This document shows positions 1-64,000 of a stretch of DNA of 64,000 nucleotides, piece after piece. This DNA comes from Lysobacter capsici (lineage in GTDB: Bacteria; Pseudomonadota; Gammaproteobacteria; Xanthomonadales; Xanthomonadaceae): contig NZ_CP094357.1 in assembly GCF_014779555.2 (NCBI RefSeq), positions 3,596,001 through 3,660,000 of the forward strand, read 5' to 3'. Within the stretch, counting starts at the first letter, position 1. Each line of letters begins with the position of its first letter. Made by a program: the position numbers and the translations under genes. Under the pieces are notes generated by a model. That model ran no database searches. It was not told the origin of the DNA and saw only the letters and a list, made by a program, of their open reading frames with translations.

Positions 1-296
1 CGGCCGATGCCCGCCCCCCCCACCAACCTTGCCGCCCACCATTCACGCCTCGCGCAATCGCAATGGCTTCACGCCCCCAAAGCCATTCATGTACCCAAAC
101 GCACGCCACTCACGAAACGCAGCTCACATCACGATAAAAAGAGCATGAAGTCGCACTTCACAGGTAGGGACACGCCGATTGGTGCCCGTTGTAACCATTA
201 GGTCCGCCCAAGCGCCGCCCCTACGCCGATCCACCGGCGCCGGCGTTGGACGTGCCGCACAGCAGTTCGCGTCCCTCTCGCCCAAGGAGTTTTGGA
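1..296. other. Upstream region of the secreted protease gene
   Basis: No convincing gene is visible. A short open frame near the left edge has no ribosome binding site and unconvincing composition. The region presumably holds the promoter of the protease gene that follows. A good ribosome binding site, aaggag, lies at 284-289, eight bases before the protease start codon. Confidence 0.6.
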
Positions 297-1511
297 ATGC
301 GTAAGTTCAGTTTGTCGATCCTCACCGCCACCGTCGCCATGACCGTCTCCGGCGCGGCCCTCGCCGCCGACGACCTCGCGCCCGGCCTGAAGGCGGCCAT
401 GCAGCGCGACCTCGGCCTGTCCGGCGCCCAAGTCACCGAATACCTCAAGGCCGAGCGCTTCGCCGCCCAGCAAGAAAAAGCATTGGAGAAGCAGCTCGGC
501 CGCAACTTCGCCGGCACCTGGCTGGAGCGCAAGGCCGACGGTTCGTTCGGCGTCGTCGCCGCGACCACCTCGATCAAGGCGGCCAAGGCCGCGGCCGGCG
601 TCGAGACCCGCCAGGCCCGCCACAGCCTGAGCGCGCTCAACGCCGCCAAGGGCCAGCTCGACAGCCAACTGGCGCGCAACGGCAAGGCGCCGAAGGGCGT
701 GTACAGCTGGGCCGTGGACCTGCCGAGCAACAGCGTGATCATCGGCGTGGCGCCGGGCGCCGAAGAGGCCGCCGTCGATTTCGTCGCGCGCAGCGGCCTG
801 GACACCACCTCGGTGCGTTTCGAAACCATGGCCGAAGCCCCGCAGCGCCGCATCGCCATCCAGGGCGGCCGCGGCTACCTGCGCCAGCCGGGCGACGGCT
901 ACCTGTACGCCTGCTCGGTCGGTTTCCCGGTGACCAAGGGCACCACGCCGGGCTTCGCCACCGCCGGCCACTGCGGCAACGCCGGCGAAGTCGTCTACAA
1001 CGAAGACTCGCAGTGGGTGCCGGGCGTGCGCCTGGGCTCGTTCGCCGCGTCGAGCATGCCCTCCGGCAACGGCACCGGCCCCGACCGCGGCTGGGTGCAG
1101 GTCGACAGCACCCACACCCTGTCGGCCAGCGTCTACGGCTACGGCAGCGGCGACGTCACCGTGCGCGGCAGCACCGAAGGCGCCGTCGGCGCCGCGCTGT
1201 GCCGCTCGGGCCGCACCAGCGGCTGGCGCTGCGGCGCGATCCGCAGCAAGAACATGACCGTGTCCTACGTCGACGACGCCGGCAACCCGGACGGCACCGT
1301 GACCGGCCTGACCCAGACCACCGCGTGCGCGGAAGGCGGCGATTCGGGCGGCTCGTTCATCACCACCGCGGGCCAAGCGCAGGGCGTGCTGTCCGGCGGC
1401 AGCGGCAGCTGCAAGGGCAAGCAGGGACGCACCGGCGGCGGCAACAGCTACTACACGCCGATCAATTCGATCCTGAGTGCTTATGCGTTGACGTTGCGGA
1501 CCAGTCCGTAA
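297..1511 (+). CDS. Secreted S1E serine endopeptidase precursor, alpha-lytic protease type
   Basis: This is a 404-residue extracellular serine protease made as a preproenzyme. Residues 1-23 are a Sec signal peptide ending ALA-A. Residues about 24-185 match the alpha-lytic pro-region, the foldase typical of the family. The mature enzyme probably starts near residue 186, where IAIQGG takes the place of NIVGG in alpha-lytic protease. The catalytic triad is visible: His225 in TAGHC, Asp263 in GPDRGWV and Ser350 in GDSGGS. The motifs TVRGSTEGAVGAALCRSGR and ILSAYALTL are family hallmarks. Residues about 372-384 form a Gly/Lys-rich loop before SYYTPIN, closer to AlpB/streptogrisin-like members than to classical alpha-lytic protease. 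The start was chosen because aaggag sits at 284-289; an in-frame upstream ATG at 246 would bury the signal peptide. In Lysobacter such enzymes lyse other bacteria and degrade proteins. Confidence 0.95.
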   Translation: MRKFSLSILTATVAMTVSGAALAADDLAPGLKAAMQRDLGLSGAQVTEYLKAERFAAQQEKALEKQLGRNFAGTWLERKADGSFGVVAATTSIKAAKAAAGVETRQARHSLSALNAAKGQLDSQLARNGKAPKGVYSWAVDLPSNSVIIGVAPGAEEAAVDFVARSGLDTTSVRFETMAEAPQRRIAIQGGRGYLRQPGDGYLYACSVGFPVTKGTTPGFATAGHCGNAGEVVYNEDSQWVPGVRLGSFAASSMPSGNGTGPDRGWVQVDSTHTLSASVYGYGSGDVTVRGSTEGAVGAALCRSGRTSGWRCGAIRSKNMTVSYVDDAGNPDGTVTGLTQTTACAEGGDSGGSFITTAGQAQGVLSGGSGSCKGKQGRTGGGNSYYTPINSILSAYALTLRTSP

Positions 1512-1537
1512 TTCGAAGCGGTTGGAGTTTGAGTTGA

Positions 1538-1568
1538 AGCGCCCCGGGATTCCGGGGCGCTTTTTATT
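1538..1568 (+). terminator. Rho-independent terminator of the protease gene
   Basis: A perfect 10-bp stem (agcgccccgg / ccggggcgct) with a 4-base loop is followed by a run of T residues, 27 bases after the protease stop codon. The 296 bases from here to the next gene show no other feature. Confidence 0.9.
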
Positions 1569-1864
1569 TGCGCGGATGCTTTTCGCCAAGATCACCGTTG
1601 GTATCGATCGGGACCAATGCGTGGCCTCCTACCGCGCGATCTTCCGCATCAAATGTGCCGCAATGGATAGCGAGCGCAACTCCTGTTTGCCCTTGCGGTT
1701 AATACGCAAATCGGGAACTCTTCGGACATCCGCTCAGCCCCTCAGCAAGAGATCGCTGCATGGCATTGCTCCCGGCCAAACTGCATTCGCATTACCTCCA
1801 CACCGGCCGCGCTTTATGCTGACGTTCGCTTGTATTCGCCAGCACCCTTAAAAGGACGCCAGGC

Positions 1865-2410
1865 ATGTCTCACCTGCAAAAGATGGTTCCGCTGCTGGCG
1901 CTCTCCTTGATGTTGCAAGCCTGCGGAACGACCAGGCCTGGCAAGCAGTCTCCGCAAGAAGAGGCGATAGCGCCACCCGCAGCTAAGACGGGGTCGATCA
2001 CCGTTGAAAATCTATTGCGATGGCCGCTTGAAGGGACCGGCGGAACGGAAAAAATCCTTGCCGCGCTGGACCAAGTGTTCGAGATGAAACCCTTGCGCGC
2101 ATCGCAGTCATCCGGACAAGGCCCTGTGCGGCTCGCCGACGGTCACGTGCTCAGCTTCGCTTACGTGCGAAAGCTATCCGGCGACATCGATATCGGCATC
2201 GACCAAAACGCCTGCGTGTCGCCCGACTGGGCCGTCAAGGTGACTGGCGCGGTATTGAATCCGGTGTATCAGGATGCCCATGGCGTCGATCGCGGCAAAC
2301 AGTACGACGCTACCGGCAATGGAATGGCGTTGCGTATCAATACGACGCCTGAAACCTACCGCTGCGTGACCGCACTGCATATCTACCCATCGCCGAAGGA
2401 ACGGCCGTGA
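1865..2410 (+). CDS. Putative periplasmic lipoprotein, likely immunity protein of the adjacent effector
   Basis: The 181-residue product starts with a basic n-region, a hydrophobic stretch and the lipobox LQAC with lipidated Cys20. It is therefore an exported lipoprotein. The rest is soluble with no motif I recognise. Its stop codon overlaps the GTG start of the effector gene (GTGA at 2407-2410), so the two are translationally coupled. In Xanthomonas and Stenotrophomonas, type IV secretion effectors (X-Tfe) are typically encoded beside periplasmic lipoproteins that neutralise them (X-Tfi). The position fits that role; immunity is inferred, not shown. A purine-rich aaaagga precedes the ATG. 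Confidence 0.75.
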   Translation: MSHLQKMVPLLALSLMLQACGTTRPGKQSPQEEAIAPPAAKTGSITVENLLRWPLEGTGGTEKILAALDQVFEMKPLRASQSSGQGPVRLADGHVLSFAYVRKLSGDIDIGIDQNACVSPDWAVKVTGAVLNPVYQDAHGVDRGKQYDATGNGMALRINTTPETYRCVTALHIYPSPKERP

Positions 2411-3582
2411 ACGCAACGCTTGACCGCGACAACGCTCATCTCAAGAAGAGCGCTCAATTCGAGTCCATGCCCGAACACGTTCAACGCTGGGTTCTGGCGT
2501 CGCCACATGCCACAGAAGCGTTCTCGGAATTTTTCGACAAGGGTGGGCGGTTCGCTCCCAATCCAGACAATGGACTTCCCTACTACACCCCGACGAACCC
2601 ACCCACCATCGCGGTCGATCAGGCCCAATGGACGCAACTGCAAGCACCCGATGCAGCCGAGTATCCGCAACGCCATCTGTTCGGCACATTAGCTCACGAG
2701 ATAGGCCACGACCGCTTCAACACCGGCAACATCCTGTTCAAAGGCGGCTCCGCCGACGACTACGTGCAGTACCGGGCCGGCCTGGAAGCGCAAGCGATTT
2801 TCACCGCCTTCCCGATCTTCAAGGACCTGGAGAAAGATCCCGCCTTCGCCAAGGAGTTCCCATTCGGCTCAATCGGCTACCTCAACGGGCTGGAACTGGG
2901 CACGCTGTACAAGTCCTGGCGCAGCGGCGAGCTGGACGACAAAACCGTCGTCGACCGGATCGCGGCCAAGGTCCCCGCCTCCACGTACACACTCGGCAAC
3001 CCACCCGCGGATTTGAACCAGGACGGCGCCATCACCCATCGGGATGCCTATCTGCGCGACTACCAGCGCATGATCGACCAGCGTCCGGAAATGGCAAAAC
3101 CGCCTCAGGCCCAGTCCCAGATTTCCGTGGCGGCGCCCACCCACCTCAATGAGCACGATCAGAGGATGCTGGACCAGATCCGCAGCGGCGCGCTCACCGC
3201 CCTGCAAGGAACCGGGCGGACCCTCGACGGCGAAACACTTGAACGCCTGAGCCATTGCCTTCTTGCCGAATGCAAGGACGGCCGAGACAGACATCCCGGA
3301 GCGCACGACTATTCGTATTCAAGCAATGCCTTGAACCGAGTCGACCACGTAGTCACGAGTAAAGACGGCCACAACCTGTTCGCGGTCGAAGGCCGATTGG
3401 GTGATCCGGCCGCAAAGTTCGCCGTGGTGTCGGTCGACAAAGCGATCCAGACGCCCATTGAACTGTCAGATCAAAAACTCCTTGCCGCGAATCAAAGCAT
3501 CGCTCAAGAACGCGCATCGATACAGCAACAAGGCTTAGGACTGGACCAGGGTGATCCAAGTCGAGGCGGGCCGATGCGATAG
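2407..3582 (+). CDS. Putative X-T4SS antibacterial effector: HExxH metallopeptidase-like N-terminus with C-terminal XVIPCD-like domain
   Basis: The 391-residue protein starts at a GTG overlapping the upstream stop. There is no signal peptide. Residues 97-101 are HEIGH, a zincin zinc-binding motif; Glu127 in RAGLEAQAIF is a possible third ligand. Residues 202-215 (DLNQDGAITHRDAY) look like an EF-hand/dockerin calcium loop. From about residue 248 the sequence resembles the XVIPCD secretion domain: a helical segment, then NALNRVDHVVTS, GHNLFAVEG and a Q/A-rich tail ending at 391. Known proteins with this domain are delivered into neighbouring bacteria by a VirB/VirD4-type system. I infer a metal-dependent hydrolase acting on the target's envelope; peptidase versus peptidoglycan-hydrolase activity cannot be decided. 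The secretion apparatus is not in this window. GC content is lower than in the flanking housekeeping genes. Confidence 0.75.
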   Translation: MNATLDRDNAHLKKSAQFESMPEHVQRWVLASPHATEAFSEFFDKGGRFAPNPDNGLPYYTPTNPPTIAVDQAQWTQLQAPDAAEYPQRHLFGTLAHEIGHDRFNTGNILFKGGSADDYVQYRAGLEAQAIFTAFPIFKDLEKDPAFAKEFPFGSIGYLNGLELGTLYKSWRSGELDDKTVVDRIAAKVPASTYTLGNPPADLNQDGAITHRDAYLRDYQRMIDQRPEMAKPPQAQSQISVAAPTHLNEHDQRMLDQIRSGALTALQGTGRTLDGETLERLSHCLLAECKDGRDRHPGAHDYSYSSNALNRVDHVVTSKDGHNLFAVEGRLGDPAAKFAVVSVDKAIQTPIELSDQKLLAANQSIAQERASIQQQGLGLDQGDPSRGGPMR

Positions 3583-3667
3583 CGATCCAGGTTGCATCCC
3601 TCGCACCCAGCTCGATTGTCGCCTGCACTACGAACTGCGACACGACAGGCTAGAACGCACCGATGAC

Positions 3668-4369
3668 ATGAACTTAAAGAATTTCACCGCAATCATTGTC
3701 ACAGCACTGGGTTTGACCGCGTGCCAGCAAGGGAACGCTACGGCAGATCGCTTAGATGGCGGCAATCCCATCAGCGTCGCGAAGCAGGCCGCGCCATCCG
3801 AAGCGAGCGACTTGCAGACCCTCGCCACCGTGTTCGCAAGCGACAAAGGCCGAGACTGGACTGCGTACCGCTCGCTGCCCAGAATCGACTGGGCCGATGC
3901 CACTCACACGCAGCGCCAAGCCGGCCGTTATTCGCAGCGCGCAACTATCCTGTTGCGGGGGTTCTCCGTTCGGGAGATACCCAATGGAAGACCTGGGTCG
4001 GACTACAAAGTCGTCGAACGCAACGAGGGCGAATCCACGCTCTCCATTGATGGGTCTGAGTCGGAGGTGGAATCCATTTCCATCAGCAAGCCCTTCTACT
4101 CCGACGACTACTTGAACATCCTCAAGACGCAGTTCGGCGCTTCAGCCGCGGTCTCCCTGGTTGCCGACCAATGCGCCCCTGGCGAATACGAAGAAGGTGC
4201 GGGAAGCGGCGCCTTCTTCGCAATTTCTCTCGGCGACGGCAACAAGCTCTATGTCGAGGCCAGCCAGCAGGATGGTGGCAAATACACTGCAGGCTTTACC
4301 GTGTTCAAACTGACACGAGCCCCGCCATCCCAGGCCATAGCCCAATTGAACTGCAAGCAAGGCAGATAG
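3668..4369 (+). CDS. Putative lipoprotein downstream of the effector
   Basis: The 233-residue product has a lipoprotein signal peptide with lipobox LTAC and Cys19. After the cysteine comes a polar linker and a mixed alpha/beta region with no family I recognise. It follows the effector by 85 bases on the same strand. It could be a second immunity protein or an accessory lipoprotein. The ATG at 3668 was chosen because it begins the signal peptide; the longer open frame upstream overlaps the effector gene and has no signal. Confidence 0.7.
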   Translation: MNLKNFTAIIVTALGLTACQQGNATADRLDGGNPISVAKQAAPSEASDLQTLATVFASDKGRDWTAYRSLPRIDWADATHTQRQAGRYSQRATILLRGFSVREIPNGRPGSDYKVVERNEGESTLSIDGSESEVESISISKPFYSDDYLNILKTQFGASAAVSLVADQCAPGEYEEGAGSGAFFAISLGDGNKLYVEASQQDGGKYTAGFTVFKLTRAPPSQAIAQLNCKQGR

Positions 4370-4545
4370 CGACGTGGAACGGGGGATCACCATGTATTTC
4401 AACGAAACCACCACGTCGGCACTGTGTGGATCTACAAAGTCCGGTCCCCGAAGCCTGCCTAAACCGACACCCAGGTATCCGACGCGTACGCGATCGGCCA
4501 GTCTCGCATTGCTATGCTTCGCCTGCCCTTCTACATAACACAGCC

Positions 4546-4959
4546 ATGGATGCCGAGTCGTTCCGCAGCACATTCGAAAACTTTCTAGGCACAGAGCGCT
4601 TCGTCAAATTCGTCCGCCAAGGCGCGGTGCCGCGCCTGCTGTACTGGCAGGAGCGCGAGTGGGATCGCTTCATCGAGAAACACCCGGAGTTTGCCTCCGC
4701 GTTACCCCAGTTGGAGGTGCTGCTGCGCTTCTGTTTTCTGCACCGACAAGAGTTGGTACAGGACCGCATCGAAGTGTTTCACGGCACCGTCCGATATGAC
4801 GATGCATACATGGCCGAGCATAAACGTCTGTTTCCCTACGCAAACGCCGCGCCTTACATCACTCACGGCCGCAACTATCCAGACGACACCATCGAAGTAT
4901 GGCATTGCCCGCGCTGCCGGCAGCTCGCGGCTCGCTATACGTTCGGAAGGGAAGATTAA
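4546..4959 (+). CDS. Hypothetical protein, 137 aa
   Basis: A soluble 137-residue protein that I do not recognise. The N-terminal two thirds is rich in Phe, Arg, Glu and Leu, and probably helical. Near the C-terminus HCPRCRQL contains one CxxC pair. The preceding 176 bases after the lipoprotein gene are non-coding. It may belong to the effector/immunity block as cargo, but there is no direct evidence for that. Confidence 0.6.
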   Translation: MDAESFRSTFENFLGTERFVKFVRQGAVPRLLYWQEREWDRFIEKHPEFASALPQLEVLLRFCFLHRQELVQDRIEVFHGTVRYDDAYMAEHKRLFPYANAAPYITHGRNYPDDTIEVWHCPRCRQLAARYTFGRED

Positions 4960-5419
4960 GTTCCTGCTGACGACACGTACGATATCGGCCCTGCAGGCTC
5001 TTTTAATCCGCTGCCGAAAAATTCGCCATCTGGTCCGCATGCGCTTCCACGAACGCTGGGCGACTCGTGCCGCGGGCTATGTAGTCGCGGCAAGCCGAGG
5101 CTCAATCAGTCGTTCGACCAGAGACAGCATCTCGCAGATGAGGGGGCGGCGACGAAGGACATCCGCGCCAGCCCACGCGCGCTGCACCAACACTGCCTCC
5201 ACGGGCTCCAGCGGCTTATTGACGGTAGAACAGGGGGCAGAGTGCAATTTTTTCAGCAGCTAAATTGCACTCTGACCCCTGTTTTCGATCAACTCGGGCA
5301 TGCGGCGTCTCCCGGTGTGGAGCGCCGTAATGTGCCGGCGCTGAAAATTGTGCCAACGGTAACGGTTGTGATTCGCGCGCTGTTAGCGCTAATGCATTTT
5401 GGGACCGAGTGCACCGATG
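4960..5419. other. Intergenic region with no convincing gene
   Basis: About 460 bases without a supported open frame. The only recognisable structure is the long inverted repeat at 5230-5282, described separately. The region could be the decayed edge of an insertion next to the AT-rich island. Confidence 0.5.
5230..5282. repeat. Palindromic repeat with near-perfect 21-bp arms
   Basis: The arms at 5230-5250 and 5262-5282 are reverse complements with a single mismatch, separated by an 11-base spacer. The core, ttgcactctgacccctg, is one I recognise as a dispersed gammaproteobacterial palindrome, often linked to REP-associated tyrosine transposases. It could also act as a transcription stop. No transposase gene is adjacent. 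Confidence 0.75.
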
Positions 5420-5659
5420 CTAGGACTCCAACGGCGTCACCGCCTGGGCGACGCAGTCGATCTCGTCGGCTAAGCGGTCGAAGCAGTGAGCCAGGGCGTC
5501 GGCGGAGAGGTAGACGACGTCGAGGCTGTTCCCGCCTTGGGGTTCGGTGAGTTGAGCTAGGAGGCGGAGTTGGTCGCGGATTTGGGTTAGAGCTAGGTGG
5601 GCCGCGGCGGGGAGCCGAAAAGTCTGAATTAGCGCTGGCATACGGCGTCTATCATTCAT
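5420..5659 (-). CDS. Small protein resembling the XAC0095 family
   Basis: A 79-residue protein: an N-terminal segment with FRLPAAAHLALTQIRDQL, then a helical, leucine-rich remainder. Short proteins of this type (Leu/Pro motif followed by an HLAL..LRDQL-like helix) are common in Xanthomonadaceae as XAC0095-like proteins of unknown function. The assignment is by resemblance only. It is transcribed towards the palindromic repeat, away from the AT-rich island. Confidence 0.6.
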   Translation of the reverse strand: MNDRRRMPALIQTFRLPAAAHLALTQIRDQLRLLAQLTEPQGGNSLDVVYLSADALAHCFDRLADEIDCVAQAVTPLES

Positions 5660-5765
5660 AAATGATCCTATGAGTCACGGTGCGCCTAATGCTAACCGTA
5701 GCTCGAGAGCATTCAAAATTCGAATAAACCGGAACCTTTCACACCCACCCGCACACCTCACGGCA

Positions 5766-6569
5766 TCAATTAAGCCGGTGATCCCAGGATCCAGATTTAA
5801 TCTTAAAATCGATTCCAACCGTGGCCCCCAACGGCCAGCCACTCTCATCTCGCCAAGTATCATCACGGACGGAATTAAGCAATTGGACATCTCGCTGCCC
5901 CGCCCTGCAAGACAACTCATAAACAACTTCTGTTTTCCAATTGACCCCCTCGAGACTGCGATAAGAAGTTATTATTTGCACATCAACTGACCGCCTCGCT
6001 GTCAACTCACTTAAAAAATAATCCAGATCCGCATCACGCAACTTCAATTCAATCGGCATTTCTTGAACACCGCCCTGCAATAAAGGCTCATCGATAGAAA
6101 GCGTGCAATATACTGCCCGCGTCCGAATTTTTATTTTTGCCAAAACATTGAGAGCGGCATCTGTAGTTTGATTTTGTAACCCTAGACTAAATTTTATAGA
6201 CATGGGATTTCCTTCAACATGCACATCAGGGCGGAAAGCTTCAACCCCCCCTTCTCTAGATAGCGACCCAAGCACTAATGGCTTCCTGGACTCTCGCCTA
6301 GAGCGCGACTCCACCCACAACGTGAGCGCAATTGCGCCCAGCGCCAAGCCAGAAAAAAGTGCGTTAATAGCACCGAACATATCTCCGACAGCGCCGAACG
6401 CCGATAGATCAGCGCATTTGTTTGCATCGCGCGTTGCGGCAACACAATCGGAAACTCCAGAACTCAAATAGGATGCAATGTGCGGAATAAGCAGCAGTGA
6501 GCCAAGCCATATACCAAAAACTGCAGCCACCGCAGTAAGCACCAAGAAAAATCGCAAAAGGCCACTCAT
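5766..6569 (-). CDS. Two-TM membrane protein resembling putative phage abortive-infection (putAbi) proteins
   Basis: The 267-residue protein has a first membrane helix at about 5-29 and a second at about 63-86. The second carries the pattern GDMFGAINALFSGLALGAI. A GD-F-G--NALFSGLA motif is typical of a large group of two-helix proteins often annotated as putative phage abortive infection proteins. Cys42 and Cys52 lie between the helices. The cytoplasmic or periplasmic remainder (about 90-267) is beta-rich with no recognised motif. Its ATG overlaps the DUF262 stop codon by one base, so the two are coupled. Base composition is clearly lower in GC than the window average, suggesting acquisition by transfer. 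Confidence 0.7.
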   Translation of the reverse strand: MSGLLRFFLVLTAVAAVFGIWLGSLLLIPHIASYLSSGVSDCVAATRDANKCADLSAFGAVGDMFGAINALFSGLALGAIALTLWVESRSRRESRKPLVLGSLSREGGVEAFRPDVHVEGNPMSIKFSLGLQNQTTDAALNVLAKIKIRTRAVYCTLSIDEPLLQGGVQEMPIELKLRDADLDYFLSELTARRSVDVQIITSYRSLEGVNWKTEVVYELSCRAGQRDVQLLNSVRDDTWRDESGWPLGATVGIDFKIKSGSWDHRLN

Positions 6570-8119
6570 TAGACTCCTCCTGGAATCACACGCCCGAACA
6601 TCTCCGCATACTTATCCGGCCCTCGCTCAAGGGAAGGCAAATCGATAAACTGGGTCTCATAGCGATCTTGCAATGCTTCTTGGCTAATCCCGTACGCCAT
6701 GGGGCTATGCTGAACCTTGGTGAGAGTACGATCGGACTCTCCAGACAGGACGATTAACTTATTGAAGCTGTCATGCACTCCGACTTTGACAAGTCGATTT
6801 CCCTCGATAATTCGAAAAGCAACCGAAGTTGCTTCATGAAGGGGGCGACCTGAAATAGGATCTATCGCGCCAGCACTAGCTAAAAGGCAAGCAAACGCTT
6901 TCATTGCCAAGCCGTTGCGCTTGGCCGGCTGTTCATAAATCGAGAAATCAGCTGCATATCTTTCTCTAGCTAAATCGCTTCCACGGCCTTGGAAAATTTG
7001 ATCCGCGTCAGAGACTACTTTAGTATTTGCAGCCTGTGAATAAGTCTGAGTAAATGCACTTCCCCAGAACCATCCTTTAAGCGCGTACTCATCCATGCCG
7101 TAGCGATCGCTAGCATGGAGCCATGCCGCCACCCCAAGGATCATTGCTGCGGATGGAATCACATCTGCGCAAAAAACCCCTAATTCTCTCTTCGCATATT
7201 TTAGCGCAGCTTCGTAGAGATTAACTGCAGGCCCCCACGCGTCGCGAATCCGCTGTTTATCGAGCTGTAACAAGTCCCCTTGGCGTACGCCTCTTGACTC
7301 ATTGCGCCCCGCTTCGCCGCGAATGAGTAATGCCACCAACTTAAGTACCTCCAAAGGATCCACACCGAACAGGCTAATAAGATCACAGCGATCTTGAGCG
7401 GCTTCCCATTCATCACGGAGATGAAAGCCAGTGGGATACATGATCGCAACAATCAAATCAAACGCATTAAGCTTTACTCCTGTTCGATTCAAAGTCTCAA
7501 AAATCCTGGCCAAGGCCTCCAACTGGATCTTCTGATCCAACTGAATACCCATAACCTTATAAACTTTTGCCTGGAGCCCAGCAAGCGAAGTTTCTCGCTG
7601 TTTCACATACAATCGTTGCAAGCGAGGATCTTCAATCTGCTCAAGCCAAGAGTAAAAATTATCAAGCTCCCAGACATCCGAAATAAGGGCGATCCGAGCA
7701 TCTGCGCGAGAAACAACCGATCCAAACTGCTTCTGAAAAGATTGTCGCCTATCCCACTTTATGTAATCTTCGCCATATTGCGTAAGAATATTAAAATCAA
7801 CATAGTAGCAAAAATCGGAAACATCATTGACGGCATGAAAAAGAGACGTGAGCCGTTGCTGGCCATCTAGGACATACAGATCTAACTCGCTATCTCCAAC
7901 TGGAGGCGCACTCTCGATGGCTCGTACACCAAAAGGCTGAGGCCCACTTAATAGCAGAAGCGAGCCGATCGGCCATTGTTTTGCGACGCTATCAAGTAGC
8001 TCTACGACGCGAGAGGGGTTCCAAACGAAATCGCGCTGAAAATCCGGAAGCGCCAAGCGCCCGGTACGAATCCACTGAATTAATTTATCTACAGAATACT
8101 GTACCGACTGGAACTCCAT
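6569..8119 (-). CDS. DUF262 domain protein (GmrSD-like, ParB-fold)
   Basis: The 516-residue protein opens with a DUF262 domain: LALPDFQRDFVW at 22-33 and LYVLDGQQRLTSLF at 81-94. DGQQR is the diagnostic nucleotide-handling motif of this ParB-like fold. DUF262 proteins include the GmrS/BrxU branch of type IV restriction enzymes and other phage-defence proteins. The C-terminal part contains NKLIVLSGESDRTLTK, which resembles the metal-finger segment of the DUF1524 HNH nuclease, but a full HNH triad is not evident, so this half may be degenerate. The gene is coupled to the downstream putAbi-like membrane gene. Role in defence is inferred from family and context. Confidence 0.8.
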   Translation of the reverse strand: MEFQSVQYSVDKLIQWIRTGRLALPDFQRDFVWNPSRVVELLDSVAKQWPIGSLLLLSGPQPFGVRAIESAPPVGDSELDLYVLDGQQRLTSLFHAVNDVSDFCYYVDFNILTQYGEDYIKWDRRQSFQKQFGSVVSRADARIALISDVWELDNFYSWLEQIEDPRLQRLYVKQRETSLAGLQAKVYKVMGIQLDQKIQLEALARIFETLNRTGVKLNAFDLIVAIMYPTGFHLRDEWEAAQDRCDLISLFGVDPLEVLKLVALLIRGEAGRNESRGVRQGDLLQLDKQRIRDAWGPAVNLYEAALKYAKRELGVFCADVIPSAAMILGVAAWLHASDRYGMDEYALKGWFWGSAFTQTYSQAANTKVVSDADQIFQGRGSDLARERYAADFSIYEQPAKRNGLAMKAFACLLASAGAIDPISGRPLHEATSVAFRIIEGNRLVKVGVHDSFNKLIVLSGESDRTLTKVQHSPMAYGISQEALQDRYETQFIDLPSLERGPDKYAEMFGRVIPGGV

Positions 8120-8455
8120 CTCTCCCCCAATAGTTCTGCTTAAGTGAAAAATTCACTCATAGCAAAAAGCAATAGCAACAAACTCCTATTAAAACTGATC
8201 CAACAGAATTCAACGATAAACGTTAAAAACGGCTATTCCACAATCTCATATTCAGACATTTCCTTTGCCGCAGACGGAAAGTCCACCGATCTCACCACCG
8301 ACAAAATGACTGATCCTTGCCTGATCAAGAGTCTTATCCACTCCGCCGCAGTTTAAGACAGCAGCAGGATCACAACTTTACCACCCAGAGACCTCAATCT
8401 GATCTCTATTTTCTGCACACCCATAATCTCAAACAATCATAATGCTGCGAAAATT
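8120..8455. other. AT-rich spacer inside the island
   Basis: This 336-base stretch separates the kinase/TPR pair from the DUF262/membrane pair. A 70-codon frame on the plus strand (8144-8356) has no ribosome binding site and runs against all its neighbours, so I do not call it. The spacer probably contains the promoter of the DUF262 gene and the end of the TPR transcript. Confidence 0.5.
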
Positions 8456-10012
8456 CTATTGAAGATCTCTGAGTTGCTCAATTCGTTGCTGCAACTCTTT
8501 GCTCGAAGCATTTAGCACGTCGAATTCAAAAATTGAGGCCATAGTTTTATCGGCTCGCATTCCACCGAATTTCAAACCCGCCTTATTAACAAGTGCCACG
8601 GCTTGCTCCATGTTCCCGAGTCTAGCTTCCTCAGCACTTTGGAAAAAAGTTGAAACCAATGCCGCAGTACGATCCTTCCTTTTCTCAATCATGTCACTAG
8701 ATTTTGCGTAACTAGCTCTACCATCTTCAATCAATCCTTGCCTATACAACAACAACCCGTTAGTAGCCAGCCAGACTACGTAGTTTGCCGCATCCTCATT
8801 AGGCATTCCCAACCGAGTAAATTCTTCCAATGCGTCGCCGACCTTACCTAGCGACGCCAAAGCAACCACCTTATTATTCTTCAAACCCCAAGATTCAGGA
8901 TTGGAAATCAACCCAAAATTAGCAATATCTAAACACATATGGAAGTCGCGAAGATATGTTGCTGCAATGAAGGAACCATGAATCGCGGGCTCGACCGAGA
9001 ATGGCTCGTAGCTCAACCACTCAATCGCATATTTTGCTGACTCAGCCCAAGCCCCCTTGTAGTACGCTTCCCATGAGCGAGCCTCAAACGCCAAGCTTGC
9101 TGATGCGACCACATCCTTTTGCACAATATCCGCATGCAGTTTCGAAGCGAGCCAAACCCCTTGCGCAAGAGCATTTTCCGTCGGTAGAAAGCTAGCCTCG
9201 CGAGCAATTACCTTTGCTTTTTTATTTCTTCCCAGAAGCATTTCTTGGGTAGCGAGCGCCATGCCCAACTCGGATGACTGGAGTCTATTCGTCAATTGCT
9301 CATACAGCCGACGAGCAACAGTAAGCTGACCGCTTTCTTCCCCCGACGCCTGCGCTACTGCTACATGAGCGGCCAACAGCCAGGGATCCTTACTGAAACC
9401 CTGAGCTCGGCGCAGTACTTTCGAAGCTGATTCAGGGTCACTTTGGTGCATATAGAATCGCGACGCGCTCCTTGCAATAACTCGATGAGATGAGCTGACT
9501 CTAAGAGCAACTAGCATGGCGCGCTCTGCCTTCCGTTGCTCCCCTAAAAGGTTATACATATAAGACAGATCATGCCAAGCAAAGGCATTCCCTGGAAACT
9601 CGACAACCCGCTTTCGCAGTCTAGAGACATAGCGACTGACGGCCTCCTTCTCAACTTTGACGCTCAAATCAAATTTAGCATTAGAAACAACTTCCGCGTC
9701 ATCGTGGAGTACATTAAGAGCTAAGCGCTGCAATCCTTTCGGAATCCTGTCACCCAGATCAAGAATTTCCCTTGAAAGATATGGCAAGTCATCTTTCTTG
9801 TCTTCTACCAAGGCAGTCGAAAAAAGATCAGCAAGATATCCGGCCGATCGATTATTTAGCCAATCCGCGCGTGCTTGTTCATACCAACCACTCAACGGTG
9901 ACCTTGATTTTCCTACACCTAACGGAGAAGCTTCAGCTGAAGTAGAAAAGGACGAAGAAGTCCGCCATCGAGGCAAAATTGACCTCTTAACCCCAGTCCA
10001 TATGACGCTCAT
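8456..10012 (-). CDS. TPR-repeat protein coupled to a Ser/Thr kinase
   Basis: The 518-residue protein has a low-complexity Ser-rich N-terminus (about 18-40). The rest is an alpha-helical array with tetratricopeptide character, for example AWHDLSYMYNLLGEQRKAER near 145 and repeated [LA]A..[EG]...A motifs to the end. No transmembrane segment or catalytic motif is visible. The start ATG overlaps the kinase stop codon (ATGA), so the pair is translationally coupled. TPR arrays usually bind proteins; the likely partner or substrate is the kinase itself or what it phosphorylates. AT-rich like its neighbours. Confidence 0.8.
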   Translation of the reverse strand: MSVIWTGVKRSILPRWRTSSSFSTSAEASPLGVGKSRSPLSGWYEQARADWLNNRSAGYLADLFSTALVEDKKDDLPYLSREILDLGDRIPKGLQRLALNVLHDDAEVVSNAKFDLSVKVEKEAVSRYVSRLRKRVVEFPGNAFAWHDLSYMYNLLGEQRKAERAMLVALRVSSSHRVIARSASRFYMHQSDPESASKVLRRAQGFSKDPWLLAAHVAVAQASGEESGQLTVARRLYEQLTNRLQSSELGMALATQEMLLGRNKKAKVIAREASFLPTENALAQGVWLASKLHADIVQKDVVASASLAFEARSWEAYYKGAWAESAKYAIEWLSYEPFSVEPAIHGSFIAATYLRDFHMCLDIANFGLISNPESWGLKNNKVVALASLGKVGDALEEFTRLGMPNEDAANYVVWLATNGLLLYRQGLIEDGRASYAKSSDMIEKRKDRTAALVSTFFQSAEEARLGNMEQAVALVNKAGLKFGGMRADKTMASIFEFDVLNASSKELQQRIEQLRDLQ

Positions 10013-11085
10013 CTCAACACCATTTTTGATTGAATTTCCGCTTTACGGCGCAAGTTGCCAAATCGGGAGACATACTTTCTAACATCATATTGCTCATCGG
10101 TCCGGCCAATGTGGCGTGGATCACCTCGCCTCAACGGATTTGGCTCACACAACTGCTTAATGATGGCAAGCACTGACACTGCTACATCTCCATCAAAGCA
10201 ATCGCTCATTTCTTCAAATGCCGAAGAATATGCGTCAACAATGAACGGTAGAACTTCTCTGTACGTCCCCCGCCACGATAGGTAGTCATGTTCTGCCGGG
10301 ATGTGTCGTTTGACAATCGCATTCATGCTCGCACCGGTGAACAAAAAAACCGCTAGGCTACCGAGTGAATAAAGATCCGCAGCAACCCGAGAAATTACCC
10401 AGTCGGCATTTTTCTCCCCATAAATTAACTCTGGCGGGGCTACCGACCATGCACCGGGCACCCGATTTCCATCTCTTGGGCAGGAAACGCCTTTACGAGA
10501 AGCGCAGCCAAGATCCGAAACCTTAAACCGAGAGGCGGATTCAAATGTCAACACATTCGAAGGCTTAATATCCTGATGCGCGACTTGCGCATAATGCAAT
10601 TGCTCCAACCCCAGAGCAACCTCATGCAATATACCCAAGGCCCAAGCAAGTTGAACCTGTCCAAATTCGACAAGAGCCTTGCGAAGATCCCCCTCTGCCG
10701 GCTCGAACAACAAATAAGGAACGCGACCGAGTTGCGAATCATCTACCTTTATATATCCACTATCCAGCGCAGTAACGACACGAGTCATTTTTCGATTTGC
10801 ACAGAAGCCGAGAAGCTCTTGTTCAAACTTAAACGCACTGACGGCTTCTTGTAGTGCGTGAAGAAGATCTTCCTCCTGCAATGCCTTCGAAAAATCTAGC
10901 GCTTTTAAGAAAGCAATCTCACCATTTTCTGAATTCTTTGCCAGATAGCCAATCGAAAAGAATGATCCGGTCTGACCATCCAATCGCTCTATACGATTAA
11001 CGACGCTCCAGCCTGAATCTAAATTCAACCCAGCGAGTCTCGCAGCTGGCGGCAACTCACCGTCATCTACACTCCCAAAGCCCAT
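10009..11085 (-). CDS. Hanks-type Ser/Thr protein kinase, soluble
   Basis: The 358-residue protein contains a complete kinase core: Lys61 in AFLKALD (VAIK lysine), catalytic loop AHQDIKPSNVL with Asp172, Lys174 and Asn177 (HRD replaced by HQD), metal-binding DLG at 191-193 in place of DFG, APPE at 217-220 in the APE position, and DLYSLG at 237-242. All catalytic residues are kept, so it should be active. The glycine loop is not obvious. There is no transmembrane helix or sensor domain, unlike PknB-type kinases. It is the first gene of the minus-strand island and is coupled to the TPR gene. Soluble stand-alone kinases in such islands are often phage-defence components; that role is inferred here. 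Confidence 0.85.
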   Translation of the reverse strand: MGFGSVDDGELPPAARLAGLNLDSGWSVVNRIERLDGQTGSFFSIGYLAKNSENGEIAFLKALDFSKALQEEDLLHALQEAVSAFKFEQELLGFCANRKMTRVVTALDSGYIKVDDSQLGRVPYLLFEPAEGDLRKALVEFGQVQLAWALGILHEVALGLEQLHYAQVAHQDIKPSNVLTFESASRFKVSDLGCASRKGVSCPRDGNRVPGAWSVAPPELIYGEKNADWVISRVAADLYSLGSLAVFLFTGASMNAIVKRHIPAEHDYLSWRGTYREVLPFIVDAYSSAFEEMSDCFDGDVAVSVLAIIKQLCEPNPLRRGDPRHIGRTDEQYDVRKYVSRFGNLRRKAEIQSKMVLR

Positions 11086-11511
11086 TTTAAGCCCCTGTCA
11101 TTTTCTATGTATCGTTAATATCTATTAGGCGAAACATAATACAACAAAGCCACATTATTGTTCGGCGCGGCGCTTTTAAAAGAACATGTAGACGGCTCGG
11201 ATTACACATTAATTATTACATAATGAGTGGAGCCATTGAGAGCCTTAAACACTCCTGTGATGCTCAAACGCAATAGGGTGCCGAACTAGGCCGCGAATTG
11301 ACGAGTCGTGCGTTCACCATGGATTCGGCGCGGGAAAAAGGTGGTGTTCTTAACTAAAGACATCTACGAAAATTCACCATACACCCGTTAGCGGCGCGCA
11401 TCCTCTTGCGAAAGGAGTGGCGGCAGCGTCTACGGCTAAAGCAAAAAGCCCCGCAGAAGCGAGGCCATCGATGAATCGACTCGTTGCCGTTAGTGAACCC
11501 GTTTCGCCCTA
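11086..11511. other. Boundary region between the AT-rich island and core genes
   Basis: About 426 bases without a supported gene. The first 130 bases upstream of the kinase are very AT-rich and probably hold the island promoter. Composition returns to high GC by about 11.5 kb. I found no tRNA gene, direct repeat or integrase that would define an attachment site. Confidence 0.5.
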
Positions 11512-12066
11512 TCACCGCCAATTGGCATGCGTCCGCCAAAATTCAACGCTGCGCAAATAAGCCGCCCGATCCAACCCCACCCCAGACCCACCCTCTTCCA
11601 CCCCAAGCGCATTACGCATCATCGTAATCGGCGCCATTGGCGTCTCGACCGGTTCGGCGGTGTACATGCAGCCGACCACGCCCCAGTCGGCGGTGGTGTC
11701 AGTGCCTTCTTTCGCCAGTTGTTCGCGGCTGTAGAGGATGACGATGAGGTAGTCGGCCACGGGCGGGTCGATGCCTTCGAACCAGCGCACCAGCACGGGC
11801 AGTTCGTCCTTGGTGCGCGCCTCGTAGTCGCTGCGCAGCAGGTGGCGGTTGGCGTCGGTGATCGGCGCAGTCAGGCAGCGGGTGCTGGTCCAGTTGCGGT
11901 GGACGTGCAGTTTGCAGAACGGGGCGTAGCCGTCGAGGACGGTCAGCGGCGGGACGTCGTTGAGGTGGCGCTCGAATTGCTCGGGCGTGATGTCCTGGAT
12001 GGTGTTGCGGCGCGGTTCGCGCGGGAACAGGCGGGCGCGGGCGAAGTCGGTGAGGATGATGGTCAT
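11512..12066 (-). CDS. DUF3228 family protein
   Basis: The 184-residue protein is recognised from its highly conserved blocks, such as NTIQDITPEQFERHLN, CKLHVHRNWTSTRCLTAPI and PITMMRNALGVEEGGSG. These match the DUF3228 family, which is widespread in proteobacteria and of unknown function. Length is typical. The ATG at 12066 begins the conserved region (MTIILTDFARARLFPR); the open frame upstream is low-complexity Arg/Pro and not part of the protein. Confidence 0.85.
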   Translation of the reverse strand: MTIILTDFARARLFPREPRRNTIQDITPEQFERHLNDVPPLTVLDGYAPFCKLHVHRNWTSTRCLTAPITDANRHLLRSDYEARTKDELPVLVRWFEGIDPPVADYLIVILYSREQLAKEGTDTTADWGVVGCMYTAEPVETPMAPITMMRNALGVEEGGSGVGLDRAAYLRSVEFWRTHANWR

Positions 12067-12540
12067 GGGGGGATTATCGGGCAGCGCGCGCCGGGCCGTC
12101 TGGGGCGGGTCGACTGCTCTGTGTTTTCGGGCGACGGCGCGTTTGCGTCCGCGGATGGGCTTGTGCGGAGGCCGCCTTTTCGGCGGCGGCTGCGGTGCTG
12201 TCGCGGCCCACCCGGCGTGGCCCGGTATCCGCGGCCACCGGTCAGATCGCTCCGGAGCCATCGATCCATGCGTACAGTCCGCTGATTTCGCGATCCGGCG
12301 ATTGCTCGGCGTCCATCGAGAACAACTGCCAATGGGCTTCGCGGCCTGGCGGCAGCGGGATGCATGAAATCCCGGGGGCCTTGATCGAGCAAGGCCGCTA
12401 TGCGGTTGGCGGTTACGCGACGGCCCGGCTCGTGGGGTTGTGTGAAATCGGCGGGTGGGGTTGCGCCGGCGGTTGTGGGGGCGTGGTCGCGGCTTGCGCC
12501 GCTCCTACAGTCGGGTGCCGGGCTGTGTCGTGGTTGCAAT
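12067..12540. other. Intergenic region with one dispersed REP-like copy
   Basis: No gene is supported in these 474 bases. At 12485-12510 lies one copy of the dispersed element ggcttgcgccgctcctacag. The same element occurs in the 211-bp tandem array near 36.3-36.7 kb and, with one change, at 51412-51436. Confidence 0.6.
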
Positions 12541-12570
12541 AAAAAAGGCCCGCGGGGGCGGGCCTTTTTT
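12541..12570 (-). terminator. Bidirectional-looking terminator downstream of icmF
   Basis: A GC-rich hairpin (ggcccgc / gcgggcc) is flanked by six A on the left and six T on the right, so it can act on either strand. It lies 15 bases beyond the icmF stop codon and most likely ends that transcript. Confidence 0.9.
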
Positions 12571-12584
12571 GGATGGCGATGGGG

Positions 12585-15500
12585 TTACATGTTGCGTCGG
12601 TATTCGCCACCTACGTCGTACAAGGCGTGGCTGATCTGGCCGAGGCTGTGGGTCTTCACCGCTTCCATCAAGGACGCGAACACGTTCTTGCGGTCGCGCG
12701 CGGCGGCCTGCAGGCTGCGCAGGCCTTCGCTGGCGTAGTCGTTGCGGCCTTGCTGGTACGACAGCACGTTGTCGATCTGCTGGCCCTTTTCTTCGGGGGT
12801 CGAGCGGATCAGTTCGATCTCGGTGACGATGTCGCCGCCGTGGTCCTTCGGCAGGAAGGTGTTGACGCCGACCAGCGGCAGGCTGCCGTCGTGCTTCTTG
12901 TGTTCGTAGTAGAGGCTTTCTTCCTGGATCTTGCCGCGCTGGTACATGGTGTCCATGGCGCCGAGCACGCCGCCGCGCTCGCTGATGGCTTCGAATTCCT
13001 TGTACACGGCTTCTTCGACGATGTCGGTGAGGTAGTCGACGGCGAAGCTGCCCTGCCAGGGGTTTTCGTTGAAGTTGAGGCCCAGTTCCTTGTTGATGAT
13101 CATCTGGATCGCGACCGCGCGGCGCACGCTTTCTTCGGTCGGGGTGGTGATGGCTTCGTCGTAGGCGTTGGTGTGCAGGCTGTTGCAGTTGTCGAACAGC
13201 GCGTACAGGGCCTGCAAGGTGGTGCGGATGTCGTTGAACTGGATTTCCTGCGCGTGCAGGGACCGGCCGCTGGTCTGGATGTGGTACTTCATCATCTGGC
13301 TGCGCGGGTCGGCGCCGTAGCGCTCGCGCATGGCGCGGGCCCAGATGCGGCGGGCGACGCGGCCGATGACGGTGTACTCCGGGTCCATGCCGTTGCTGAA
13401 GAAGAACGACAGGTTGGGCGCGAAGTCGTCGATCTTCATCCCGCGGGCGAGGTAGTACTCGACGATGGTGAAGCCGTTGCTCAGGGTGAAGGCGAGCTGG
13501 CTGATCGGGTTCGCGCCGGCTTCGGCGATGTGATAACCGCTGATCGACACCGAGTAGAAATTGCGGACGTTCTTGTCGACGAAGTACTGCTGGATGTCGC
13601 CCATCATGCGCAGGGCGAATTCGGTGCTGAAGATGCAGGTGTTCTGGGCCTGGTCTTCTTTCAGGATGTCGGCCTGGACGGTGCCGCGCACGGTGGCGAG
13701 GGTCTTGTCCTTGATGCGCTGGTAGGTTTCGGCGTCGACGACCTGGTCGCCGGTGATGCCCAGCAGGCCCAGGCCGAGGCCGTCGTTGGTTTCGGGCAGC
13801 AGGCCGCTATATTGCGGGCGCTTGCGGTCCTTGAAGATGGCTTCGATCTTGTCGTGCGCGGCGTCCCAGCGGGCGCCGTCTTCGCGCAGGTATTTCTCGA
13901 CCTGCTGGTCGATGGCGGTGTTCATGAACATCGCCAGCAGCATCGGCGCTGGGCCGTTGATGGTCATCGACACCGACGTGGTCGGCGCGCACAGGTCGAA
14001 GCCGGAGTACAGCTTCTTCATGTCGTCCAGGGACGCGATGTTGACGCCGGAGTTGCCGATCTTGCCGAAGATGTCCGGGCGCACGGCGGGGTCTTCGCCG
14101 TACAGGGTGACGCTGTCGAACGCGGTCGACAGGCGCGCGGCGGGCTGGCCGACCGACAGGTAATGGAAGCGGCGGTTGGTGCGCTCGGGCGTGCCTTCGC
14201 CAGCGAACATGCGGATCGGGTCTTCGCCGGTGCGGCGGTACGGGTACACGCCGCCGGTGTAGGGGTAGTAGCCGGGCAGGTTTTCTTTTTGCAGGAAGGT
14301 CAGCAGTTCGCCCCAGCTCTTGTAGGTGGGCGCGGCGATCTTCGGGATTTTCTGGTGGCTCAGGGAGTCGCGGTAGTTTTCGACGCGGATGGCTTTGCCG
14401 CGGACTTCGTATTCGGTGATGTCGTCGGTGATGGATTTCAGGCGCGCGGGCCAGTCGCGCAAGAGCTTGAGGGCTTCGGACGAGAGGGTCTGGACGGCGT
14501 CGTTGTAGCGTTGGCGCAGGGTCAGCAGGGTGCGGTCTGCGGTGATCGGGCTGCCCTCACCCGCGCCTTCGGCGCGACCTCTCCCGCTTGCGGGAGAGGT
14601 ATTCGACGCAGTTTGGGTGTTCGAAGCAGTTGGGGTGTTCGACGCGACGGAGGTATTCGACGCGGCTCCTGCTCCCTCTCCCGCTTGCGGGAGAGGGCTG
14701 GGGTGAGGGTGCGAAGCCAACAACGCATCGGCGGCGAACAAGTCCAGCGCCTTCGGCAACTCCGGATCGTTCAGATCGTGCAGCGACTGCCAATACGACT
14801 GCGCGCGATCGGCGACTTCCGACTGGCTTTCGATCTGACGATTGATCGACCGGCCCTGCTCCGCGATCTCGGCGAGGTAACGCACCCGCGCGCCGGGAAT
14901 CAGCACGGTCGCGCGCGGCTCCTTCAACGAAGTGTCGACGTCGGGCGTCCACTTCTCGGCCGGCAGCGAGAGTTTCTCGCGCAGCAGGCGGCACAGGTTG
15001 ACGAACATCCAGCTGATGCCGGGGTCGTTGAACTGGCTGGCGATGGTCGGGTAGACCGGCACGTCTTCGTCGGGCGTGGCGAAGGCGACGCGGTTGCGCT
15101 TCCACTGTTTGCGCACGTCGCGCAGCGCGTCTTCGGCGCCGCGCTTGTCGAACTTGTTGAGCACGACCAGTTCGGCGTAGTCGAGCATGTCGATCTTTTC
15201 CAGCTGGCTCGGCGCGCCGAAGTCGCTGGTCATGACGTACATGGGGAAGTCGACGAGGTCGACGATTTCCGAATCGCTCTGGCCGATGCCGGCGGTTTCG
15301 ACGATGACCAGGTCGTAGCCCAGGCCGCGCAGGAAGCCGATGCAGTCCTTGAGCACGGTGTTGGTGGCCGAGTGCTGGCGGCGGGTGGCCATCGAGCGCA
15401 TGTACACGCGCGGGCTGCGCAGCGAGTTCATGCGGATGCGGTCGCCGAGCAAGGCGCCGCCGGTGCGGCGACGGGTCGGGTCGACCGAGATCACCGCCAT

Positions 15501-16199
15501 GCGCATGTCGGGGAAATTGGCGAGGAAGCGGTTGAGCAGTTCGTCGGTGACCGAGGACTTGCCGGCGCCGCCGGTGCCGGTGATGCCGACCACCGGGGTC
15601 TTGCCGCCGGCGAGCTGCCACTGCTTGCGCAGGTGCGCGAGCTGGCTTTCGTCGAGCAGGCCTTCCTCGATCGCCGAGAGCATCTTGCCGATGGTGATTT
15701 CGTCGTCGATCGCGGCCGGCTTGTCGGGCGTGGTGTCGGCCTGGCGGCCTTCGCTGGCGCGGCGCACGACGTCTTCGATCATCGCCACCAGGCCCATGTG
15801 CATGCCGTCGTTGGGATGGTAGATGCGCTCGACACCGTAGGCCTGCAGTTCGCGGATTTCCTCGGGCGTGATGGTACCGCCGCCGCCGCCGAACACGCGG
15901 ATGTGGCCGGCGCCGCGCTCGCGCAGCATGTCGACCATGTACTTGAAGTATTCGACGTGACCGCCCTGATAGCTGGACAGCGCGATGCCGTCGGCGTCTT
16001 CCTGCAGCGCGGCGCGCACGACGTCTTCGACCGAGCGGTTGTGGCCGAGGTGGACGACTTCGGCGCCCTGCCCCTGGATCAGGCGACGCATGATGTTGAT
16101 CGCGGCATCGTGGCCGTCGAACAGGCTGGCGGCGGTGACGAATCGCAGCGGGGTGGCGTCGGCCTGGGCGGCGGGAAGGTTGGCTGCAGTCGTGCTCAT
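12585..16199 (-). CDS. icmF: Fused acyl-CoA mutase IcmF (isobutyryl/isovaleryl-CoA mutase with G-protein chaperone)
   Basis: The 1204-residue protein has the domain order of IcmF. The B12-binding domain comes first, with [10 protein letters not shown] at 25-34 (His30 is the expected cobalt ligand). Next is a MeaI-type GTPase with P-loop GTGGAGKS at 208-215 and NKFD at 348-351. The catalytic mutase domain runs from about 600 to the end ([32 protein letters not shown]). The family interconverts isobutyryl-CoA and n-butyryl-CoA, and some members act on isovaleryl/pivalyl-CoA, using adenosylcobalamin. An odd feature is a roughly 58-residue insertion at about 496-553 in the linker, encoded by a palindromic repeat element (see 14554-14709); the frame stays open. 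No cobalamin riboswitch was recognised upstream. The location beside leucine-degradation genes fits branched-chain acyl-CoA metabolism. Confidence 0.93.
14554..14709. repeat. Palindromic repeat element inserted in frame within icmF
   Basis: The element is bounded by ccctcaccc and gggtgaggg. It contains two copies of the hairpin ctctcccgcttgcgggagag. Between them are four imperfect 18-bp tandem units, each encoding a six-residue ASNTxx motif. The same hairpin family occurs intergenically at 27311-27479 and 59626-59674. Translated, it adds Pro/Ser/Gly/Ala-rich residues to the IcmF linker without breaking the frame. Confidence 0.85.
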
Positions 16200-16829
16200 G
16201 GCGGTCTCGATACGCAGTACGGGCTGTGCGTATTGTAGCTCCGTGAAGCAGGCACGGTTTGGCGGGTGGCCGTGCGGTGCAGGATGGGCGGCTGCGTTAC
16301 GGCAGTCGGGGTGGCGGCGTCAATGGGGTTTGGGGCGGCTGGGATGGGTGGAAGCGTGGTGGGGTTGGCGGTGAGGGAAGTCCGACCGCTGCGTTCGCTG
16401 TCGGTGGTTTGGGTGCTTGCGTCGGTGCTCCGCCGAGAAGGCCGTGGGATGCCCGCATCCTCCGGACCGTCATTCCCGCGAACGCGGGCTCCGCTTTACT
16501 TCGGCGTAGCCGAATATCCAGTGACCTCAAACGCACTGACCAGAAAACTTCGGACCAAGCGCGTTCTGGGGAGTCATGGGCCGAGCCGACTAACCCCACT
16601 CTTGCTGCGGCGTTGAAGTCACTGGATTCCCGCGTTCGCGGGAATGACGGTTGGGATGTTTCGCAGACTGTCGGCAGGTTTCGCAACGACCTCAATGTCG
16701 CCCGTCATGCAGCCGGCCTTCAGCAATCTGGCGTGGTCATGAACGCGTCCCGCGCCTGCGTCAACAGCGCCGCGGCCACGACGTTGCCATCGACACAGGC
16801 GGGTGGCCGCCGAGTCGAGGAGAAGGGTC
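16200..16829. other. Intergenic region upstream of icmF
   Basis: This is the 630-base space between icmF (minus) and the YXWGXW protein (plus). No gene is supported. It holds the inverted-repeat element at 16467-16650. The icmF promoter should lie in the first 250 bases. Poly-G/T-rich stretches give long but unconvincing open frames. Confidence 0.5.
16467..16650. repeat. 184-bp element with perfect 22-bp terminal inverted repeats
   Basis: The left arm at 16467-16488 and right arm at 16629-16650 are exact reverse complements; each is itself a palindrome around tcccgcg-cgcggga. The interior includes tcggcgtagccgaatat. A related single copy lies at 42892-42998. No open frame spans it. It looks like a non-autonomous mobile unit (MITE or BIME type). 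Confidence 0.8.
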
Positions 16830-17147
16830 ATGGCAATGCGTCCTTTGGTGTTGGCGGCGATGATCGGCGTGGCGTCGCTGGCGGGTGTGCATGCGCCCGA
16901 AGCGCAGGCGCGTACGTATGTGGGCGTGGATGTGCGGGTGGCGCCGCCTCCGCCGCGCTACGAGCGGGTGCGGGTGCGGCCGGGCTATGTGTGGGCGCCG
17001 GGGCATTGGCGCTGGGACGGTCGGCGTTATTACTGGATCGGCGGCAGCTACGTACCGGCGCGTCGTGGGTATGTGTATGTCGCGCCGCGCTGGAATGCGT
17101 ATGGGCCGGCGTGGCGGTTCAATGAGGGGCATTGGCGTCGGCGTTGA
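16830..17147 (+). CDS. Small secreted YXWGXW-repeat protein
   Basis: The 105-residue product has a signal peptide (about 1-28, ending AQA-R). The mature part is rich in Tyr, Trp, Arg and Gly with GYVWAPGHWRWDGRRYYW and two similar units, the pattern of the YXWGXW-repeat family. Function is unknown; members are exported and often encoded in stress- or envelope-related contexts. The start ATG at 16830 follows aggagaaggg; a second ATG lies two codons later. It stands alone, 730 bases before leucine dehydrogenase. Confidence 0.75.
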   Translation: MAMRPLVLAAMIGVASLAGVHAPEAQARTYVGVDVRVAPPPPRYERVRVRPGYVWAPGHWRWDGRRYYWIGGSYVPARRGYVYVAPRWNAYGPAWRFNEGHWRRR

Positions 17148-17875
17148 GGTTTGCGCGACGCGTTGGGTTGGGTTGAGGTGGCGTGCGCTGAGGTCGCGGT
17201 CGAACGGATGTCGCGGCCAACGTCGCTTGCTTGAGCCCTGCCCGCTTTTGTCTGAGCTCTGCTTTAACAGTACTGCGCGCCGCTCATGAAAGCGGCCGTT
17301 CCCCCTTTGAAAAAGGGGGCCCAGGGGGGATTTGCTTTTGGCGCTTTGGCGCGAAAAGCGAATCCCCCGGCGCAGTCGTAGTCGTTGGACTTCGTGCTTG
17401 CGCAGGCGCCGCGCCCCCTTTTTCAAAGTGGGCGATTGTTTGCGCTGTGGGCGTTGGGTTGGGGCGTTGGGTTGGGCTGTGGTGTCGGAGCGTTTGTATT
17501 GGGGAGTGTTTTTGCTGCAGGCGTCTGTGTCGGGAATGGGAAACGCCACTCCCGCGAAGCGCTCGGTCTCCACGAAAGCCTTCTGCGCCCGCGAAGCCTT
17601 CGGCCAGTCAAGGCCGGCGTCATCCACGACCACCTCGCCCAACCCGTTTGGATCGTGGCAACCGCCCATCCCGGCAAAGCCGCCGATGCCGCATCCGGCC
17701 GCCGCGGCACGCATACCTAGCCGTATTGCCCGATTGCTTTAGACTAGCGCCCCTGCGACGGGCAGCACGGCGCCGCCGCACAGGCGAATTCATTTCTTTT
17801 CAACGACTTAACCACACCCAGGCGTGACGCGCAGGCGGAAAATCCCGCGCAATCCCGCCCGGTCCGGAGCACCCG
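17148..17875. repeat. Intergenic region with paired AAAAGCGAATC-type repeats
   Basis: No gene is supported in this 728-base space. From about 17301 to 17430 lie palindromes of the form ccccctttgaaaaaggggg, a gggggatttgctttt segment and its inverse aaaagcgaatccccc, and a further partial copy (ccccctttttcaaag). They belong to the same family as the 190-bp element at 21233-21422. The promoter of leucine dehydrogenase should be in the last 150 bases. Confidence 0.65.
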
Positions 17876-18979
17876 ATGATTTTCGAAACCCTCGACACCT
17901 TCGGCCATGAGCAGGTCGTCTTCTGCCATAACAAGGACGCCGGCCTGAAGGCCATCATCGCGATCCACAACACCGTGCTCGGCCCGGCGCTGGGCGGCCT
18001 GCGCATGTGGCCGTACAAGACCGAGCAGGACGCGCTCAACGACGTGCTGCGCCTGAGCCGCGGCATGACCTACAAGAACGCGGTCGCCGGCCTGAACATC
18101 GGCGGCGGCAAGGCGGTGATCATCGGCGATCCGTCGGCCGACAAGTCCGAGGCGCTGTTCCGCGCGTTCGGCAAGTTCGTCGATTCGCTGGGCGGCCGCT
18201 ACATCACCGCCGAGGACGTCGGCATCGACGTCAACGACATGGAATACGTGTACCGCGAGACCGAATACGTCACCGGCGTGCATCAGGTCCACGGCGGTTC
18301 GGGCGATCCCTCGCCGTTCACCGCCTACGGCACCCTGCAGGGCCTGATGGCGGCGCTGAACAAGCGTTTCGGCGATGAGGAAGTCGGCAAGTACAGCTAC
18401 GCGGTGCAGGGCCTGGGCCACGTCGGCATGGAATTCGTGAAGCTGCTCAAGGAGCGCGGCGCGAAGATCTTCGTCACCGACATCAACAAGGGCCTGGTCG
18501 ACAAGGCCGTGTCTGAGTACGGCGCCGAAGCGGTAGGCCTGGACGAGATCTACGACGTCAACGCCGACGTCTACTCGCCGTGCGCGCTGGGCGGTACCGT
18601 CAACGAGCAGACCCTGCCGCGCCTGAAGGCCAAGATCATCTGCGGCGCGGCCAACAACCAGTTGGCCAACAACGCCATCGGCGACGAAGTCGCCAAGCGC
18701 GGCATCCTGTACGCGCCGGATTACGCGGTGAACGCGGGCGGCGTGATGAACGTGGCGCTGGAACTCGACGGCTACAACCGCGAGCGCGCCATGCGCATGA
18801 TGCGCACGATCTACCACAACCTCGGCCGCATCTTCGAGATCGCCGAGCGCGACAGCATCCCGACCTACACCGCCGCCGACCGCCTGGCCGAAGAGCGCAT
18901 CACCGCGATCGGCAAGCTCAAGCTGCCGATGGGCCGTTCGGCCCCGAGCTTCCGCGGACGAATCCGCGGCGGTCACTGA
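17876..18979 (+). CDS. ldh: Leucine dehydrogenase (Glu/Leu/Phe/Val dehydrogenase family)
   Basis: The 367-residue NAD-dependent enzyme reversibly deaminates leucine (and valine/isoleucine) to the 2-oxo acid. Visible motifs are GPALGGLRMWPY near 37-47, MTYKNAVAGLNIGGGKAVI at 64-82 with the substrate-binding Lys67 and catalytic Lys79, and the Rossmann turn VQGLGHVG around 179-186. Length matches bacterial leucine dehydrogenases rather than the longer glutamate dehydrogenases. It provides step one of the leucine pathway whose later steps (liuA-E) are scattered downstream. A weak GC hairpin without a T-run follows at 18990-19010. Confidence 0.88.
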   Translation: MIFETLDTFGHEQVVFCHNKDAGLKAIIAIHNTVLGPALGGLRMWPYKTEQDALNDVLRLSRGMTYKNAVAGLNIGGGKAVIIGDPSADKSEALFRAFGKFVDSLGGRYITAEDVGIDVNDMEYVYRETEYVTGVHQVHGGSGDPSPFTAYGTLQGLMAALNKRFGDEEVGKYSYAVQGLGHVGMEFVKLLKERGAKIFVTDINKGLVDKAVSEYGAEAVGLDEIYDVNADVYSPCALGGTVNEQTLPRLKAKIICGAANNQLANNAIGDEVAKRGILYAPDYAVNAGGVMNVALELDGYNRERAMRMMRTIYHNLGRIFEIAERDSIPTYTAADRLAEERITAIGKLKLPMGRSAPSFRGRIRGGH

Positions 18980-19132
18980 GTAAAACTTCGACGGGGCCAA
19001 CGGCCCCGTCGTCGTATCCGGCGTAGGGTTTTCGCGCCGGCCCGCGTTGAAAAGAATGCGCGGGCGCGGCGCGACCGATGCGCGGTAGTGCGATACATCT
19101 CCCAATGTTGTGCAAATGTAAGGACATTCGAC

Positions 19133-19885
19133 ATGCGCAAACACGCACTCGCCACCTTCGTGGCACTGAATATGGCCTTCGGCGCCTATGCCGCCGAGCC
19201 GGCCAAGCCGGCCGCGCCGGCCCATCACGATGCGCTCGATTACGAACACCAGGAGCAGTGGCAGGCCGCGCACGACAAGTCGCAGTCGCCGATCGACATC
19301 GTCACCGCCGGCGCCGTCGACGCCGCCGACAACGAGCCGCGCGCGCTGCAGTTCGAGCACACCCGCGGCGCGGTGGATTCGGTCGAGGACAACGGTCACG
19401 CGGTGCAGGTCGACACTCACGCCACGCAGGCGACGATCCGCGGCCGTCATTTCACCCTGGCCCAGTTCCACTTCCACGCCGCCAGCGAGCACACCCTGGA
19501 CGGCAAGCATTTCCCGCTCGAAGGCCATTTCGTGTTCAAGGCCCAGGACGGACGCCTGGCGGTGGTCGGAGTGATGTACGACGTCGGCGCGGTCAACCCG
19601 GTCGCCCAAGAGGTGCTCAACGACCTCAAGCCGAAGAAGAAAAAGGCCAAGCCGGCCCAGCACGAGATCGACATCGAGGGCCTGCTGCCGAAGTCGCGCG
19701 GCTACTACCACTACCTGGGCTCGCTTACGACTCCGCCTTTGACCGAAAATGTCGAGTGGTACGTGATGCCGGCGCCGGTGACCATGTCGAAGAAGCAGAT
19801 CGACGCGTTCCTGAGCCACTACCGCCGCAACAACCGCAACATCCAACCGCTCAACGGGCGGCCGCTGATTCGTTACGAGGGCTGA
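19133..19885 (+). CDS. cah: Periplasmic alpha-type carbonic anhydrase
   Basis: The 250-residue zinc enzyme hydrates CO2 to bicarbonate in the periplasm. A signal peptide spans about 1-20 (ending AYA-A). Family motifs are QSPIDI at 51-56, [10 protein letters not shown] with zinc ligands His113 and His115, His132 in GHFVF, and [13 protein letters not shown] near the C-terminus. The ATG at 19133 has taagga upstream; an earlier in-frame ATG at 19088 would spoil the signal peptide. The gene ends one base before liuA and probably shares its transcript. Bicarbonate supply for the biotin-dependent MCC step is a speculative link. Confidence 0.92.
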
Positions 19886-19886
19886 T

Positions 19887-21044
19887 ATGCGCAGTTTTCC
19901 CCTGGGTGAAGAGATCGACGCGCTGCGCGATGCCGTGCGCCGTTTCGCCGACGCACAGATTGCTCCGCGCGCGGAGCAGATCGATCACGACAACGCGTTT
20001 CCGCAAGACCTGTGGCTCAAGCTGGGCGAGATGGGCCTGCTCGGCATGACCGTGCCGGGCGAATTCGGCGGCAGCGAAATGGGTTATCTGGCGCATCTGG
20101 TCGCGATGGAGGAAATCTCGCGCGCATCGGGTTCGGTCGGTCTGTCCTACGGCGCGCATTCCAACCTGTGCGTGTCCAACCTGTACGCCAACGGCAATCA
20201 GGCGCAGCGCGAGAAGTACCTGCCCAAGCTGTGCACCGGCGAATGGAAGGGCGCGCTGGCGATGAGCGAACCCGGCGCGGGCTCGGACGTGGTCGGCTCG
20301 ATGAGCTGCCGCGCCGAACTGCGCGACGGCGTGTGGGTCGCCAACGGCAACAAGATGTGGATCACCAACGGCCCCGAGGCCGACGTGCTGATCGTGTACA
20401 TGCGCACCGCGGGCAAGGATGCCGGCAGCAAGTGCATGACCGCGTTCATCGTCGAAAAGGGCATGAAGGGGTTCAGCACCGCGCAGAAGCTCGACAAGCT
20501 CGGCATGCGCGGGTCCAACACCTGCGAACTGGTGTTCGAGGACTGCGAGATCCCGGCCGAGAACGTGCTCGGCGAGGTGCATCACGGGGTCAAGGTGCTG
20601 ATGAGCGGCTTGAACACCGAGCGCCTGGTGCTGACCGGCGGCCCGATCGGCCTGATGCAGTCGGCCCTGGACATCGCCCTGCCCTATGTGCGCGAGCGCA
20701 AGCAGTTCGACGTCGCGATCGGCACCTTCAGCCTGATGCAGGGCAAGATCGCCGACATGTACACCGCGCTGCAGTCCAGCCGCGCGTTCGCGTATCAGGT
20801 CGGTCGCGATTTCGATGCCGGACACAAGAGCCGGATCGATTCGGCCGCGTGTCTGCTGCATGCGTCCGATGCCGCCGTGCAGGTGGCGCTGGAAGCGATC
20901 CAGACATTGGGCGGCAACGGCTATATCAACGAGTACCCGACCGGGCGGATTCTGCGCGACGCGAAGCTGTATGCGATCGGTGCGGGTACGAACGAGATCC
21001 GGCGGATGTTGATCGGGCGGGAGTTGTTTGACGGCAAGAGCTGA
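19887..21044 (+). CDS. liuA: Isovaleryl-CoA dehydrogenase
   Basis: The 385-residue FAD enzyme oxidises isovaleryl-CoA to 3-methylcrotonyl-CoA. It has the acyl-CoA dehydrogenase signatures [25 protein letters not shown] and [14 protein letters not shown]. Glu245 in GLNTERLVL matches the position of the catalytic glutamate of isovaleryl-CoA dehydrogenases (helix G), which differs from the position in medium-chain enzymes and supports this assignment. It starts one base after the carbonic anhydrase stop. In pseudomonads liuA heads a liuABCDE cluster; here the next steps are 6 to 25 kb away. Confidence 0.93.
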
Positions 21045-21070
21045 GGGATCTTCGGCTTGGGTTGTCTGGA

Positions 21071-21105
21071 AACGCCGTCGCGGCTTCGCGGCGGCGTTTT
21101 TGTTT
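21071..21105 (+). terminator. Terminator after liuA
   Basis: A long hairpin (aacgccgtcgcgg / cgcggcggcgtt, one mismatched pair) is followed by five T residues. It lies 27 bases past the liuA stop codon. Confidence 0.85.
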
Positions 21106-21232
21106 GGGGATTCGGGATTCGGGATTCGGGATTGGGGTTCGAGTTGCGGGATGCGGGATTAGATGCTGGGAATTTTGAGTTGCGGTGCTGGGCGTGGGTC
21201 TGCGATGCGCTGCTTGGGGATTGTCGGCGCTT

Positions 21233-21422
21233 GAAAAGCGAATCTCCCCCAACCCCTCTTTTACAAAGAGGGGAGCTGATTTTGGTGATCGGGGTGGTTC
21301 GTCGGCGCGCTTACGCGCGAGCGGGATTTCGCTGCACATACAGCACAATCGCCGGATGGACACGATCGCCGCGAATGCGCTCCCCTCTTTGGAAAAGAGG
21401 GGTTGGGGGAGATTCGCTTTTC
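21233..21422. repeat. 190-bp element with 43-bp terminal inverted repeats (MITE-like)
   Basis: The arms at 21233-21275 and 21380-21422 are reverse complements over 43 bases with a single mismatch. Each arm starts gaaaagcgaatctccccc and contains its own smaller palindrome (ctcttt...aaagag). The 104-base interior has no gene. Related fragments lie at 17301-17430. It occupies the convergent space between liuA and the autotransporter gene, which otherwise (21106-21525) shows nothing else. Confidence 0.85.
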
Positions 21423-21525
21423 CTGTCCGAAGCTGCGTATCAGCACGCAAGCCAAACAACCGCCCGACGCCGTCCTGACAAATCATCCAGCAGGCTTCAA
21501 CGAACCCGCCTCGCTCCCATCCGAC

Positions 21526-24327
21526 TCAGAACGAAAACGACCAATTCGCCAACGCGCGCGGATACGGCTGCCCGAACTCGTAACGATTATCCAAGTCCAG
21601 GCTCAACACCCCACCGCGCGCAAACCGCGCGCTGAGCCCCAGGCCCAGCACTCCCGCCTCGCGCGCGAACGGATCGCTCGCGATCGGCGACCACACATCC
21701 AATCCGGTGAAACGCGCATCGATGTAACGACCGGACTGGGCCAGCGTGCGTTGCCATTCGGCGCGGCCGCTCAGGGTCAACGATGTCGAGCCGAGCAGCC
21801 ACTCGCGCTGCACCCGCGCGCCGGCCAGCAGTTGCGTCGCGCTCAGGCTGGAATCGTCCGCGCTCAGGCCGAACCCGGCCGCGCCGTCCTCGGCGAAACC
21901 GCCGCGCTGCAGACGCAGGCTCTGCACGCCGATATACGGCGTCAGCAAACCGTTGCGCGATTCGAAGCGATGACCGGCCTGCACGCCCAGGGTCAGATAG
22001 CGATCGGCGTAGTTCGAACCGGTGCCGAACTGGCTGTCGCCCAGCCGGATGTCGCGGCGCATGTCGCGATCCATGCGGCCGAACGCGGCGCGGCCCAGCA
22101 AGTAACTGCCGGCGCGGTCCCAACTGGCATAGAACTGGCCTTCGATCTGGCGATTGCGTTCGCGATCGCCACGCAGGCGGGTGTAGGCATAGCCGTCGGT
22201 CTGGCTCAACGCCGCGCCGACGCGCAGCGAATTCAAACGCTGGTCGTGACCGACGATCCAGCCTTTGGCATCGAGGTCGAAACGTCCCGCCGCCGCGCGC
22301 TGGGCGTCGATGCGGTCGGCCCAGGCGCCGTCGCGAGGTTGCAGGGATTGCGCATCCAGACGCGATTCCAGCGCATGTCGGTTGCCTTCGATCGCCATCA
22401 TCGCGAAGGCGACATCGGCGCTATGCAATTCGCCCGACAGGCTGGCCAGCGATTGCTTGGCGATCTGTTCGCTCGCCGACTGCTGCAAGGCACCGGCCGC
22501 GGCGCCGAACGCACCCGGCGCGCCGCCCGCCGCCGCGCCTTGATCAAGCCCGCGCAAGGCGTCGTCCACGCGCACCGCGGCCGAAGCCGCGGCGCCCTGC
22601 ACGCCCATCGCCTGCGCGGTCGCGCTGATGCTCAGGGCGGAGATGTCGAGCCAGGCCTGGGTCGCGCTGTAACCCACCGTCGCGGTCAGGAACACGCCCG
22701 GCGCGGTCGACAGCGAGCCGAATTGCCCGCTGACGCTGCCGGCGTTGAGAAACACCTCGCGACTGGAACGCACATAGCCCGGCAATTGCCCGAGCACGCG
22801 CGCATCGCCGGCGAGGCTGGCGCTGCCGCCCACATCCAGCTTGGAGCCGATGAAGAACTGCAACTGGCCGGCGGCGGATTGTGCGTAGTTGCCGTCGATG
22901 CGCAGGCCAGCGCCGTCCAGACGCAGCGCGCCCTGATTGTCGACGCGATTGCCGATGCGCGCGCCGTTGCCGCCAGCGAAGGTCGCGCCGTTGCGGATGG
23001 TCACCGCCGAGGCCAGGCTGCCGCCGTCGTTCAAGCGCAGGCTGCCGGCAGCGACATCGGTCGCGCCGGTGTAGGTGTTCGCGCTGGTCGCGTCCAGGCG
23101 CAGGGTGCCGCTGCCGTCCTTGATCAGGCCGCCGGCGCCGCTGATCGGGTTCGACCAGGTCGATGCGCCGTCGAAACTCACCCGCACGTCGCCCCAATCC
23201 AGCCGCCGCAAACCGCGCACGGCGGCGCCGACATCGAGCAGGCCCTGGCCGAACACCGGATCCACCCCGGGCGCGCCCAGGTCTTTCGCGTTGCCGAGCA
23301 GCGCCTGCCGCACCAGGTCGTTGTTGAAATACGGAAACGCCTGCCACACCAGCGCGGCCGCGCCCGACACCTGCGGCGCGGCGAACGAGGTGCCGCGGAT
23401 GATCCAGTAACTCGGGCTGCCGACCGCGTCGTTGACCCCGGTCGCCTGCACGTTGCCGGGCGCGACCAGGCAGTAGTTCATAGCGATGCCGCAGGCGTTG
23501 GAGTAACTCGCCAGTTGCGTAGGCGTGTTGGTGTCCAGCGCCGCCGCTGCGATCCAGCCGCGTTCGAGCACGTTCGCGCCGGCGCCCTGGCTCGGCAGCG
23601 AGGCGTTGTCGGACGGCTGCGGCTTGGCTTCGTTGCCGGTGGCGAACACCACCAGGCCGCCGTTGTCGATGAAGGGCTTGTAGGCGTCGATGAAACTGCG
23701 GGTGACGTTGTCGCCGCTCCAGTACAGGCCGCCCCAGGAGTTGTTCATGATCCGCACGCCGGCGTTCATGAGGTCGCGGCTGACGATGTCCAGGCCGCCG
23801 TTGCTGGTGGCCAGGTTGCCCTGGCCGGAGCCGTCGTCGGGCGGGCTGACGTCGTTGAGGATGCGCGCGGAGACGATGCTGGCGCCCTGGGCGATGCCGC
23901 CGGGCCAGGCCCCGACCGGCGTGCCGGCGATGATCTGCGAAACATAGGTGCCGTGACCGAGCACGTCGTCGATGCGATGGTTGTTGCTGCGCGGATCGGT
24001 GTAGAGCAGATGCGGTCCGACCCGCCCGCTGAGCGCGGGATGGTCGCGACGCACGCCGCTGTCGACCACGCCGATGCGCACGCCCTGCCCGGTCAGCCCC
24101 AACGCCTGCGCCGAGCGCGCATTGGTGATGTCCAAGTGCGCGCCGATCGGCGGCGGCGGCGAGGTAGGCGGCGGCGGTGTGGTGGGTGGCGGCGTCGTGG
24201 TCGGCGGCGGCGTGGGTTTGACGCCGCCACCGCCGCCCCCACCGCCGCAGGCGCTGAGGATGGCGACGCTGAGTACGCACAGCGTCAATCGCGAACTACG
24301 CCGCACTGCCGATCCGTAACCGTTCAT
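21526..24327 (-). CDS. S8 subtilisin-like serine protease autotransporter
   Basis: The 933-residue protein has a lipoprotein-like signal (LSAC, Cys27), then a poly-Gly stretch and a Pro/Thr-rich tether (36-60). The peptidase S8 domain (about 65-370) has catalytic Asp89 in GVVDSGV, His125 in GHGTYVS and Ser314 in GTSFAAPQ. An autotransporter-associated beta-strand repeat (GSGTLRLDATSANTYTGAT) leads into a beta-helix stalk (about 385-560). The C-terminal 280 residues form an autotransporter beta-barrel ending in ALANWSFSF, with the expected terminal Phe. It should be displayed on or released from the outer surface. Family members act on host or environmental proteins. It is monocistronic; the C-terminus faces liuA across repeat DNA. 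Confidence 0.93.
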   Translation of the reverse strand: MNGYGSAVRRSSRLTLCVLSVAILSACGGGGGGGGVKPTPPPTTTPPPTTPPPPTSPPPPIGAHLDITNARSAQALGLTGQGVRIGVVDSGVRRDHPALSGRVGPHLLYTDPRSNNHRIDDVLGHGTYVSQIIAGTPVGAWPGGIAQGASIVSARILNDVSPPDDGSGQGNLATSNGGLDIVSRDLMNAGVRIMNNSWGGLYWSGDNVTRSFIDAYKPFIDNGGLVVFATGNEAKPQPSDNASLPSQGAGANVLERGWIAAAALDTNTPTQLASYSNACGIAMNYCLVAPGNVQATGVNDAVGSPSYWIIRGTSFAAPQVSGAAALVWQAFPYFNNDLVRQALLGNAKDLGAPGVDPVFGQGLLDVGAAVRGLRRLDWGDVRVSFDGASTWSNPISGAGGLIKDGSGTLRLDATSANTYTGATDVAAGSLRLNDGGSLASAVTIRNGATFAGGNGARIGNRVDNQGALRLDGAGLRIDGNYAQSAAGQLQFFIGSKLDVGGSASLAGDARVLGQLPGYVRSSREVFLNAGSVSGQFGSLSTAPGVFLTATVGYSATQAWLDISALSISATAQAMGVQGAAASAAVRVDDALRGLDQGAAAGGAPGAFGAAAGALQQSASEQIAKQSLASLSGELHSADVAFAMMAIEGNRHALESRLDAQSLQPRDGAWADRIDAQRAAAGRFDLDAKGWIVGHDQRLNSLRVGAALSQTDGYAYTRLRGDRERNRQIEGQFYASWDRAGSYLLGRAAFGRMDRDMRRDIRLGDSQFGTGSNYADRYLTLGVQAGHRFESRNGLLTPYIGVQSLRLQRGGFAEDGAAGFGLSADDSSLSATQLLAGARVQREWLLGSTSLTLSGRAEWQRTLAQSGRYIDARFTGLDVWSPIASDPFAREAGVLGLGLSARFARGGVLSLDLDNRYEFGQPYPRALANWSFSF

Positions 24328-24859
24328 GGCTCACCCCGCTGGCGGCGCGTCTCGTCCGCTCCCCAGCGGATCGATCGCACCTCGCATTCGTTTTAATCCA
24401 AGCATCGCGAACCGACAATCGATTCGTTGGTTTATTACGCAGAACCGGGAGAATCCGGATGCGCGTGTCGGCGCGGGGCGGCTGGCGCTGCTGGATTGCC
24501 GGGGCAAGCGCCGAGGTTCGAGCACGGCATGGGCGGCCCGATCGGTCGGCCAAACCCGCATCCGGATGCGATTCGCCCGCAAACACGCCGATGGGCGGCC
24601 GCGGTATCCGCGCAAAATCCGACCCTCGCCGCCGAGCGCCGCCCCTGTAATCGGTTTCGCAGTACCGCCGGGAAATCTCCCCATTCAGCTGAGCGCCGGT
24701 TAGCGACCGCCCCAAACCGCCGATTCGTTAACTTTCCGCTAATCCAAATCCATCCCGCAGCGGATGTTTGCGGCACCGCAGCATGGCGCCGCATAATCGA
24801 TGGGTTCCGGCCACCACCCTCGCGGGCCGGCCCTCACGCCACAGTTTCGGAGTTCCGCC
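24328..24859. other. Divergent promoter region, autotransporter and thiolase
   Basis: No gene is supported in these 532 bases. The space lies between two divergently transcribed genes and should contain both promoters. No operator-like palindrome stands out by eye. Confidence 0.5.
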
Positions 24860-26035
24860 ATGAGCGATGTCGTCATCGTCGGTGCCAAGCGCACCGCCAT
24901 CGGTTCCTTCCTCGGCCAATTCACCGGCGTCCCGACCCCGACCCTGGGCAGCGCCGCGATCACCGGCGCGCTCGAGCAGGCCGGCGTGGCCGCCGACCAG
25001 ATCGACGAAGTCATCATGGGCTGCGTGCTCCCGGCCGGCCTCGGCCAGGCCCCCGCGCGCCAGGCCGCGCTCGGCGCGAACCTGCCGGTTTCGGCCGGCT
25101 GCACCACCATCAACAAGGTCTGCGGTTCGGGCATGAAGGCGATCATGCTGGGCCACGATCTGATCAAGGCCGGCTCGGCCAAGCTGGTCGTCGCCGGCGG
25201 CATGGAGTCGATGACCAATGCCCCGCACGTGCTCAACAATTCGCGCACCGGCATCCGCTACGGCAGCGCCGAAATGCTCGACCACATGGCCTGGGACGGT
25301 CTGACCAATCCCTACGACGGCAAGGCCATGGGCGTGTTCGGCGACGCCGCCTGCGCCAAGTACGATTTCGACCGCGCCGCGATCGACGCCTACTCCGAAG
25401 AGAGCGTCAAGCGCGCTCAGGCCGCGCAGAATGGCGGCCATTTCAAGGACGAAATCGTTCCGGTGACGGTCAAGGGCCGCAAGGGCGACGTGGTCGTCGA
25501 CGCCGACGAAGAGCCGGCCAAGATCGATGTGGCCAAGATCCCGACCCTGCGTCCGGCGTTCGGCAAGGACGGCGTGCTGACCGCCGCCGCGTCCTCCAAG
25601 ATCTCCGACGGCGCCGCCGCCACGCTGCTGATGTCGGCCGAGGAAGCCGCCGCGCGCGGGCTCAAGCCGCTGGCCCGGATCGTCGCCCACGCCGGCCACG
25701 CGCAGGCCCCGGAATGGTTCACCACCGCGCCGGTGAAAGCGATTTCAAACGTGCTCGAAAAGGCCGGCTGGACGGTCGCCGACGTCGATCTGTTCGAGAT
25801 CAACGAAGCGTTCTCGGTGGTCGCCATGGCGCCGATGAAGGACCTGGGCATCAGCCACGACAAGCTCAACGTCCACGGCGGCGCGGTCGCGCTGGGTCAC
25901 CCGATCGGCGCCAGCGGCGCCCGCCTGGTGGTCACCCTGATCAACGCCCTGCGCATCCGCGGCGGCAAGCGCGGCGTCGCCTCGCTGTGCATCGGCGGCG
26001 GCGAAGCGACCGCGATCGCGATCGAACTGCTGTAA
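24860..26035 (+). CDS. Acetyl-CoA C-acetyltransferase (thiolase)
   Basis: The 391-residue thiolase has the acyl-carrying Cys88 in NKVCGSGMKA, His347 in ALGHPIGASGAR and the second catalytic Cys377 in SLCIGGGEA. Length and motifs fit biosynthetic/degradative acetoacetyl-CoA thiolases (AtoB/PhaA type). It interconverts acetoacetyl-CoA and two acetyl-CoA. It could process the acetoacetate made by HMG-CoA lyase at the end of the leucine pathway once activated, but no CoA-transferase gene is in the window. The start at 24860 was chosen for the MSDVVIVGAKRTAIG N-terminus typical of the family. Confidence 0.92.
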   Translation: MSDVVIVGAKRTAIGSFLGQFTGVPTPTLGSAAITGALEQAGVAADQIDEVIMGCVLPAGLGQAPARQAALGANLPVSAGCTTINKVCGSGMKAIMLGHDLIKAGSAKLVVAGGMESMTNAPHVLNNSRTGIRYGSAEMLDHMAWDGLTNPYDGKAMGVFGDAACAKYDFDRAAIDAYSEESVKRAQAAQNGGHFKDEIVPVTVKGRKGDVVVDADEEPAKIDVAKIPTLRPAFGKDGVLTAAASSKISDGAAATLLMSAEEAAARGLKPLARIVAHAGHAQAPEWFTTAPVKAISNVLEKAGWTVADVDLFEINEAFSVVAMAPMKDLGISHDKLNVHGGAVALGHPIGASGARLVVTLINALRIRGGKRGVASLCIGGGEATAIAIELL

Positions 26036-26080
26036 GCAAGAAGTTAAAAACGCGTTGCACAAAAAAAACCGGCATGCCGC

Positions 26081-26113
26081 TTGACACACGTCACCGGCTT
26101 GTCATCATGTTAT
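26081..26113 (+). promoter_or_regulatory. Candidate sigma-70 promoter of the first alanine-rich lipoprotein
   Basis: A perfect -35 box TTGACA lies at 26081-26086. Possible -10 elements follow in catcatgttat (26103-26113), at a spacing of 17 or more depending on the hexamer chosen. It sits 50-80 bases before the lipoprotein start. The -10 is weak, so this is a candidate only. Confidence 0.4.
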
Positions 26114-26162
26114 CGGCGCGCAACTGCGCGTTGCCTAACTAAACGACGAGGAATCCGACATC

Positions 26163-26540
26163 ATGAATTTCAACAAGGCGCTGATCGCCCTGGCTCTGGG
26201 CCTGGCCCTGGCCGCTTGCTCGAACCAGAAGCAGGCCGAAGAAGCTTCCGCCGACGCCGCTGCCGCTTCGACCGAAGCTCAGGCCGCTGCTGACACCGCC
26301 GCTGCCGCTGGCGACGCCGCCACCGCCGACGCCGCTGCTGCTTCGGCTGACGCCGCTGCCACCGCTGCCGACGCCGCTGCCACCTCGGCCGATGCCGCTG
26401 CCAACGCTGCGACCCCGGCTGCTGCCGACGCCGCTGCCGACGCCGCCAAGAACGCTGCCGACGCCGCTGGCCAGGCTGCCGAAGCCGCCAAGGACGCTGC
26501 CGCTCCGGCGGAAGCTGCCAAGGAAGAAGCGAAGAAGTAA
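26163..26540 (+). CDS. Alanine-rich lipoprotein, Lpp-like architecture (first of a pair)
   Basis: The 125-residue product has a lipoprotein signal peptide with lipobox LAAC (Cys19). The mature part is over half Ala with regular Asp, in near-heptad units such as SADAAAT-AADAAAT-SADAAAN, so it should be one long helix. It ends in EEAKK, and a C-terminal Lys is how Lpp/OprI-type lipoproteins attach to peptidoglycan. I infer a small structural envelope lipoprotein; covalent attachment is not shown. A strong terminator follows. The paralogue lies next door. Confidence 0.8.
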   Translation: MNFNKALIALALGLALAACSNQKQAEEASADAAAASTEAQAAADTAAAAGDAATADAAAASADAAATAADAAATSADAAANAATPAAADAAADAAKNAADAAGQAAEAAKDAAAPAEAAKEEAKK

Positions 26541-26593
26541 TATCGCGCAAGCGATACTGCTAGTTCCGACGCGAAAACCTCGTGTCGAACGGG

Positions 26594-26621
26594 AAAGCCG
26601 CCGGTTATCCGGCGGCTTTTT
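26594..26621 (+). terminator. Terminator between the two alanine-rich lipoproteins
   Basis: A perfect 11-base stem (aaagccgccgg / ccggcggcttt) with a 4-base loop ends in a T-run. The paired lipoprotein genes are therefore transcribed separately. Confidence 0.9.
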
Positions 26622-26733
26622 CCGTAAGGTCAGTGAACGATCGAAGCCGGCTTGCCGGACCGCTGCGAGCACTGGCGTTGCCTGACAGATCCACTAGACG
26701 TTTTATCTCAGACAACTCCTCAGGAGACATCTC

Positions 26734-27162
26734 ATGAAGACCCATCTCTACGTCCTGCTCGCCGCCGCCGTCCTGGCACTGTCGGCTTGCGCCCAGAAGT
26801 CCGAAGAAGCCAAGGACGCCGCTGCCGAAGCCTCGGCCGCCGCCGAGCAGGCGGGCGATTCGGCCGCCAAGGCCGCTGACGCCGCCGGCACCGCCGTCGC
26901 CGAAGGCGCCAACGCCGCCGCTGCTGCCGCCTCCGACGCCGCCGCCAATGCCGGCGCCGCCGCCGACAACGCCGCCGCTGCCGCGGGCAACGCCGCCGAT
27001 TCGGCCGCCGCCGCCGCCGGCAACGCTGTCGACTCCGCCGCTGCCGGTGCCGCCGACGCTGCCGCCAAGGCCGCCAACGCGACCGCCGACGCTGCGAACA
27101 AGGTCGCCGACAAGGCCGACGCTGCCGCTGCTGAAGCCAAGAAGGAAGAAGCCAAGCACTAA
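26734..27162 (+). CDS. Alanine-rich lipoprotein, Lpp-like architecture (second of a pair)
   Basis: A 142-residue paralogue of the preceding lipoprotein: lipobox LSAC (Cys19), then an Ala-dominated helix with recurring AADAA and AGNAADSAAAA units, ending EEAKH. The final residue is His rather than Lys, so peptidoglycan linkage by the usual Lpp mechanism would have to use an internal Lys or does not occur. A good aggaga ribosome binding site precedes the ATG. It is followed by two terminator hairpins. Confidence 0.8.
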   Translation: MKTHLYVLLAAAVLALSACAQKSEEAKDAAAEASAAAEQAGDSAAKAADAAGTAVAEGANAAAAAASDAAANAGAAADNAAAAAGNAADSAAAAAGNAVDSAAAGAADAAAKAANATADAANKVADKADAAAAEAKKEEAKH

Positions 27163-27185
27163 TCGGCTTGCGTTTCGTTCACTGA

Positions 27186-27264
27186 AAGGCCCGCGCAAGC
27201 GGGTCTTTCTTTTTGTGGGCGTGGCTTTGTCGCAGATACCAGACCCGCGAGAGCGGGTTTTTGT
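27186..27264 (+). terminator. Two tandem terminator hairpins
   Basis: The first hairpin (ggcccgc-gcaa-gcgggtc) ends in tttcttttt. The second (acccgc-gaga-gcgggt) ends in tttttg at about 27264. Doubled terminators behind a small lipoprotein gene suggest strong transcription. Confidence 0.8.
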
Positions 27265-27310
27265 TTGGGTGGCTTTGGTACGGACGTGCGGCGACGCTGG
27301 CGCTTGCGGA

Positions 27311-27479
27311 CCCTCACCCTAGCCCTCTCCCGCAAGCGGGAGAGGGAACACGTCGCAGTTACCCAAGCAGTCGCCGAGATCCGCTTCGCGCACAGTTACA
27401 TGCAATTCGCGAACACGCTCCCTCTCCCGCTTGCGGCGACCGAAGGGAGTGCAGAGCTGAGAGGGCCGGAGTGAGGGCG
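27311..27479. repeat. Paired palindromic repeat of the ccctctcccgc family
   Basis: The left copy (27311-27346) holds ccctctcccgc-aa-gcgggagaggg; a degenerate inverted copy ends at 27479 with gtgaggg. Total span is about 169 bases. The same layout is found inside icmF. The rest of the space 27265-27686 before liuB shows no gene and presumably carries the liuB promoter. Confidence 0.7.
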
Positions 27480-27686
27480 TCAGGCCGATGGACTGATTCA
27501 ACAACTCCATCACTCACTCGCGCAACACGGATCGCCCACACGCCACCCCAACCGCATCTCATCCCCACCAGACACACGCTCCGTGCGCATACGCTTGCGT
27601 GCGTTGCGAAATTCGAGGCGAAAGTGATTGGCCCGCGACGGCGCTTTATGCTTTGATGCCGCGTCCAAGCATCCGGCCGTCACGCA

Positions 27687-29297
27687 ATGCCCGCGATCAC
27701 TTCCCAACTCGACCCGCGCTCGCAGGATTTCCGCGACAACGTGGCTTATCACCAGGCCCTGGTCGAGGAACTCGATGCGCGGCTGGCGCGCGCCACGCAC
27801 GGCGGCGGCGACAAGGCCCGCGCCAAGCACACCGAACGCGGCAAGCTGCTGGCGCGCGACCGCATCGCCGCCCTGCTCGATCCGGGTTCGCCGTTCCTGG
27901 AAATCGCTCCGCTCGCCGCCGAAGGCATGTACGACGGCGCCGCGCCGGCCGCGGGCATGGTCGCCGGCATCGGCCGGGTCCAGGGCCAGGAAGTGGTGAT
28001 CGTCGCCAACGATGCCACCGTCAAGGGCGGCACCTACTTCCCGATGACGGTGAAAAAGCATCTGCGCGCGCAGGAGATCGCCCGCGAGAACCACCTGCCC
28101 TGCATCTACCTGGTCGACTCCGGCGGCGCGTTCCTGCCGTTGCAGGACGAGGTCTTCCCGGACAAGGAACACTTCGGCCGGATCTTCTACAACCAGGCCC
28201 GGCTGAGCGCGGAGAACATCCCGCAGATCGCCGTGGTCATGGGCAGCTGCACCGCCGGCGGCGCCTACGTGCCGGCGATGTGCGACGAATCGATCATCGT
28301 CAAGGAACAAGGCACGATCTTCCTCGGTGGCCCGCCGCTGGTGAAGGCCGCGACCGGCGAAGTGGTCGACGCCGAAGCGCTCGGCGGCGCCGAAGTGCAT
28401 ACCACCGTGTCGGGCGTAGCCGATCATTTTGCGCAAGACGATCGCCACGCGCTGCAGATCGCGCGCGAGATCGTCGCCAACCTCAACCGGCGCAAGGTGT
28501 TGCCGGTCGCGGTGCAGCCCTCGCGCGAACCGCTGTACGCCGCCAACGAGCTGTACGGCATCGTGCCGAAGGATACGCGTCGCCCGTTCGACATCCGCGA
28601 AGTGATCGCGCGCATCGTCGACGGCAGCGAGCTGCAGGAATTCAAGGCGCGCTACGCCAAGACCCTGATCACCGGCTTCGCCCACGTGCACGGTTATCCG
28701 GTCGGCATCGTCGCCAACAACGGCATCCTGTTCGCCGAAAGCGCGCTCAAGGGCGCGCACTTCATCGAGCTGTGCAACCAGCGCGGCATCCCGCTGGTGT
28801 TCCTGCAGAACATCACCGGCTTCATGGTCGGCAAGAAGTACGAGAACGCCGGCATCGCCAAGGACGGGGCCAAGATGGTCACCGCGGTGGCCTGCTCGCA
28901 CGTACCCAAGTTCACCGTGGTGATCGGCGGCAGCTTCGGCGCCGGCAATTACGCCATGTGCGGCCGCGCTTACGGCGCGCGCTTTCTGTGGATGTGGCCG
29001 AACGCGCGCATCAGCGTGATGGGCGGCGAACAGGCCGCCTCGGTGCTGGCGACCGTGCGCCGCGACGGCATCGAAGCCGCCGGCAAGGTGTGGACGCCGG
29101 AGGAAGAAGAAACCTTCAAGTCGCCGATCCGCGATCAGTACGAGAGCCAGGGCAATCCCTACTACGCCAGCGCGCGGCTGTGGGACGACGGCATCATCGA
29201 TCCGGCCGACACCCGCCGCGTGCTCGGCCTGGCCTTGTCGGCCAGCCTCAACGCGCCGATCGAGGATCGCACCCGCTTCGGCGTGTTCCGCATGTAA
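27687..29297 (+). CDS. liuB: Methylcrotonoyl-CoA carboxylase carboxyltransferase (beta) subunit
   Basis: The 536-residue protein is a biotin-dependent carboxyltransferase with the acyl-CoA-binding crotonase-type halves. Diagnostic blocks are [50 protein letters not shown] and [15 protein letters not shown]. These fit MCC-beta better than propionyl- or acetyl-CoA carboxylase. With LiuD (40759-42780) it converts 3-methylcrotonyl-CoA to 3-methylglutaconyl-CoA. The alpha subunit gene is 11 kb downstream rather than adjacent. HscC follows after 37 bases. Confidence 0.92.
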
Positions 29298-29334
29298 TGT
29301 TCCGCCTGTAACCGGCTGCAAGAGACCGCTTGGC

Positions 29335-31026
29335 ATGATCGTCGGGATAGACCTGGGTACGACCCATTCGCTGATCGGCGTATACGGGCCCGACGGCCCG
29401 CGCCTGATCCCCAATGCGCTGGGCTCGTTGTTGACCCCGTCGGTGGTCAGCGTCGGCGACGACGAGGAAGTCATCGTCGGCCGCGCCGCGCGCGAACGGC
29501 TGGTCTCGCACCCGCAGCGCAGCGTCGCCGCGTTCAAGCGCTGGATGGGCACCGACCGGGTCACCGCGCTGGGCACGCACCGGTTCCGGCCGGAGGAACT
29601 GTCGGCGCTGATCCTCAAGTCGCTGATCGCCGACGCCGAGGCCGAACTCGGCGAGAAGGTCGCCGAAGCGGTCATCAGCGTGCCGGCGTATTTCTCCGAC
29701 AGCCAGCGCAAGGCCACGCGCATCGCCGGCGAACTGGCCGGGATCAAGGTCGAGCGCCTGATCAACGAACCCACCGCGGCGGCGCTGGCCTACGGCCTGC
29801 AGCAACGCGAGGGCAGCGGCCGCTATCTGGTATTCGATCTGGGCGGCGGCACCTTCGATGTCTCGATCCTGGAATTGTTCGAAGGCGTGATGGAAGTGCA
29901 TGCCAGCGCCGGCGACAACTTTCTCGGCGGCGAGGATTTCACCCAGGCCCTGCTCAACGCGTTTCTCGCCGACAGCGGCCTGTCGGCGAGCCAGCTGGCA
30001 TTGAGCGAACTGGCGACGCTGGAGCGCCGGATCGAAACGCTCAAGCACGATCTGGCGCGCGGCAACGAAGCCACCCTGGAACTGCCGCTGGCCGGCGAGC
30101 CGCGCCAATGGCGGATCGACGAAGCCGGCTTCGCCCGGGTCAGCGAACCGCTGGTGCAGCGCCTGCGCGCGCCGCTGGAACGCGCGATGCGCGACGCCAA
30201 GCTCAGCCCCGGCCAGCTCGACGAAATCGTCCTGGTCGGCGGCGCCTCGCGCATGCAGCTCAGCGCGCGCCTGGTCTCGCGCATGTTCGGCCGGCTGCCG
30301 CTGCGCCACGTCAATCCCGACGAAGCCATCGGCCTGGGCGCCTGCGTCGCCGCCGGGATGAAGGCGCGCGATCAGTCGCTGGAGGAAATCATCCTCACCG
30401 ACGTGTGCCCGCACACCCTGGGCGTGAACACCACCCGCGAATCGCAGGGCGGTTACACCTCCGGAGTGTTCTCGCCGATCATCCATCGCAACAGCACCGT
30501 GCCGGTGAGCCGGGTCGAGCGCTATTACCCGACCCACGACGGCCAGCGCCAGGTCGAGATCCAGATCTATCAGGGCGAGAGCCCGCGGGTCGAAAACAAC
30601 GTGCGCCTGGGCGCGATCTCGATCGACCTGCCGTCGCGGCGCCGCGACGAGAACGCGATCGACGTGCGCTTCACCTACGACATCAACGGCCTGCTGCAGG
30701 TCGAAGCGACCCTGGCCTCGACCGGGCTGCGCCACGAAGTGCTGGTGGAAAAGAACCCGGGCGTGCTCAGCCAGGAGGAAATCCGCGAACGCCTGGCCGC
30801 GCTGGCCGCGCTCAAGGTGCACCCGCGCGACCAGCAGGAAAACATCGCCCTGATCGCGCGCGCCGAGCGCCTGTACGAGGAACTGCTGTGGGCGCGCGAA
30901 CAGTTGCAGGCCGCGCTGGTGCAGTTCCGCGGCGTGCTCGACCTGCAGGACAGCGCGGTGATCAGCGAGCACCGCGGCGAATTCGTGCGCTTCCTCGACG
31001 CGGTCGAATCCCAGGGCTACACATGA
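29335..31026 (+). CDS. hscC: Hsp70-family chaperone HscC
   Basis: The 563-residue protein has an Hsp70 ATPase domain (GIDLGTTHSLIGVY at 4-17, NEPTAAALAYG, VFDLGGGTFDVSIL, VGGASRM) and a shortened substrate-binding domain (SRVERYYPTHDGQRQVEIQI). Length and motifs match HscC, not DnaK (about 640 aa) or HscA. There is no EEVD-like tail. HscC is known as a specialised Hsp70 that works with membrane J-proteins such as DjlB/DjlC. Here its stop codon overlaps the start of the first of three J-like genes (ATGA), a strong sign that they are its partners. Confidence 0.9.
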   Translation: MIVGIDLGTTHSLIGVYGPDGPRLIPNALGSLLTPSVVSVGDDEEVIVGRAARERLVSHPQRSVAAFKRWMGTDRVTALGTHRFRPEELSALILKSLIADAEAELGEKVAEAVISVPAYFSDSQRKATRIAGELAGIKVERLINEPTAAALAYGLQQREGSGRYLVFDLGGGTFDVSILELFEGVMEVHASAGDNFLGGEDFTQALLNAFLADSGLSASQLALSELATLERRIETLKHDLARGNEATLELPLAGEPRQWRIDEAGFARVSEPLVQRLRAPLERAMRDAKLSPGQLDEIVLVGGASRMQLSARLVSRMFGRLPLRHVNPDEAIGLGACVAAGMKARDQSLEEIILTDVCPHTLGVNTTRESQGGYTSGVFSPIIHRNSTVPVSRVERYYPTHDGQRQVEIQIYQGESPRVENNVRLGAISIDLPSRRRDENAIDVRFTYDINGLLQVEATLASTGLRHEVLVEKNPGVLSQEEIRERLAALAALKVHPRDQQENIALIARAERLYEELLWAREQLQAALVQFRGVLDLQDSAVISEHRGEFVRFLDAVESQGYT

Positions 31027-31922
31027 ACCCGTTCGTCCGGCTGGGGCTGTCGGCGGACGCGGACGAAGCGCAGATCAAGCGCGCTTACGCCAGATTGCTG
31101 CGGATCACCCGGCCCGACGACGACCCGGCGGGTTTCCAGCAATTGAACGACGCCTATCAACGATGCCTGGCGCGCGCGCGGCAGCGCGCGGTTGCGACGG
31201 CCGAGGTCGGTTTCGATGCGCCCGATCGGCGGGGCCACGAGGACGACGCGCGGGCCGACGATGCCTGGACCGCGGCCGATGCGTTCGAGTTCAAGCCGAT
31301 CGCGATCGAACCGCGCGTGCAGGCGCCCGAGGTCGGTCGCGAACCGCGTATCGTCGCGCCGCCCGATCCGTTCGCCCGACCGAACGCGGCAGCGGGCGCG
31401 TCCGCGCACACCGCCACGCATCCCAATCCGCTACTGGCCGACCTGTACGCACTGGCGACGGCGACGGCCGTGCATGCCGAGCCCGCGTTCGATCTGGCCG
31501 GGTTTCTCGACGAGCTCAGCCACGCCGCTCAGACCAAGCCCCCCGAAGCGCTGCAGCGCTGGCTCGATCATCACCCGGAGCTGTACTCACTGACCCAGCA
31601 GCAAGCCGTGGCGCGCGAGTTGGTCGCCCATCTGAGTTATGCGCCGTCGCTGTACATCGCCCAACTCGACATAGTGCTGCGATTCTTCGGCCTGGACACC
31701 GTGGGCGAAGGCGTCGCGTCGACGCAGATGCGGATCGACGAACTGCGCGCGCGGGCCAAGGCGCGCGGCGGCGATTTTCGCGAGATCAAGTTCCAGCACG
31801 ATCCGCGTCCGAGCGAACGCGGCGACCACCCCATATCGCTTCCCTGGGGAGCCATCGGTTTTTTCCTGGCGATGCTGGTGCTGTCGATCGCCATGACGAT
31901 GCGGACGGCCTACGGCGGATGA
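31023..31922 (+). CDS. J-domain-like membrane protein 1, HPD replaced by RPD
   Basis: The 299-residue protein opens with a J-like domain (about 1-45: IKRAYARLLRITRPDDDPAGFQ). The invariant HPD that stimulates Hsp70 ATPase reads RPD. A Pro/Ala-rich linker is followed by a conserved segment with HPELYSLTQQQAVARELVAHL and LRFFGLD (about 180-225), shared by the two following proteins. One transmembrane helix lies at about 275-292. The start overlaps hscC and the stop overlaps the next gene, both as ATGA. Confidence 0.8.
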   Translation: MNPFVRLGLSADADEAQIKRAYARLLRITRPDDDPAGFQQLNDAYQRCLARARQRAVATAEVGFDAPDRRGHEDDARADDAWTAADAFEFKPIAIEPRVQAPEVGREPRIVAPPDPFARPNAAAGASAHTATHPNPLLADLYALATATAVHAEPAFDLAGFLDELSHAAQTKPPEALQRWLDHHPELYSLTQQQAVARELVAHLSYAPSLYIAQLDIVLRFFGLDTVGEGVASTQMRIDELRARAKARGGDFREIKFQHDPRPSERGDHPISLPWGAIGFFLAMLVLSIAMTMRTAYGG

Positions 31923-32818
31923 GTCCGTTCGAACGCCTCGGCCTGACCACGGACGCCGACGAGCGCGAGATCAAGCGCGCCTACGCCCGCGAACTCAAAC
32001 GCGCGCGCCCCGATGAAGACCCGCAGGGTTTCCAGGCGCTGCACGACGCCTATTCGCAATGCCTGGCCTGGGCGCGGCGAACGCCGGGCGACGCCGACGA
32101 CGATGAAGACGACGAAGAGGTGTTGAGCTTTCATCTGGACGAAGACGAATTCCGGCGCATGCTCGACCGGGTCGCGCACGCCGAATTCGAGCCCGAAACC
32201 ATCCGCGCCACGATCGATCCGACAACGCCCGCGGCGCCGTTGCCGATCGATCCCGACCTCGCCGAACCGATGCCGTCCGCGCCGTGGCGTTACCAGCGGA
32301 CATCGCCCGCGCCCGGCCCCGAGGCCTGGCCGCCGCTCGATATTCCCGTCGCGAACGAAGCCCCCGCCATCGCCTGGCAGGGCGAATTCGAATCCACCGG
32401 ACTGCTCGAGGAACTGATCGACCTCGCCCGCCGCCGCCCGGTGCAGGAGATCCAGCGCTGGCTGCATGCGCATCCGGACTTGTACTCGGTCCAGCACAAG
32501 CAGGCCGTGGCCAACGCCCTGGTCGAGCATCTGCTGGACGAACCACCGCTGCCGCTGGCGGCGCTGGAAACCTTGCTGCGGTTCTTCGATCTCGACGCCA
32601 TCCACCCCGGATTCCCGCGCCGGCACGAAGACGTGGCGGTGCTGCGCACCCAGTCGCTGCACCACGGCATGGTCGTCGATGAATTGCGCCACGAAGGTCG
32701 CGGCCCCGCCGCGCATCGCCGTTATCGCAGCGGCGAAGTGCGCTGGTTCTGGTTCTGGATCGCGGCGATGTTCGCCGTCGCCATCGTGCGCGTGTTCAGC
32801 GCGGCGCGTTCGCTATGA
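31919..32818 (+). CDS. J-domain-like membrane protein 2, HPD replaced by RPD
   Basis: A 299-residue paralogue of the preceding protein. The J-like region reads REIKRAYARELKRARPDEDP, again RPD instead of HPD. An acidic stretch (DADDDEDDEE) follows at about 59-68. The shared central segment is HPDLYSVQHKQAVANALVEHLL with LRFFDLD. A C-terminal membrane helix (FWFWIAAMFAVAIV) is present. Start and stop overlap both neighbours as ATGA. Confidence 0.8.
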   Translation: MSPFERLGLTTDADEREIKRAYARELKRARPDEDPQGFQALHDAYSQCLAWARRTPGDADDDEDDEEVLSFHLDEDEFRRMLDRVAHAEFEPETIRATIDPTTPAAPLPIDPDLAEPMPSAPWRYQRTSPAPGPEAWPPLDIPVANEAPAIAWQGEFESTGLLEELIDLARRRPVQEIQRWLHAHPDLYSVQHKQAVANALVEHLLDEPPLPLAALETLLRFFDLDAIHPGFPRRHEDVAVLRTQSLHHGMVVDELRHEGRGPAAHRRYRSGEVRWFWFWIAAMFAVAIVRVFSAARSL

Positions 32819-34332
32819 ATCCGTTCGAGCATCTGGGCATCGAGGCGAGCGCGGACGAGCGCGAGATCAAGCGTGCCTATGCGCGCCGGCTCAGGCAGGT
32901 GCGTCCCGACGACGATCCGGCCGGCTTCCAGGCCCTGCACGAGGCGTATCAGGCTTGCCTGGGCTATGCGCAGCATCTGCGCTGGCAGGCGATGCAAGAC
33001 GCCGAGGCCGGATCGGACGAACCGGCGCCCATCAGCCACGCACACGAACACGAACACATCGCCAGCGACGAAGCCCCGGCGTCGCAAGCGCAGGATCAAC
33101 CCGATCGCGCGCGCGCAACACGAACCGACGACGAGCCCGGCCACGCGCCCGAGCATGAGCATGAGCATGAGCCGGACGAGCTTGCGCCATCGCCGAACGA
33201 GTTCGACTTCAACGCGTTCATGCACGAACTGCTGCAACGCGCCGCCTGTCAACCCAGCGCCGGCCTGGCGCGCTGGCTGCGCGAATCCGAGCCGCTGTAC
33301 TCGCTGGACCTCAAGCTCGCCCTGCGCGCGCCGGTCTCGCAGGTGTTGGCGCAGATCGAACATCCGCTGCCGGTCGAAGCCACCGCGGTGATCTTCGAAT
33401 TCTTCTCGCTCGACGTGGTCGGCGAGCACGACGCCTGGCTGCACGAACACGCGGCGCGGGCGCGCGACCGGGCCGAGTCCAACCAGCGCTTCCACTACAC
33501 CCTCCAAGCGCTGCAATCGCCGCGGGTCAAACCGGTCGACCGCTTGCTGACCCGCGAACTGGCACGGCCGCGACACTGGCCGCGGCGTGTGTTCATCGCC
33601 CTGGTGCCGTTGCTGCCGATGCGGCTGATCGGCGCGCTCAAGGCGCTGCAAGGCATCGATGCGCAGCAGGCGGCGCTGCAACTCAATGGCGAAAGCGTGA
33701 GCTTCTGGCAGCGCGCGACCGATCCGCTCCGGCTGTCGCGGCCGCGGCTGGCGATCGCATCGATACGGATCGTGGCGTATTACCTCGCCCTGATCGGCCT
33801 GATGAATCTGCTGATCGCCGATCTGGCGCCTTCGCCCGTGCGCGATCTCAGCGTCGCCTTCGCGATCTGGGCCGGCTGGGCCTGCGCGCAGGCGGCGAGC
33901 CTGCGCTGGTGGCCCACCGTCCTGGTCGAGCGCCTGGATCGTCGCACCGTGTTCTCGACGGTGGCCTTGATCGGCGCCGCCGTGCTCGCTCCCATCGATC
34001 CTTTCGTCGCCAGCGGGCTCGGCCTGGTGATCGCGCTGATGGCCGGCTCCGAACGCAGCCCGACCCACGGCAGTCTCGCCCAATACGCCACTTACGCGAT
34101 GTGCGCGGCGCTGGGCACCGTGCTGCTGCTGACGACCGGCTCGTGGCGCGTGACCATCCCGTACGCGCTGATCGGCACCGGCGCGCTGCACATCATCCAT
34201 TCGGTGGCTTATGCGTGGTACCGCGGCATCAGCGTGCCGCAGGCGCGCACCCAGGCCGGCTGGTACTGGTACCTCGTCGGCGCCTCGGGCGTGGCGATCG
34301 CGGTGGGGTTGTACAAGATGGCGAACGGTTAG
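32815..34332 (+). CDS. J-domain-like polytopic membrane protein 3, HPD replaced by RPD
   Basis: The 505-residue protein is the longest of the three. Its J-like domain reads REIKRAYARRLRQVRPDDDP. It then has a His/Glu-rich stretch (HAHEHEHI and EHEHEHEPDE), which could bind metal, followed by the conserved segment around SEPLYSLDLKLAL and FEFFSLDVVG. Unlike its paralogues, the C-terminal 200 residues form several membrane helices (about five to six). Last gene of the hscC operon; no clear terminator follows. Confidence 0.8.
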   Translation: MNPFEHLGIEASADEREIKRAYARRLRQVRPDDDPAGFQALHEAYQACLGYAQHLRWQAMQDAEAGSDEPAPISHAHEHEHIASDEAPASQAQDQPDRARATRTDDEPGHAPEHEHEHEPDELAPSPNEFDFNAFMHELLQRAACQPSAGLARWLRESEPLYSLDLKLALRAPVSQVLAQIEHPLPVEATAVIFEFFSLDVVGEHDAWLHEHAARARDRAESNQRFHYTLQALQSPRVKPVDRLLTRELARPRHWPRRVFIALVPLLPMRLIGALKALQGIDAQQAALQLNGESVSFWQRATDPLRLSRPRLAIASIRIVAYYLALIGLMNLLIADLAPSPVRDLSVAFAIWAGWACAQAASLRWWPTVLVERLDRRTVFSTVALIGAAVLAPIDPFVASGLGLVIALMAGSERSPTHGSLAQYATYAMCAALGTVLLLTTGSWRVTIPYALIGTGALHIIHSVAYAWYRGISVPQARTQAGWYWYLVGASGVAIAVGLYKMANG

Positions 34333-34648
34333 CGCCGCATCGCGCGCCGTGCATCGCAACCCCGCTCGCTCCGCGAAACCGGTTCGATCAGCCAGCTCAG
34401 CCCGTTCATCGTCCTGAAAAATTTCTGAATTATTTTCGCCATGGGCAAGTCGTCGCGATTGGCTGAACACGCGTCATTGCGGGTGCTTTCGCATTCGCGC
34501 CGTTGCCTGCGAAAACTGAATCGGAGTCGCCTTTTTCCGCAACTCAGAATGGTGAGATTCATCACAGTGGGCGCTTCGTATCAGCGTGTTAGGCTCCAAA
34601 GTTCACGCGTGTCATCACCTGATCCCCCGACCTGAGGAACACCGCGTC
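34333..34648. other. Intergenic region upstream of bactofilin
   Basis: The 316 bases include an AT-richer stretch at 34420-34580 (for example aatttctgaattattttc) that probably contains the bactofilin promoter. No gene or repeat is evident. Confidence 0.5.
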
Positions 34649-35260
34649 ATGGCCATCTTCAACCAGCCCGCCCCGCCCAAGCGCGACAATCCGGTCCCGC
34701 CGCCGCAGCCCGAAACCGCGCTCAAGCGCGAACCCGACACGCTCAACGAATTCTCGTTCGGCCAGCCCGCAGCGCCGGCGCCCGCCGCGCCCGCACCGGC
34801 GCCCTCGCCCGCGCCGGCGCCGCGTCAGGCCGAACAGCCGGTGGTCAAGGAGTCGCTGATCGCCTCCGACCTCACCATCGAAGGCAAGATCCACGGCTCC
34901 GGCCACATCCGCATCGCCGGCCGTTTCAAGGGCGACGTGCAGGTCGACGGCGATCTCACCGTCGAACTCGGCGCCAAGCTCAACGGCGGCGTGCGCGCGC
35001 GCAAGGTCGTGATCGCGGGCGAACTGGAAGGCAATATCGACGCGGCGCAGCGGGTCGAGCTGCTCGAAAGCGGGGTGATGATCGGCGACGTCAAGGCCGG
35101 CGTGGTCACCGTCGCGGCCGGCGCGCGGGTGCGCGGCCAGGTCGAGTTCGGCTGGGAAGACAGCGGCAAGGCGGTCGCGCGCAACGACGGCGGCAAGTCC
35201 GACAAGTCGTCCGACAAGGGCGACAAGAACGCCAAGACGGAGACCAGCGCCGACTCATGA
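34649..35260 (+). CDS. Bactofilin
   Basis: The 203-residue cytoskeletal protein has a Pro/Ala-rich disordered N-terminus, a central bactofilin (DUF583) beta-helix at about 68-168 (SDLTIEGKIHGSGHIRIAG, GRFKGDVQVDGDLTVE), and a charged Lys/Asp/Ser tail. Bactofilins polymerise without nucleotide and organise peptidoglycan enzymes and cell-shape features. The start ATG at 34649 follows ctgaggaac. Its stop overlaps the next gene (ATGA), linking it to a small zinc-ribbon protein. Confidence 0.92.
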   Translation: MAIFNQPAPPKRDNPVPPPQPETALKREPDTLNEFSFGQPAAPAPAAPAPAPSPAPAPRQAEQPVVKESLIASDLTIEGKIHGSGHIRIAGRFKGDVQVDGDLTVELGAKLNGGVRARKVVIAGELEGNIDAAQRVELLESGVMIGDVKAGVVTVAAGARVRGQVEFGWEDSGKAVARNDGGKSDKSSDKGDKNAKTETSADS

Positions 35261-35631
35261 GCGCCGTTCGCCAGGGCATGCCCGGGGCGACGCGCATTTG
35301 TCCGCATTGCAAGGCGACGATCCTGGAAACAGCGAGCGTCTGTCCGGCCTGCCGGCACCATCTGCGTTTCGATTCCGATGCGAACGCGCGCGCGGCGGCG
35401 AGGTTCTCGCCGCTGCACGTGGAGGGCACGATTCGCCATCCGCCCAGCGATGGCGCCTGGGAATATTCGATGGTGCTGTCGATCAAGAACGAACGCGGCG
35501 AGGAAATCACCCGCCAGGTGGTCGGCGTCGGGGCCTTGTTCCCCGGCGACGAACGCACCTTCACCCTCTCGGTCGAAGCATTCGAAGCGGTCGGCTACAA
35601 GGCCGCGAACAAAGGACGGCTGCGTCGCTGA
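35257..35631 (+). CDS. Small zinc-ribbon protein coupled to bactofilin
   Basis: The 124-residue protein starts with a two-knuckle zinc ribbon: Cys15-x2-Cys18 and Cys29-x2-Cys32 (RICPHCKATI, SVCPACRHHL). The remainder (about 50-124) is a beta-rich domain with EGTIRHPPSDGAWEYSMVL. I do not recognise the family. The overlap with the bactofilin stop codon suggests that the two proteins work together, perhaps in filament placement; that is inference. Confidence 0.75.
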   Translation: MSAVRQGMPGATRICPHCKATILETASVCPACRHHLRFDSDANARAAARFSPLHVEGTIRHPPSDGAWEYSMVLSIKNERGEEITRQVVGVGALFPGDERTFTLSVEAFEAVGYKAANKGRLRR

Positions 35632-35670
35632 AGCCCCGCCACGCCGCACTCCAGGAAAGGACCCCACTCG

Positions 35671-36210
35671 ATGTCGGAACCCGCTTCGTTGTATGCGCGA
35701 TTCACGCTCAGCCATGAGCAGTACGAAGCGTTCATGAATTCCACGCCGGCGCGTCCGGCGTCGTTCGACGACTGGCAGGCCTGGTTCGATCGCCGTTCGA
35801 TGGCCGGCGACGGCCGGGTCGGCGCGGACATGCTGGCCGAGCTCGACGCGGCCACCGTGGCCGACGTGATCAAGGCCTGGCGCGAAGACCCGTGGACCGG
35901 CACACCGCCGGTCGAATACGACGAGCTGCGCCGCACCTTGCGCATCGCGATGCTGCAGGCCTCGGAGAACTACATCGAGATGCTGCGCCTGCTCACGCCG
36001 CTGCGCGGCGCGGCCGCGTTCAACGAGGCGAGCGCCGACGATTTCGTGCTGATCTTCGATTACCTGTGGGGCGACAGCGAGATCAGCGCCTATCTGCTGC
36101 TCGACCAGGGCCGCAGCCGTTTCGCCGATGCGTGCGCTCCGCAACATATGCACGAAGCGCGCGGGTATCTGGAAGAAGCCTTGGATTACATGCAGAGCCG
36201 GGGTGGCTGA
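35671..36210 (+). CDS. Hypothetical protein, 179 aa
   Basis: A soluble protein with no motif I recognise. The N-terminal half contains ARFTLSHEQYEAFMNS and DDWQAWFDRRSM; the C-terminal half is helical and acidic. A ribosome binding site, aggaaagg, precedes the ATG. It is the third gene in the direction of the bactofilin operon, 39 bases after the zinc-ribbon gene, so may be co-transcribed. Confidence 0.7.
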   Translation: MSEPASLYARFTLSHEQYEAFMNSTPARPASFDDWQAWFDRRSMAGDGRVGADMLAELDAATVADVIKAWREDPWTGTPPVEYDELRRTLRIAMLQASENYIEMLRLLTPLRGAAAFNEASADDFVLIFDYLWGDSEISAYLLLDQGRSRFADACAPQHMHEARGYLEEALDYMQSRGG

Positions 36211-36773
36211 GTCGCGCTCGACGGGTTATCCGCACATTGGGCTTGCGGCGCGAACCCAACCATGACGATCGCGGCTTGCGCCGCTCCTACAGTGCGATAC
36301 GCGTCCTGCGCGACAAACGACCGGCACGTTCGTGCCCTACCTGTAGGAGCGGCGCAAGCCGCGACCGCGACATCGCGCTTACGGCGAAATCCCAACCGCG
36401 ACCGGCGACGTCGCGAGTACCGCGAAAATCCAAACGTGATCGCGACATCGCGCTTGCGACGCAAATTCGGACATGACGGTCGCGGCTTGCGCCGCTCCTA
36501 CAGTGCGATACGCGTCCTGCGCGGCGAACGACCGGCTCGTTCATGGCCTACCTGTAGGAGCGGCGCAAGCCGCGACCGCGACATCGCGCTTACGGCGAAA
36601 TCCCAACCGCGACCGGCGACGTCGCGAGTACCACGAAAATCCAAACGTGATCGCGGCATCGCGCTTGCGACGCAAATTCGGATATGACGGTCGCGGCTTA
36701 CGCCGCTCCTACAGACAGTGCGATACGCAACGTCCGCGGCGAACTCAGGGCTTTATCGCGGCCCGACTCCGTC
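36211..36773. repeat. 211-bp tandem repeat array containing REP-like palindromes
   Basis: Near-identical units start at 36263, 36474 and 36685, giving two full copies of exactly 211 bp and a partial third. Each full copy carries ggcttgcgccgctcctacag and, about 70 bases on, its inverse ctgtaggagcggcgcaagcc. The array lies between two converging genes. Open frames through it come from the repeat itself, not from a gene. Single copies of the palindrome occur at 12485-12510 and 51412-51436. Confidence 0.85.
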
Positions 36774-37016
36774 TCAATCCGACGGCCCGCAATTATCGCA
36801 ACCGCCGCAATTCGGCCCGCCTGCGCGCGGCGCGGGCGCGATGCGTTTGCCCAGTTCGCGCATCCAGCGCGGCCGGCCGTCGCGCACCAGCGGCAAGGCG
36901 CAGGCGATGCGCAGCCGGCGCACGCCGCTCGGGAATTGTTTGCGCGCGACCACCACCGCGCTGACCAGCACCGCGATCGCGATCACCACGTACTGCGCGA
37001 ACAGGCCGGCGTCCAT
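36774..37016 (-). CDS. Small membrane protein at the FeoC position (DUF6587-like)
   Basis: The 80-residue protein has one membrane helix at about 6-24, a basic middle section and a C-terminal Cys-rich motif CGGCDNCG at 70-77. This layout (short TM protein with a terminal CGGC..CG cluster directly behind feoB) matches small proteins of xanthomonads placed in DUF6587. It is not a classical winged-helix FeoC. The start is five bases after the feoB stop codon. The cysteines may bind iron; that is inference. Confidence 0.75.
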   Translation of the reverse strand: MDAGLFAQYVVIAIAVLVSAVVVARKQFPSGVRRLRIACALPLVRDGRPRWMRELGKRIAPAPRAGGPNCGGCDNCGPSD

Positions 37017-37021
37017 GCCGA

Positions 37022-38923
37022 TCAGCCCGCGCCCAGCGCGACGGCGACCTGATAGGTCAGCAGCGAAGCCAGATACGCCAGCGCGAACAGGTAGCCGGCG
37101 CTGATCCCGACCTGCTTCCACGAATTGGTTTCGCGCCGGATCGTGGCCAGGGTCGAGATGCACTGCGGCGCATAGATGAACCACACCAGCAGCGACAGCG
37201 CGGTCGCCAGCGACCAGCCGTCGGTGATGATCGGGGTCAGCGCCTGCGCGGCGGCTTCGTCGTCGGCCGCCGACAGCGCATACACCGTCGCCAGCGAGGC
37301 CACCGCGACTTCGCGCGCGGCCAGCCCGGGGATCAGCGCGATGCAGATCTGCCAGTTGAAACCGATCGGCGCGAACACCGTGGTCATCGCATGGCCGATG
37401 CGGCCGGCGAAGCTGTAATCGATCGCCGGCAAAGTCGCGCCTTCGGGCGCGCCCGGGAACGACAGCAGGAACCACAGCAGCACGGTCAGCGCCAGGATGA
37501 TGCCGCCGACCCGGCGCAGGAAGATCCACGCGCGTTCCCACAGGCCGATCAGCAGATCGCGCGGATGCGGGATGCGGTACGAGGGCAGCTCCAGCAGCAG
37601 CGCATGCTCGCTCTTGTCGCGACGCCACTTCTTCATCACCCACGACACCATCAACGCGCTGAGGATGCCGGCCATGTACAGCGCGAACAGCACCAGGCCT
37701 TGCAGGTTCAGCAGGCCCCAGACCTTTTGCTGCGGAATGAACGCGCCGATCAGCAAGGCATACACCGGCAGACGCGCCGAACAGGTCATCAGCGGCGCGA
37801 CCATGATCGTAGCCAGTCGGTCGCGCGGGTCCTGGATCGAACGGGTCGCCATGATCCCGGGAATCGCGCAGGCGAAACTCGACAGCAGCGGAATGAACGA
37901 GCGGCCCGACAGCCCGGCGCCGGCCATCATCCGGTCGAGCAGGAACGCCGCGCGCGGCAGATAGCCCGATTCCTCCAGCGCCAGGATGAAGGCGAACAGG
38001 ATCAGGATCTGCGGCAGGAACACCACCACCCCGCCGAGGCCGGCGATGATGCCGTCGACCATCAGGCTGCGCAGCGGCCCGTCGGGCATGTTGGCGCCGA
38101 CCCAGCCGCCGAACCACGCGGTGATCGCCTCGATCCCGTCCATCAGCGGCGTCGCCCAGGCGTATACCGCCTGGAAGATCAGGAACATCACCAGCGCCAG
38201 CGACATCAGGCCGAGCACCGGATGCAGCAGCCAGCGATCGAGCGCGTCGTCGATCTTCGCCGTGCGCGTCGGCATGGTGACGGTGAGTTCGAGCAGGCGC
38301 CGGGTCTCGGCGTGCAAGTCGGCGCCTTCGCTCAGCTGCACGGTCGGCTCGTGCGGTTCGCGCGGCGCCACCGCGATGCGGTCGAGCATCGCGACCAGCG
38401 CCCGCGCGCCGTTGCGCTTGACCGCGACGGTCGCCACCACCGGCACGCCGAGTTCGCGCTCCAGCGCGACCAGGTCGATGTCGATGCCGCGACGCTTGGC
38501 CGCGTCCATCATATTGACCGCGATCACCATCGGCCGGCCGAGCTGGCGCAGTTCCAGGGCGAAACGCAGATGCAGGCGCAGGTTGGTCGCGTCGACCACG
38601 CACAGCAGCACGTCGGGCGCGCGTTCGCCGGGATAGAAGCCGCGCAGCACGTCGCGGGTCACCGCTTCGTCCAGGCTGGCCGCGCTCAGGCTGTAAGCGC
38701 CGGGCAGATCCAGCACCGCGTAGCTGCGTCCCGACGGCGCATGCAGCCGGCCCTCCTTGCGCTCGACGGTGACGCCGGCGTAATTGGCGACCTTCTGCCG
38801 GCTGCCGGTCAGCAGATTGAACAAGGCGGTCTTGCCGCAATTGGGATTGCCGACCAGGGCCACGCGCATCGGCTGCGCGGCGGTGTTCGACGGACCGGCG
38901 ACAGCGGGGGCGGCGGCGCTCAT
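37022..38923 (-). CDS. feoB: Ferrous iron transporter FeoB
   Basis: The 633-residue inner-membrane protein imports Fe(II). Residues 25-32 (GNPNCGKT) are the G1 loop of the N-terminal G-domain; DLPGAYSLS is G3 and VNMMD is G4. The C-terminal 400 residues contain the multi-helix permease with the gate motifs (FACAIPGIMATR and a matching repeat near VPLIPGLAAREV-type sequence). Length is slightly short but complete. The ATG overlaps the feoA stop codon (ATGA). A Fur-like box precedes the operon. Confidence 0.95.
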   Translation of the reverse strand: MSAAAPAVAGPSNTAAQPMRVALVGNPNCGKTALFNLLTGSRQKVANYAGVTVERKEGRLHAPSGRSYAVLDLPGAYSLSAASLDEAVTRDVLRGFYPGERAPDVLLCVVDATNLRLHLRFALELRQLGRPMVIAVNMMDAAKRRGIDIDLVALERELGVPVVATVAVKRNGARALVAMLDRIAVAPREPHEPTVQLSEGADLHAETRRLLELTVTMPTRTAKIDDALDRWLLHPVLGLMSLALVMFLIFQAVYAWATPLMDGIEAITAWFGGWVGANMPDGPLRSLMVDGIIAGLGGVVVFLPQILILFAFILALEESGYLPRAAFLLDRMMAGAGLSGRSFIPLLSSFACAIPGIMATRSIQDPRDRLATIMVAPLMTCSARLPVYALLIGAFIPQQKVWGLLNLQGLVLFALYMAGILSALMVSWVMKKWRRDKSEHALLLELPSYRIPHPRDLLIGLWERAWIFLRRVGGIILALTVLLWFLLSFPGAPEGATLPAIDYSFAGRIGHAMTTVFAPIGFNWQICIALIPGLAAREVAVASLATVYALSAADDEAAAQALTPIITDGWSLATALSLLVWFIYAPQCISTLATIRRETNSWKQVGISAGYLFALAYLASLLTYQVAVALGAG

Positions 38924-39168
38924 GCGGACTCCTCGATCAGTCGTACTTGAACGCGCGCGGCTTCGCTGCGGCGCAAAGCGAAGCGGGTGTAGCCGATCTG
39001 CACCAGCAACGGTTCGGCGGAGATCGGACCGGCGGCCATCACTTCGACCCGCTCGCCGGCGACGAAACCCAATTCGCGCAGGCGTCTTGCGATGGTGTCG
39101 TTGGACGTGTGGTCATCGACGGTCTCGACCGTGGCGGCGGTGCGGCGCGGCAGTTCGGACAGCTTCAA
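38920..39168 (-). CDS. feoA: FeoA, SH3-like partner of FeoB
   Basis: This is a FeoA-domain protein of 82 residues with RRLRELGFVAGERVEVMAAG and LVQIGYTRFALRRSEAARV. FeoA binds FeoB and is needed for ferrous iron uptake. I place the start at TTG 39168, where the family's usual N-terminus (LKLSELPRRTAATV) begins and a ggaag lies upstream. An ATG at 39216 would add 16 residues but falls inside the putative Fur box. Confidence 0.88.
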   Translation of the reverse strand: MKLSELPRRTAATVETVDDHTSNDTIARRLRELGFVAGERVEVMAAGPISAEPLLVQIGYTRFALRRSEAARVQVRLIEESA

Positions 39169-39201
39169 GAGGCGGCTTCCACGAAGGGTGGCGTCCCAAA
39201 T

Positions 39202-39220
39202 GGGAATTGTTCTCATTCTA
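39202..39220 (-). promoter_or_regulatory. Candidate Fur box upstream of feoA
   Basis: On the minus strand the 19 bases tagaatgagaacaattccc match the E. coli Fur consensus at 12 of 19 positions and include the aatga/att cores. It lies 34 bases before the proposed feoA start. Iron-Fur repression of feo operons is well established; the site itself is a by-eye prediction. Confidence 0.5.
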
Positions 39221-39298
39221 GCACCGACCGCCGTACAGGGGCGGATGCGATGGGGGCAACGCTATGATTCGCCAACTCCCACAAACTCCCCCTTCCTG

Positions 39299-40081
39299 AT
39301 GAGCCACCCGCTGCTGAGCCTGCGCGAAGGGCCTGTCGCCCGCCTGCGCCTGAACCGCCCCGAATTGCACAACGCGTTCGACGCCATGCTGATCGCCGCG
39401 CTGACCGGCGCCCTGGACGCGGTCGCCGCCGACGACAGTGTGCGGGTGGTGGTGATCGAGGGCGAAGGCGCCTCGTTCTCGGCCGGCGCCGATCTTAACT
39501 GGATGCGCGGCATGGCCCAGGCCGGCGAGGACGCCAACCGCGAGGACGCGCTGGCGCTGGCGCGGTTGATGCGCACGCTCAACGAACTGCCCAAGCCGAC
39601 CCTGGCCCGGGTCCAGGGCGCGGCGTTCGGCGGCGGGGTCGGCCTGGTCGCCTGCTGCGACATCGCCATCGCCGCGCCGGAGGCCAAGTTCGGCCTGACC
39701 GAAAGCAAGCTCGGCCTGTTGCCAGCGGTGATCTCGCCGTACGTGATCGAGGCGATCGGCGCGCGCGAGTCGCGGCGCTGGTTCGCGACCGCGGAAATCT
39801 TCGACGCCGCCACCGCGCTGCGCATCGGCCTGCTGCACGAGGTCGTCGCCGCCGATCAGCTCGATGCCGCGATCGACCGGCAGATCGGCCTGCTGCTCAA
39901 GGCCGGCCCGCTTGCGGCCGCGCAGGCCAAGACGCTGGTGCGCCGGGTCGCCGGCGAACGCGACGGTGCGCGCCTGGACGCCGACAACGCCGCGCTGATC
40001 GCCGGCCTGCGCGTGTCTGCCGAAGGCCAGGAAGGCCTGTCGGCGTTCCTGGACAAGCGCAAACCCGCCTGGTGCCCCTGA
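39299..40081 (+). CDS. liuC: Methylglutaconyl-CoA hydratase (enoyl-CoA hydratase family)
   Basis: The 260-residue crotonase-family enzyme has the oxyanion-hole motif SAGADLNWM, GAAFGGGVGLVACCDI and the catalytic-glutamate segment FGLTESKLGLLP. In the context of liuA, liuB, liuD and liuE it most likely hydrates 3-methylglutaconyl-CoA to HMG-CoA. The start ATG at 39299 gives the usual N-terminus; the longer open frame upstream runs through the feo promoter. It lies 218 bases after the divergent feo promoter and is followed by a VOC-family gene. Confidence 0.88.
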   Translation: MSHPLLSLREGPVARLRLNRPELHNAFDAMLIAALTGALDAVAADDSVRVVVIEGEGASFSAGADLNWMRGMAQAGEDANREDALALARLMRTLNELPKPTLARVQGAAFGGGVGLVACCDIAIAAPEAKFGLTESKLGLLPAVISPYVIEAIGARESRRWFATAEIFDAATALRIGLLHEVVAADQLDAAIDRQIGLLLKAGPLAAAQAKTLVRRVAGERDGARLDADNAALIAGLRVSAEGQEGLSAFLDKRKPAWCP

Positions 40082-40167
40082 TCCCATCGCCGTCGTCCGT
40101 CTAAATCGTCCGCCACGCCCGCTCGCGCGGGCGCGCCCTGCCCCGCCGCTTTCGCAAGGTGTACGCC

Positions 40168-40557
40168 ATGTTCGACCATATGGGTTTCGCCGTTTCCGAT
40201 CTGCAACGCAGCCACGATTTCTATCTGCACGCCCTGGCCCCGCTCGGCTACGGCCTGGTGATGTCGATCGGCAAGGAACAGACCGGCGGTTACGAAGGCC
40301 ACGCCTTCGGCCCGGCCGGGCAACCCGCGTTCTGGATCGGCACCGGCGAGGTCACCTCGCGCGGCCTGCACGTCGCCTTGCGCGCGCAAAGCGCCGAGCA
40401 GGTCGAAGCCTTCCACGCCGCCGCCCTGGCCGCGGGCGGGCGCGACAACGGCGCGCCGGGTCCGCGCGAACACTACGCGCCTGGTTATTTCGGCGCGTTC
40501 GTGCTCGATCCCGACGGCAACAACGTCGAAGCGGTATACCGCGGCCCAGCCGCGTGA
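40168..40557 (+). CDS. VOC (glyoxalase/bleomycin-resistance) family protein
   Basis: A 129-residue single-module vicinal oxygen chelate protein: MFDHMGFAVSDLQRSHDFY at the N-terminus with the first metal His, and FGAFVLDPDGNNVEAVYRG at the C-terminus with the metal-binding Glu. Substrate is unknown. The ATG at 40168 aligns with the family start; a GTG nine bases earlier is possible. Its position between liuC and liuD suggests a housekeeping or repair role in the pathway, but the family is too broad to say more. Confidence 0.85.
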   Translation: MFDHMGFAVSDLQRSHDFYLHALAPLGYGLVMSIGKEQTGGYEGHAFGPAGQPAFWIGTGEVTSRGLHVALRAQSAEQVEAFHAAALAAGGRDNGAPGPREHYAPGYFGAFVLDPDGNNVEAVYRGPAA

Positions 40558-40758
40558 CATCGCTCGCGGCGGCCGCGACGATGCGCACCAAAAAAGCACG
40601 ATCGATGCTCCGCGGCGTGCCGCAAACCGATTCCGCGACCGCCACGCGCTACAAACCCCACTGATTTCGGCGAGAATCCGCTTATCGCGCGCGCCGTTCC
40701 GCGGTCCGCACCTCCTTCCACCGCGCCCCGGCGCGACTGACTTGCGACCCGACCTGAC

Positions 40759-42780
40759 ATGTTCGAAAAGATCCTGATCGCCAACCGCGGCGAGATCGCC
40801 TGTCGCGTCATCCGCACCTGCCGCAAGCTCGGCATCCGCACCGTCGCGGTCTATTCCGAAGCCGACGCCGATGCCCAGCACGTGCGCCAGGCCGACGAGG
40901 CCTACCCGATCGGCGGGCCGCGTCCGGCCGACAGCTACCTGCGCGGCGACGCGATCATCGAAGTGGCGCGGCGCAGCGGCGCGCAGGCGATCCATCCCGG
41001 TTACGGCTTCCTCAGCGAGAACGCCGATTTCGCCGACGCGGTCGAAGCCGCGGGCATCGCCTTCATCGGCCCGAAAGCCGCGTCGATGCGCAAGATGGGC
41101 AGCAAGGCCGGGGCCAAGGAACTGATGCAGGCCGCCGGCGTGCCGGTGGTGCCCGGTTACACCGGCGAAGATCAGGACCCGGCCCATCTGCACCGCGAAG
41201 CCGATCGCATCGGTTATCCGCTGATGATCAAGGCCGCGCACGGCGGCGGCGGCAAGGGCATGCGGATCGTGCGCGACAGCGGCGACTTCCTCGCCAATCT
41301 GGAAAGCTGCCAGCGCGAAGCGCGCAACGCCTTCGGTCGCGACCGCGTTCTGCTGGAGCGCTATGTCGAACAACCGCGCCATATCGAAATCCAGATCTTC
41401 GGCGACGCCAACGGCCAGGTGATCCACCTCAACGAGCGCGAATGCTCGGCCCAGCGCCGCTATCAGAAGGTGCTGGAAGAATCGCCCTCGCCGTTCCTGA
41501 GCCCGCAGCAGCGCGCGCAGATGGGCGCGGCGGCGGTGATGGCCGGCCACGCGATCGATTACGTCAACGCCGGCACGGTCGAGTTCATCGTCGGCCAGGA
41601 CGGCGGTTTCTATTTCATGGAGATCAACACGCGCCTGCAGGTCGAGCATCCGGTCACCGAACTGGTCACCGGCCTGGACCTGGTCGAATGGCAGCTGCGC
41701 GTCGCCGCCGGCGAGCCCTTGCCGCAGCCGCAGGACGCGATCGTCCAGCGCGGTCACGCGATCGAAGTGCGGCTGTACGCCGAAGATCCGGAAGCCGGGT
41801 TCCTGCCCGGCTCGGGCAAGCTCGAACGCCTGCGCCTGCCGCAGGCCGATGCGCACGTGCGCCTGGATTCGGGCGTGATCGAAGGCGACACGGTGACGAT
41901 CTTCTACGACCCGATGATCGCCAAGCTGATCGTGTTCGACCTCGATCGTCCGCGCGCGCTGGCGCGTTTGCGCGCGGCGCTGGCGCAGTGCGAGATCGTC
42001 GGGCCGAAATCCAATATCGAATTTCTCGAACGCCTCGCGCGTCATCCGGCGGTGGTCGGCGGCACGATCGACACCGGCTATCTGGATCGCCATCTCGACG
42101 AGTTCATGCCGGCGGCGAAGGGCGACGACGACGACGGCGATCGCGACCTGCTGATCGGCGCGACCGTGGCCGAACTGCTGAGCCAGGAACAACGCACCCG
42201 CGAAGCGGCATCGGCGTCGAACGACCCGAGCTCGCCGTGGGCGATCGCCGACGGTTGGCGCCTGGGCCACGGCGGCCGCCGCAGCCTGGCCTTCGTGCGT
42301 CGCGACGAACGCCTGGAACTGCAGGCGCAGGGCAGCGGCGGCGAATACCGGATCGAAATCCCGGCGCAGTCCGAAGCCGCTTACGTGGTCAACGGCGCGC
42401 GCCTGCGCGGCAGCGAACTGAGCCTGCGCATCGACGGCCGCGCGCGCCGGCTGAGCGCGCTCGGCGACGGCACCCGCGTGGTCATGCATGACGGCGAACG
42501 CCGCCTGCGCCTGGACGCGGTGCCGAGGTACCACCACCAGCAAAGCGCGGCCGCCGGCTCGGGCAACCACGTCAACGCGCCGATGCCCGGCCGCGTGGTC
42601 GTGGTCAAGGCCGCGCCCGGCGACAGCGTCGAAGCCGGCCAGGAGGTGATGGTGATCGAGGCGATGAAGATGGAGCTGAGCCTGAAGGCGCCGCGCGCGG
42701 GGACGATCGCGGAAGTGCGCGCGGCGGCTGGGGATTTTGTCGAGGCTGATGCGGTGTTGGTGACGTTGGAGATTGTTTGA
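40759..42780 (+). CDS. liuD: Methylcrotonyl-CoA carboxylase biotin-containing (alpha) subunit
   Basis: The 673-residue protein has a biotin carboxylase domain (ILIANRGEIACRVIRTC, ATP-grasp loop GGGGKGMRIV, EMNTR-type FMEINTRLQVEHPVTE), a linker domain, and a C-terminal biotinyl domain with EAMKMELSLKAP, where Lys637 carries biotin. Acetyl-CoA, propionyl-CoA and methylcrotonyl-CoA carboxylases share this layout; neighbours liuC and liuE and the separate liuB point to MCC. It works with LiuB, encoded 11 kb upstream. Confidence 0.92.
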   Translation: MFEKILIANRGEIACRVIRTCRKLGIRTVAVYSEADADAQHVRQADEAYPIGGPRPADSYLRGDAIIEVARRSGAQAIHPGYGFLSENADFADAVEAAGIAFIGPKAASMRKMGSKAGAKELMQAAGVPVVPGYTGEDQDPAHLHREADRIGYPLMIKAAHGGGGKGMRIVRDSGDFLANLESCQREARNAFGRDRVLLERYVEQPRHIEIQIFGDANGQVIHLNERECSAQRRYQKVLEESPSPFLSPQQRAQMGAAAVMAGHAIDYVNAGTVEFIVGQDGGFYFMEINTRLQVEHPVTELVTGLDLVEWQLRVAAGEPLPQPQDAIVQRGHAIEVRLYAEDPEAGFLPGSGKLERLRLPQADAHVRLDSGVIEGDTVTIFYDPMIAKLIVFDLDRPRALARLRAALAQCEIVGPKSNIEFLERLARHPAVVGGTIDTGYLDRHLDEFMPAAKGDDDDGDRDLLIGATVAELLSQEQRTREAASASNDPSSPWAIADGWRLGHGGRRSLAFVRRDERLELQAQGSGGEYRIEIPAQSEAAYVVNGARLRGSELSLRIDGRARRLSALGDGTRVVMHDGERRLRLDAVPRYHHQQSAAAGSGNHVNAPMPGRVVVVKAAPGDSVEAGQEVMVIEAMKMELSLKAPRAGTIAEVRAAAGDFVEADAVLVTLEIV

Positions 42781-43160
42781 GTTTGCGAACGCACGCGCGG
42801 ACCGCTGTGGCGGTCTGCGCGCAGGGTTGCGCCGTCGGCAGTGAGACGAATGGCTTAGATCGCAACTTCAAGATCTGCACGTCCTTTCCTACCGTCATTC
42901 CCGCGTTCGCGGGAATGACGACCTGAAAGATCACGCTGAAGTCTCTAGATATTCGACTGCGCCGAAGTAAAGCAGAGCCCGCCTTCGCGGGAACGGCGGC
43001 CGCCTCGAAAGACCGACGCAACCCCACCCGCTTGACCGCAACCCCCATCCGCGCCGAATAATGCTCGCGCAAACGCTTCAATCCCGGCTGGGAGCGCCGG
43101 ATTCCTCGGCCGCCGAACCATGGCGGCCCCTGGTCTGTGTGTTCTATGGAGGGACGTCCC
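42781..43160. other. Intergenic region between liuD and the lipoprotein triplet
   Basis: No gene is supported in these 380 bases. The only structure is the repeat at 42892-42998. The ribosome binding site ggaggg at about 43147-43152 belongs to the following lipoprotein gene. Confidence 0.5.
42892..42998. repeat. Single copy of the gtcattcccgcg repeat family
   Basis: The left end carries gtcattcccgcg-cgcgggaatgac as a hairpin; the right end carries cccgccttcgcgggaacgg. The interior includes tattcgactgcgccgaagta, which corresponds, inverted, to the interior of the 184-bp element at 16467-16650. Confidence 0.75.
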
Positions 43161-43961
43161 ATGCGTTCATGCGCGCTATCGTCGCAAGTACGAAAGCTGT
43201 TCGCCGCCGGCCTCGCGCTGGCCCTGCTGAGCGGATGCAGCACCACCACGTTCGAATCGCCGCCGAGCGGCACCCAGGTCGCCTGCGACCCTCGCCTGGT
43301 CGGCCAATGGCTCAGCGGCGAATGGACGGAACGCGACGCGCGCGAACCCAGGCGGGGACATGAAGACACCGATCGGATCAGCATCCTGCCCAAGGATTGC
43401 GGCTTGATCCGGCGCGACACCGGCCAGTGCCCTTCCGATCTGATCGGCTACCGGTTCTCGTACTTGCCCGATGCTGCCGGCGGCTACATCGTCGCGACCC
43501 AGGCCACGCCCGCGACGCAACCGGCGTCGTGCCGGCGCATGCAGGACGACGACTCGGAAGACGACCGCGAACCGCGGCAAGACGGTTACATGATCCTGCG
43601 TTATGCCGTCGCTCCGGACCGGATCGCCATCCACAGCATCGACACCGTGCGCGTGGCGCGGTTGATCGCCGAGGGAACGCTACCCGGCAGCGTCGAGAAC
43701 ACCGAGTTCGGGGTCGAAGACCGCAAGATCGCATCAGTCAAGCAACTCGACGCGTTGCTACGCGAAACGAAAGCGAACGACGAAGAGCCGCAGATCGGCG
43801 CAGCGGTGAAAGGCAGCAGCCGGCAGATAGACGCGCTGTTGGCCTCGCGCAAGGACCTGTTCTTCGCCACGCCGGGCGTCATCCTGCGCCGCGACGGCAA
43901 GACGCCGCCTGCGCCACCGCGCAAGCCGGCGACGAAACCATCGCCGCGCGCAAACCGCTAG
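43161..43961 (+). CDS. Lipoprotein, CD-x-x-LVG-x-W family (1 of 3)
   Basis: The 266-residue product has a lipoprotein signal peptide with LLSGC. Shortly after comes CDPRLVGQWLSGEW, a motif shared with the next two proteins. The middle is a beta-rich domain; the C-terminus is a Pro/Lys-rich tail (PAPPRKPATKPSPR). I do not know the family's function. The ATG at 43161 is preceded by ggaggg. It is followed by two shorter relatives between liuD and liuE. Confidence 0.75.
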   Translation: MRSCALSSQVRKLFAAGLALALLSGCSTTTFESPPSGTQVACDPRLVGQWLSGEWTERDAREPRRGHEDTDRISILPKDCGLIRRDTGQCPSDLIGYRFSYLPDAAGGYIVATQATPATQPASCRRMQDDDSEDDREPRQDGYMILRYAVAPDRIAIHSIDTVRVARLIAEGTLPGSVENTEFGVEDRKIASVKQLDALLRETKANDEEPQIGAAVKGSSRQIDALLASRKDLFFATPGVILRRDGKTPPAPPRKPATKPSPRANR

Positions 43962-44103
43962 CGCATCGAACACGAATCTGTAGCGCGCCCACCGAGCCGG
44001 CTTGCGCGATCGCACCGATCCGCGCAACGCCGCGCACCCGTTTACGACCGCGATGCGGCTTGAACGCCCGTCGCGAGCCGCCATCTTTTTACCGAGACTC
44101 TGC

Positions 44104-44775
44104 ATGCCTGCCTACGTCCACCCGATCGCCCGCTTGCGCGCACTGACCGCGGCCGTCGTCCTGTCCGCCTCGCTCGGCGGCTGCCTGATCGCCGAAAATC
44201 CGCCGTCGGCCGCCCTGCCCTGCGATCGCGCCCTGGTCGGCGACTGGGGCCTGATCGAGGGCGAGGGCATTCTCGGCGCGTCCACGGCGGACGCCGAGGA
44301 TGGCGATTTCAGCCAGGACGACGAACGCCGCCTGCGCATCGATGCGCAGTGCCGCGCTCATCTGCCGCCCCGATTCGAACCGCGCCAAGTCCAGTTGCAG
44401 GTGTTCAAGGTCGACGGCCATCGCTATCTGGGCCTGTCCTTCGCCGACGTCGCGGTGCTGCTGGCCGGCAAACAAGGTGCGCGGGACGTGGCCGACGACA
44501 GGCTCAACGCGGAATTCCCGCACACCGTGAGCCTGCTGCGCTATCAGGCCGACCCCGGGTTCCTGACCGTCGACGTGGGCAATCCCGATCAACTCAGGCA
44601 AGTGGTGACCGAGCGCAACGCCCGCGACGGGACCGCCGAAGCGGACGCGCCGGACTTCCTGACCGGCGACCGCCGCGCGATTGCCCGGCAATTGCGCGAT
44701 CATCCGCAACTGTTCGAGGCGCCCGGTCGCAGTACCCTTTACCGTTTCAAGCGTATATCCCCTGCTGCGCGCTAA
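44104..44775 (+). CDS. Lipoprotein, CD-x-x-LVG-x-W family (2 of 3)
   Basis: The 223-residue product has signal peptide LSASLGGC and the motif CDRALVGDWGLIEGEG near the mature N-terminus. The rest contains beta strands with SLLRYQADPGFLTVDVGNP. Organisation matches the neighbours, so these are probably tandem-duplicated paralogues that have diverged. Function unknown. The start was chosen for the signal peptide. Confidence 0.72.
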   Translation: MPAYVHPIARLRALTAAVVLSASLGGCLIAENPPSAALPCDRALVGDWGLIEGEGILGASTADAEDGDFSQDDERRLRIDAQCRAHLPPRFEPRQVQLQVFKVDGHRYLGLSFADVAVLLAGKQGARDVADDRLNAEFPHTVSLLRYQADPGFLTVDVGNPDQLRQVVTERNARDGTAEADAPDFLTGDRRAIARQLRDHPQLFEAPGRSTLYRFKRISPAAR

Positions 44776-44784
44776 GAGGCTGCC

Positions 44785-45486
44785 ATGACCCTGCCGGATC
44801 TCCGCCTCTCCATCGCCGCCGCCCGCCTCGCCGATCCTTGCGTCCCGGCGCCCGGCCCCCGCCAGGGCAACCGCGGCCTGCCCAGGCCCGCCCGCCTGCT
44901 GCGCGCCGCGCTCGTCGTAGCGCTGGCCGCGCTGAGCGGCTGCGTCGCCTTCGAACGCGCCCCGGTCGAGGAACTCGCCTGCGACCCCGACCTGCCCGGC
45001 ACCTGGAAGCTCAAGGCCGACGGCGTCGCCAAGACCATCCACATCGACGCGCGCTGCCACACCGAGGACTGGCCGAACATGGGCGAGCAGACCATGGCGC
45101 TGGACCTGACCGGCTTCGTCCTGGGCCGCGACCGCTACATCGTGGTGCCGCCGTCCGTCGCCCAGCGCGCGATCGGCGCGCCGGGCGATGCGCTGATCAA
45201 AGGCACGCCGGCCGGCTCGGTGTTCCTGATCCTGTACCGTATCGACGACGGCCGGGCCCGGGCCTGGCTGCCCGATTCCCAGCGCGCGCTGGAGGCGATA
45301 GCGGCCGGCACCCTGAGCGGGCGTAAACTCGACGAGAAATTCGCGCTGATCGAAGGGTCGGCGCAGGACATCGGCGCCGCGCTGTCGCAACACGGCGCGG
45401 TGTTGTACGACACCCAAAAGGAGGCGATCGTGCTGCAGCGCGCCGCCCCTGCAAGCGCAGCCCCCGCAAGCAAGGATTCCAGATGA
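44785..45486 (+). CDS. Lipoprotein, CD-x-x-LVG-x-W family (3 of 3), coupled to liuE
   Basis: The 233-residue product has an unusually long N-terminal extension (about 37 residues) before the hydrophobic segment and the lipobox LSGC (Cys53). The family motif here reads CDPDLPGTWKLKADG. A shorter start could exist inside the extension, but no clear alternative ribosome binding site is visible; aagagg precedes the ATG used. Its stop codon overlaps the liuE start (ATGA), so HMG-CoA lyase translation is coupled to a lipoprotein. Confidence 0.72.
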   Translation: MTLPDLRLSIAAARLADPCVPAPGPRQGNRGLPRPARLLRAALVVALAALSGCVAFERAPVEELACDPDLPGTWKLKADGVAKTIHIDARCHTEDWPNMGEQTMALDLTGFVLGRDRYIVVPPSVAQRAIGAPGDALIKGTPAGSVFLILYRIDDGRARAWLPDSQRALEAIAAGTLSGRKLDEKFALIEGSAQDIGAALSQHGAVLYDTQKEAIVLQRAAPASAAPASKDSR

Positions 45487-46382
45487 CTCAAGCCGCTTCC
45501 GTACGCATCGTCGAAGTCGGTCCGCGCGACGGACTGCAGAACGAGAAATCGCAGATCGCCACCGCCGACAAGATCGCGCTGATCGACCGGCTGTCGGCGA
45601 CCGGGCTGCGCAGCATCGAAGCGACGAGTTTCGTCAGCCCGAAGTGGGTGCCGCAACTGGCCGACGCGGCCGAAGTCTTCGCCGGCATCGCGCGCCGGCC
45701 CGGCGTGCATTACCCGGTGCTGGTGCCCAACGAACAAGGCTACGAGCGCGCGCGCGCGGTCGGGGTCGAGGAGATCGCGGTGTTCACCGCCGCATCCGAA
45801 GCGTTCAACCGCACCAACATCAACGCCAGCATCGACGAGTCGCTGGCGCGGTTCGCGCCGGTGATGGCGCGGGCCCAGGCCGACGGCGTGGCGGTGCGCG
45901 GTTATGTGTCCACCGTGCTCGGTTGCCCGTACCAAGGCGAAGTGCCGGTCGCCGATGTGGTGCGGGTGGCCAAGGCGCTGCACGCGATGGGCTGCTACGA
46001 GGTTTCGCTAGGCGACACCATCGGCGTGGGCACGCCGGGCAAGGCGCGCGCGATGTTCAAGGCGGTCGCCTCCGAGGTGCCGGTCGCGGCGCTGGCGGTG
46101 CATTTCCACGACACCTACGGCCAGGCCCTGTCGAACATCCTCGCCTGCCTGGAAGAAGGCGTGGCGGTGGTCGATTCGGCCGTCTCCGGCACCGGCGGCT
46201 GCCCTTACGCCAAGGGCGCCAGCGGCAACGTCGCCAGCGAGGACGTGGTCTACATGCTGCACGGCCTGGGCATCGAGACCGGGGTGGACTTGAACGCGCT
46301 GGCCGACACCGGCCGCTGGCTCGCCGGCCTGCTCGGACGCGAAACCGGCAGCAAGGTCGGCAAGGCGCTGGCGGCCGCGTGA
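45483..46382 (+). CDS. liuE: Hydroxymethylglutaryl-CoA lyase
   Basis: The 299-residue enzyme cleaves HMG-CoA to acetoacetate and acetyl-CoA, the last step of leucine degradation. The TIM-barrel motifs are visible: EVGPRDGLQNEK at 11-22, GDTIGVGTPG, FHDTYGQALSNI and the flexible active-site loop SGTGGCPYAKGASGN with the catalytic cysteine. Length is typical. Its start overlaps the lipoprotein gene and its stop overlaps the GTG start of a PAS-GGDEF-EAL gene, so all three are coupled. Confidence 0.94.
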   Translation: MTQAASVRIVEVGPRDGLQNEKSQIATADKIALIDRLSATGLRSIEATSFVSPKWVPQLADAAEVFAGIARRPGVHYPVLVPNEQGYERARAVGVEEIAVFTAASEAFNRTNINASIDESLARFAPVMARAQADGVAVRGYVSTVLGCPYQGEVPVADVVRVAKALHAMGCYEVSLGDTIGVGTPGKARAMFKAVASEVPVAALAVHFHDTYGQALSNILACLEEGVAVVDSAVSGTGGCPYAKGASGNVASEDVVYMLHGLGIETGVDLNALADTGRWLAGLLGRETGSKVGKALAAA

Positions 46383-48940
46383 ACGCCGACGCGCCCGCCG
46401 ATCGCCCGCCCCCGCCCGCCACCGAGGCGGCGACGGGCTCGACGGACGCAACGATCGCGGCGCTGCGGCGCGCGCTCGACGAACCCGGCCTCAGCGACAG
46501 CCTGCGCGCGACCTTGACCGACGCGATCGACGCGCTGCGCCGCAGCGACGACTCGCTGTACCGCGCCGCCTTCGACGCGATTCCCGACCTGGTCACCGTG
46601 CTCGACGAAGTCGGCACCGTGATCGAGATCAACCGCGAAGGCACCCGCGCGCACCGGCGAGTGCGCGAGGAAATCGTCGGCCAGCCGATCCACGTGCTCA
46701 ATCCCGAACTGCCGCGCGAGCACCTCGCGCCGGTGTGGGAAACCTTGAACCGCGGCGAGAGCTACATCATCGAGGTCACCAACAAGCGCGGCGACGGCAC
46801 CCGCTTCCCGGTCGAAGTGCATTCGGCCGGTTTCGAACACGACGGCCAGCGCCGGATCATCGCGGTCGCGCGCGACCTCAGCAGCCGCGCCGACACCGAG
46901 ATGCGTTTCCGCGAACTGGTCGAATCGATCGATCGCGGCGTGATCGTGCAGGACCACTCGCTGCGGATCATCTACGCCAACAGCGCGGCGATGCGCCTGC
47001 TGTCGCTGCACAGCGGCATGAGCATCGCCGACGAACTCAGCTCGGGCGACTGGCTGCTGGTCGACGAACGCGGCCACGAACTGGCCACCGACCAATACCC
47101 CTCGCAGATCGCGCTGACCACCGGTTGCGTGGTCGACAGCACCGTGCTGGGTCTGTATCACCGCGAGCGCCGCGAACTGATCTGGCTCGCGGTCACCGCG
47201 GTGCCGCAGTTCCCGCCCGGCGGCGACCGCCCGCACCAGGTGTTCGCGCTGTTCTCCAACGTCACCGCGCTCAAGCGCGACAGCGCCCTGTTCGACCGCG
47301 CCCAGGCCCTGGCCCACATCGGCGGCTGGGAATGGGACGCCGGCCGCGATCGCCTGTACCTGACCTTCGAAGCCGCGCGCATCATCGGCCGCGAAGCCGA
47401 ACCCGAGCAGATCGACGACCTGCTCGAATGCCTGCTGCCGCTCGATCGCCACCGCCTGCGCAACGCGCTCGAACGCACCCTGGCCGGCGGCCGCGGCATC
47501 GACATGGAACTGCAGGGCATGCGCGCGGACGGCAGCGGTTTCTGGGTCCGCGCGATCGGCGACGCCAGCGCCGCCGATCCGGTCCGGCAGGTGCTCACCG
47601 GCACCTTGCAGGACATCACCGAACGCAAGCACGAAGAAGAGCAACTGCGCATCCAGGCGCGCAGCGATCCGCTTACCGGCCTGCTCAACCGCGACGCGGT
47701 CCAGGCCGAACTCGAACGCCGCCTGGACATCTACCCGCACTCGCCGCTGGCGGTGCTGTACATCGACCTGGACCGCTTCAAGGTGGTCAACGACGTGCTC
47801 GGCCACGCCGCCGGCGACCGCCTGCTGGCCTCGGCCGCGCGCCGCATCCGCCTGGCCGCCGGCGATCAGGCCTTGATCGCGCGCTTCGGCGGCGACGAAT
47901 TCCTGCTGGTGTGCTCGCTCGACGACGATCCCCTGCGCGGCGAACGCCTCGCCGACGCGATCCTGGAGATCTTCGGCGACAGCTTCCGCGTCGACGGCGA
48001 GGAATTCAGCATCACCGCCAGCATCGGCATCGCCCAGGCGCCGCTCGACGGCCGCACCGCGCAGCAGCTGATCCAGAGCGCCGACGTGGCCATGTACGAC
48101 AGCAAGCGCCGCGGCCGCAACAGCTGGCAGGCGTTCACCCCGGAACTGGCCGAACAGCAATTGCACCGCCTGCAACTGGAAACCCATCTGCGCCGCGCGG
48201 TCCACAACGACGAATTCCATCTGGTCTATCAGCCGCAGGTCGATCTCAGCGACGGCCGGGTGGTGGCGATCGAAGCGCTGATCCGCTGGCGCAACCGCTC
48301 GCTCGGCGAAATGCGCCCGGACCGTTTCATCGACCATGCCGAAACCACCGGCGACATCGTCGGCATCGGCGGCTGGGTCCTGCACGAAGCCTGCCGGCAA
48401 CTGCGCGCCTGGCGCGACGAGGGCCTGCAAATCGAACGCGTCGCGGTCAACGTGTCCTACCGCCAGTTCCTCGGCGACGATCTGGCCAACAACGTCGGTG
48501 CCGCCCTGGCCGAATACGGCCTGCCCGGCAGCGCGCTGGAGCTGGAATTCACCGAGCGGGTGTTGATCGAGGACGCGCCCGACACCGTGCGCACCTTCAC
48601 CCGCCTGCGCGAACTCGGGGTCAGCCTGTCGATCGACGATTTCGGCGAAGGCTACAGCGCCCTGAACTATCTGCGCCGCCTGCCGATCCACGGCCTCAAG
48701 CTCAGCCAGTTGTTCGTGCAGGGCGTGCCCGACAACCAGTCCGACGTCGCGGTCTGCCAGGCCGTCACCGGCATCGCCCGCAGCCTGGGCCTGGGCATGG
48801 TCGCCGAGGGCGTGGAAACCGAACGCCAGCGCGTGTTCCTGCGCGAGCTCGGCGTGCTGATCGGCCAGGGCTTCCTGTTCGCGCCGGGGCTGGCGCCGGA
48901 CGACCTGCGCGATTACTGCCGGGCGCAGAAGCGACTGTGA
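46379..48940 (+). CDS. Cyclic-di-GMP protein: three PAS domains, GGDEF and EAL
   Basis: The 853-residue protein starts at a GTG overlapping the liuE stop (GTGA). Domains by eye: PAS1 about 60-168, PAS2 about 178-300, PAS3 about 305-420 (ending ITERKHEEEQL), GGDEF about 425-590 with intact ARFGGDEFLLV, EAL about 600-850 with EALIRW, DDFGEGYSAL and AEGVET. The GGDEF site looks active; no RxxD inhibitory site precedes it. In the EAL domain the usual DDFGTG loop reads DDFGEG and the KID motif reads KLS, so phosphodiesterase activity could be altered. No membrane segment is present, so the PAS domains probably sense a cytoplasmic or redox signal. Confidence 0.9.
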   Translation: MNADAPADRPPPPATEAATGSTDATIAALRRALDEPGLSDSLRATLTDAIDALRRSDDSLYRAAFDAIPDLVTVLDEVGTVIEINREGTRAHRRVREEIVGQPIHVLNPELPREHLAPVWETLNRGESYIIEVTNKRGDGTRFPVEVHSAGFEHDGQRRIIAVARDLSSRADTEMRFRELVESIDRGVIVQDHSLRIIYANSAAMRLLSLHSGMSIADELSSGDWLLVDERGHELATDQYPSQIALTTGCVVDSTVLGLYHRERRELIWLAVTAVPQFPPGGDRPHQVFALFSNVTALKRDSALFDRAQALAHIGGWEWDAGRDRLYLTFEAARIIGREAEPEQIDDLLECLLPLDRHRLRNALERTLAGGRGIDMELQGMRADGSGFWVRAIGDASAADPVRQVLTGTLQDITERKHEEEQLRIQARSDPLTGLLNRDAVQAELERRLDIYPHSPLAVLYIDLDRFKVVNDVLGHAAGDRLLASAARRIRLAAGDQALIARFGGDEFLLVCSLDDDPLRGERLADAILEIFGDSFRVDGEEFSITASIGIAQAPLDGRTAQQLIQSADVAMYDSKRRGRNSWQAFTPELAEQQLHRLQLETHLRRAVHNDEFHLVYQPQVDLSDGRVVAIEALIRWRNRSLGEMRPDRFIDHAETTGDIVGIGGWVLHEACRQLRAWRDEGLQIERVAVNVSYRQFLGDDLANNVGAALAEYGLPGSALELEFTERVLIEDAPDTVRTFTRLRELGVSLSIDDFGEGYSALNYLRRLPIHGLKLSQLFVQGVPDNQSDVAVCQAVTGIARSLGLGMVAEGVETERQRVFLRELGVLIGQGFLFAPGLAPDDLRDYCRAQKRL

Positions 48941-49380
48941 CCGGATTGGGTGGCGAGCACGCCATCGGCTGACGCCTCGGCATCGATCGGCGGCAATGGG
49001 GCGAGTCTCGCTTGCGCCAGCATGATCGGCGCTCACATGCATCGCTGCGGACGCGGCCGCGATCATCGATGAAGGCATTGCGCGTAGACAACGCGACGGC
49101 CTACGGCTCGCGCCTGCGGTCGTGAGTCCAGCAGCCGGCGCCGATCCAGGTTGAACTCGGTCCTCCGACAGCGAGTGCAGGTTCGTTCAACCCACTTCAC
49201 GACGTCGCGATCGCGACGTTTGAACTCTCGTGCATGACACGAATGCGCGCGCGATCGACGCGATCGGCGACGCCGTGGCCGCGCACACGTTCCCTCCCAG
49301 CCGCCCGCAACGCCGCGCGTTGCGCATCCGCGCACACGTCCTGCAGGTTTCGGGACATCGCATCCATCAGGAGTTCCAAC
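48941..49380. other. Intergenic region upstream of the ART-like gene
   Basis: No gene is supported in these 440 bases. The ribosome binding site aggag lies near 49368-49372, before the following ATG. Several frames remain open because of the high GC content but lack start signals. Confidence 0.5.
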
Positions 49381-50007
49381 ATGCCCATCACTTTGTACCG
49401 CGGCGATTCGCGGCCACCCGATCCGCTCAACCCGGCCGATCCGCCCACCGCCGCCAACAGCATCCGCGGCGCCGGCGGATTCCAGCCGTGGGTGATCACG
49501 CCGCTGGCGACCGGACGCGAAGTCATCAACCGCTGCATCGTGCCGCGCGGCCCGGTCCCGGCCCTGCCGCCGCCGGCCGACCAGACCAGCCTGCAGGCGC
49601 TGCTGACCACGTCCAACGTCAGCCTGATCGACGTGTTGCGCAACATCAAGGCGGAAAAAACCCGTCGCACCATCCACCTGTCGACCGACACCACCATCGA
49701 CTCCGGCGGGTATCCAACGGGCTACGTCTATCAGATGCAGTTCAATCTCAACGTCCAGGCCCTGGGCCAGGGCGCGGTCACGGCGGTCAACGCCGACACG
49801 CAACTGGCGTCGGCGACCAAGGCCAATGTGTTCTTCGACGGCGCCACCCTGGCCACCTCGACCCTGTTCGGCATCTCCGGCGGCCCGGTCAACCCCGGCG
49901 TGGAAGCCGCCTTCCTCACCGTGATCCCGATGGCCTACATCACCCACTACTGCATACCGGGCAAGGCCGATGCGGGCAGCGCGACGAGGCCGTGGATCGC
50001 GTTTTGA
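49381..50007 (+). CDS. Putative enterotoxin-type ADP-ribosyltransferase
   Basis: The 208-residue protein begins MPITLYRGDSRPPD. Cholera toxin A and heat-labile toxin A have LYRADSRPPD at the same place, with the NAD-binding Arg at position 7 as here. Further parallels in order are IHLSTDTT at 98-105 (His and Ser-Thr-Ser motif region) and NPGVEAAFLTVIPMAYI at 171-187, where Glu175 aligns with the catalytic Glu112 of cholera toxin by its distance to the IP pair. The first Glu of the usual ExE is Gly here. No signal peptide or transmembrane helix is present. I infer an R-S-E class ADP-ribosyltransferase; target and export route are unknown. The resemblance is by eye, strongest at the N-terminus. 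Confidence 0.6.
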   Translation: MPITLYRGDSRPPDPLNPADPPTAANSIRGAGGFQPWVITPLATGREVINRCIVPRGPVPALPPPADQTSLQALLTTSNVSLIDVLRNIKAEKTRRTIHLSTDTTIDSGGYPTGYVYQMQFNLNVQALGQGAVTAVNADTQLASATKANVFFDGATLATSTLFGISGGPVNPGVEAAFLTVIPMAYITHYCIPGKADAGSATRPWIAF

Positions 50008-50116
50008 CGCGATGAGGTGGGATGCGACGCGATCGACAAAATCGAGCGATAGCGCGCTAAGCGTCGATGCTTTCGGAGCGTGCGGGCTTGCAAGCAGATC
50101 GCGCTTCGGTCCGAAC

Positions 50117-50148
50117 CCGACGGTGCGCATTGAAAAGCGCACCGTCGG
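50117..50148. terminator. Hairpin between convergent genes
   Basis: A perfect 12-base stem (ccgacggtgcgc / gcgcaccgtcgg) with an 8-base AT-rich loop lies between the ART-like gene and the convergent ParB-like gene. There is no T-run, so it may be a weak or factor-assisted terminator. Confidence 0.55.
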
Positions 50149-50191
50149 CCGTGTGCTTCGCTCAGCCGGCTCGCACGCCGGCGGCCATCGC

Positions 50192-51232
50192 TCAGTACCG
50201 CTCGTCGAACTCGCAAAACAACTCGCTGCGCCCCAGTTCCGCGAGCCGGGCTTCGACCTCGGCTAACCACTGCGATTCCGGCCGCCGGCTGGCCCAGGCA
50301 TAAGTCCGCGGCACCACAATGGGACGGTCGTCGAAGGCGGAGATAAGCGTGGTGTTGAGCGAATCGGTCGCGATCGCTTTGCGACCGGGTATCCCGAGCG
50401 CCAACTCATCGGCATGCCGTTGGAACGAGGCGAGTATCGCCTGCTGAGTAATCGGCTCGTCTGCGATCGGGTACTCGTAGGCCGAACACGCCACTAGGAA
50501 ATCGGGCGGGCGATCTTCCAGCAACGCCGCCTGCAGACGATCATGGCCATCGACGATCACATACGCCTGCAGGCAATCCAGCCGCCACAGCAGTATCGGC
50601 GGCAGCGCGCCTTCGCGCGCCTTCTTGCGCCACCATTTGACCCGGCCGTCGTCGGGCGGCGACGGCGCGCGCAGATTCAACAGTTGATCGATGGGATGCT
50701 GGCCGCCCCAATCGATGAAGAACACCGGATCGGCACGCAACGCGTCGCGCACGCCGCTGATCGGCCAGTGCCAATGATTCAGACGCAGCTTTCCGGCCTC
50801 GAACTTCCAGGCGTCCGCAAGCGGACGCGCGCCGATGAACATCCACGGGCCCGCATGCAGGAACGACGCGGGACCTTCGCCCAACGCCTGGGCGAACACG
50901 CGGCTCCAACTCGCCAGCCGCTGCGGCTGCGGCAATGCGGCATGCCGTTCGACCACTGCCGAATCCAGCGCCGAGGCAGGCACCGGCGACTCGACCGGCG
51001 CATCGCTGCGCAACAGATGAACCCCGTAATAGTCGCTCAGCGGCGTGGCCCAAAACCGCGTCACCGGTTCGCCGCCATCCGCTCGGTCCTGCACCAAGCG
51101 GATACGAGCGTTGTGCCCGCTCTCCAGACGCAAGGCCGGCTTGCGATGACCGCCATCGTCCTCGCGGCATTCCAGCGCCAGGCCGAACCAGCGGCCCGCA
51201 TCGGTTTCGATGTCTTTCCAGTACACACTCAT
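50192..51232 (-). CDS. Hypothetical protein with a ParB-like VDGHDRL motif
   Basis: The 346-residue protein contains AYVIVDGHDRLQAALLEDRPP at about 230-250 in the middle. A [IV]DGHHR-type motif is typical of the ParB/sulfiredoxin fold, so this part may bind nucleotide. The flanking regions (PWMFIGARPLADAWKFEAGK, FFIDWGGQHPIDQLLNL) are not known to me. No signal peptide. The ATG at 51232 begins MSVYWKDIETDAG; upstream the frame becomes low-complexity and overlaps repeat DNA. Confidence 0.65.
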   Translation of the reverse strand: MSVYWKDIETDAGRWFGLALECREDDGGHRKPALRLESGHNARIRLVQDRADGGEPVTRFWATPLSDYYGVHLLRSDAPVESPVPASALDSAVVERHAALPQPQRLASWSRVFAQALGEGPASFLHAGPWMFIGARPLADAWKFEAGKLRLNHWHWPISGVRDALRADPVFFIDWGGQHPIDQLLNLRAPSPPDDGRVKWWRKKAREGALPPILLWRLDCLQAYVIVDGHDRLQAALLEDRPPDFLVACSAYEYPIADEPITQQAILASFQRHADELALGIPGRKAIATDSLNTTLISAFDDRPIVVPRTYAWASRRPESQWLAEVEARLAELGRSELFCEFDERY

Positions 51233-51615
51233 GATCGCGCTTGTTCCGTGAGCGGGCGCAGACCCGCATTGATCCTTATCGTGGCGCCAGCAACCGCTCG
51301 ATCTGTTCTCTTTCGTCCATCGAACGCTGAAACCGGCCGCAAGTATCCCTGTTGCGGCGCGGACTGTCGAAGCACCCAGCGCCCCCAATCGCGACGCCGC
51401 CGCGACACCCCCTGTAGGAGCGGCGCGAGCCGCGACATCGCAACCGCGCCCACCGCGCCGCCCGCATCGCGCATCGCATCCACCCGCGAAACCATGCGGC
51501 CGCGTTTCCGGCGCAGCAACCAGACATGCCCCGCCGCCATTTGCGAACGGTCGAAGCCCCCCCAGCGAATCGGTATCATCGCCCGCACAGGGACCTGTCC
51601 GTTGGAGCACACACC
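51233..51615. repeat. Intergenic region with a REP-like copy
   Basis: At 51412-51436 lies one copy of the ctgtaggagcggcg element (half of the palindrome found in the 211-bp array). No gene is supported in the rest of the 383 bases, which separate divergent genes and should contain both promoters. Confidence 0.6.
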
Positions 51616-52176
51616 ATGCCCGGCAAGACAACGAAACCGTCAGCGAAGAGCGCAGGCAAGACCACCGCGAAGAAAGTCGCGAAAAAAGTCGTAAAGAAAG
51701 TCGCGAAGAAAACCGCCGCCAAAACATCGAAACCGCGCAAGGCGCCGGCCGAATCGCAGCCCGAAAAAACCGCCACGCCGCGCCTGCTCTCCGGCGGCAA
51801 TCCGCAGATCGCCAAGGCCTATGGCGATGCGCCCGTGCAGGCCTACATCGCGGCGATGCCGGGCTGGAAAAGCGCGATCGGCCGCCAGATCGACACCCTG
51901 GTCGAGCGGGCCGTTCCCGAGGTCTACAAGGCGGTCAAGTGGAACTCGCCGCTGTACGGCATCGAAGGCGAAGGCTGGTTCCTCAGCCTGCACACCTTCA
52001 CGAATTACGTGAAAGTGGCGTTTTTCCGCGGCACCTCGCTCGATCCCATGCCGCCGGGCGAATCCAGGACTCCGCACACGCGCTACCTCGACGTGCGCGA
52101 GCGCGAGCCGATCGACGAAGCCCAGTTCATCGCCTGGGTGAAGCAGGCCCGGAAACTGCCCGGTGAGAAAATGTGA
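51616..52176 (+). CDS. DUF1801 domain protein with N-terminal histone-H1-like tail
   Basis: The 186-residue protein starts with about 45 residues of Lys/Ala repeats (KKVAKKVVKKVAKK), resembling the C-terminal tail of histone H1 and bacterial histone-like proteins. The rest (about 60-186) is a DUF1801 domain with KWNSPLYGIEGEGWFLSLH. DUF1801/YdhG-like proteins are small and of poorly defined function. The tail should bind DNA or RNA non-specifically. A second DUF1801 gene follows 84 bases later with its basic tail at the opposite end. Confidence 0.78.
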   Translation: MPGKTTKPSAKSAGKTTAKKVAKKVVKKVAKKTAAKTSKPRKAPAESQPEKTATPRLLSGGNPQIAKAYGDAPVQAYIAAMPGWKSAIGRQIDTLVERAVPEVYKAVKWNSPLYGIEGEGWFLSLHTFTNYVKVAFFRGTSLDPMPPGESRTPHTRYLDVREREPIDEAQFIAWVKQARKLPGEKM

Positions 52177-52260
52177 GCGGCCCCGGCCGGACGCATGCGT
52201 AGCATGTGCGCGCCGGAACCTCCCGTCGCACCCGACACCTCCTCAAACGAAGCCATCGCC

Positions 52261-52755
52261 ATGAAGAAAACGACCACGCTCGACAAGACCGCGGACGCCG
52301 GCGCGCAAACGTCCGCGTCCGAACAGATAGACGCGAAAATCCAGGAACTGGGCGATTGGCGCGGCGAGACCCTCGCGCGCATCCGCATGCTGATCAAGCA
52401 GGCCGACCCCGACGTGATCGAGGAAGTGAAATGGCGAGGGGTGCCGGTGTGGTCGCATGACGGCATCGTGTGCACTGGCGAGACCTACAAGGCCGCGGTG
52501 AAGATGACCTTCGCCAAGGGCGCGTCGCTGGACGACCCGGCCGGGCTGTTCAACTCCAGCCTCGACGGCAACACCCGGCGCGCCATCGATGTCCACGAAG
52601 GCGACAAGCTCGACGAGAAAGCCTTGAAGACGCTGATCCGCGCCGCGGTCGCGCTGAATACCGCCGCGCGCGCCAAGCCCCGCGCCACCAGCGCCGCGAA
52701 GAAAGTCACGAAAAAAGCCGCGAAAAAAGTCGCGAAGAAAACCAAAAGCGAGTGA
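52261..52755 (+). CDS. DUF1801 domain protein with C-terminal histone-H1-like tail
   Basis: The 164-residue protein has a DUF1801 domain at about 20-135 (EEVKWRGVPVWSHDGIVCTGETY), then a Lys/Ala tail (AAKKVTKKAAKKVAKKTK). It is the mirror image of the preceding protein, whose basic tail is N-terminal. The ATG at 52261 opens the MKKTTTLDK N-terminus. It is followed by a convergent membrane-protein gene, with only 18 bases between the stops. Confidence 0.78.
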   Translation: MKKTTTLDKTADAGAQTSASEQIDAKIQELGDWRGETLARIRMLIKQADPDVIEEVKWRGVPVWSHDGIVCTGETYKAAVKMTFAKGASLDDPAGLFNSSLDGNTRRAIDVHEGDKLDEKALKTLIRAAVALNTAARAKPRATSAAKKVTKKAAKKVAKKTKSE

Positions 52756-52773
52756 TCGCCTCGAGCGGCCCGC

Positions 52774-53433
52774 TTAGCCCGCTCGCAGCATCAACACCAC
52801 ACCGGTGACGGCCTGCACGGCCGTCCATGCGCGAGCGGGCGTGCGTCCGCTCATCCAGCGCGGATGCAGCGCGATACCGCGACACACACCGGTCGCGATG
52901 GCGCCGGTCGTGACCAGCATGGCCGCCAGATGCACGCCGACGGCGGCCAGTCCGAGCACGAGGGAGCCCGACGCGGTAATGTCCCGCGCCGGCGTGCCGC
53001 TCATGCAGATCGGCACCAGAGCCGGCACCAGCATCAAGCCGGCGCCGTGCGCGGTGGCCATCAGGCACGACCACAGCGCGATGCCGATGTGGCCGGTGGG
53101 CGTGCGGATACGAAATCGACCGGCAAGCGCCGCGCCTGCCGTATTCGCCGCGGCGCCGCGCAGCCAGCGATGGACCGCCACGCCGATCAGCAAGGCGCCA
53201 GCCACACTCTGGACCCATGCGCGATCCATCAACATGCCCTGAGCGACGGCGCAGACCACGATCGCGACCGAGACCGCATGGCCGATCGCGATCGGCAGCA
53301 AGGCGCGTCGCGCCTGAGCGTCGTCGCGCGCATGCACGCCGCAGGCGGCGGCGAACATCCAGCCGTTCGCCGGGCTCGCGCCATGCAAAGCGCCAAGTCC
53401 GGCGATGCTCAGCCATGCCCACCCGATGTCCAT
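52774..53433 (-). CDS. Polytopic membrane protein, possibly transporter-related
   Basis: The 219-residue protein has about six membrane helices. The first helix region contains GLGALHGASPANGW and a later one LMATAHGAGLMLVPA; paired HG motifs in helices recall NicO/RcnA/UreH-type metal or sulfite exporters. The match is not close enough to name a substrate. It ends close to the convergent DUF1801 gene and lies just downstream of the DUF899 gene, with which it may be co-transcribed. Confidence 0.7.
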   Translation of the reverse strand: MDIGWAWLSIAGLGALHGASPANGWMFAAACGVHARDDAQARRALLPIAIGHAVSVAIVVCAVAQGMLMDRAWVQSVAGALLIGVAVHRWLRGAAANTAGAALAGRFRIRTPTGHIGIALWSCLMATAHGAGLMLVPALVPICMSGTPARDITASGSLVLGLAAVGVHLAAMLVTTGAIATGVCRGIALHPRWMSGRTPARAWTAVQAVTGVVLMLRAG

Positions 53434-53461
53434 GATCCGTCCTCGCCAGGGCGCCGCGGAC

Positions 53462-54247
53462 TCATGCCTTCGAACAGCACGCGGCTGTCGTCGGCGCCGT
53501 GCTCACGGACGCAGCCGGTTCGTAGCGATCGTGATGGCGCACCCATGCCATCGGGTAATCCAGCCCGTCCTCGTCGCGGCCCTTGGGCGTGAGTTCCAGC
53601 AGCGCGTAGGTGTGCATCATCGTTTCCACCCCGCGGCCGTAACGCGAGTAGGTGTGGAAGACCGCGCCCGTTTCGTCGCGATGGAACACGCTGATGCCGG
53701 GCGCCTCTTCGTGCGGAAACGGCTGGCGCACGTAGTTGTAGTCGACCTTGCCGCTGGACAACTCGTCGTGGCTGAAGCTCACGCCGAAATCGCGGTTGAA
53801 ATCGCTGCCATGCGATGACACCCATCCGAACCGCCAGTCCATGCGTCGACGAAAACGTTCGATATCGGCCAGCGGCGCGCGCGAGACCGCGAGCAAGGTG
53901 ACATCGCGCTGGGCGAGATGAAGATTGGCGCCGTCGTTGTGATCGGCCATGTAGGAGCAGCTCTTGCAGCCCTGCTCCCAGCCCGGCGCGAACATGAAGT
54001 GCTGCACCAGCAACTGGCTGCGTCCGTCGAACAGGTCGGCGAGGCGACGCGGCCCATCGAGGGTTTCGAAGACGTAGTCCTTCTCGACCCGCACCCATGG
54101 CAAGGCGCGGCGTTCGCGCGCGATGTCGTCCTGCAGGCGGGTCAGTTCCTTCTCGCGTGCCAGCAGAGTCTTGCGTGCGGCCAGCCATCGTTCGCGGGAC
54201 ACGACCGGGTGATCGACGATGTTCGTTTCGGCTATCGCGGTATTCAT
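53462..54247 (-). CDS. DUF899 family thioredoxin-like protein
   Basis: The 261-residue protein shows the family blocks HPVVSRERWLAARKTLLARE, WVRVEKDYVFET, FMFAPGWEQGCKSCSYMADH and VSFSHDEL. The CKSC motif sits where a thioredoxin fold would carry its active site. Redox substrates are unknown; members are common in actinobacteria and proteobacteria. The ATG at 54247 has gaggag upstream. Upstream codons in the same frame are low-quality and were excluded. Confidence 0.85.
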   Translation of the reverse strand: MNTAIAETNIVDHPVVSRERWLAARKTLLAREKELTRLQDDIARERRALPWVRVEKDYVFETLDGPRRLADLFDGRSQLLVQHFMFAPGWEQGCKSCSYMADHNDGANLHLAQRDVTLLAVSRAPLADIERFRRRMDWRFGWVSSHGSDFNRDFGVSFSHDELSSGKVDYNYVRQPFPHEEAPGISVFHRDETGAVFHTYSRYGRGVETMMHTYALLELTPKGRDEDGLDYPMAWVRHHDRYEPAASVSTAPTTAACCSKA

Positions 54248-54458
54248 GAGGTGCTCCTCGGCCCGATGGGCCTTCGTGATGCGATGCGTGCCCGACAGCG
54301 GGCAAGGCATCGCCGTCTCCGATCGTTCGACCGGATGGACAGGACAGGTTGGGACGCCGCCCGACAGGCGCATGCGCGTCAGGATCGGCGACGAATCGCG
54401 CCTCAGCGCATTCGTTGCGATGGCCGGCCGCGTCGCACGCGGCGCATCGCGTGGACCG

Positions 54459-55133
54459 TTATCGCGTCGCCGATTTCGGCCGGCGCACGGCGCGGACCTT
54501 GCCGCTGGATCCGCCGCCGCAATAGAACAGATCCGCGCCGTCGGATTCGAGCCCGCTGACGCCGATGCCGTGGGGGAGTTCCAGGCGTTCGAGCACCGCG
54601 CCGTTGTCCGGATCGATGCGGCGCAATTCGTTGTCGTCGCCGTCCCAGGTCGCGTGCCACAGCTCGCCGTCGACCCAGGTCACGCCGGTGACGAAGCGGT
54701 TGGATTCGATCGTGCGCACGATCGCGCCGGTGGCCGGATCGATCTGATGGATCTTGCGATCGCGGTACTGCCCCACCCACAAGCTGCCCTCGGCCCAGGT
54801 CAGGCCGGAATCCCCGCCGTTGCCCGGCGCGGGAATCGAGGCGACCACCGCGCCGGTGGCCGGATCGATCTTGTCGATGCGCGTTTCGGCGATCTGATAC
54901 AGATGGGTGCCGTCGAACGCGGTGCCGGCATGCGCGGCGCAATCGAGCCTGCGCACGACCTGGCCGCTGTCGGGGTCGAACGCGAGCACGTTCGCTTCGG
55001 TGGCGGCCCACACCCGCTGGCCGTCGTGGGTGACGCCGTGAATCCGCTCGGCGCCGTCGAACGGGCCGTATTCGCGCACGATTTCGGCCGCGCGGGTCGG
55101 GACTTGCCGGGTTGTGTCGTCGTTGCTGCTCAT
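54459..55133 (-). CDS. Beta-propeller protein (YncE/glutaminyl-cyclase-like repeats)
   Basis: The 224-residue protein has repeated blade units of about 40-45 residues, for example KIDPATGAVVASIPAPGNGG and QIDPATGAIVRTIESNRF. Such DPATG-V--I repeats are typical of NHL/YncE or glutamine-cyclotransferase-like propellers. No signal peptide is seen, so it may be cytoplasmic. It follows the HTH regulator gene by 43 bases on the same strand, so is probably its co-transcribed partner. Enzyme activity, if any, is unknown. Confidence 0.8.
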   Translation of the reverse strand: MSSNDDTTRQVPTRAAEIVREYGPFDGAERIHGVTHDGQRVWAATEANVLAFDPDSGQVVRRLDCAAHAGTAFDGTHLYQIAETRIDKIDPATGAVVASIPAPGNGGDSGLTWAEGSLWVGQYRDRKIHQIDPATGAIVRTIESNRFVTGVTWVDGELWHATWDGDDNELRRIDPDNGAVLERLELPHGIGVSGLESDGADLFYCGGGSSGKVRAVRRPKSATR

Positions 55134-55176
55134 CGTCCAGCTCCTGGGGCGCGCGTAGCGGCGCCGTGAGGACAAT

Positions 55177-56397
55177 CTACTCAGGCGGCAGCGCGGCCGG
55201 GAGTAACAAGATCGTCGTGAATCCCACCAGCGGCGGCGCCAGCCAGCGCTGCGCGCGCGCATGCCCGATCGAACGCACCTGCGCGGCCGCCTCCAGTTCG
55301 ACCAGGGCCCGCTGCACGGTGCGCTGGCTGTCGCCCAGGGCCAGCGCCAGCGCCGAGGTCGACCACGCCGCGCCATCGCCGAGCAAGGCCAACAGCGAGG
55401 CCTGATCGCCATCGATCGGCGGCATCAGCACGACCACGGCGCGGCCGTCGCGCGGGACCAGTTCGAAACCGCGCGTGCTCGCCTCAACCGCCGCCAGCGG
55501 CGCGATCAAGGCGCGCAGCCGGCCGATCTCGACCCGCAAGCGCGCGCGATGGGTTTCGTCGGGATGTTGGGTCCGGAACACGCGGGCGATCAGCGCCCCG
55601 CGTTCGACATCGCCGGGCCAGCCTTCGGCGAGTGCGCACAATAGCGCGAACAACACCGGCCGCCGTGCGAGCGACTGCCAACGATCGCCGGCGCGCAGGC
55701 CTCGACGGCAGGCATCGACCACCAACGCATCCGAGGCCAGCAACGCTTCGACCTGATCGAGCCGCAGCGGCTGCTCATGACCGGCGTGAATGGTGCGCGC
55801 GGCGCTGCGGTCGAGCGCGGCGCGCGCCTCGGCGACTTCGGCGATCAAGGCCGGCACGCGGGCACGCTGCGCCGCATCTAAGGCGCGCTCCATCGCCGCC
55901 CGCGCCACGACCGTGCGCAGCGAGCGCAACGCCAGCTCGGCGGCCGCCAACTCGGCCACCGCCGCCAACGAGGGCGGCAGGCCCGATGCATCCAGTCCGG
56001 CCAACGAAACCGCGGCCTCATCGAGCCGGCCGAGCAGAAGCTGCCGGCGCACCGCGATCAGACGCGCCTGCATGGCATTGGCGCGATCGTCGCGCGCCTC
56101 GAGCGCAGCCGCGGCCTGCGCGAGCAGTCGCGGCGAGCCGCCCAGGTCGCGCATGGCCAGCGCCACTTCCGCCTCGGCGACGACGCAACGCGCGCCGGCC
56201 AAGGCTTCGCGCGCGCCGAAGCCGCGCGCGGCGCGGCGCAGCAACTCACGGGCGCGCGGGTACTCGCCCAACTGGGCCATCGCGATCCCGCGCAAGGCGA
56301 GCGCCGGCGGGTCGTCGCGCAGCGCGACACGGTCCAGCGCGCCGAGCGCGTCGCCGACGGCCAGTGCGCGCCCCGCGGCGGCGATCAGGGAGTCCAT
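55177..56397 (-). CDS. Helical-repeat transcriptional regulator with winged-helix parts
   Basis: The 406-residue protein has an Ala/Leu/Arg-rich helical N-terminal half (about 1-200) with TPR-like pairs. The C-terminal half has RALIAPLAAVEASTRGFELVPRDG-type and HPDETHRARLRVEIGRLRAL segments recalling the OmpR/SARP-type winged helix. A second HTH-like region follows near 350-385 (TSALALALGDSQRTVQRALVELEA). I infer a regulator, probably of the beta-propeller gene directly downstream. It starts divergently from nothing else; a 125-base gap separates it from the repeat protein. Confidence 0.7.
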   Translation of the reverse strand: MDSLIAAAGRALAVGDALGALDRVALRDDPPALALRGIAMAQLGEYPRARELLRRAARGFGAREALAGARCVVAEAEVALAMRDLGGSPRLLAQAAAALEARDDRANAMQARLIAVRRQLLLGRLDEAAVSLAGLDASGLPPSLAAVAELAAAELALRSLRTVVARAAMERALDAAQRARVPALIAEVAEARAALDRSAARTIHAGHEQPLRLDQVEALLASDALVVDACRRGLRAGDRWQSLARRPVLFALLCALAEGWPGDVERGALIARVFRTQHPDETHRARLRVEIGRLRALIAPLAAVEASTRGFELVPRDGRAVVVLMPPIDGDQASLLALLGDGAAWSTSALALALGDSQRTVQRALVELEAAAQVRSIGHARAQRWLAPPLVGFTTILLLPAALPPE

Positions 56398-56522
56398 CCG
56401 GGCAGTCTACTGCGCGTCGCGCCGCCAGCGGGTAGGCGAGCCGGCGACCGGCTCATGCCGCCTCTGGCCGCCGCGTGGATGCAGAGGCCGAAGAACTCCC
56501 CTGCCCTGTGCGGCCTGATCGT

Positions 56523-56930
56523 TCAACGGCAGCTGGTATTGCCGTAAGCATCCGTGCTGCATCGCCGGGTGCTGCCGTCGCTATGGCGATAGGTCGTGTT
56601 GCCGTAAGCGTCGGTGGTCGCGCGCGTGGTCGTGCCGTCGCTATGGCGATAGGTGGTATTGCCATAGCCGTCGGAGCGGCCGCGCGTGACCGAGCCGTCG
56701 CTGTGACGCAGATAGGTGTTGCCATAACCATCGGCGCTCGCGCGGGTGCTGGTGCCATCGCTGCGGCGATAGGTGGTGTTGCCATACCCATCGGACCGCG
56801 CGCGCGTGGTGGTGCCGTCGCTGTTGCGGCAATCGGTCCTGCCATACCCGTCGCTGGAGCAGCGCGTCTGCCCGGCCATCGCGGCGTCCGCGGCGAACAC
56901 TAAAGACAAGACCAGTACGAGTCGTTTCAC
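56523..56930 (-). CDS. Secreted protein with 20-residue tandem repeats
   Basis: The 135-residue product has a signal peptide (about 1-20, ending AMA-G). The mature part is five to six repeats of about 20 residues, each of the form SDGYGNTTYRHSDGTTTRAR. The first repeat is capped by two Cys (RCSSDGYGRTDC) and the last by two more (RCSTDAYGNTSC), suggesting disulfide-closed ends. The coding DNA shows a 60-bp period. The start is a GTG at 56930, chosen for the signal peptide. The repeat resembles a short beta-strand coil or YD-like unit. Function unknown. Confidence 0.75.
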   Translation of the reverse strand: MKRLVLVLSLVFAADAAMAGQTRCSSDGYGRTDCRNSDGTTTRARSDGYGNTTYRRSDGTSTRASADGYGNTYLRHSDGSVTRGRSDGYGNTTYRHSDGTTTRATTDAYGNTTYRHSDGSTRRCSTDAYGNTSCR

Positions 56931-56994
56931 GCGATTGCTCTGTGAGTGGATGGCAGCAAGTGCACAGTGAAGCAGATCATCGGTCAAGTCGACA

Positions 56995-57273
56995 TCATGG
57001 CCGGCTGGCTTTGCCAAACTCGGCGATTGCGGCCTTGAGCCCCGCATCGCCCGGATGGCTGGCGAGCAAGGCGTCGGCGAATTTCGCGACCGGCACGGAC
57101 GGTCCTTTGAATACATCCGTCGCCGCGACCAGCAAGGCATACCGGCCGTTGTCGTCAAATGCTCCGGGACCTCCATATCGCCATGCATCCTGAGGTTTCG
57201 CTCCATCGAGCCGATACCGGGAAAGTAACGGAGTGTCTTGCGCGGCGCCAGTCGGCGTCCACGGGCCGGACAT
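56995..57273 (-). CDS. Hypothetical protein, 92 aa (possibly a fragment)
   Basis: The frame reads like real protein, with [40 protein letters not shown], but lacks a clear ribosome binding site and has no family I recognise. It could be the C-terminal remnant of a longer gene or a small gene with an alternative start. It lies just upstream of the repeat-protein gene on the same strand. Confidence 0.4.
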   Translation of the reverse strand: MSGPWTPTGAAQDTPLLSRYRLDGAKPQDAWRYGGPGAFDDNGRYALLVAATDVFKGPSVPVAKFADALLASHPGDAGLKAAIAEFGKASRP

Positions 57274-57402
57274 TCACGCAAACGACAAGACAGACGACAC
57301 GCAGCGCGCGCGACCGCGGGAGCGCGCTTGCAAGCGGATTTTCTGATTCAATGCGCCGGCACGTCGCGCCTGATCCAGGCGCCGAACCACAGGAGATTGA
57401 TC

Positions 57403-57705
57403 GTGGGCTGGGCCAAGAACTACATCGCCAGACTGCAGGCCGGCGAGACCGTGGCGTTTCGTCCCACCGGCGGCTCCATGACAGGCAAGATCGAGTCCGG
57501 GCAACTGTGCACCGTAGCCCCGGTCGATACCGCCACGCTGCGCGTCGGCGACATCGTCCTGTGCCGCATGGACAGCAACGACTACCTGCATCTGGTGAAG
57601 GCGATCAATTCCGGGGAATTCCAGATCGGCAACAACCGCGGCTTCATCAACGGCTGGATCGCGGCTTCGGAGATCTTCGGCAAGTGCGTTCGGATTGAGC
57701 CGTAG
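57403..57705 (+). CDS. Stand-alone S24/S26-like (LexA/signal-peptidase fold) protein
   Basis: The 100-residue protein contains RPTGGSMTGKIESGQLCTV at 20-38 with Ser25, and DYLHLVKAINSGEFQIGNNRG with Lys66. This Ser/Lys pair and spacing match the S24/S26 catalytic dyad of LexA-type autoproteases and signal peptidases. There is no DNA-binding domain or membrane anchor, so it is a minimal version. The start is a GTG preceded by aggag at 57391. Homologues of this length are common but functionally undefined. Confidence 0.72.
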   Translation: MGWAKNYIARLQAGETVAFRPTGGSMTGKIESGQLCTVAPVDTATLRVGDIVLCRMDSNDYLHLVKAINSGEFQIGNNRGFINGWIAASEIFGKCVRIEP

Positions 57706-57870
57706 ATCGCGACGACACGGCGGCTCGCTCGGCCCGAGCCGGAATACCCTGCCCCACGCCGCGCTCAATCTTCGCCTTGCTGTTCAAGCGTTTGCCTCTC
57801 GCGGATCGCAATGGCCTGCTGGTTTTGACTCCGCGGTCCAGGTGCGGGATCAGGCGTCGTTCCGCACGCG

Positions 57871-58209
57871 CTATTGCCCAGGGATCGGCCAGACATAGAC
57901 CAGTCGGACCCCTTGCTCCCCGCCGACTTCGATCTGGTAGTCGCCTTTGGGAAAGTCCGCAAACATGCCGGCCTCAAGGCTCACGCTCCACGCCCCCACT
58001 GTTTTGACGCAGGCGCCCGACAGTACGTAGAGCCTGCCTGCGATGCTTGCGCCGGGAACGACGCTGTGGGCCTCGTAGCTTTTTGGGCTGATGCGATAGT
58101 GCGAGGGCGGCACGTGAAGCGCGCGGATGGCCTCGAGCGTGAGCGGGATCGAGTAGACATCGCTCCAACGTTGAGCATTCTCAGTCATGGGCGCGTTGTG
58201 CCTGGTCAT
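57871..58209 (-). CDS. Small cupin-like protein
   Basis: The 112-residue protein has a beta-rich middle (VVPGASIAGRLYVLSGACVKTV, SLEAGMFADFPKGDYQIEV) that resembles a single cupin barrel without the full metal-binding His set. The ATG at 58188 (MTENAQRWSDVYSIPL) is an alternative start seven codons in. Function unknown. Confidence 0.6.
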   Translation of the reverse strand: MTRHNAPMTENAQRWSDVYSIPLTLEAIRALHVPPSHYRISPKSYEAHSVVPGASIAGRLYVLSGACVKTVGAWSVSLEAGMFADFPKGDYQIEVGGEQGVRLVYVWPIPGQ

Positions 58210-58281
58210 CGAGCGAAGGCAAAGCGCACGACGAGTGCGACAGATGCAAGATCGGGTCGCTGCTCACAGGCCCTCACCCGA

Positions 58282-58626
58282 CTAGAGCTGCCACAAGCCG
58301 TGATCGTTGCCGCCCTGCAGGTAAATGGCGAAGGTTCCGTGCCCGGGGATCAGCATCGGCTCAACGGCGATCTGACCGCCAGCCTCCACCACGGCGGCGA
58401 CGGCGGCTTCGATGTCCTTCACCAACCAATAAGGCCGAACCACCGGCGCCTCGGTCGTGCGCAACGGCGCGCGTACTCCGACGAAGCCGCCGCCCGCCAA
58501 CGGCGCGGTGCGCGCGTTGCCGAGGCTCGCGTCGGGTTCGCCGAACTGCACGCCATGGGTCGATGCGTAGGCAGCGCATACGGCATCGACTTCGTTGCTT
58601 ACGATTTCGAGGTAGTGGATTTGCAT
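58282..58626 (-). CDS. VOC family protein
   Basis: The 114-residue protein is a single glyoxalase/bleomycin-resistance module: IHYLEIVSNEVDAVCAAYAS at the N-terminus, then GFVGVRAPLRTTEAPVVRPY and FAIYLQGGNDHGLWQL at the C-terminus. Unrelated by close sequence to the VOC gene at 40168. Substrate unknown. Confidence 0.8.
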   Translation of the reverse strand: MQIHYLEIVSNEVDAVCAAYASTHGVQFGEPDASLGNARTAPLAGGGFVGVRAPLRTTEAPVVRPYWLVKDIEAAVAAVVEAGGQIAVEPMLIPGHGTFAIYLQGGNDHGLWQL

Positions 58627-58682
58627 GGGGTTGCATCCTGCGCTAGTTGGGATATCAGTCGCTTCTGACCCCAGTTTTCGCC

Positions 58683-59072
58683 TTATGTAGGGCAAGGCTC
58701 CGCAGCGAGCGAGCATACCTGCAGGACGGCCGCCCTCGGCTCTGCGTGCTTGGGGAGCGCGCAGCCGTCGAACCAAACCAAGACGTGCTGTCCCGGCGCG
58801 AGCTCTTCGGCATCGACGCCGCCACCGTACACCGTGAAAAGCTCCGTATCCGGATCGACCAGGATTCGAACAGGCTTGGACTTGCCGGCGACTTTGACCA
58901 TGACCTGCCCCGGCTCGGCGCGGACGATCTTGCCGGTCAACGAGGCCGCGGATGGCTCGACGTCAGCCCCATCGGCAACCGGCAGCACGCACTCCTTGGC
59001 AGTCGCCATGCCCGAAGCGACGGCCAATGCAATTGCCAGGGATGAGAGTATTTTGCGGCGAGTGAACGCCAT
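58683..59072 (-). CDS. Exported hypothetical protein, 129 aa
   Basis: The product has a signal peptide (about 1-26, ending ATA-K) and a beta-rich mature part with SLTGKIVRAEPGQVMVKVAGK and four cysteines, which suit a disulfide-bonded periplasmic domain. The ATG at 59072 is preceded by ggagcgg. I do not recognise the family. Confidence 0.65.
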   Translation of the reverse strand: MAFTRRKILSSLAIALAVASGMATAKECVLPVADGADVEPSAASLTGKIVRAEPGQVMVKVAGKSKPVRILVDPDTELFTVYGGGVDAEELAPGQHVLVWFDGCALPKHAEPRAAVLQVCSLAAEPCPT

Positions 59073-59135
59073 CTTCCGCTCCATCCGAAATGTCGTCATG
59101 TGCTTTTTCGCAGATGCCTTCGGATCATGCAAGCG

Positions 59136-59504
59136 CTATGCATTTTTCGCGAATGAGGCCGCGAGTTCGGCAGGCGCGGGCGGAACCACGTTGTACCAAT
59201 CATAGGCATAGACCTGCTCGCGCGCGCGATCCATGATGCTGGGATTAACCGGAATGTCGGCTCCCGGCGTACCGCGCCCCTTGCCCACGACGATCGATGT
59301 CAAGGCAGGCAGACGATGATCCTTGCAGAAGAACGCGACGTGTCCCAGGATCTTGTCCAGCACACCCGCCGCGTCCTTCTGGTACATCAGGCGCGACAGG
59401 CCCTTATAGGTAAGGGTCTGACGGCTCATGGCGGCGGAGATGAGAATCTGCCAGGCCTGTAAGGCGCGATCGGGATGGTTGGACGACGGGTTGAATTTCC
59501 TCAC
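59136..59504 (-). CDS. Hypothetical protein, 122 aa, GTG start
   Basis: The protein contains ALQAWQILISAAMSRQTLTY and GLSRLMYQKDAAGVLDKILGHV, then LPALTSIVVGKGRGTPGADIP and a C-terminal YAYDWYNVVPPAP. I have an impression of similar proteins, typically in accessory regions, but do not know a function. The GTG at 59504 was chosen because aaagga lies about 12 bases upstream; the open frame continues to a TTG at 59570. Confidence 0.6.
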   Translation of the reverse strand: MRKFNPSSNHPDRALQAWQILISAAMSRQTLTYKGLSRLMYQKDAAGVLDKILGHVAFFCKDHRLPALTSIVVGKGRGTPGADIPVNPSIMDRAREQVYAYDWYNVVPPAPAELAASFAKNA

Positions 59505-59625
59505 CGACGAAAGTCCTTTATCGAGTGTGGAGCGGGTGCCGATACATACTTTACTACTCGCATGCGACAAGGACTGAGCTGCGTCGTCGGACGCTTGAAC
59601 GACCGCAGCAGTACGTTGGCTATCG

Positions 59626-59674
59626 CGCCCTCATCCGCCCCTTCGGGGCACCTTCTCCCGCGAGCGGGAGAAGG
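59626..59674. repeat. Single palindromic repeat of the cttctcccgc family
   Basis: The hairpin ccttctcccgc-gcgggagaagg is preceded by gccctcatccgccccttcgg, the same arrangement as the elements in icmF and at 27311-27479. It lies between the convergent end of the cytochrome gene and the preceding gene. Confidence 0.7.
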
Positions 59675-59724
59675 ATTCCGCAATTGCAAGGCTCAACCGG
59701 TCTGACGTTCAACGGGCGTGAGGC

Positions 59725-61146
59725 TCAATCCGCGTCGCGGGCGACCTTCGGCAACGGCTCCTCCGCCTGCAATTCCTTCGCCGCCATCGCCGACACGCCG
59801 CGTGCGTGCAAGGTCTTCATGACCGGCTGGCTGCGCAGATTCTGGTAGAAGTTGCGGATGCCGCCGGTGAGTTGCAGCGAGTAGTCGGTGGTCACGAAGC
59901 GTTCGTTGTTCTGCGTTTCGATGTGGGCGCCGCCGGGGATCGGTTTGAAGAATTCGTCGAACTGGCTCAGCGGGAAATCGCTGGGTTTGCTCGCGGCGAA
60001 GTACGCCATCGCCATCGGTTGCCCGCTCTTGGGGCCGATGGTGGTGTCGGCGTGGGTGCCGGCGCGGCCGTGGCAGGAGATGCACGAGGACACCGGGCTG
60101 TCGATCGGGCCGTTGACGCGGCCGCCGAGGCCGTGATGGCGGACGTAGGCGCGGTTGCCGTAGTCCCAGCCGGTCTGTTCGACCAGTGAGGACGTGATGC
60201 GGGCCTGGGTCAGCGAGGTGTTGACGAACACGCCGTCGCGGTTGGCGTCGGTGCGATCCTGCCGGTCGTCGCCCCAGCTCAGGCCGACCGGCACCATGCG
60301 ATCCCACACGGTCTTGCCGGCGCCGCCGCCGTCGTAGACGAAGGTGCCGTAGATCCAGCCGGTGGTGTCGGCCACGCGCGGGTCTTTGACCGCCACGTCC
60401 AGTTGCAGCAGGCGCATGGGTTTGTCGACGCGCGGTTTGTTGTACGCGGTGTCGGGGTAGATGTTGGCGGTCCAGGTCTTGCTGCCGACGAGGTAGGGGA
60501 TCTGTTCGACGCTGGCGTCGGTGAACAGCAATTTGCAGGCGACGGAGTTCTCGGGGAAGGTCGAGGCATACGGATCGGGATAGCCGCTGGCGGTGCGCCA
60601 GACCTTGCCCAGCGCCGTGCCGCCGCGGTCGTTGTAGAAGCCGACCGCCCAGTTCTGCCCGGGCGCGCTCTGGCTGCGATGCAGTTCGAACGGGCGCGCC
60701 TTGCGCTCGCGGGTCAGACCGTGGTGGTACTCGCGGCCGGCGCCGAATTGATCGCCGTCGTCGTGCAGCCACGGGGCGTGGTACCACTTGCGCACCTTGT
60801 TGTCCTGCACCTTGAAGTCGACGTCGACGTTGCCTTCCAGGCAGTAGCTCAGCACCGCGCCCATGTATTCGGTCGGGAAGGCCTTGAAGTCGATCGCCGA
60901 CCACGGGAAGGTTTCTTCCTTGAAGGTCTTGGGGTAGTCCTGGCTGAGCTGGAAGACATCGGGCGTCCCCGGCGGCGGCGGGTAGTGCGGGTCGAAGCTC
61001 GGAAAGCGCGAGGGCGCCGGGTTCGGCGTGGCGAGCAGCTTGCGCTGCAGTTCGGTGCCTTGATCGGCGGGCTTGTTGACCTCCAGTGGCGCGGCGGCGG
61101 CCACGACGCACACGAGCATTCCCACCGCGGCTATCGCTGTCTTCAT
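59725..61146 (-). CDS. Exported c-type cytochrome domain protein
   Basis: The 473-residue product has a signal peptide (about 1-18). Near residue 355 lies SSCISCHGRAGTHAD, a single CxxCH haem-c attachment site, followed by PMAMAYFAASKPSDF. The N-terminal 340 residues have YPKTFKEETFPWSAIDFKAF and a beta-rich domain unknown to me. Likely a periplasmic electron-transfer or oxidase-like protein. The ATG at 61146 has aggggg upstream. The C-terminus ends about 50 bases from a palindromic repeat. Confidence 0.75.
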   Translation of the reverse strand: MKTAIAAVGMLVCVVAAAAPLEVNKPADQGTELQRKLLATPNPAPSRFPSFDPHYPPPPGTPDVFQLSQDYPKTFKEETFPWSAIDFKAFPTEYMGAVLSYCLEGNVDVDFKVQDNKVRKWYHAPWLHDDGDQFGAGREYHHGLTRERKARPFELHRSQSAPGQNWAVGFYNDRGGTALGKVWRTASGYPDPYASTFPENSVACKLLFTDASVEQIPYLVGSKTWTANIYPDTAYNKPRVDKPMRLLQLDVAVKDPRVADTTGWIYGTFVYDGGGAGKTVWDRMVPVGLSWGDDRQDRTDANRDGVFVNTSLTQARITSSLVEQTGWDYGNRAYVRHHGLGGRVNGPIDSPVSSCISCHGRAGTHADTTIGPKSGQPMAMAYFAASKPSDFPLSQFDEFFKPIPGGAHIETQNNERFVTTDYSLQLTGGIRNFYQNLRSQPVMKTLHARGVSAMAAKELQAEEPLPKVARDAD

Positions 61147-62221
61147 GTCCACTCCCCCTGTTTCGGCATCCAACGTTGCCATTGCTAACGCGATTGGGCG
61201 TGGCCAGGGGCCACGGCCGGGACAAGCGTGACGCAGCGCAGGTTTTGATCCGCGCGGTGGCCGCGCGCTTCGTCGACGCGGGCGGACGACTGCGCGCCGG
61301 GTCGTTGACGGCGCGGATCGGTCGGCGAGGCATCGCGCGTTGCGTCGGATTTGCGTCGGTCGTATTGCGGATGGATGACCGCTGCATGCCTAAGCCAAGA
61401 CACCAGGCCGCGTCGGCAAGCCAGTCTCGCGATCGAAGCGAGACCACGCAGTTGGTCATCGATGCCATCGCGGTTTCGATGTTGCCAGGCGACACGGATT
61501 CGAGCGACTCATCCGATGAGATGTGGATGCGCAATCATCCAACGCCGCAACGCTCATCCATCGCCTTTCATCCATATGCAACGACGACGATGGCGACCGC
61601 CGCGAAGACGCAACGACCTACGCATTTTTCATTCGATGTCTTTCGATGTTTGCCGCATACGCCTACGCATCCACCTCGCGTATCGCCGCATGCATTCGCC
61701 GCATCGACCCCATCGCGTTTCACCCATGCAACCTGCCGACCGATCTCTCACTCGCACCAAGACCATGAACGCTTTCGCGCAAATCTCCGGGAAAAAGATG
61801 CTTATTCATGCAAACGCTTGCGATTGAGTGAGCGCGATACCGTTCGTAAGCACAACCGATGCACAACTATTTTTTGTCTACGACGAATGATCGATATGCC
61901 GTCACAGTTCCCGAATTATTCGGTGGCATATGAAAATAGCGCGAAGTAACTTTCACGCCGCTGCGCAACTGGCAGTATTCGCAAGAGCAAAGGACAGACT
62001 CGGCATGGCCGAACAATGACAAGGAACGTTATGTCCGCAAGACCGAAATCCACCGAACCGATCGCGTCGCATCGCCGTCGGTGTTGACCGCAACCAACGC
62101 GCAACACCGCGCCTGAGCCGCAAGGCTTGGAGCGCGCTCCCCCGCCACATCCCACAGACCTACTTCGTACTCATGAAGTCGGCGGCACCGCAGTGGCCGC
62201 TCGACCGGGAGATCGCACGTC
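61147..62221. other. Long intergenic region upstream of the ALA-synthase-like gene
   Basis: No gene is supported over 1075 bases, the longest gap in the window. The composition is less GC-rich than the genes around it. A 20-codon frame (61888-61950, MIDMPSQFPNYSVAYENSAK) is the only short open frame that looks at all protein-like, and it has no clear ribosome binding site. The stretch may hold a complex promoter for the following operon. Confidence 0.5.
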
Positions 62222-63445
62222 ATGGAAGCCGTATTTGAAACCCCGTTGAAGACGCTCGACGTCGCGACGGCGCTGTTCGCACCGTTGCAGAAGAAGCTCG
62301 ACGAGCTGCGTGAAAACGGCCTGTATCGCACCTTCTACGAGTTCTCGCACATCAGCGAGCACCCCGGCCATACCGCTCACGGCGGCCGGGTCGTGCAGGT
62401 GTGGAGCGGCAACGATTACTTCGGGCTGGGTCAACATCCCGACCTGATCAAGGCCCAGATCGAGTCGACCCAGCTGCACGGCACCAGCAGCGGCGGCTCG
62501 CGCAACATCGGCGGCACCAGCGTCTCGCACGCCGAGCTGGAAAAACGCATCGCCGCATGGCATGGCAAGGACCGCGCGCTGGTGTTCTCCAGCGGTTACG
62601 CCGCGAACTTCGAAACCTTGAGCACGCTGATCGCGGCCATCCCCGACATGGTCGTGTTCTCGGACCGCAACAACCATCGCTCGCTGATCGAGGGCATCGC
62701 CCGGACCGGCTGCACCAAGCACGTATTTCCGCACAACGATCATGAGGCCCTGGACCGCATGCTCGCCGGTTACGAGCGCGAGCGGCCGAAGCTGATCGTG
62801 TTCGAGTCGGTGTATTCGATGGACGGCGACGTGGCGCCGCTCGGCGCGTTCTTCGATCTGGCCGAAAAGCACGGGGCGCTGACCTTCCTCGACGAAACCC
62901 ATGCGATCGGCCTGATGGGGCCGACCGGCGCGGGCCTGGCCGAGGAGCTCAACGATCACCGCGCGACCTTCGTCCAAGGGGTGTTCAGCAAGGCGCTGGG
63001 CACGCTGGGCGGCTATGTCGCCGGCCCCGACAGCGCGATCGACTACGTACGTTCGCATGCGCCGGGCTTCATCTTCAGCTCGACCATGCCGCAGGCCGTG
63101 CTCGACGCCACCCTCACCGGACTGGACATCGTGCAGCGCGGCGACGACCTGCGCCGCGGAGTGATGGACAACGTGATCCGGCTGAAGAACGCGCTGCGCA
63201 AGGCCGGGCTGCGCTTCCTCGACGGCGGCACCCACATCGTGCCGGTGATCGTGCCCGGCGGCGAGCGCGTGCATCGGGTGTCGCGGCGCCTGCTCGACGA
63301 ATTCGGTATCTACGTCGCGCCGGTGACCTACCCGTCCGTGCCCAAGGGCACCGAACGCTTCCGCGTCACCATCGCGCCGTTCCGCACGCCGGAACAGATC
63401 GAAGCCTTCGTGAGCACGCTGCAGCTGTGCCTCGAACAGGAATGA
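62222..63445 (+). CDS. 5-aminolevulinate synthase-like alpha-oxoamine synthase
   Basis: The 407-residue PLP enzyme resembles ALA synthase block by block: WSGNDYFGLGQHP, GSRNIGGTSVSHAELE, FSSGYAANFETL, VFSDRNNHRSLIEGI, FPHNDHEALD, FESVYSMDGDVAPL, DETHAIGLMGPTGAG, and the PLP lysine in FSKALGTLGGY. Members condense an amino acid with an acyl-CoA; ALA synthase uses glycine and succinyl-CoA. Gammaproteobacteria normally make ALA by the glutamyl-tRNA route, so this copy probably serves a secondary metabolite or signalling compound. A TauD-type dioxygenase gene follows after 25 bases. Confidence 0.85.
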   Translation: MEAVFETPLKTLDVATALFAPLQKKLDELRENGLYRTFYEFSHISEHPGHTAHGGRVVQVWSGNDYFGLGQHPDLIKAQIESTQLHGTSSGGSRNIGGTSVSHAELEKRIAAWHGKDRALVFSSGYAANFETLSTLIAAIPDMVVFSDRNNHRSLIEGIARTGCTKHVFPHNDHEALDRMLAGYERERPKLIVFESVYSMDGDVAPLGAFFDLAEKHGALTFLDETHAIGLMGPTGAGLAEELNDHRATFVQGVFSKALGTLGGYVAGPDSAIDYVRSHAPGFIFSSTMPQAVLDATLTGLDIVQRGDDLRRGVMDNVIRLKNALRKAGLRFLDGGTHIVPVIVPGGERVHRVSRRLLDEFGIYVAPVTYPSVPKGTERFRVTIAPFRTPEQIEAFVSTLQLCLEQE

Positions 63446-63470
63446 CCAACCGATCGCAAGGAGAACGACC

Positions 63471-64000
63471 GTGGCTTTGACTCAGATCACCCCCTTCATC
63501 GGTGCCGAGTTCACCGGTTTGACCTATGAAGACTTCCAGCAACCCGAGCTGTGGAACCAGTTCGTCGAGCAACTGCACCAGCGCGAACTGGTGGTGGTGC
63601 GCAGCATCGCGCTGACGCCGCAGCAGCAGCTCGAACTGGCCGCGCGGCTGGGCCGGCCGATTCCGTTCGTGCTGGACAAATACCGCCATCCCGAGTTCGA
63701 GGAGATCATGATTTCCTCCAACGAGGTGCGCGACAACAAGCCGATCGGCATCGCACGGGTCGGCAATTTCTGGCATCAGGATTCCTCGTTCGTCGCCAAT
63801 CCGGCGCCGTACACCCTGCTGCACGGGATCAAGGTGCCCAGCGACAGCGGCCACACCCTGTTCGCCAATGCGGCCGATGTCTACGATCGCCTGCCCGAGG
63901 AATGGAAGAAGCGGATCGAGGGACGCAAGGCGCTGCATACGGTGTCCAAACGGCTGCGCATCCAGGCCGAGCATGTCGGCCTGTCGGTCGCCGAGTTCAA
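63471..64000 (+). CDS. TauD/TfdA-family Fe(II)/2-oxoglutarate dioxygenase, partial at window end
   Basis: The gene starts at GTG 63471 after aaggag (63458-63463) and runs past the window edge with the frame still open (about 176 codons seen). Residues about 100-106 include WHQDSSF, the HxD half of the iron facial triad; the distal His would be in the missing part. FIGAEFTGLTYEDF at the N-terminus and LHGIKVPSDSGHTLFAN are typical of TauD. It is almost certainly co-transcribed with the ALA-synthase-like gene and probably hydroxylates or desaturates its product. Confidence 0.85.
   Translation, partial: MALTQITPFIGAEFTGLTYEDFQQPELWNQFVEQLHQRELVVVRSIALTPQQQLELAARLGRPIPFVLDKYRHPEFEEIMISSNEVRDNKPIGIARVGNFWHQDSSFVANPAPYTLLHGIKVPSDSGHTLFANAADVYDRLPEEWKKRIEGRKALHTVSKRLRIQAEHVGLSVAEF

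Follow-up and report, generated by a model that had tools for sequence, protein, structure and literature searches.

We lean toward reading the low-GC block in the 64-kb window (the whole stretch of Lysobacter capsici DNA analyzed here) as a single cargo gained by horizontal transfer at a hotspot of the chromosome, carrying what would be two functionally separate two-gene defense modules: a Ser/Thr kinase with a TPR-like partner, and a DUF262 protein with a membrane protein. Both pairs probably protect the cell against viruses. The support for such a role, which the original prediction had proposed, is contextual: matches to PADLOC candidates, a variable icmF/DUF3228 insertion site, and neighbors of defense or toxin-antitoxin type at 7 of 18 loci carrying the TPR gene. 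Read in this way, a suggestive four-gene island is split into two testable two-gene modules.

The low-GC block and its insertion site

The features of the block and its right-hand anchor are as follows.

5612..11436, no strand: cargo of variable content, flanked by anchors that congeners also have (DNA comparison with four congeners)
5766..6569, minus strand: 267-aa membrane protein with two hydrophobic segments toward its N terminus (hydropathy, at 1 and 64)
6569..8119, minus strand: DUF262 (GmrSD_N) protein, 516 aa, HNH motif lost (PF03235, E 5.2e-30)
8120..8455, no strand: intergenic gap between the two pairs, 336 nt, GC 0.414
8456..10012, minus strand: TPR-like partner, PDC-M71B-like, 518 aa, N-terminal R-x3-PRWR-T motif (TPR matches below curated cut-offs)
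10009..11085, minus strand: Ser/Thr protein kinase, PDC-M71A-like, 358 aa (Pkinase, E 3.5e-15)
11512..12261, minus strand: DUF3228 gene within the conserved right-hand anchor (PF11539, 4.9e-61; DNA kept in 4/4 congeners)
12585..16199, minus strand: gene for an icmF-type fused methylmalonyl/isobutyryl-CoA mutase, also in the conserved anchor (DNA found in 4/4 congeners)

The predicted layout was confirmed. All four genes lie on the minus strand as open reading frames at the predicted positions, and GC content was 0.477 across 5603-11436 versus 0.664 in the remainder of the window. For comparison, 5,834-nt stretches from 11436 to the end of the window had a mean GC of 0.672 (sd 0.014) and a minimum of 0.630, while the four genes themselves fell between 0.478 and 0.484. 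The genes overlap in two pairs, also as predicted: the kinase and TPR genes share 4 nt (ATGA), and the DUF262 and membrane-protein genes share 1 nt. Promoter-like sites between 5400 and 11600 were not in excess (4 versus a shuffle mean of 6.7), a terminator scan gave no clear excess over shuffles, and a search for att repeats within 5200-11700 found none that were convincing.

Comparison with four congeners placed the block at a site of variable content. The anchor near 5439-5611 was present in three of the four, and the anchor from 11437 or 11516 onwards was present in all of them. At this site, all four congeners carry genes other than those of the window, some of them of defense type; in one congener they include AriA/AriB (PARIS)-like genes. 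The mutase gene of the right-hand anchor, which we take to be icmF, contains DNA pieces that are 80-87% identical to a gene matching MM_CoA_mutase and MeaB at an Arenimonas locus (L018). It was not found in a relative from the same family (G365) at E 1e-100. At the Arenimonas locus, a kinase-TPR pair adjoins the mutase gene, and no DUF262 match was present. Within the genus, the comparison of congeners marks the site beside icmF and DUF3228 as a hotspot for cargo.

The kinase and its TPR partner

Both proteins of the first pair match PADLOC HMMs along most of their length. The kinase matches PDC-M71A (E 6.5e-108), its residues 13-353 aligning to positions 8-349 of 352, and the TPR protein matches PDC-M71B (E 3.5e-87), its residues 1-473 aligning to positions 1-482 of 515. 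The pairing is nearly constant. In 23 of 25 other loci, drawn from many phyla, the kinase gene lies directly upstream of the TPR gene, with gaps of -145 to +8 nt; this count leaves out a locus with a partial TPR match (L038). One locus has a TPR gene without a kinase (L023), and the sequence of another ends 117 nt upstream of the TPR gene (L025). Across 23 pairs, from which a kinase split into two open reading frames (L031) was left out, kinase and TPR distances were correlated (r = 0.747), with none of 5,000 permutations reaching as high a value.

The kinase active site is intact, since K61, E88, H170, D172, N177, D191, and G193 were kept in all 23 kinase-TPR pairs, including that of the window. 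The TPR protein has a conserved N-terminal tail: R10, P14, and R15 of its R-x3-PR motif did not vary in any of the 21 aligned rows, and the residue following the motif is S or T in 17 of the 24 loci where the motif could be parsed. Two further TPR relatives (L008 and L009) deviate from it. A widespread candidate pair, uncharacterized as far as we searched, thereby gains a defined anatomy of near-constant pairing, intact active site, and conserved tail.

Searches of mobile elements and structures with the TPR protein returned little. Only three matches came from plasmids, none from phage records, and no relative was detected in viral contigs with either of two patterns tried. A PDB sequence search with the TPR profile returned generic TPR proteins only. 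Among 18 TPR loci at which chosen neighbors were scanned (L026 not counted), seven had neighbors of defense or toxin-antitoxin type, namely a SAVED effector, type I and type ISP restriction-modification, pAgo, AbiLi-like, Mrr, and HipA; at another seven, no tested neighbor was of defense or mobility type.

We infer a module in which an active Ser/Thr kinase would be restrained, or aimed at its target, by the TPR protein. The R-x3-PRWR-S/T motif could dock into the kinase or serve as its phosphosite, while the TPR superhelix may sense an infection cue. Once activated, the kinase would phosphorylate essential host or phage proteins, and growth would stop (abortive infection).

A DUF262 protein that has lost its HNH motif, and its proposed membrane partner

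The protein that the original prediction called DUF262 (GmrSD/BrxU-like) has the domain and the NTP motifs but no HNH motif. The QR, DGQQR, and FxxxN motifs, which are named in PMC12137116, are kept. In alignments, HHxFP is absent, the second Asn position is changed, and the C-terminal part appears as a degenerate remnant of a nuclease end. Loss of the HNH motif makes the proposed role of nuclease effector unlikely for this protein. Among 50 DUF262 relatives, an HHxFP-like motif was kept in 43 and the HNH motif was missing in seven, the window protein included. In a tree of residues 1-400, the window protein groups with those of L026 and L068 in a single clade with moderate support (0.87), although among six proteins compared its best BLAST match was the HNH-bearing L039 (196 bits versus 187 for L026). 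We dropped the idea that HNH loss is unique to this clade, as L092, L093, L095, and L096 also lack the motif.

Other searches gave partial likenesses. The protein matches the PDC-M55C model (E 1.6e-27) over residues 10-370 only, and no M55 model was among the matches listed for the other three window proteins (the best 25 of 33 for one of them). NsnA (1.7e-8) and PD-T4-2_A (8.6e-8) were weak matches. A PDB sequence search gave one weak match, the DUF262 protein 7p9k, which we take to be BrxU, and the predicted structure was unusable (mean pLDDT of 38.8). DUF262 matches occurred in 73 plasmid records for the window protein and in 70 for that of L026; four of these records were examined closely. 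In viral contigs, the window protein searched alone had no match; with a two-row DUF262 alignment, two relatives were detected (L064 and L065), both weak and partial, which fail the E filter and so fall outside the set of 50.

The membrane protein carries GDMFGAINALFSG in its N-terminal hydrophobic region. The approximately 175 residues that follow had no family match, with no curated cut-off reached, and among the open reading frames compared they matched only themselves. The original description as putAbi-like was not borne out, as the putAbiC domain was not listed for this protein up to E 1. Relatives occurred in three other genomes among 397 of the order and at four viral loci; the genomic relatives match only over a TM stretch of 42-52 residues. 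Plasmid searches gave no match to the window membrane protein or to the TM protein of L026, and a PDB sequence search with the window protein gave none.

The association of HNH-less DUF262 genes with membrane-protein genes extends beyond the window. The two actinobacterial members of the HNH-less clade overlap a TM-protein gene by 4 nt, with reversed gene order and no detectable similarity between their TM proteins and that of the window. A short TM-protein gene abuts 3 of 7 HNH-less versus 2 of 43 HNH-bearing DUF262 genes (Fisher P = 0.016), in a crude test that ignores relatedness and for which many flanks spanned 1.5 kb only. By the same test, the other four HNH-less genes have no TM neighbor. 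The new part of the block would be this combination of an apparently nuclease-dead DUF262 protein with a membrane partner. The DUF262 protein may bind and hydrolyze NTP and, like GmrSD/BrxU/SspE, sense non-self DNA that probably bears modifications. It should not cut, because it has no HNH motif; instead, it would switch its membrane partner, which would impair the membrane. If true, this would be a case of a restriction-type DUF262 sensor that has abandoned its nuclease and now acts via a membrane protein.

Alternative readings and known systems

The original prediction offered a single signaling system as its hypothesis while allowing for two adjacent modules, and its co-occurrence check was nearly, though not fully, negative. 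Of the 26 other TPR loci, a single one had a DUF262 relative in the fetched flank (three of these contigs were only about 4 kb), leaving 25 without a match. Conversely, the 18-kb stretch of L097, which carries a close DUF262-TM pair, showed no kinase-TPR relative. The exception is L026 (Cellulomonas, a different phylum), where a same-clade HNH-less DUF262-TM pair lies 0.5 kb from a kinase-TPR pair on the opposite strand; in the window, the pairs are on one strand and 336 nt apart. That clade had only three members among the 50 relatives (loci came from 30 of 48 rows, so more may exist). Cooperation of all four genes would be compatible with their common strand, shared cargo, and uniform GC in the window. 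Nevertheless, a single system, in which TPR-sensed infection leads the kinase to phosphorylate the DUF262 or membrane protein so that a membrane effector opens, is quite unlikely. We also regard as quite unlikely the specific four-protein circuit in which infection is sensed by the kinase-TPR pair and a nuclease-dead DUF262 NTPase, once phosphorylated by that pair, opens the two-TM effector, a restriction enzyme turned membrane relay; if it were true, this circuit would have been assembled independently in Cellulomonas. The data favor two separable pairs and do not support a single four-gene system.

Each pair on its own also admits another reading. The kinase and TPR protein could be toxin and antitoxin, forming mainly an addiction module that is antiviral only incidentally. 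Their overlapping two-gene layout and carriage on plasmids and in a hotspot suit this possibility, which we hold to be doubtful. In many toxin-antitoxin operons the antitoxin gene comes first, whereas here the kinase gene precedes the TPR gene; the TPR protein is also larger than the kinase, and defense-type genes lie near some kinase-TPR loci. Kinases as toxins have a precedent in KKP (PMC11341870). The second pair could be a decaying type IV restriction gene adjoining an unrelated membrane gene, as the lost HNH motif, the degenerate nuclease-end remnant, and the lack of a detected full-length relative of the TM protein would allow. This is unlikely, given that the DUF262 reading frame is intact at 516 aa, retains its NTP motifs, and overlaps the TM gene, and that this combination recurs in two members of the clade from actinobacteria. 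The reading as two defense modules in one cargo remains the one we prefer.

As far as we searched, the original statement that no described system has exactly this set stands for all four genes together, but the kinase-TPR half is a catalogued candidate. Its two proteins match the two PDC-M71 models (M71A kinase and M71B) near full length, and the genes are adjacent on the same strand. PDC-M71 is a PADLOC phage defense candidate only; the literature searched gave no functional description or anti-phage report for it, and one of these searches returned no paper containing its name. In KKP (kinase-kinase-phosphatase), a Ser/Thr kinase belongs to a mobile defense module and can act as a toxin (PMC11341870). 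The window pair may be analogous in having a Ser/Thr kinase in a putative defense module, but it has one kinase with a TPR partner, and none of the four proteins matched a phosphatase. The membrane protein shares the TM segment GDxFGxxNALFSG with L011, which scores 1e-23 for putAbiC (PF16872), a domain for which the window protein has no match.

The DUF262 protein resembles GmrSD, BrxU, SspE, and GrwA (DUF262 plus DUF1524 restriction) in its N-terminal DUF262 domain with the three motifs; it differs in lacking the HNH/DUF1524 catalytic motif and in the coupling of its gene to a membrane-protein gene. Menshen, PD-T4-2, Dazbog, GrwB, and TgvA are multi-gene systems that have DUF262 without DUF1524 (PMC10952713 and PMC12137116). 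The window protein shares with them the absence of the DUF1524 nuclease domain. The differences are that the block has neither an OLD nuclease nor a second DUF262 gene among its four, and that the partner of its DUF262 protein is a two-TM protein.

Composition and genomic setting of the block

The original prediction described four minus-strand ORFs with overlapping ends in a stretch of lowered GC, and both parts of that description were borne out on the window sequence. Positions 5603-11436 have a GC content of 0.477, compared with 0.664 in the remaining window. The genes of the block are as follows:

10009-11085 (-), kinase
8456-10012 (-), TPR protein
6569-8119 (-), DUF262 protein
5766-6569 (-), protein with two transmembrane (TM) segments, 2TM

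GC is near-uniform across the four genes (0.478 to 0.484), and their GC3 (0.44 to 0.46) lies well below that of DUF3228 (0.82) and icmF (0.90) next door. The kinase-TPR pair and the DUF262-2TM pair are set apart by 336 nt. Just beyond the cargo edge, at 5229-5283, there is a 22-nt inverted repeat with an 11-nt spacer, and a related stretch is present in L114, a locus from a close congener. Elsewhere in the window, the ORF at 246-1511 (+) resembles a secreted alpha-lytic-type serine protease.

We compared the site with that of four congeneric genomes (G288, G258, G272, and G300). The icmF-DUF3228 DNA was conserved on one side in all four, and on the opposite side a short stretch near 5439-5611 was conserved in three. 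Between these anchors the content varied, with an AT-rich stretch in each congener's region. The cargo found there was as follows:

G288 (locus L114), AriA/AriB-like genes (PARIS) at 4890-7100
G258, OLD-like ATPase and a gene with ATPase matches below the cut-off
G272 (locus L116), DndB-like gene, unmatched gene, and PIN-domain (PIN_12) gene at 7847-11262
G300, zeta-toxin gene and a gene with ATPase matches below the cut-off

Because the congeners differ between the anchors and a kinase-TPR pair adjoins the icmF-type mutase gene at the Arenimonas locus L018 (Mrr-type gene downstream, no DUF262 match), the icmF-DUF3228 site is a cargo hotspot, with content that is partly defense type. Judging by the genes present and by the match to Arenimonas, the host would belong to Xanthomonadaceae and may be a Lysobacter.

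The kinase-TPR pair

The window kinase and TPR proteins match the PADLOC models PDC-M71A and PDC-M71B, and the pair is already catalogued as a database candidate; we found no published report on it in the open-licence PMC literature. Within the order, 3 of 397 genomes, the window's own counted, had TPR relatives, as did three plasmids. Among 84,980 species genomes there were at least 21 TPR loci, an undercount because only two peptide patterns were used. The TPR ORF was recovered at 25 of the 26 loci other than the window's, and in 23 of those 25 it is immediately preceded by the kinase gene in the same orientation. Kinase and TPR distances were correlated (r = 0.747, with 0 of 5,000 permutations as high; r = 0.704 after dropping the near-duplicate L030), a relationship to which shared whole-genome descent can contribute.

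Kinase residues K61, E88, H170, D172, N177, D191, and G193 were retained in all 23 pairs, window counted, in a set that leaves out L031 with its split kinase ORF. At that locus (8562-9617), the kinase gene lies next to a pAgo-SIR2 gene and is broken into two ORFs, perhaps by a frameshift. In an alignment of TPR relatives (A7), R10, P14, and R15 did not vary across the 21 rows, and W16 hardly varied. Two order relatives outside this alignment depart from the motif (SRWRS in L008 and PIWLP in L009). Ser or Thr directly followed PRWR in 17 of the 24 loci with a parsed motif.

Selected neighbors were scanned at 18 TPR loci besides L026, with the following counts: defense- or toxin-antitoxin-type genes at seven (L018, L019, L028, L031, L032, L034, and L035), integrase or mobilization genes only at four (L009, L024, L029, and L030), and neither class at seven (L008, L020, L021, L022, L033, L036, and L037).

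The DUF262 protein and its membrane partner

The window DUF262 protein has the QR, DGQQR, and FxxxN motifs, but in alignments it lacks HHxFP, the HNH (DUF1524) catalytic motif of DUF262 restriction proteins, and the second Asn position is altered. Among 50 distinct relatives (length 400 aa or more, E ≤ 1e-10, the window's counted), HHxFP was kept in 43 and missing in 7. A short TM-protein gene abuts three of the seven HNH-less genes, overlapping by 1 or 4 nt (the window's, that of L026 in Cellulomonas, and L068/L097, whose genome belongs to the L026 order), and is absent beside the remaining four. Such a gene abuts 2 of the 43 HNH-bearing genes, with no overlap (Fisher P = 0.016 for 3/7 versus 2/43, with relatedness ignored and many flanks only 1.5 kb). 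In a FastTree phylogeny on window residues 1-400, the three HNH-less proteins with TM partners grouped together (local support, 0.87), which is compatible with a single HNH loss. However, the BLAST best match of the window protein among six was the HNH-bearing L039. A structure model from a two-row alignment was uninformative (mean pLDDT, 38.8).

The TM proteins of L026 and L097 are weakly related (E about 1e-4 to 1e-5), and neither has detectable similarity to the window's. The latter had been described as putAbi-like; its TM segment does resemble that of a putAbiC protein, but the putAbiC domain was not found. Judged by title and the opening of the abstract, none of the papers that our literature searches turned up describes DUF262 paired with a two-TM protein. 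Two further HNH-less DUF262 genes, both from the order to which L026 belongs, are each overlapped by 4 nt by a gene on the downstream side (L093, 3108-3320; L095, 3069-3284). The beginning of the L093 gene matches a HipA N-terminal domain (Pfam, 3.3e-6), and the L095 gene has no match. DUF262 beside a HipA-type kinase may be a further pairing.

Relation of the two pairs and comparison with known systems

A DUF262 relative was present at 1 of the 26 other TPR loci (L026; three of the contigs span no more than about 4 kb), and the 18-kb stretch of L097, which carries a DUF262-TM pair, contains no kinase-TPR relative. Each pair therefore occurs alone, and the two came together at least twice. Common cargo and GC favor joint arrival, though not necessarily a joint mechanism.

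According to PMC10952713 and PMC12137116, the DUF262 proteins known so far link a nuclease to NTP binding and to the sensing of DNA modification, those without DUF1524 are found in Menshen, PD-T4-2, and Dazbog, and the partner of GrwB and of TgvA is a nuclease-bearing DUF262 protein. For the DUF262-2TM pair, we infer that the membrane partner, and not a nuclease, would be the likeliest output. The kinase of the other pair could, by analogy, serve as an antiviral toxin, a role for which KKP, as described in PMC11341870, offers a precedent among kinases.
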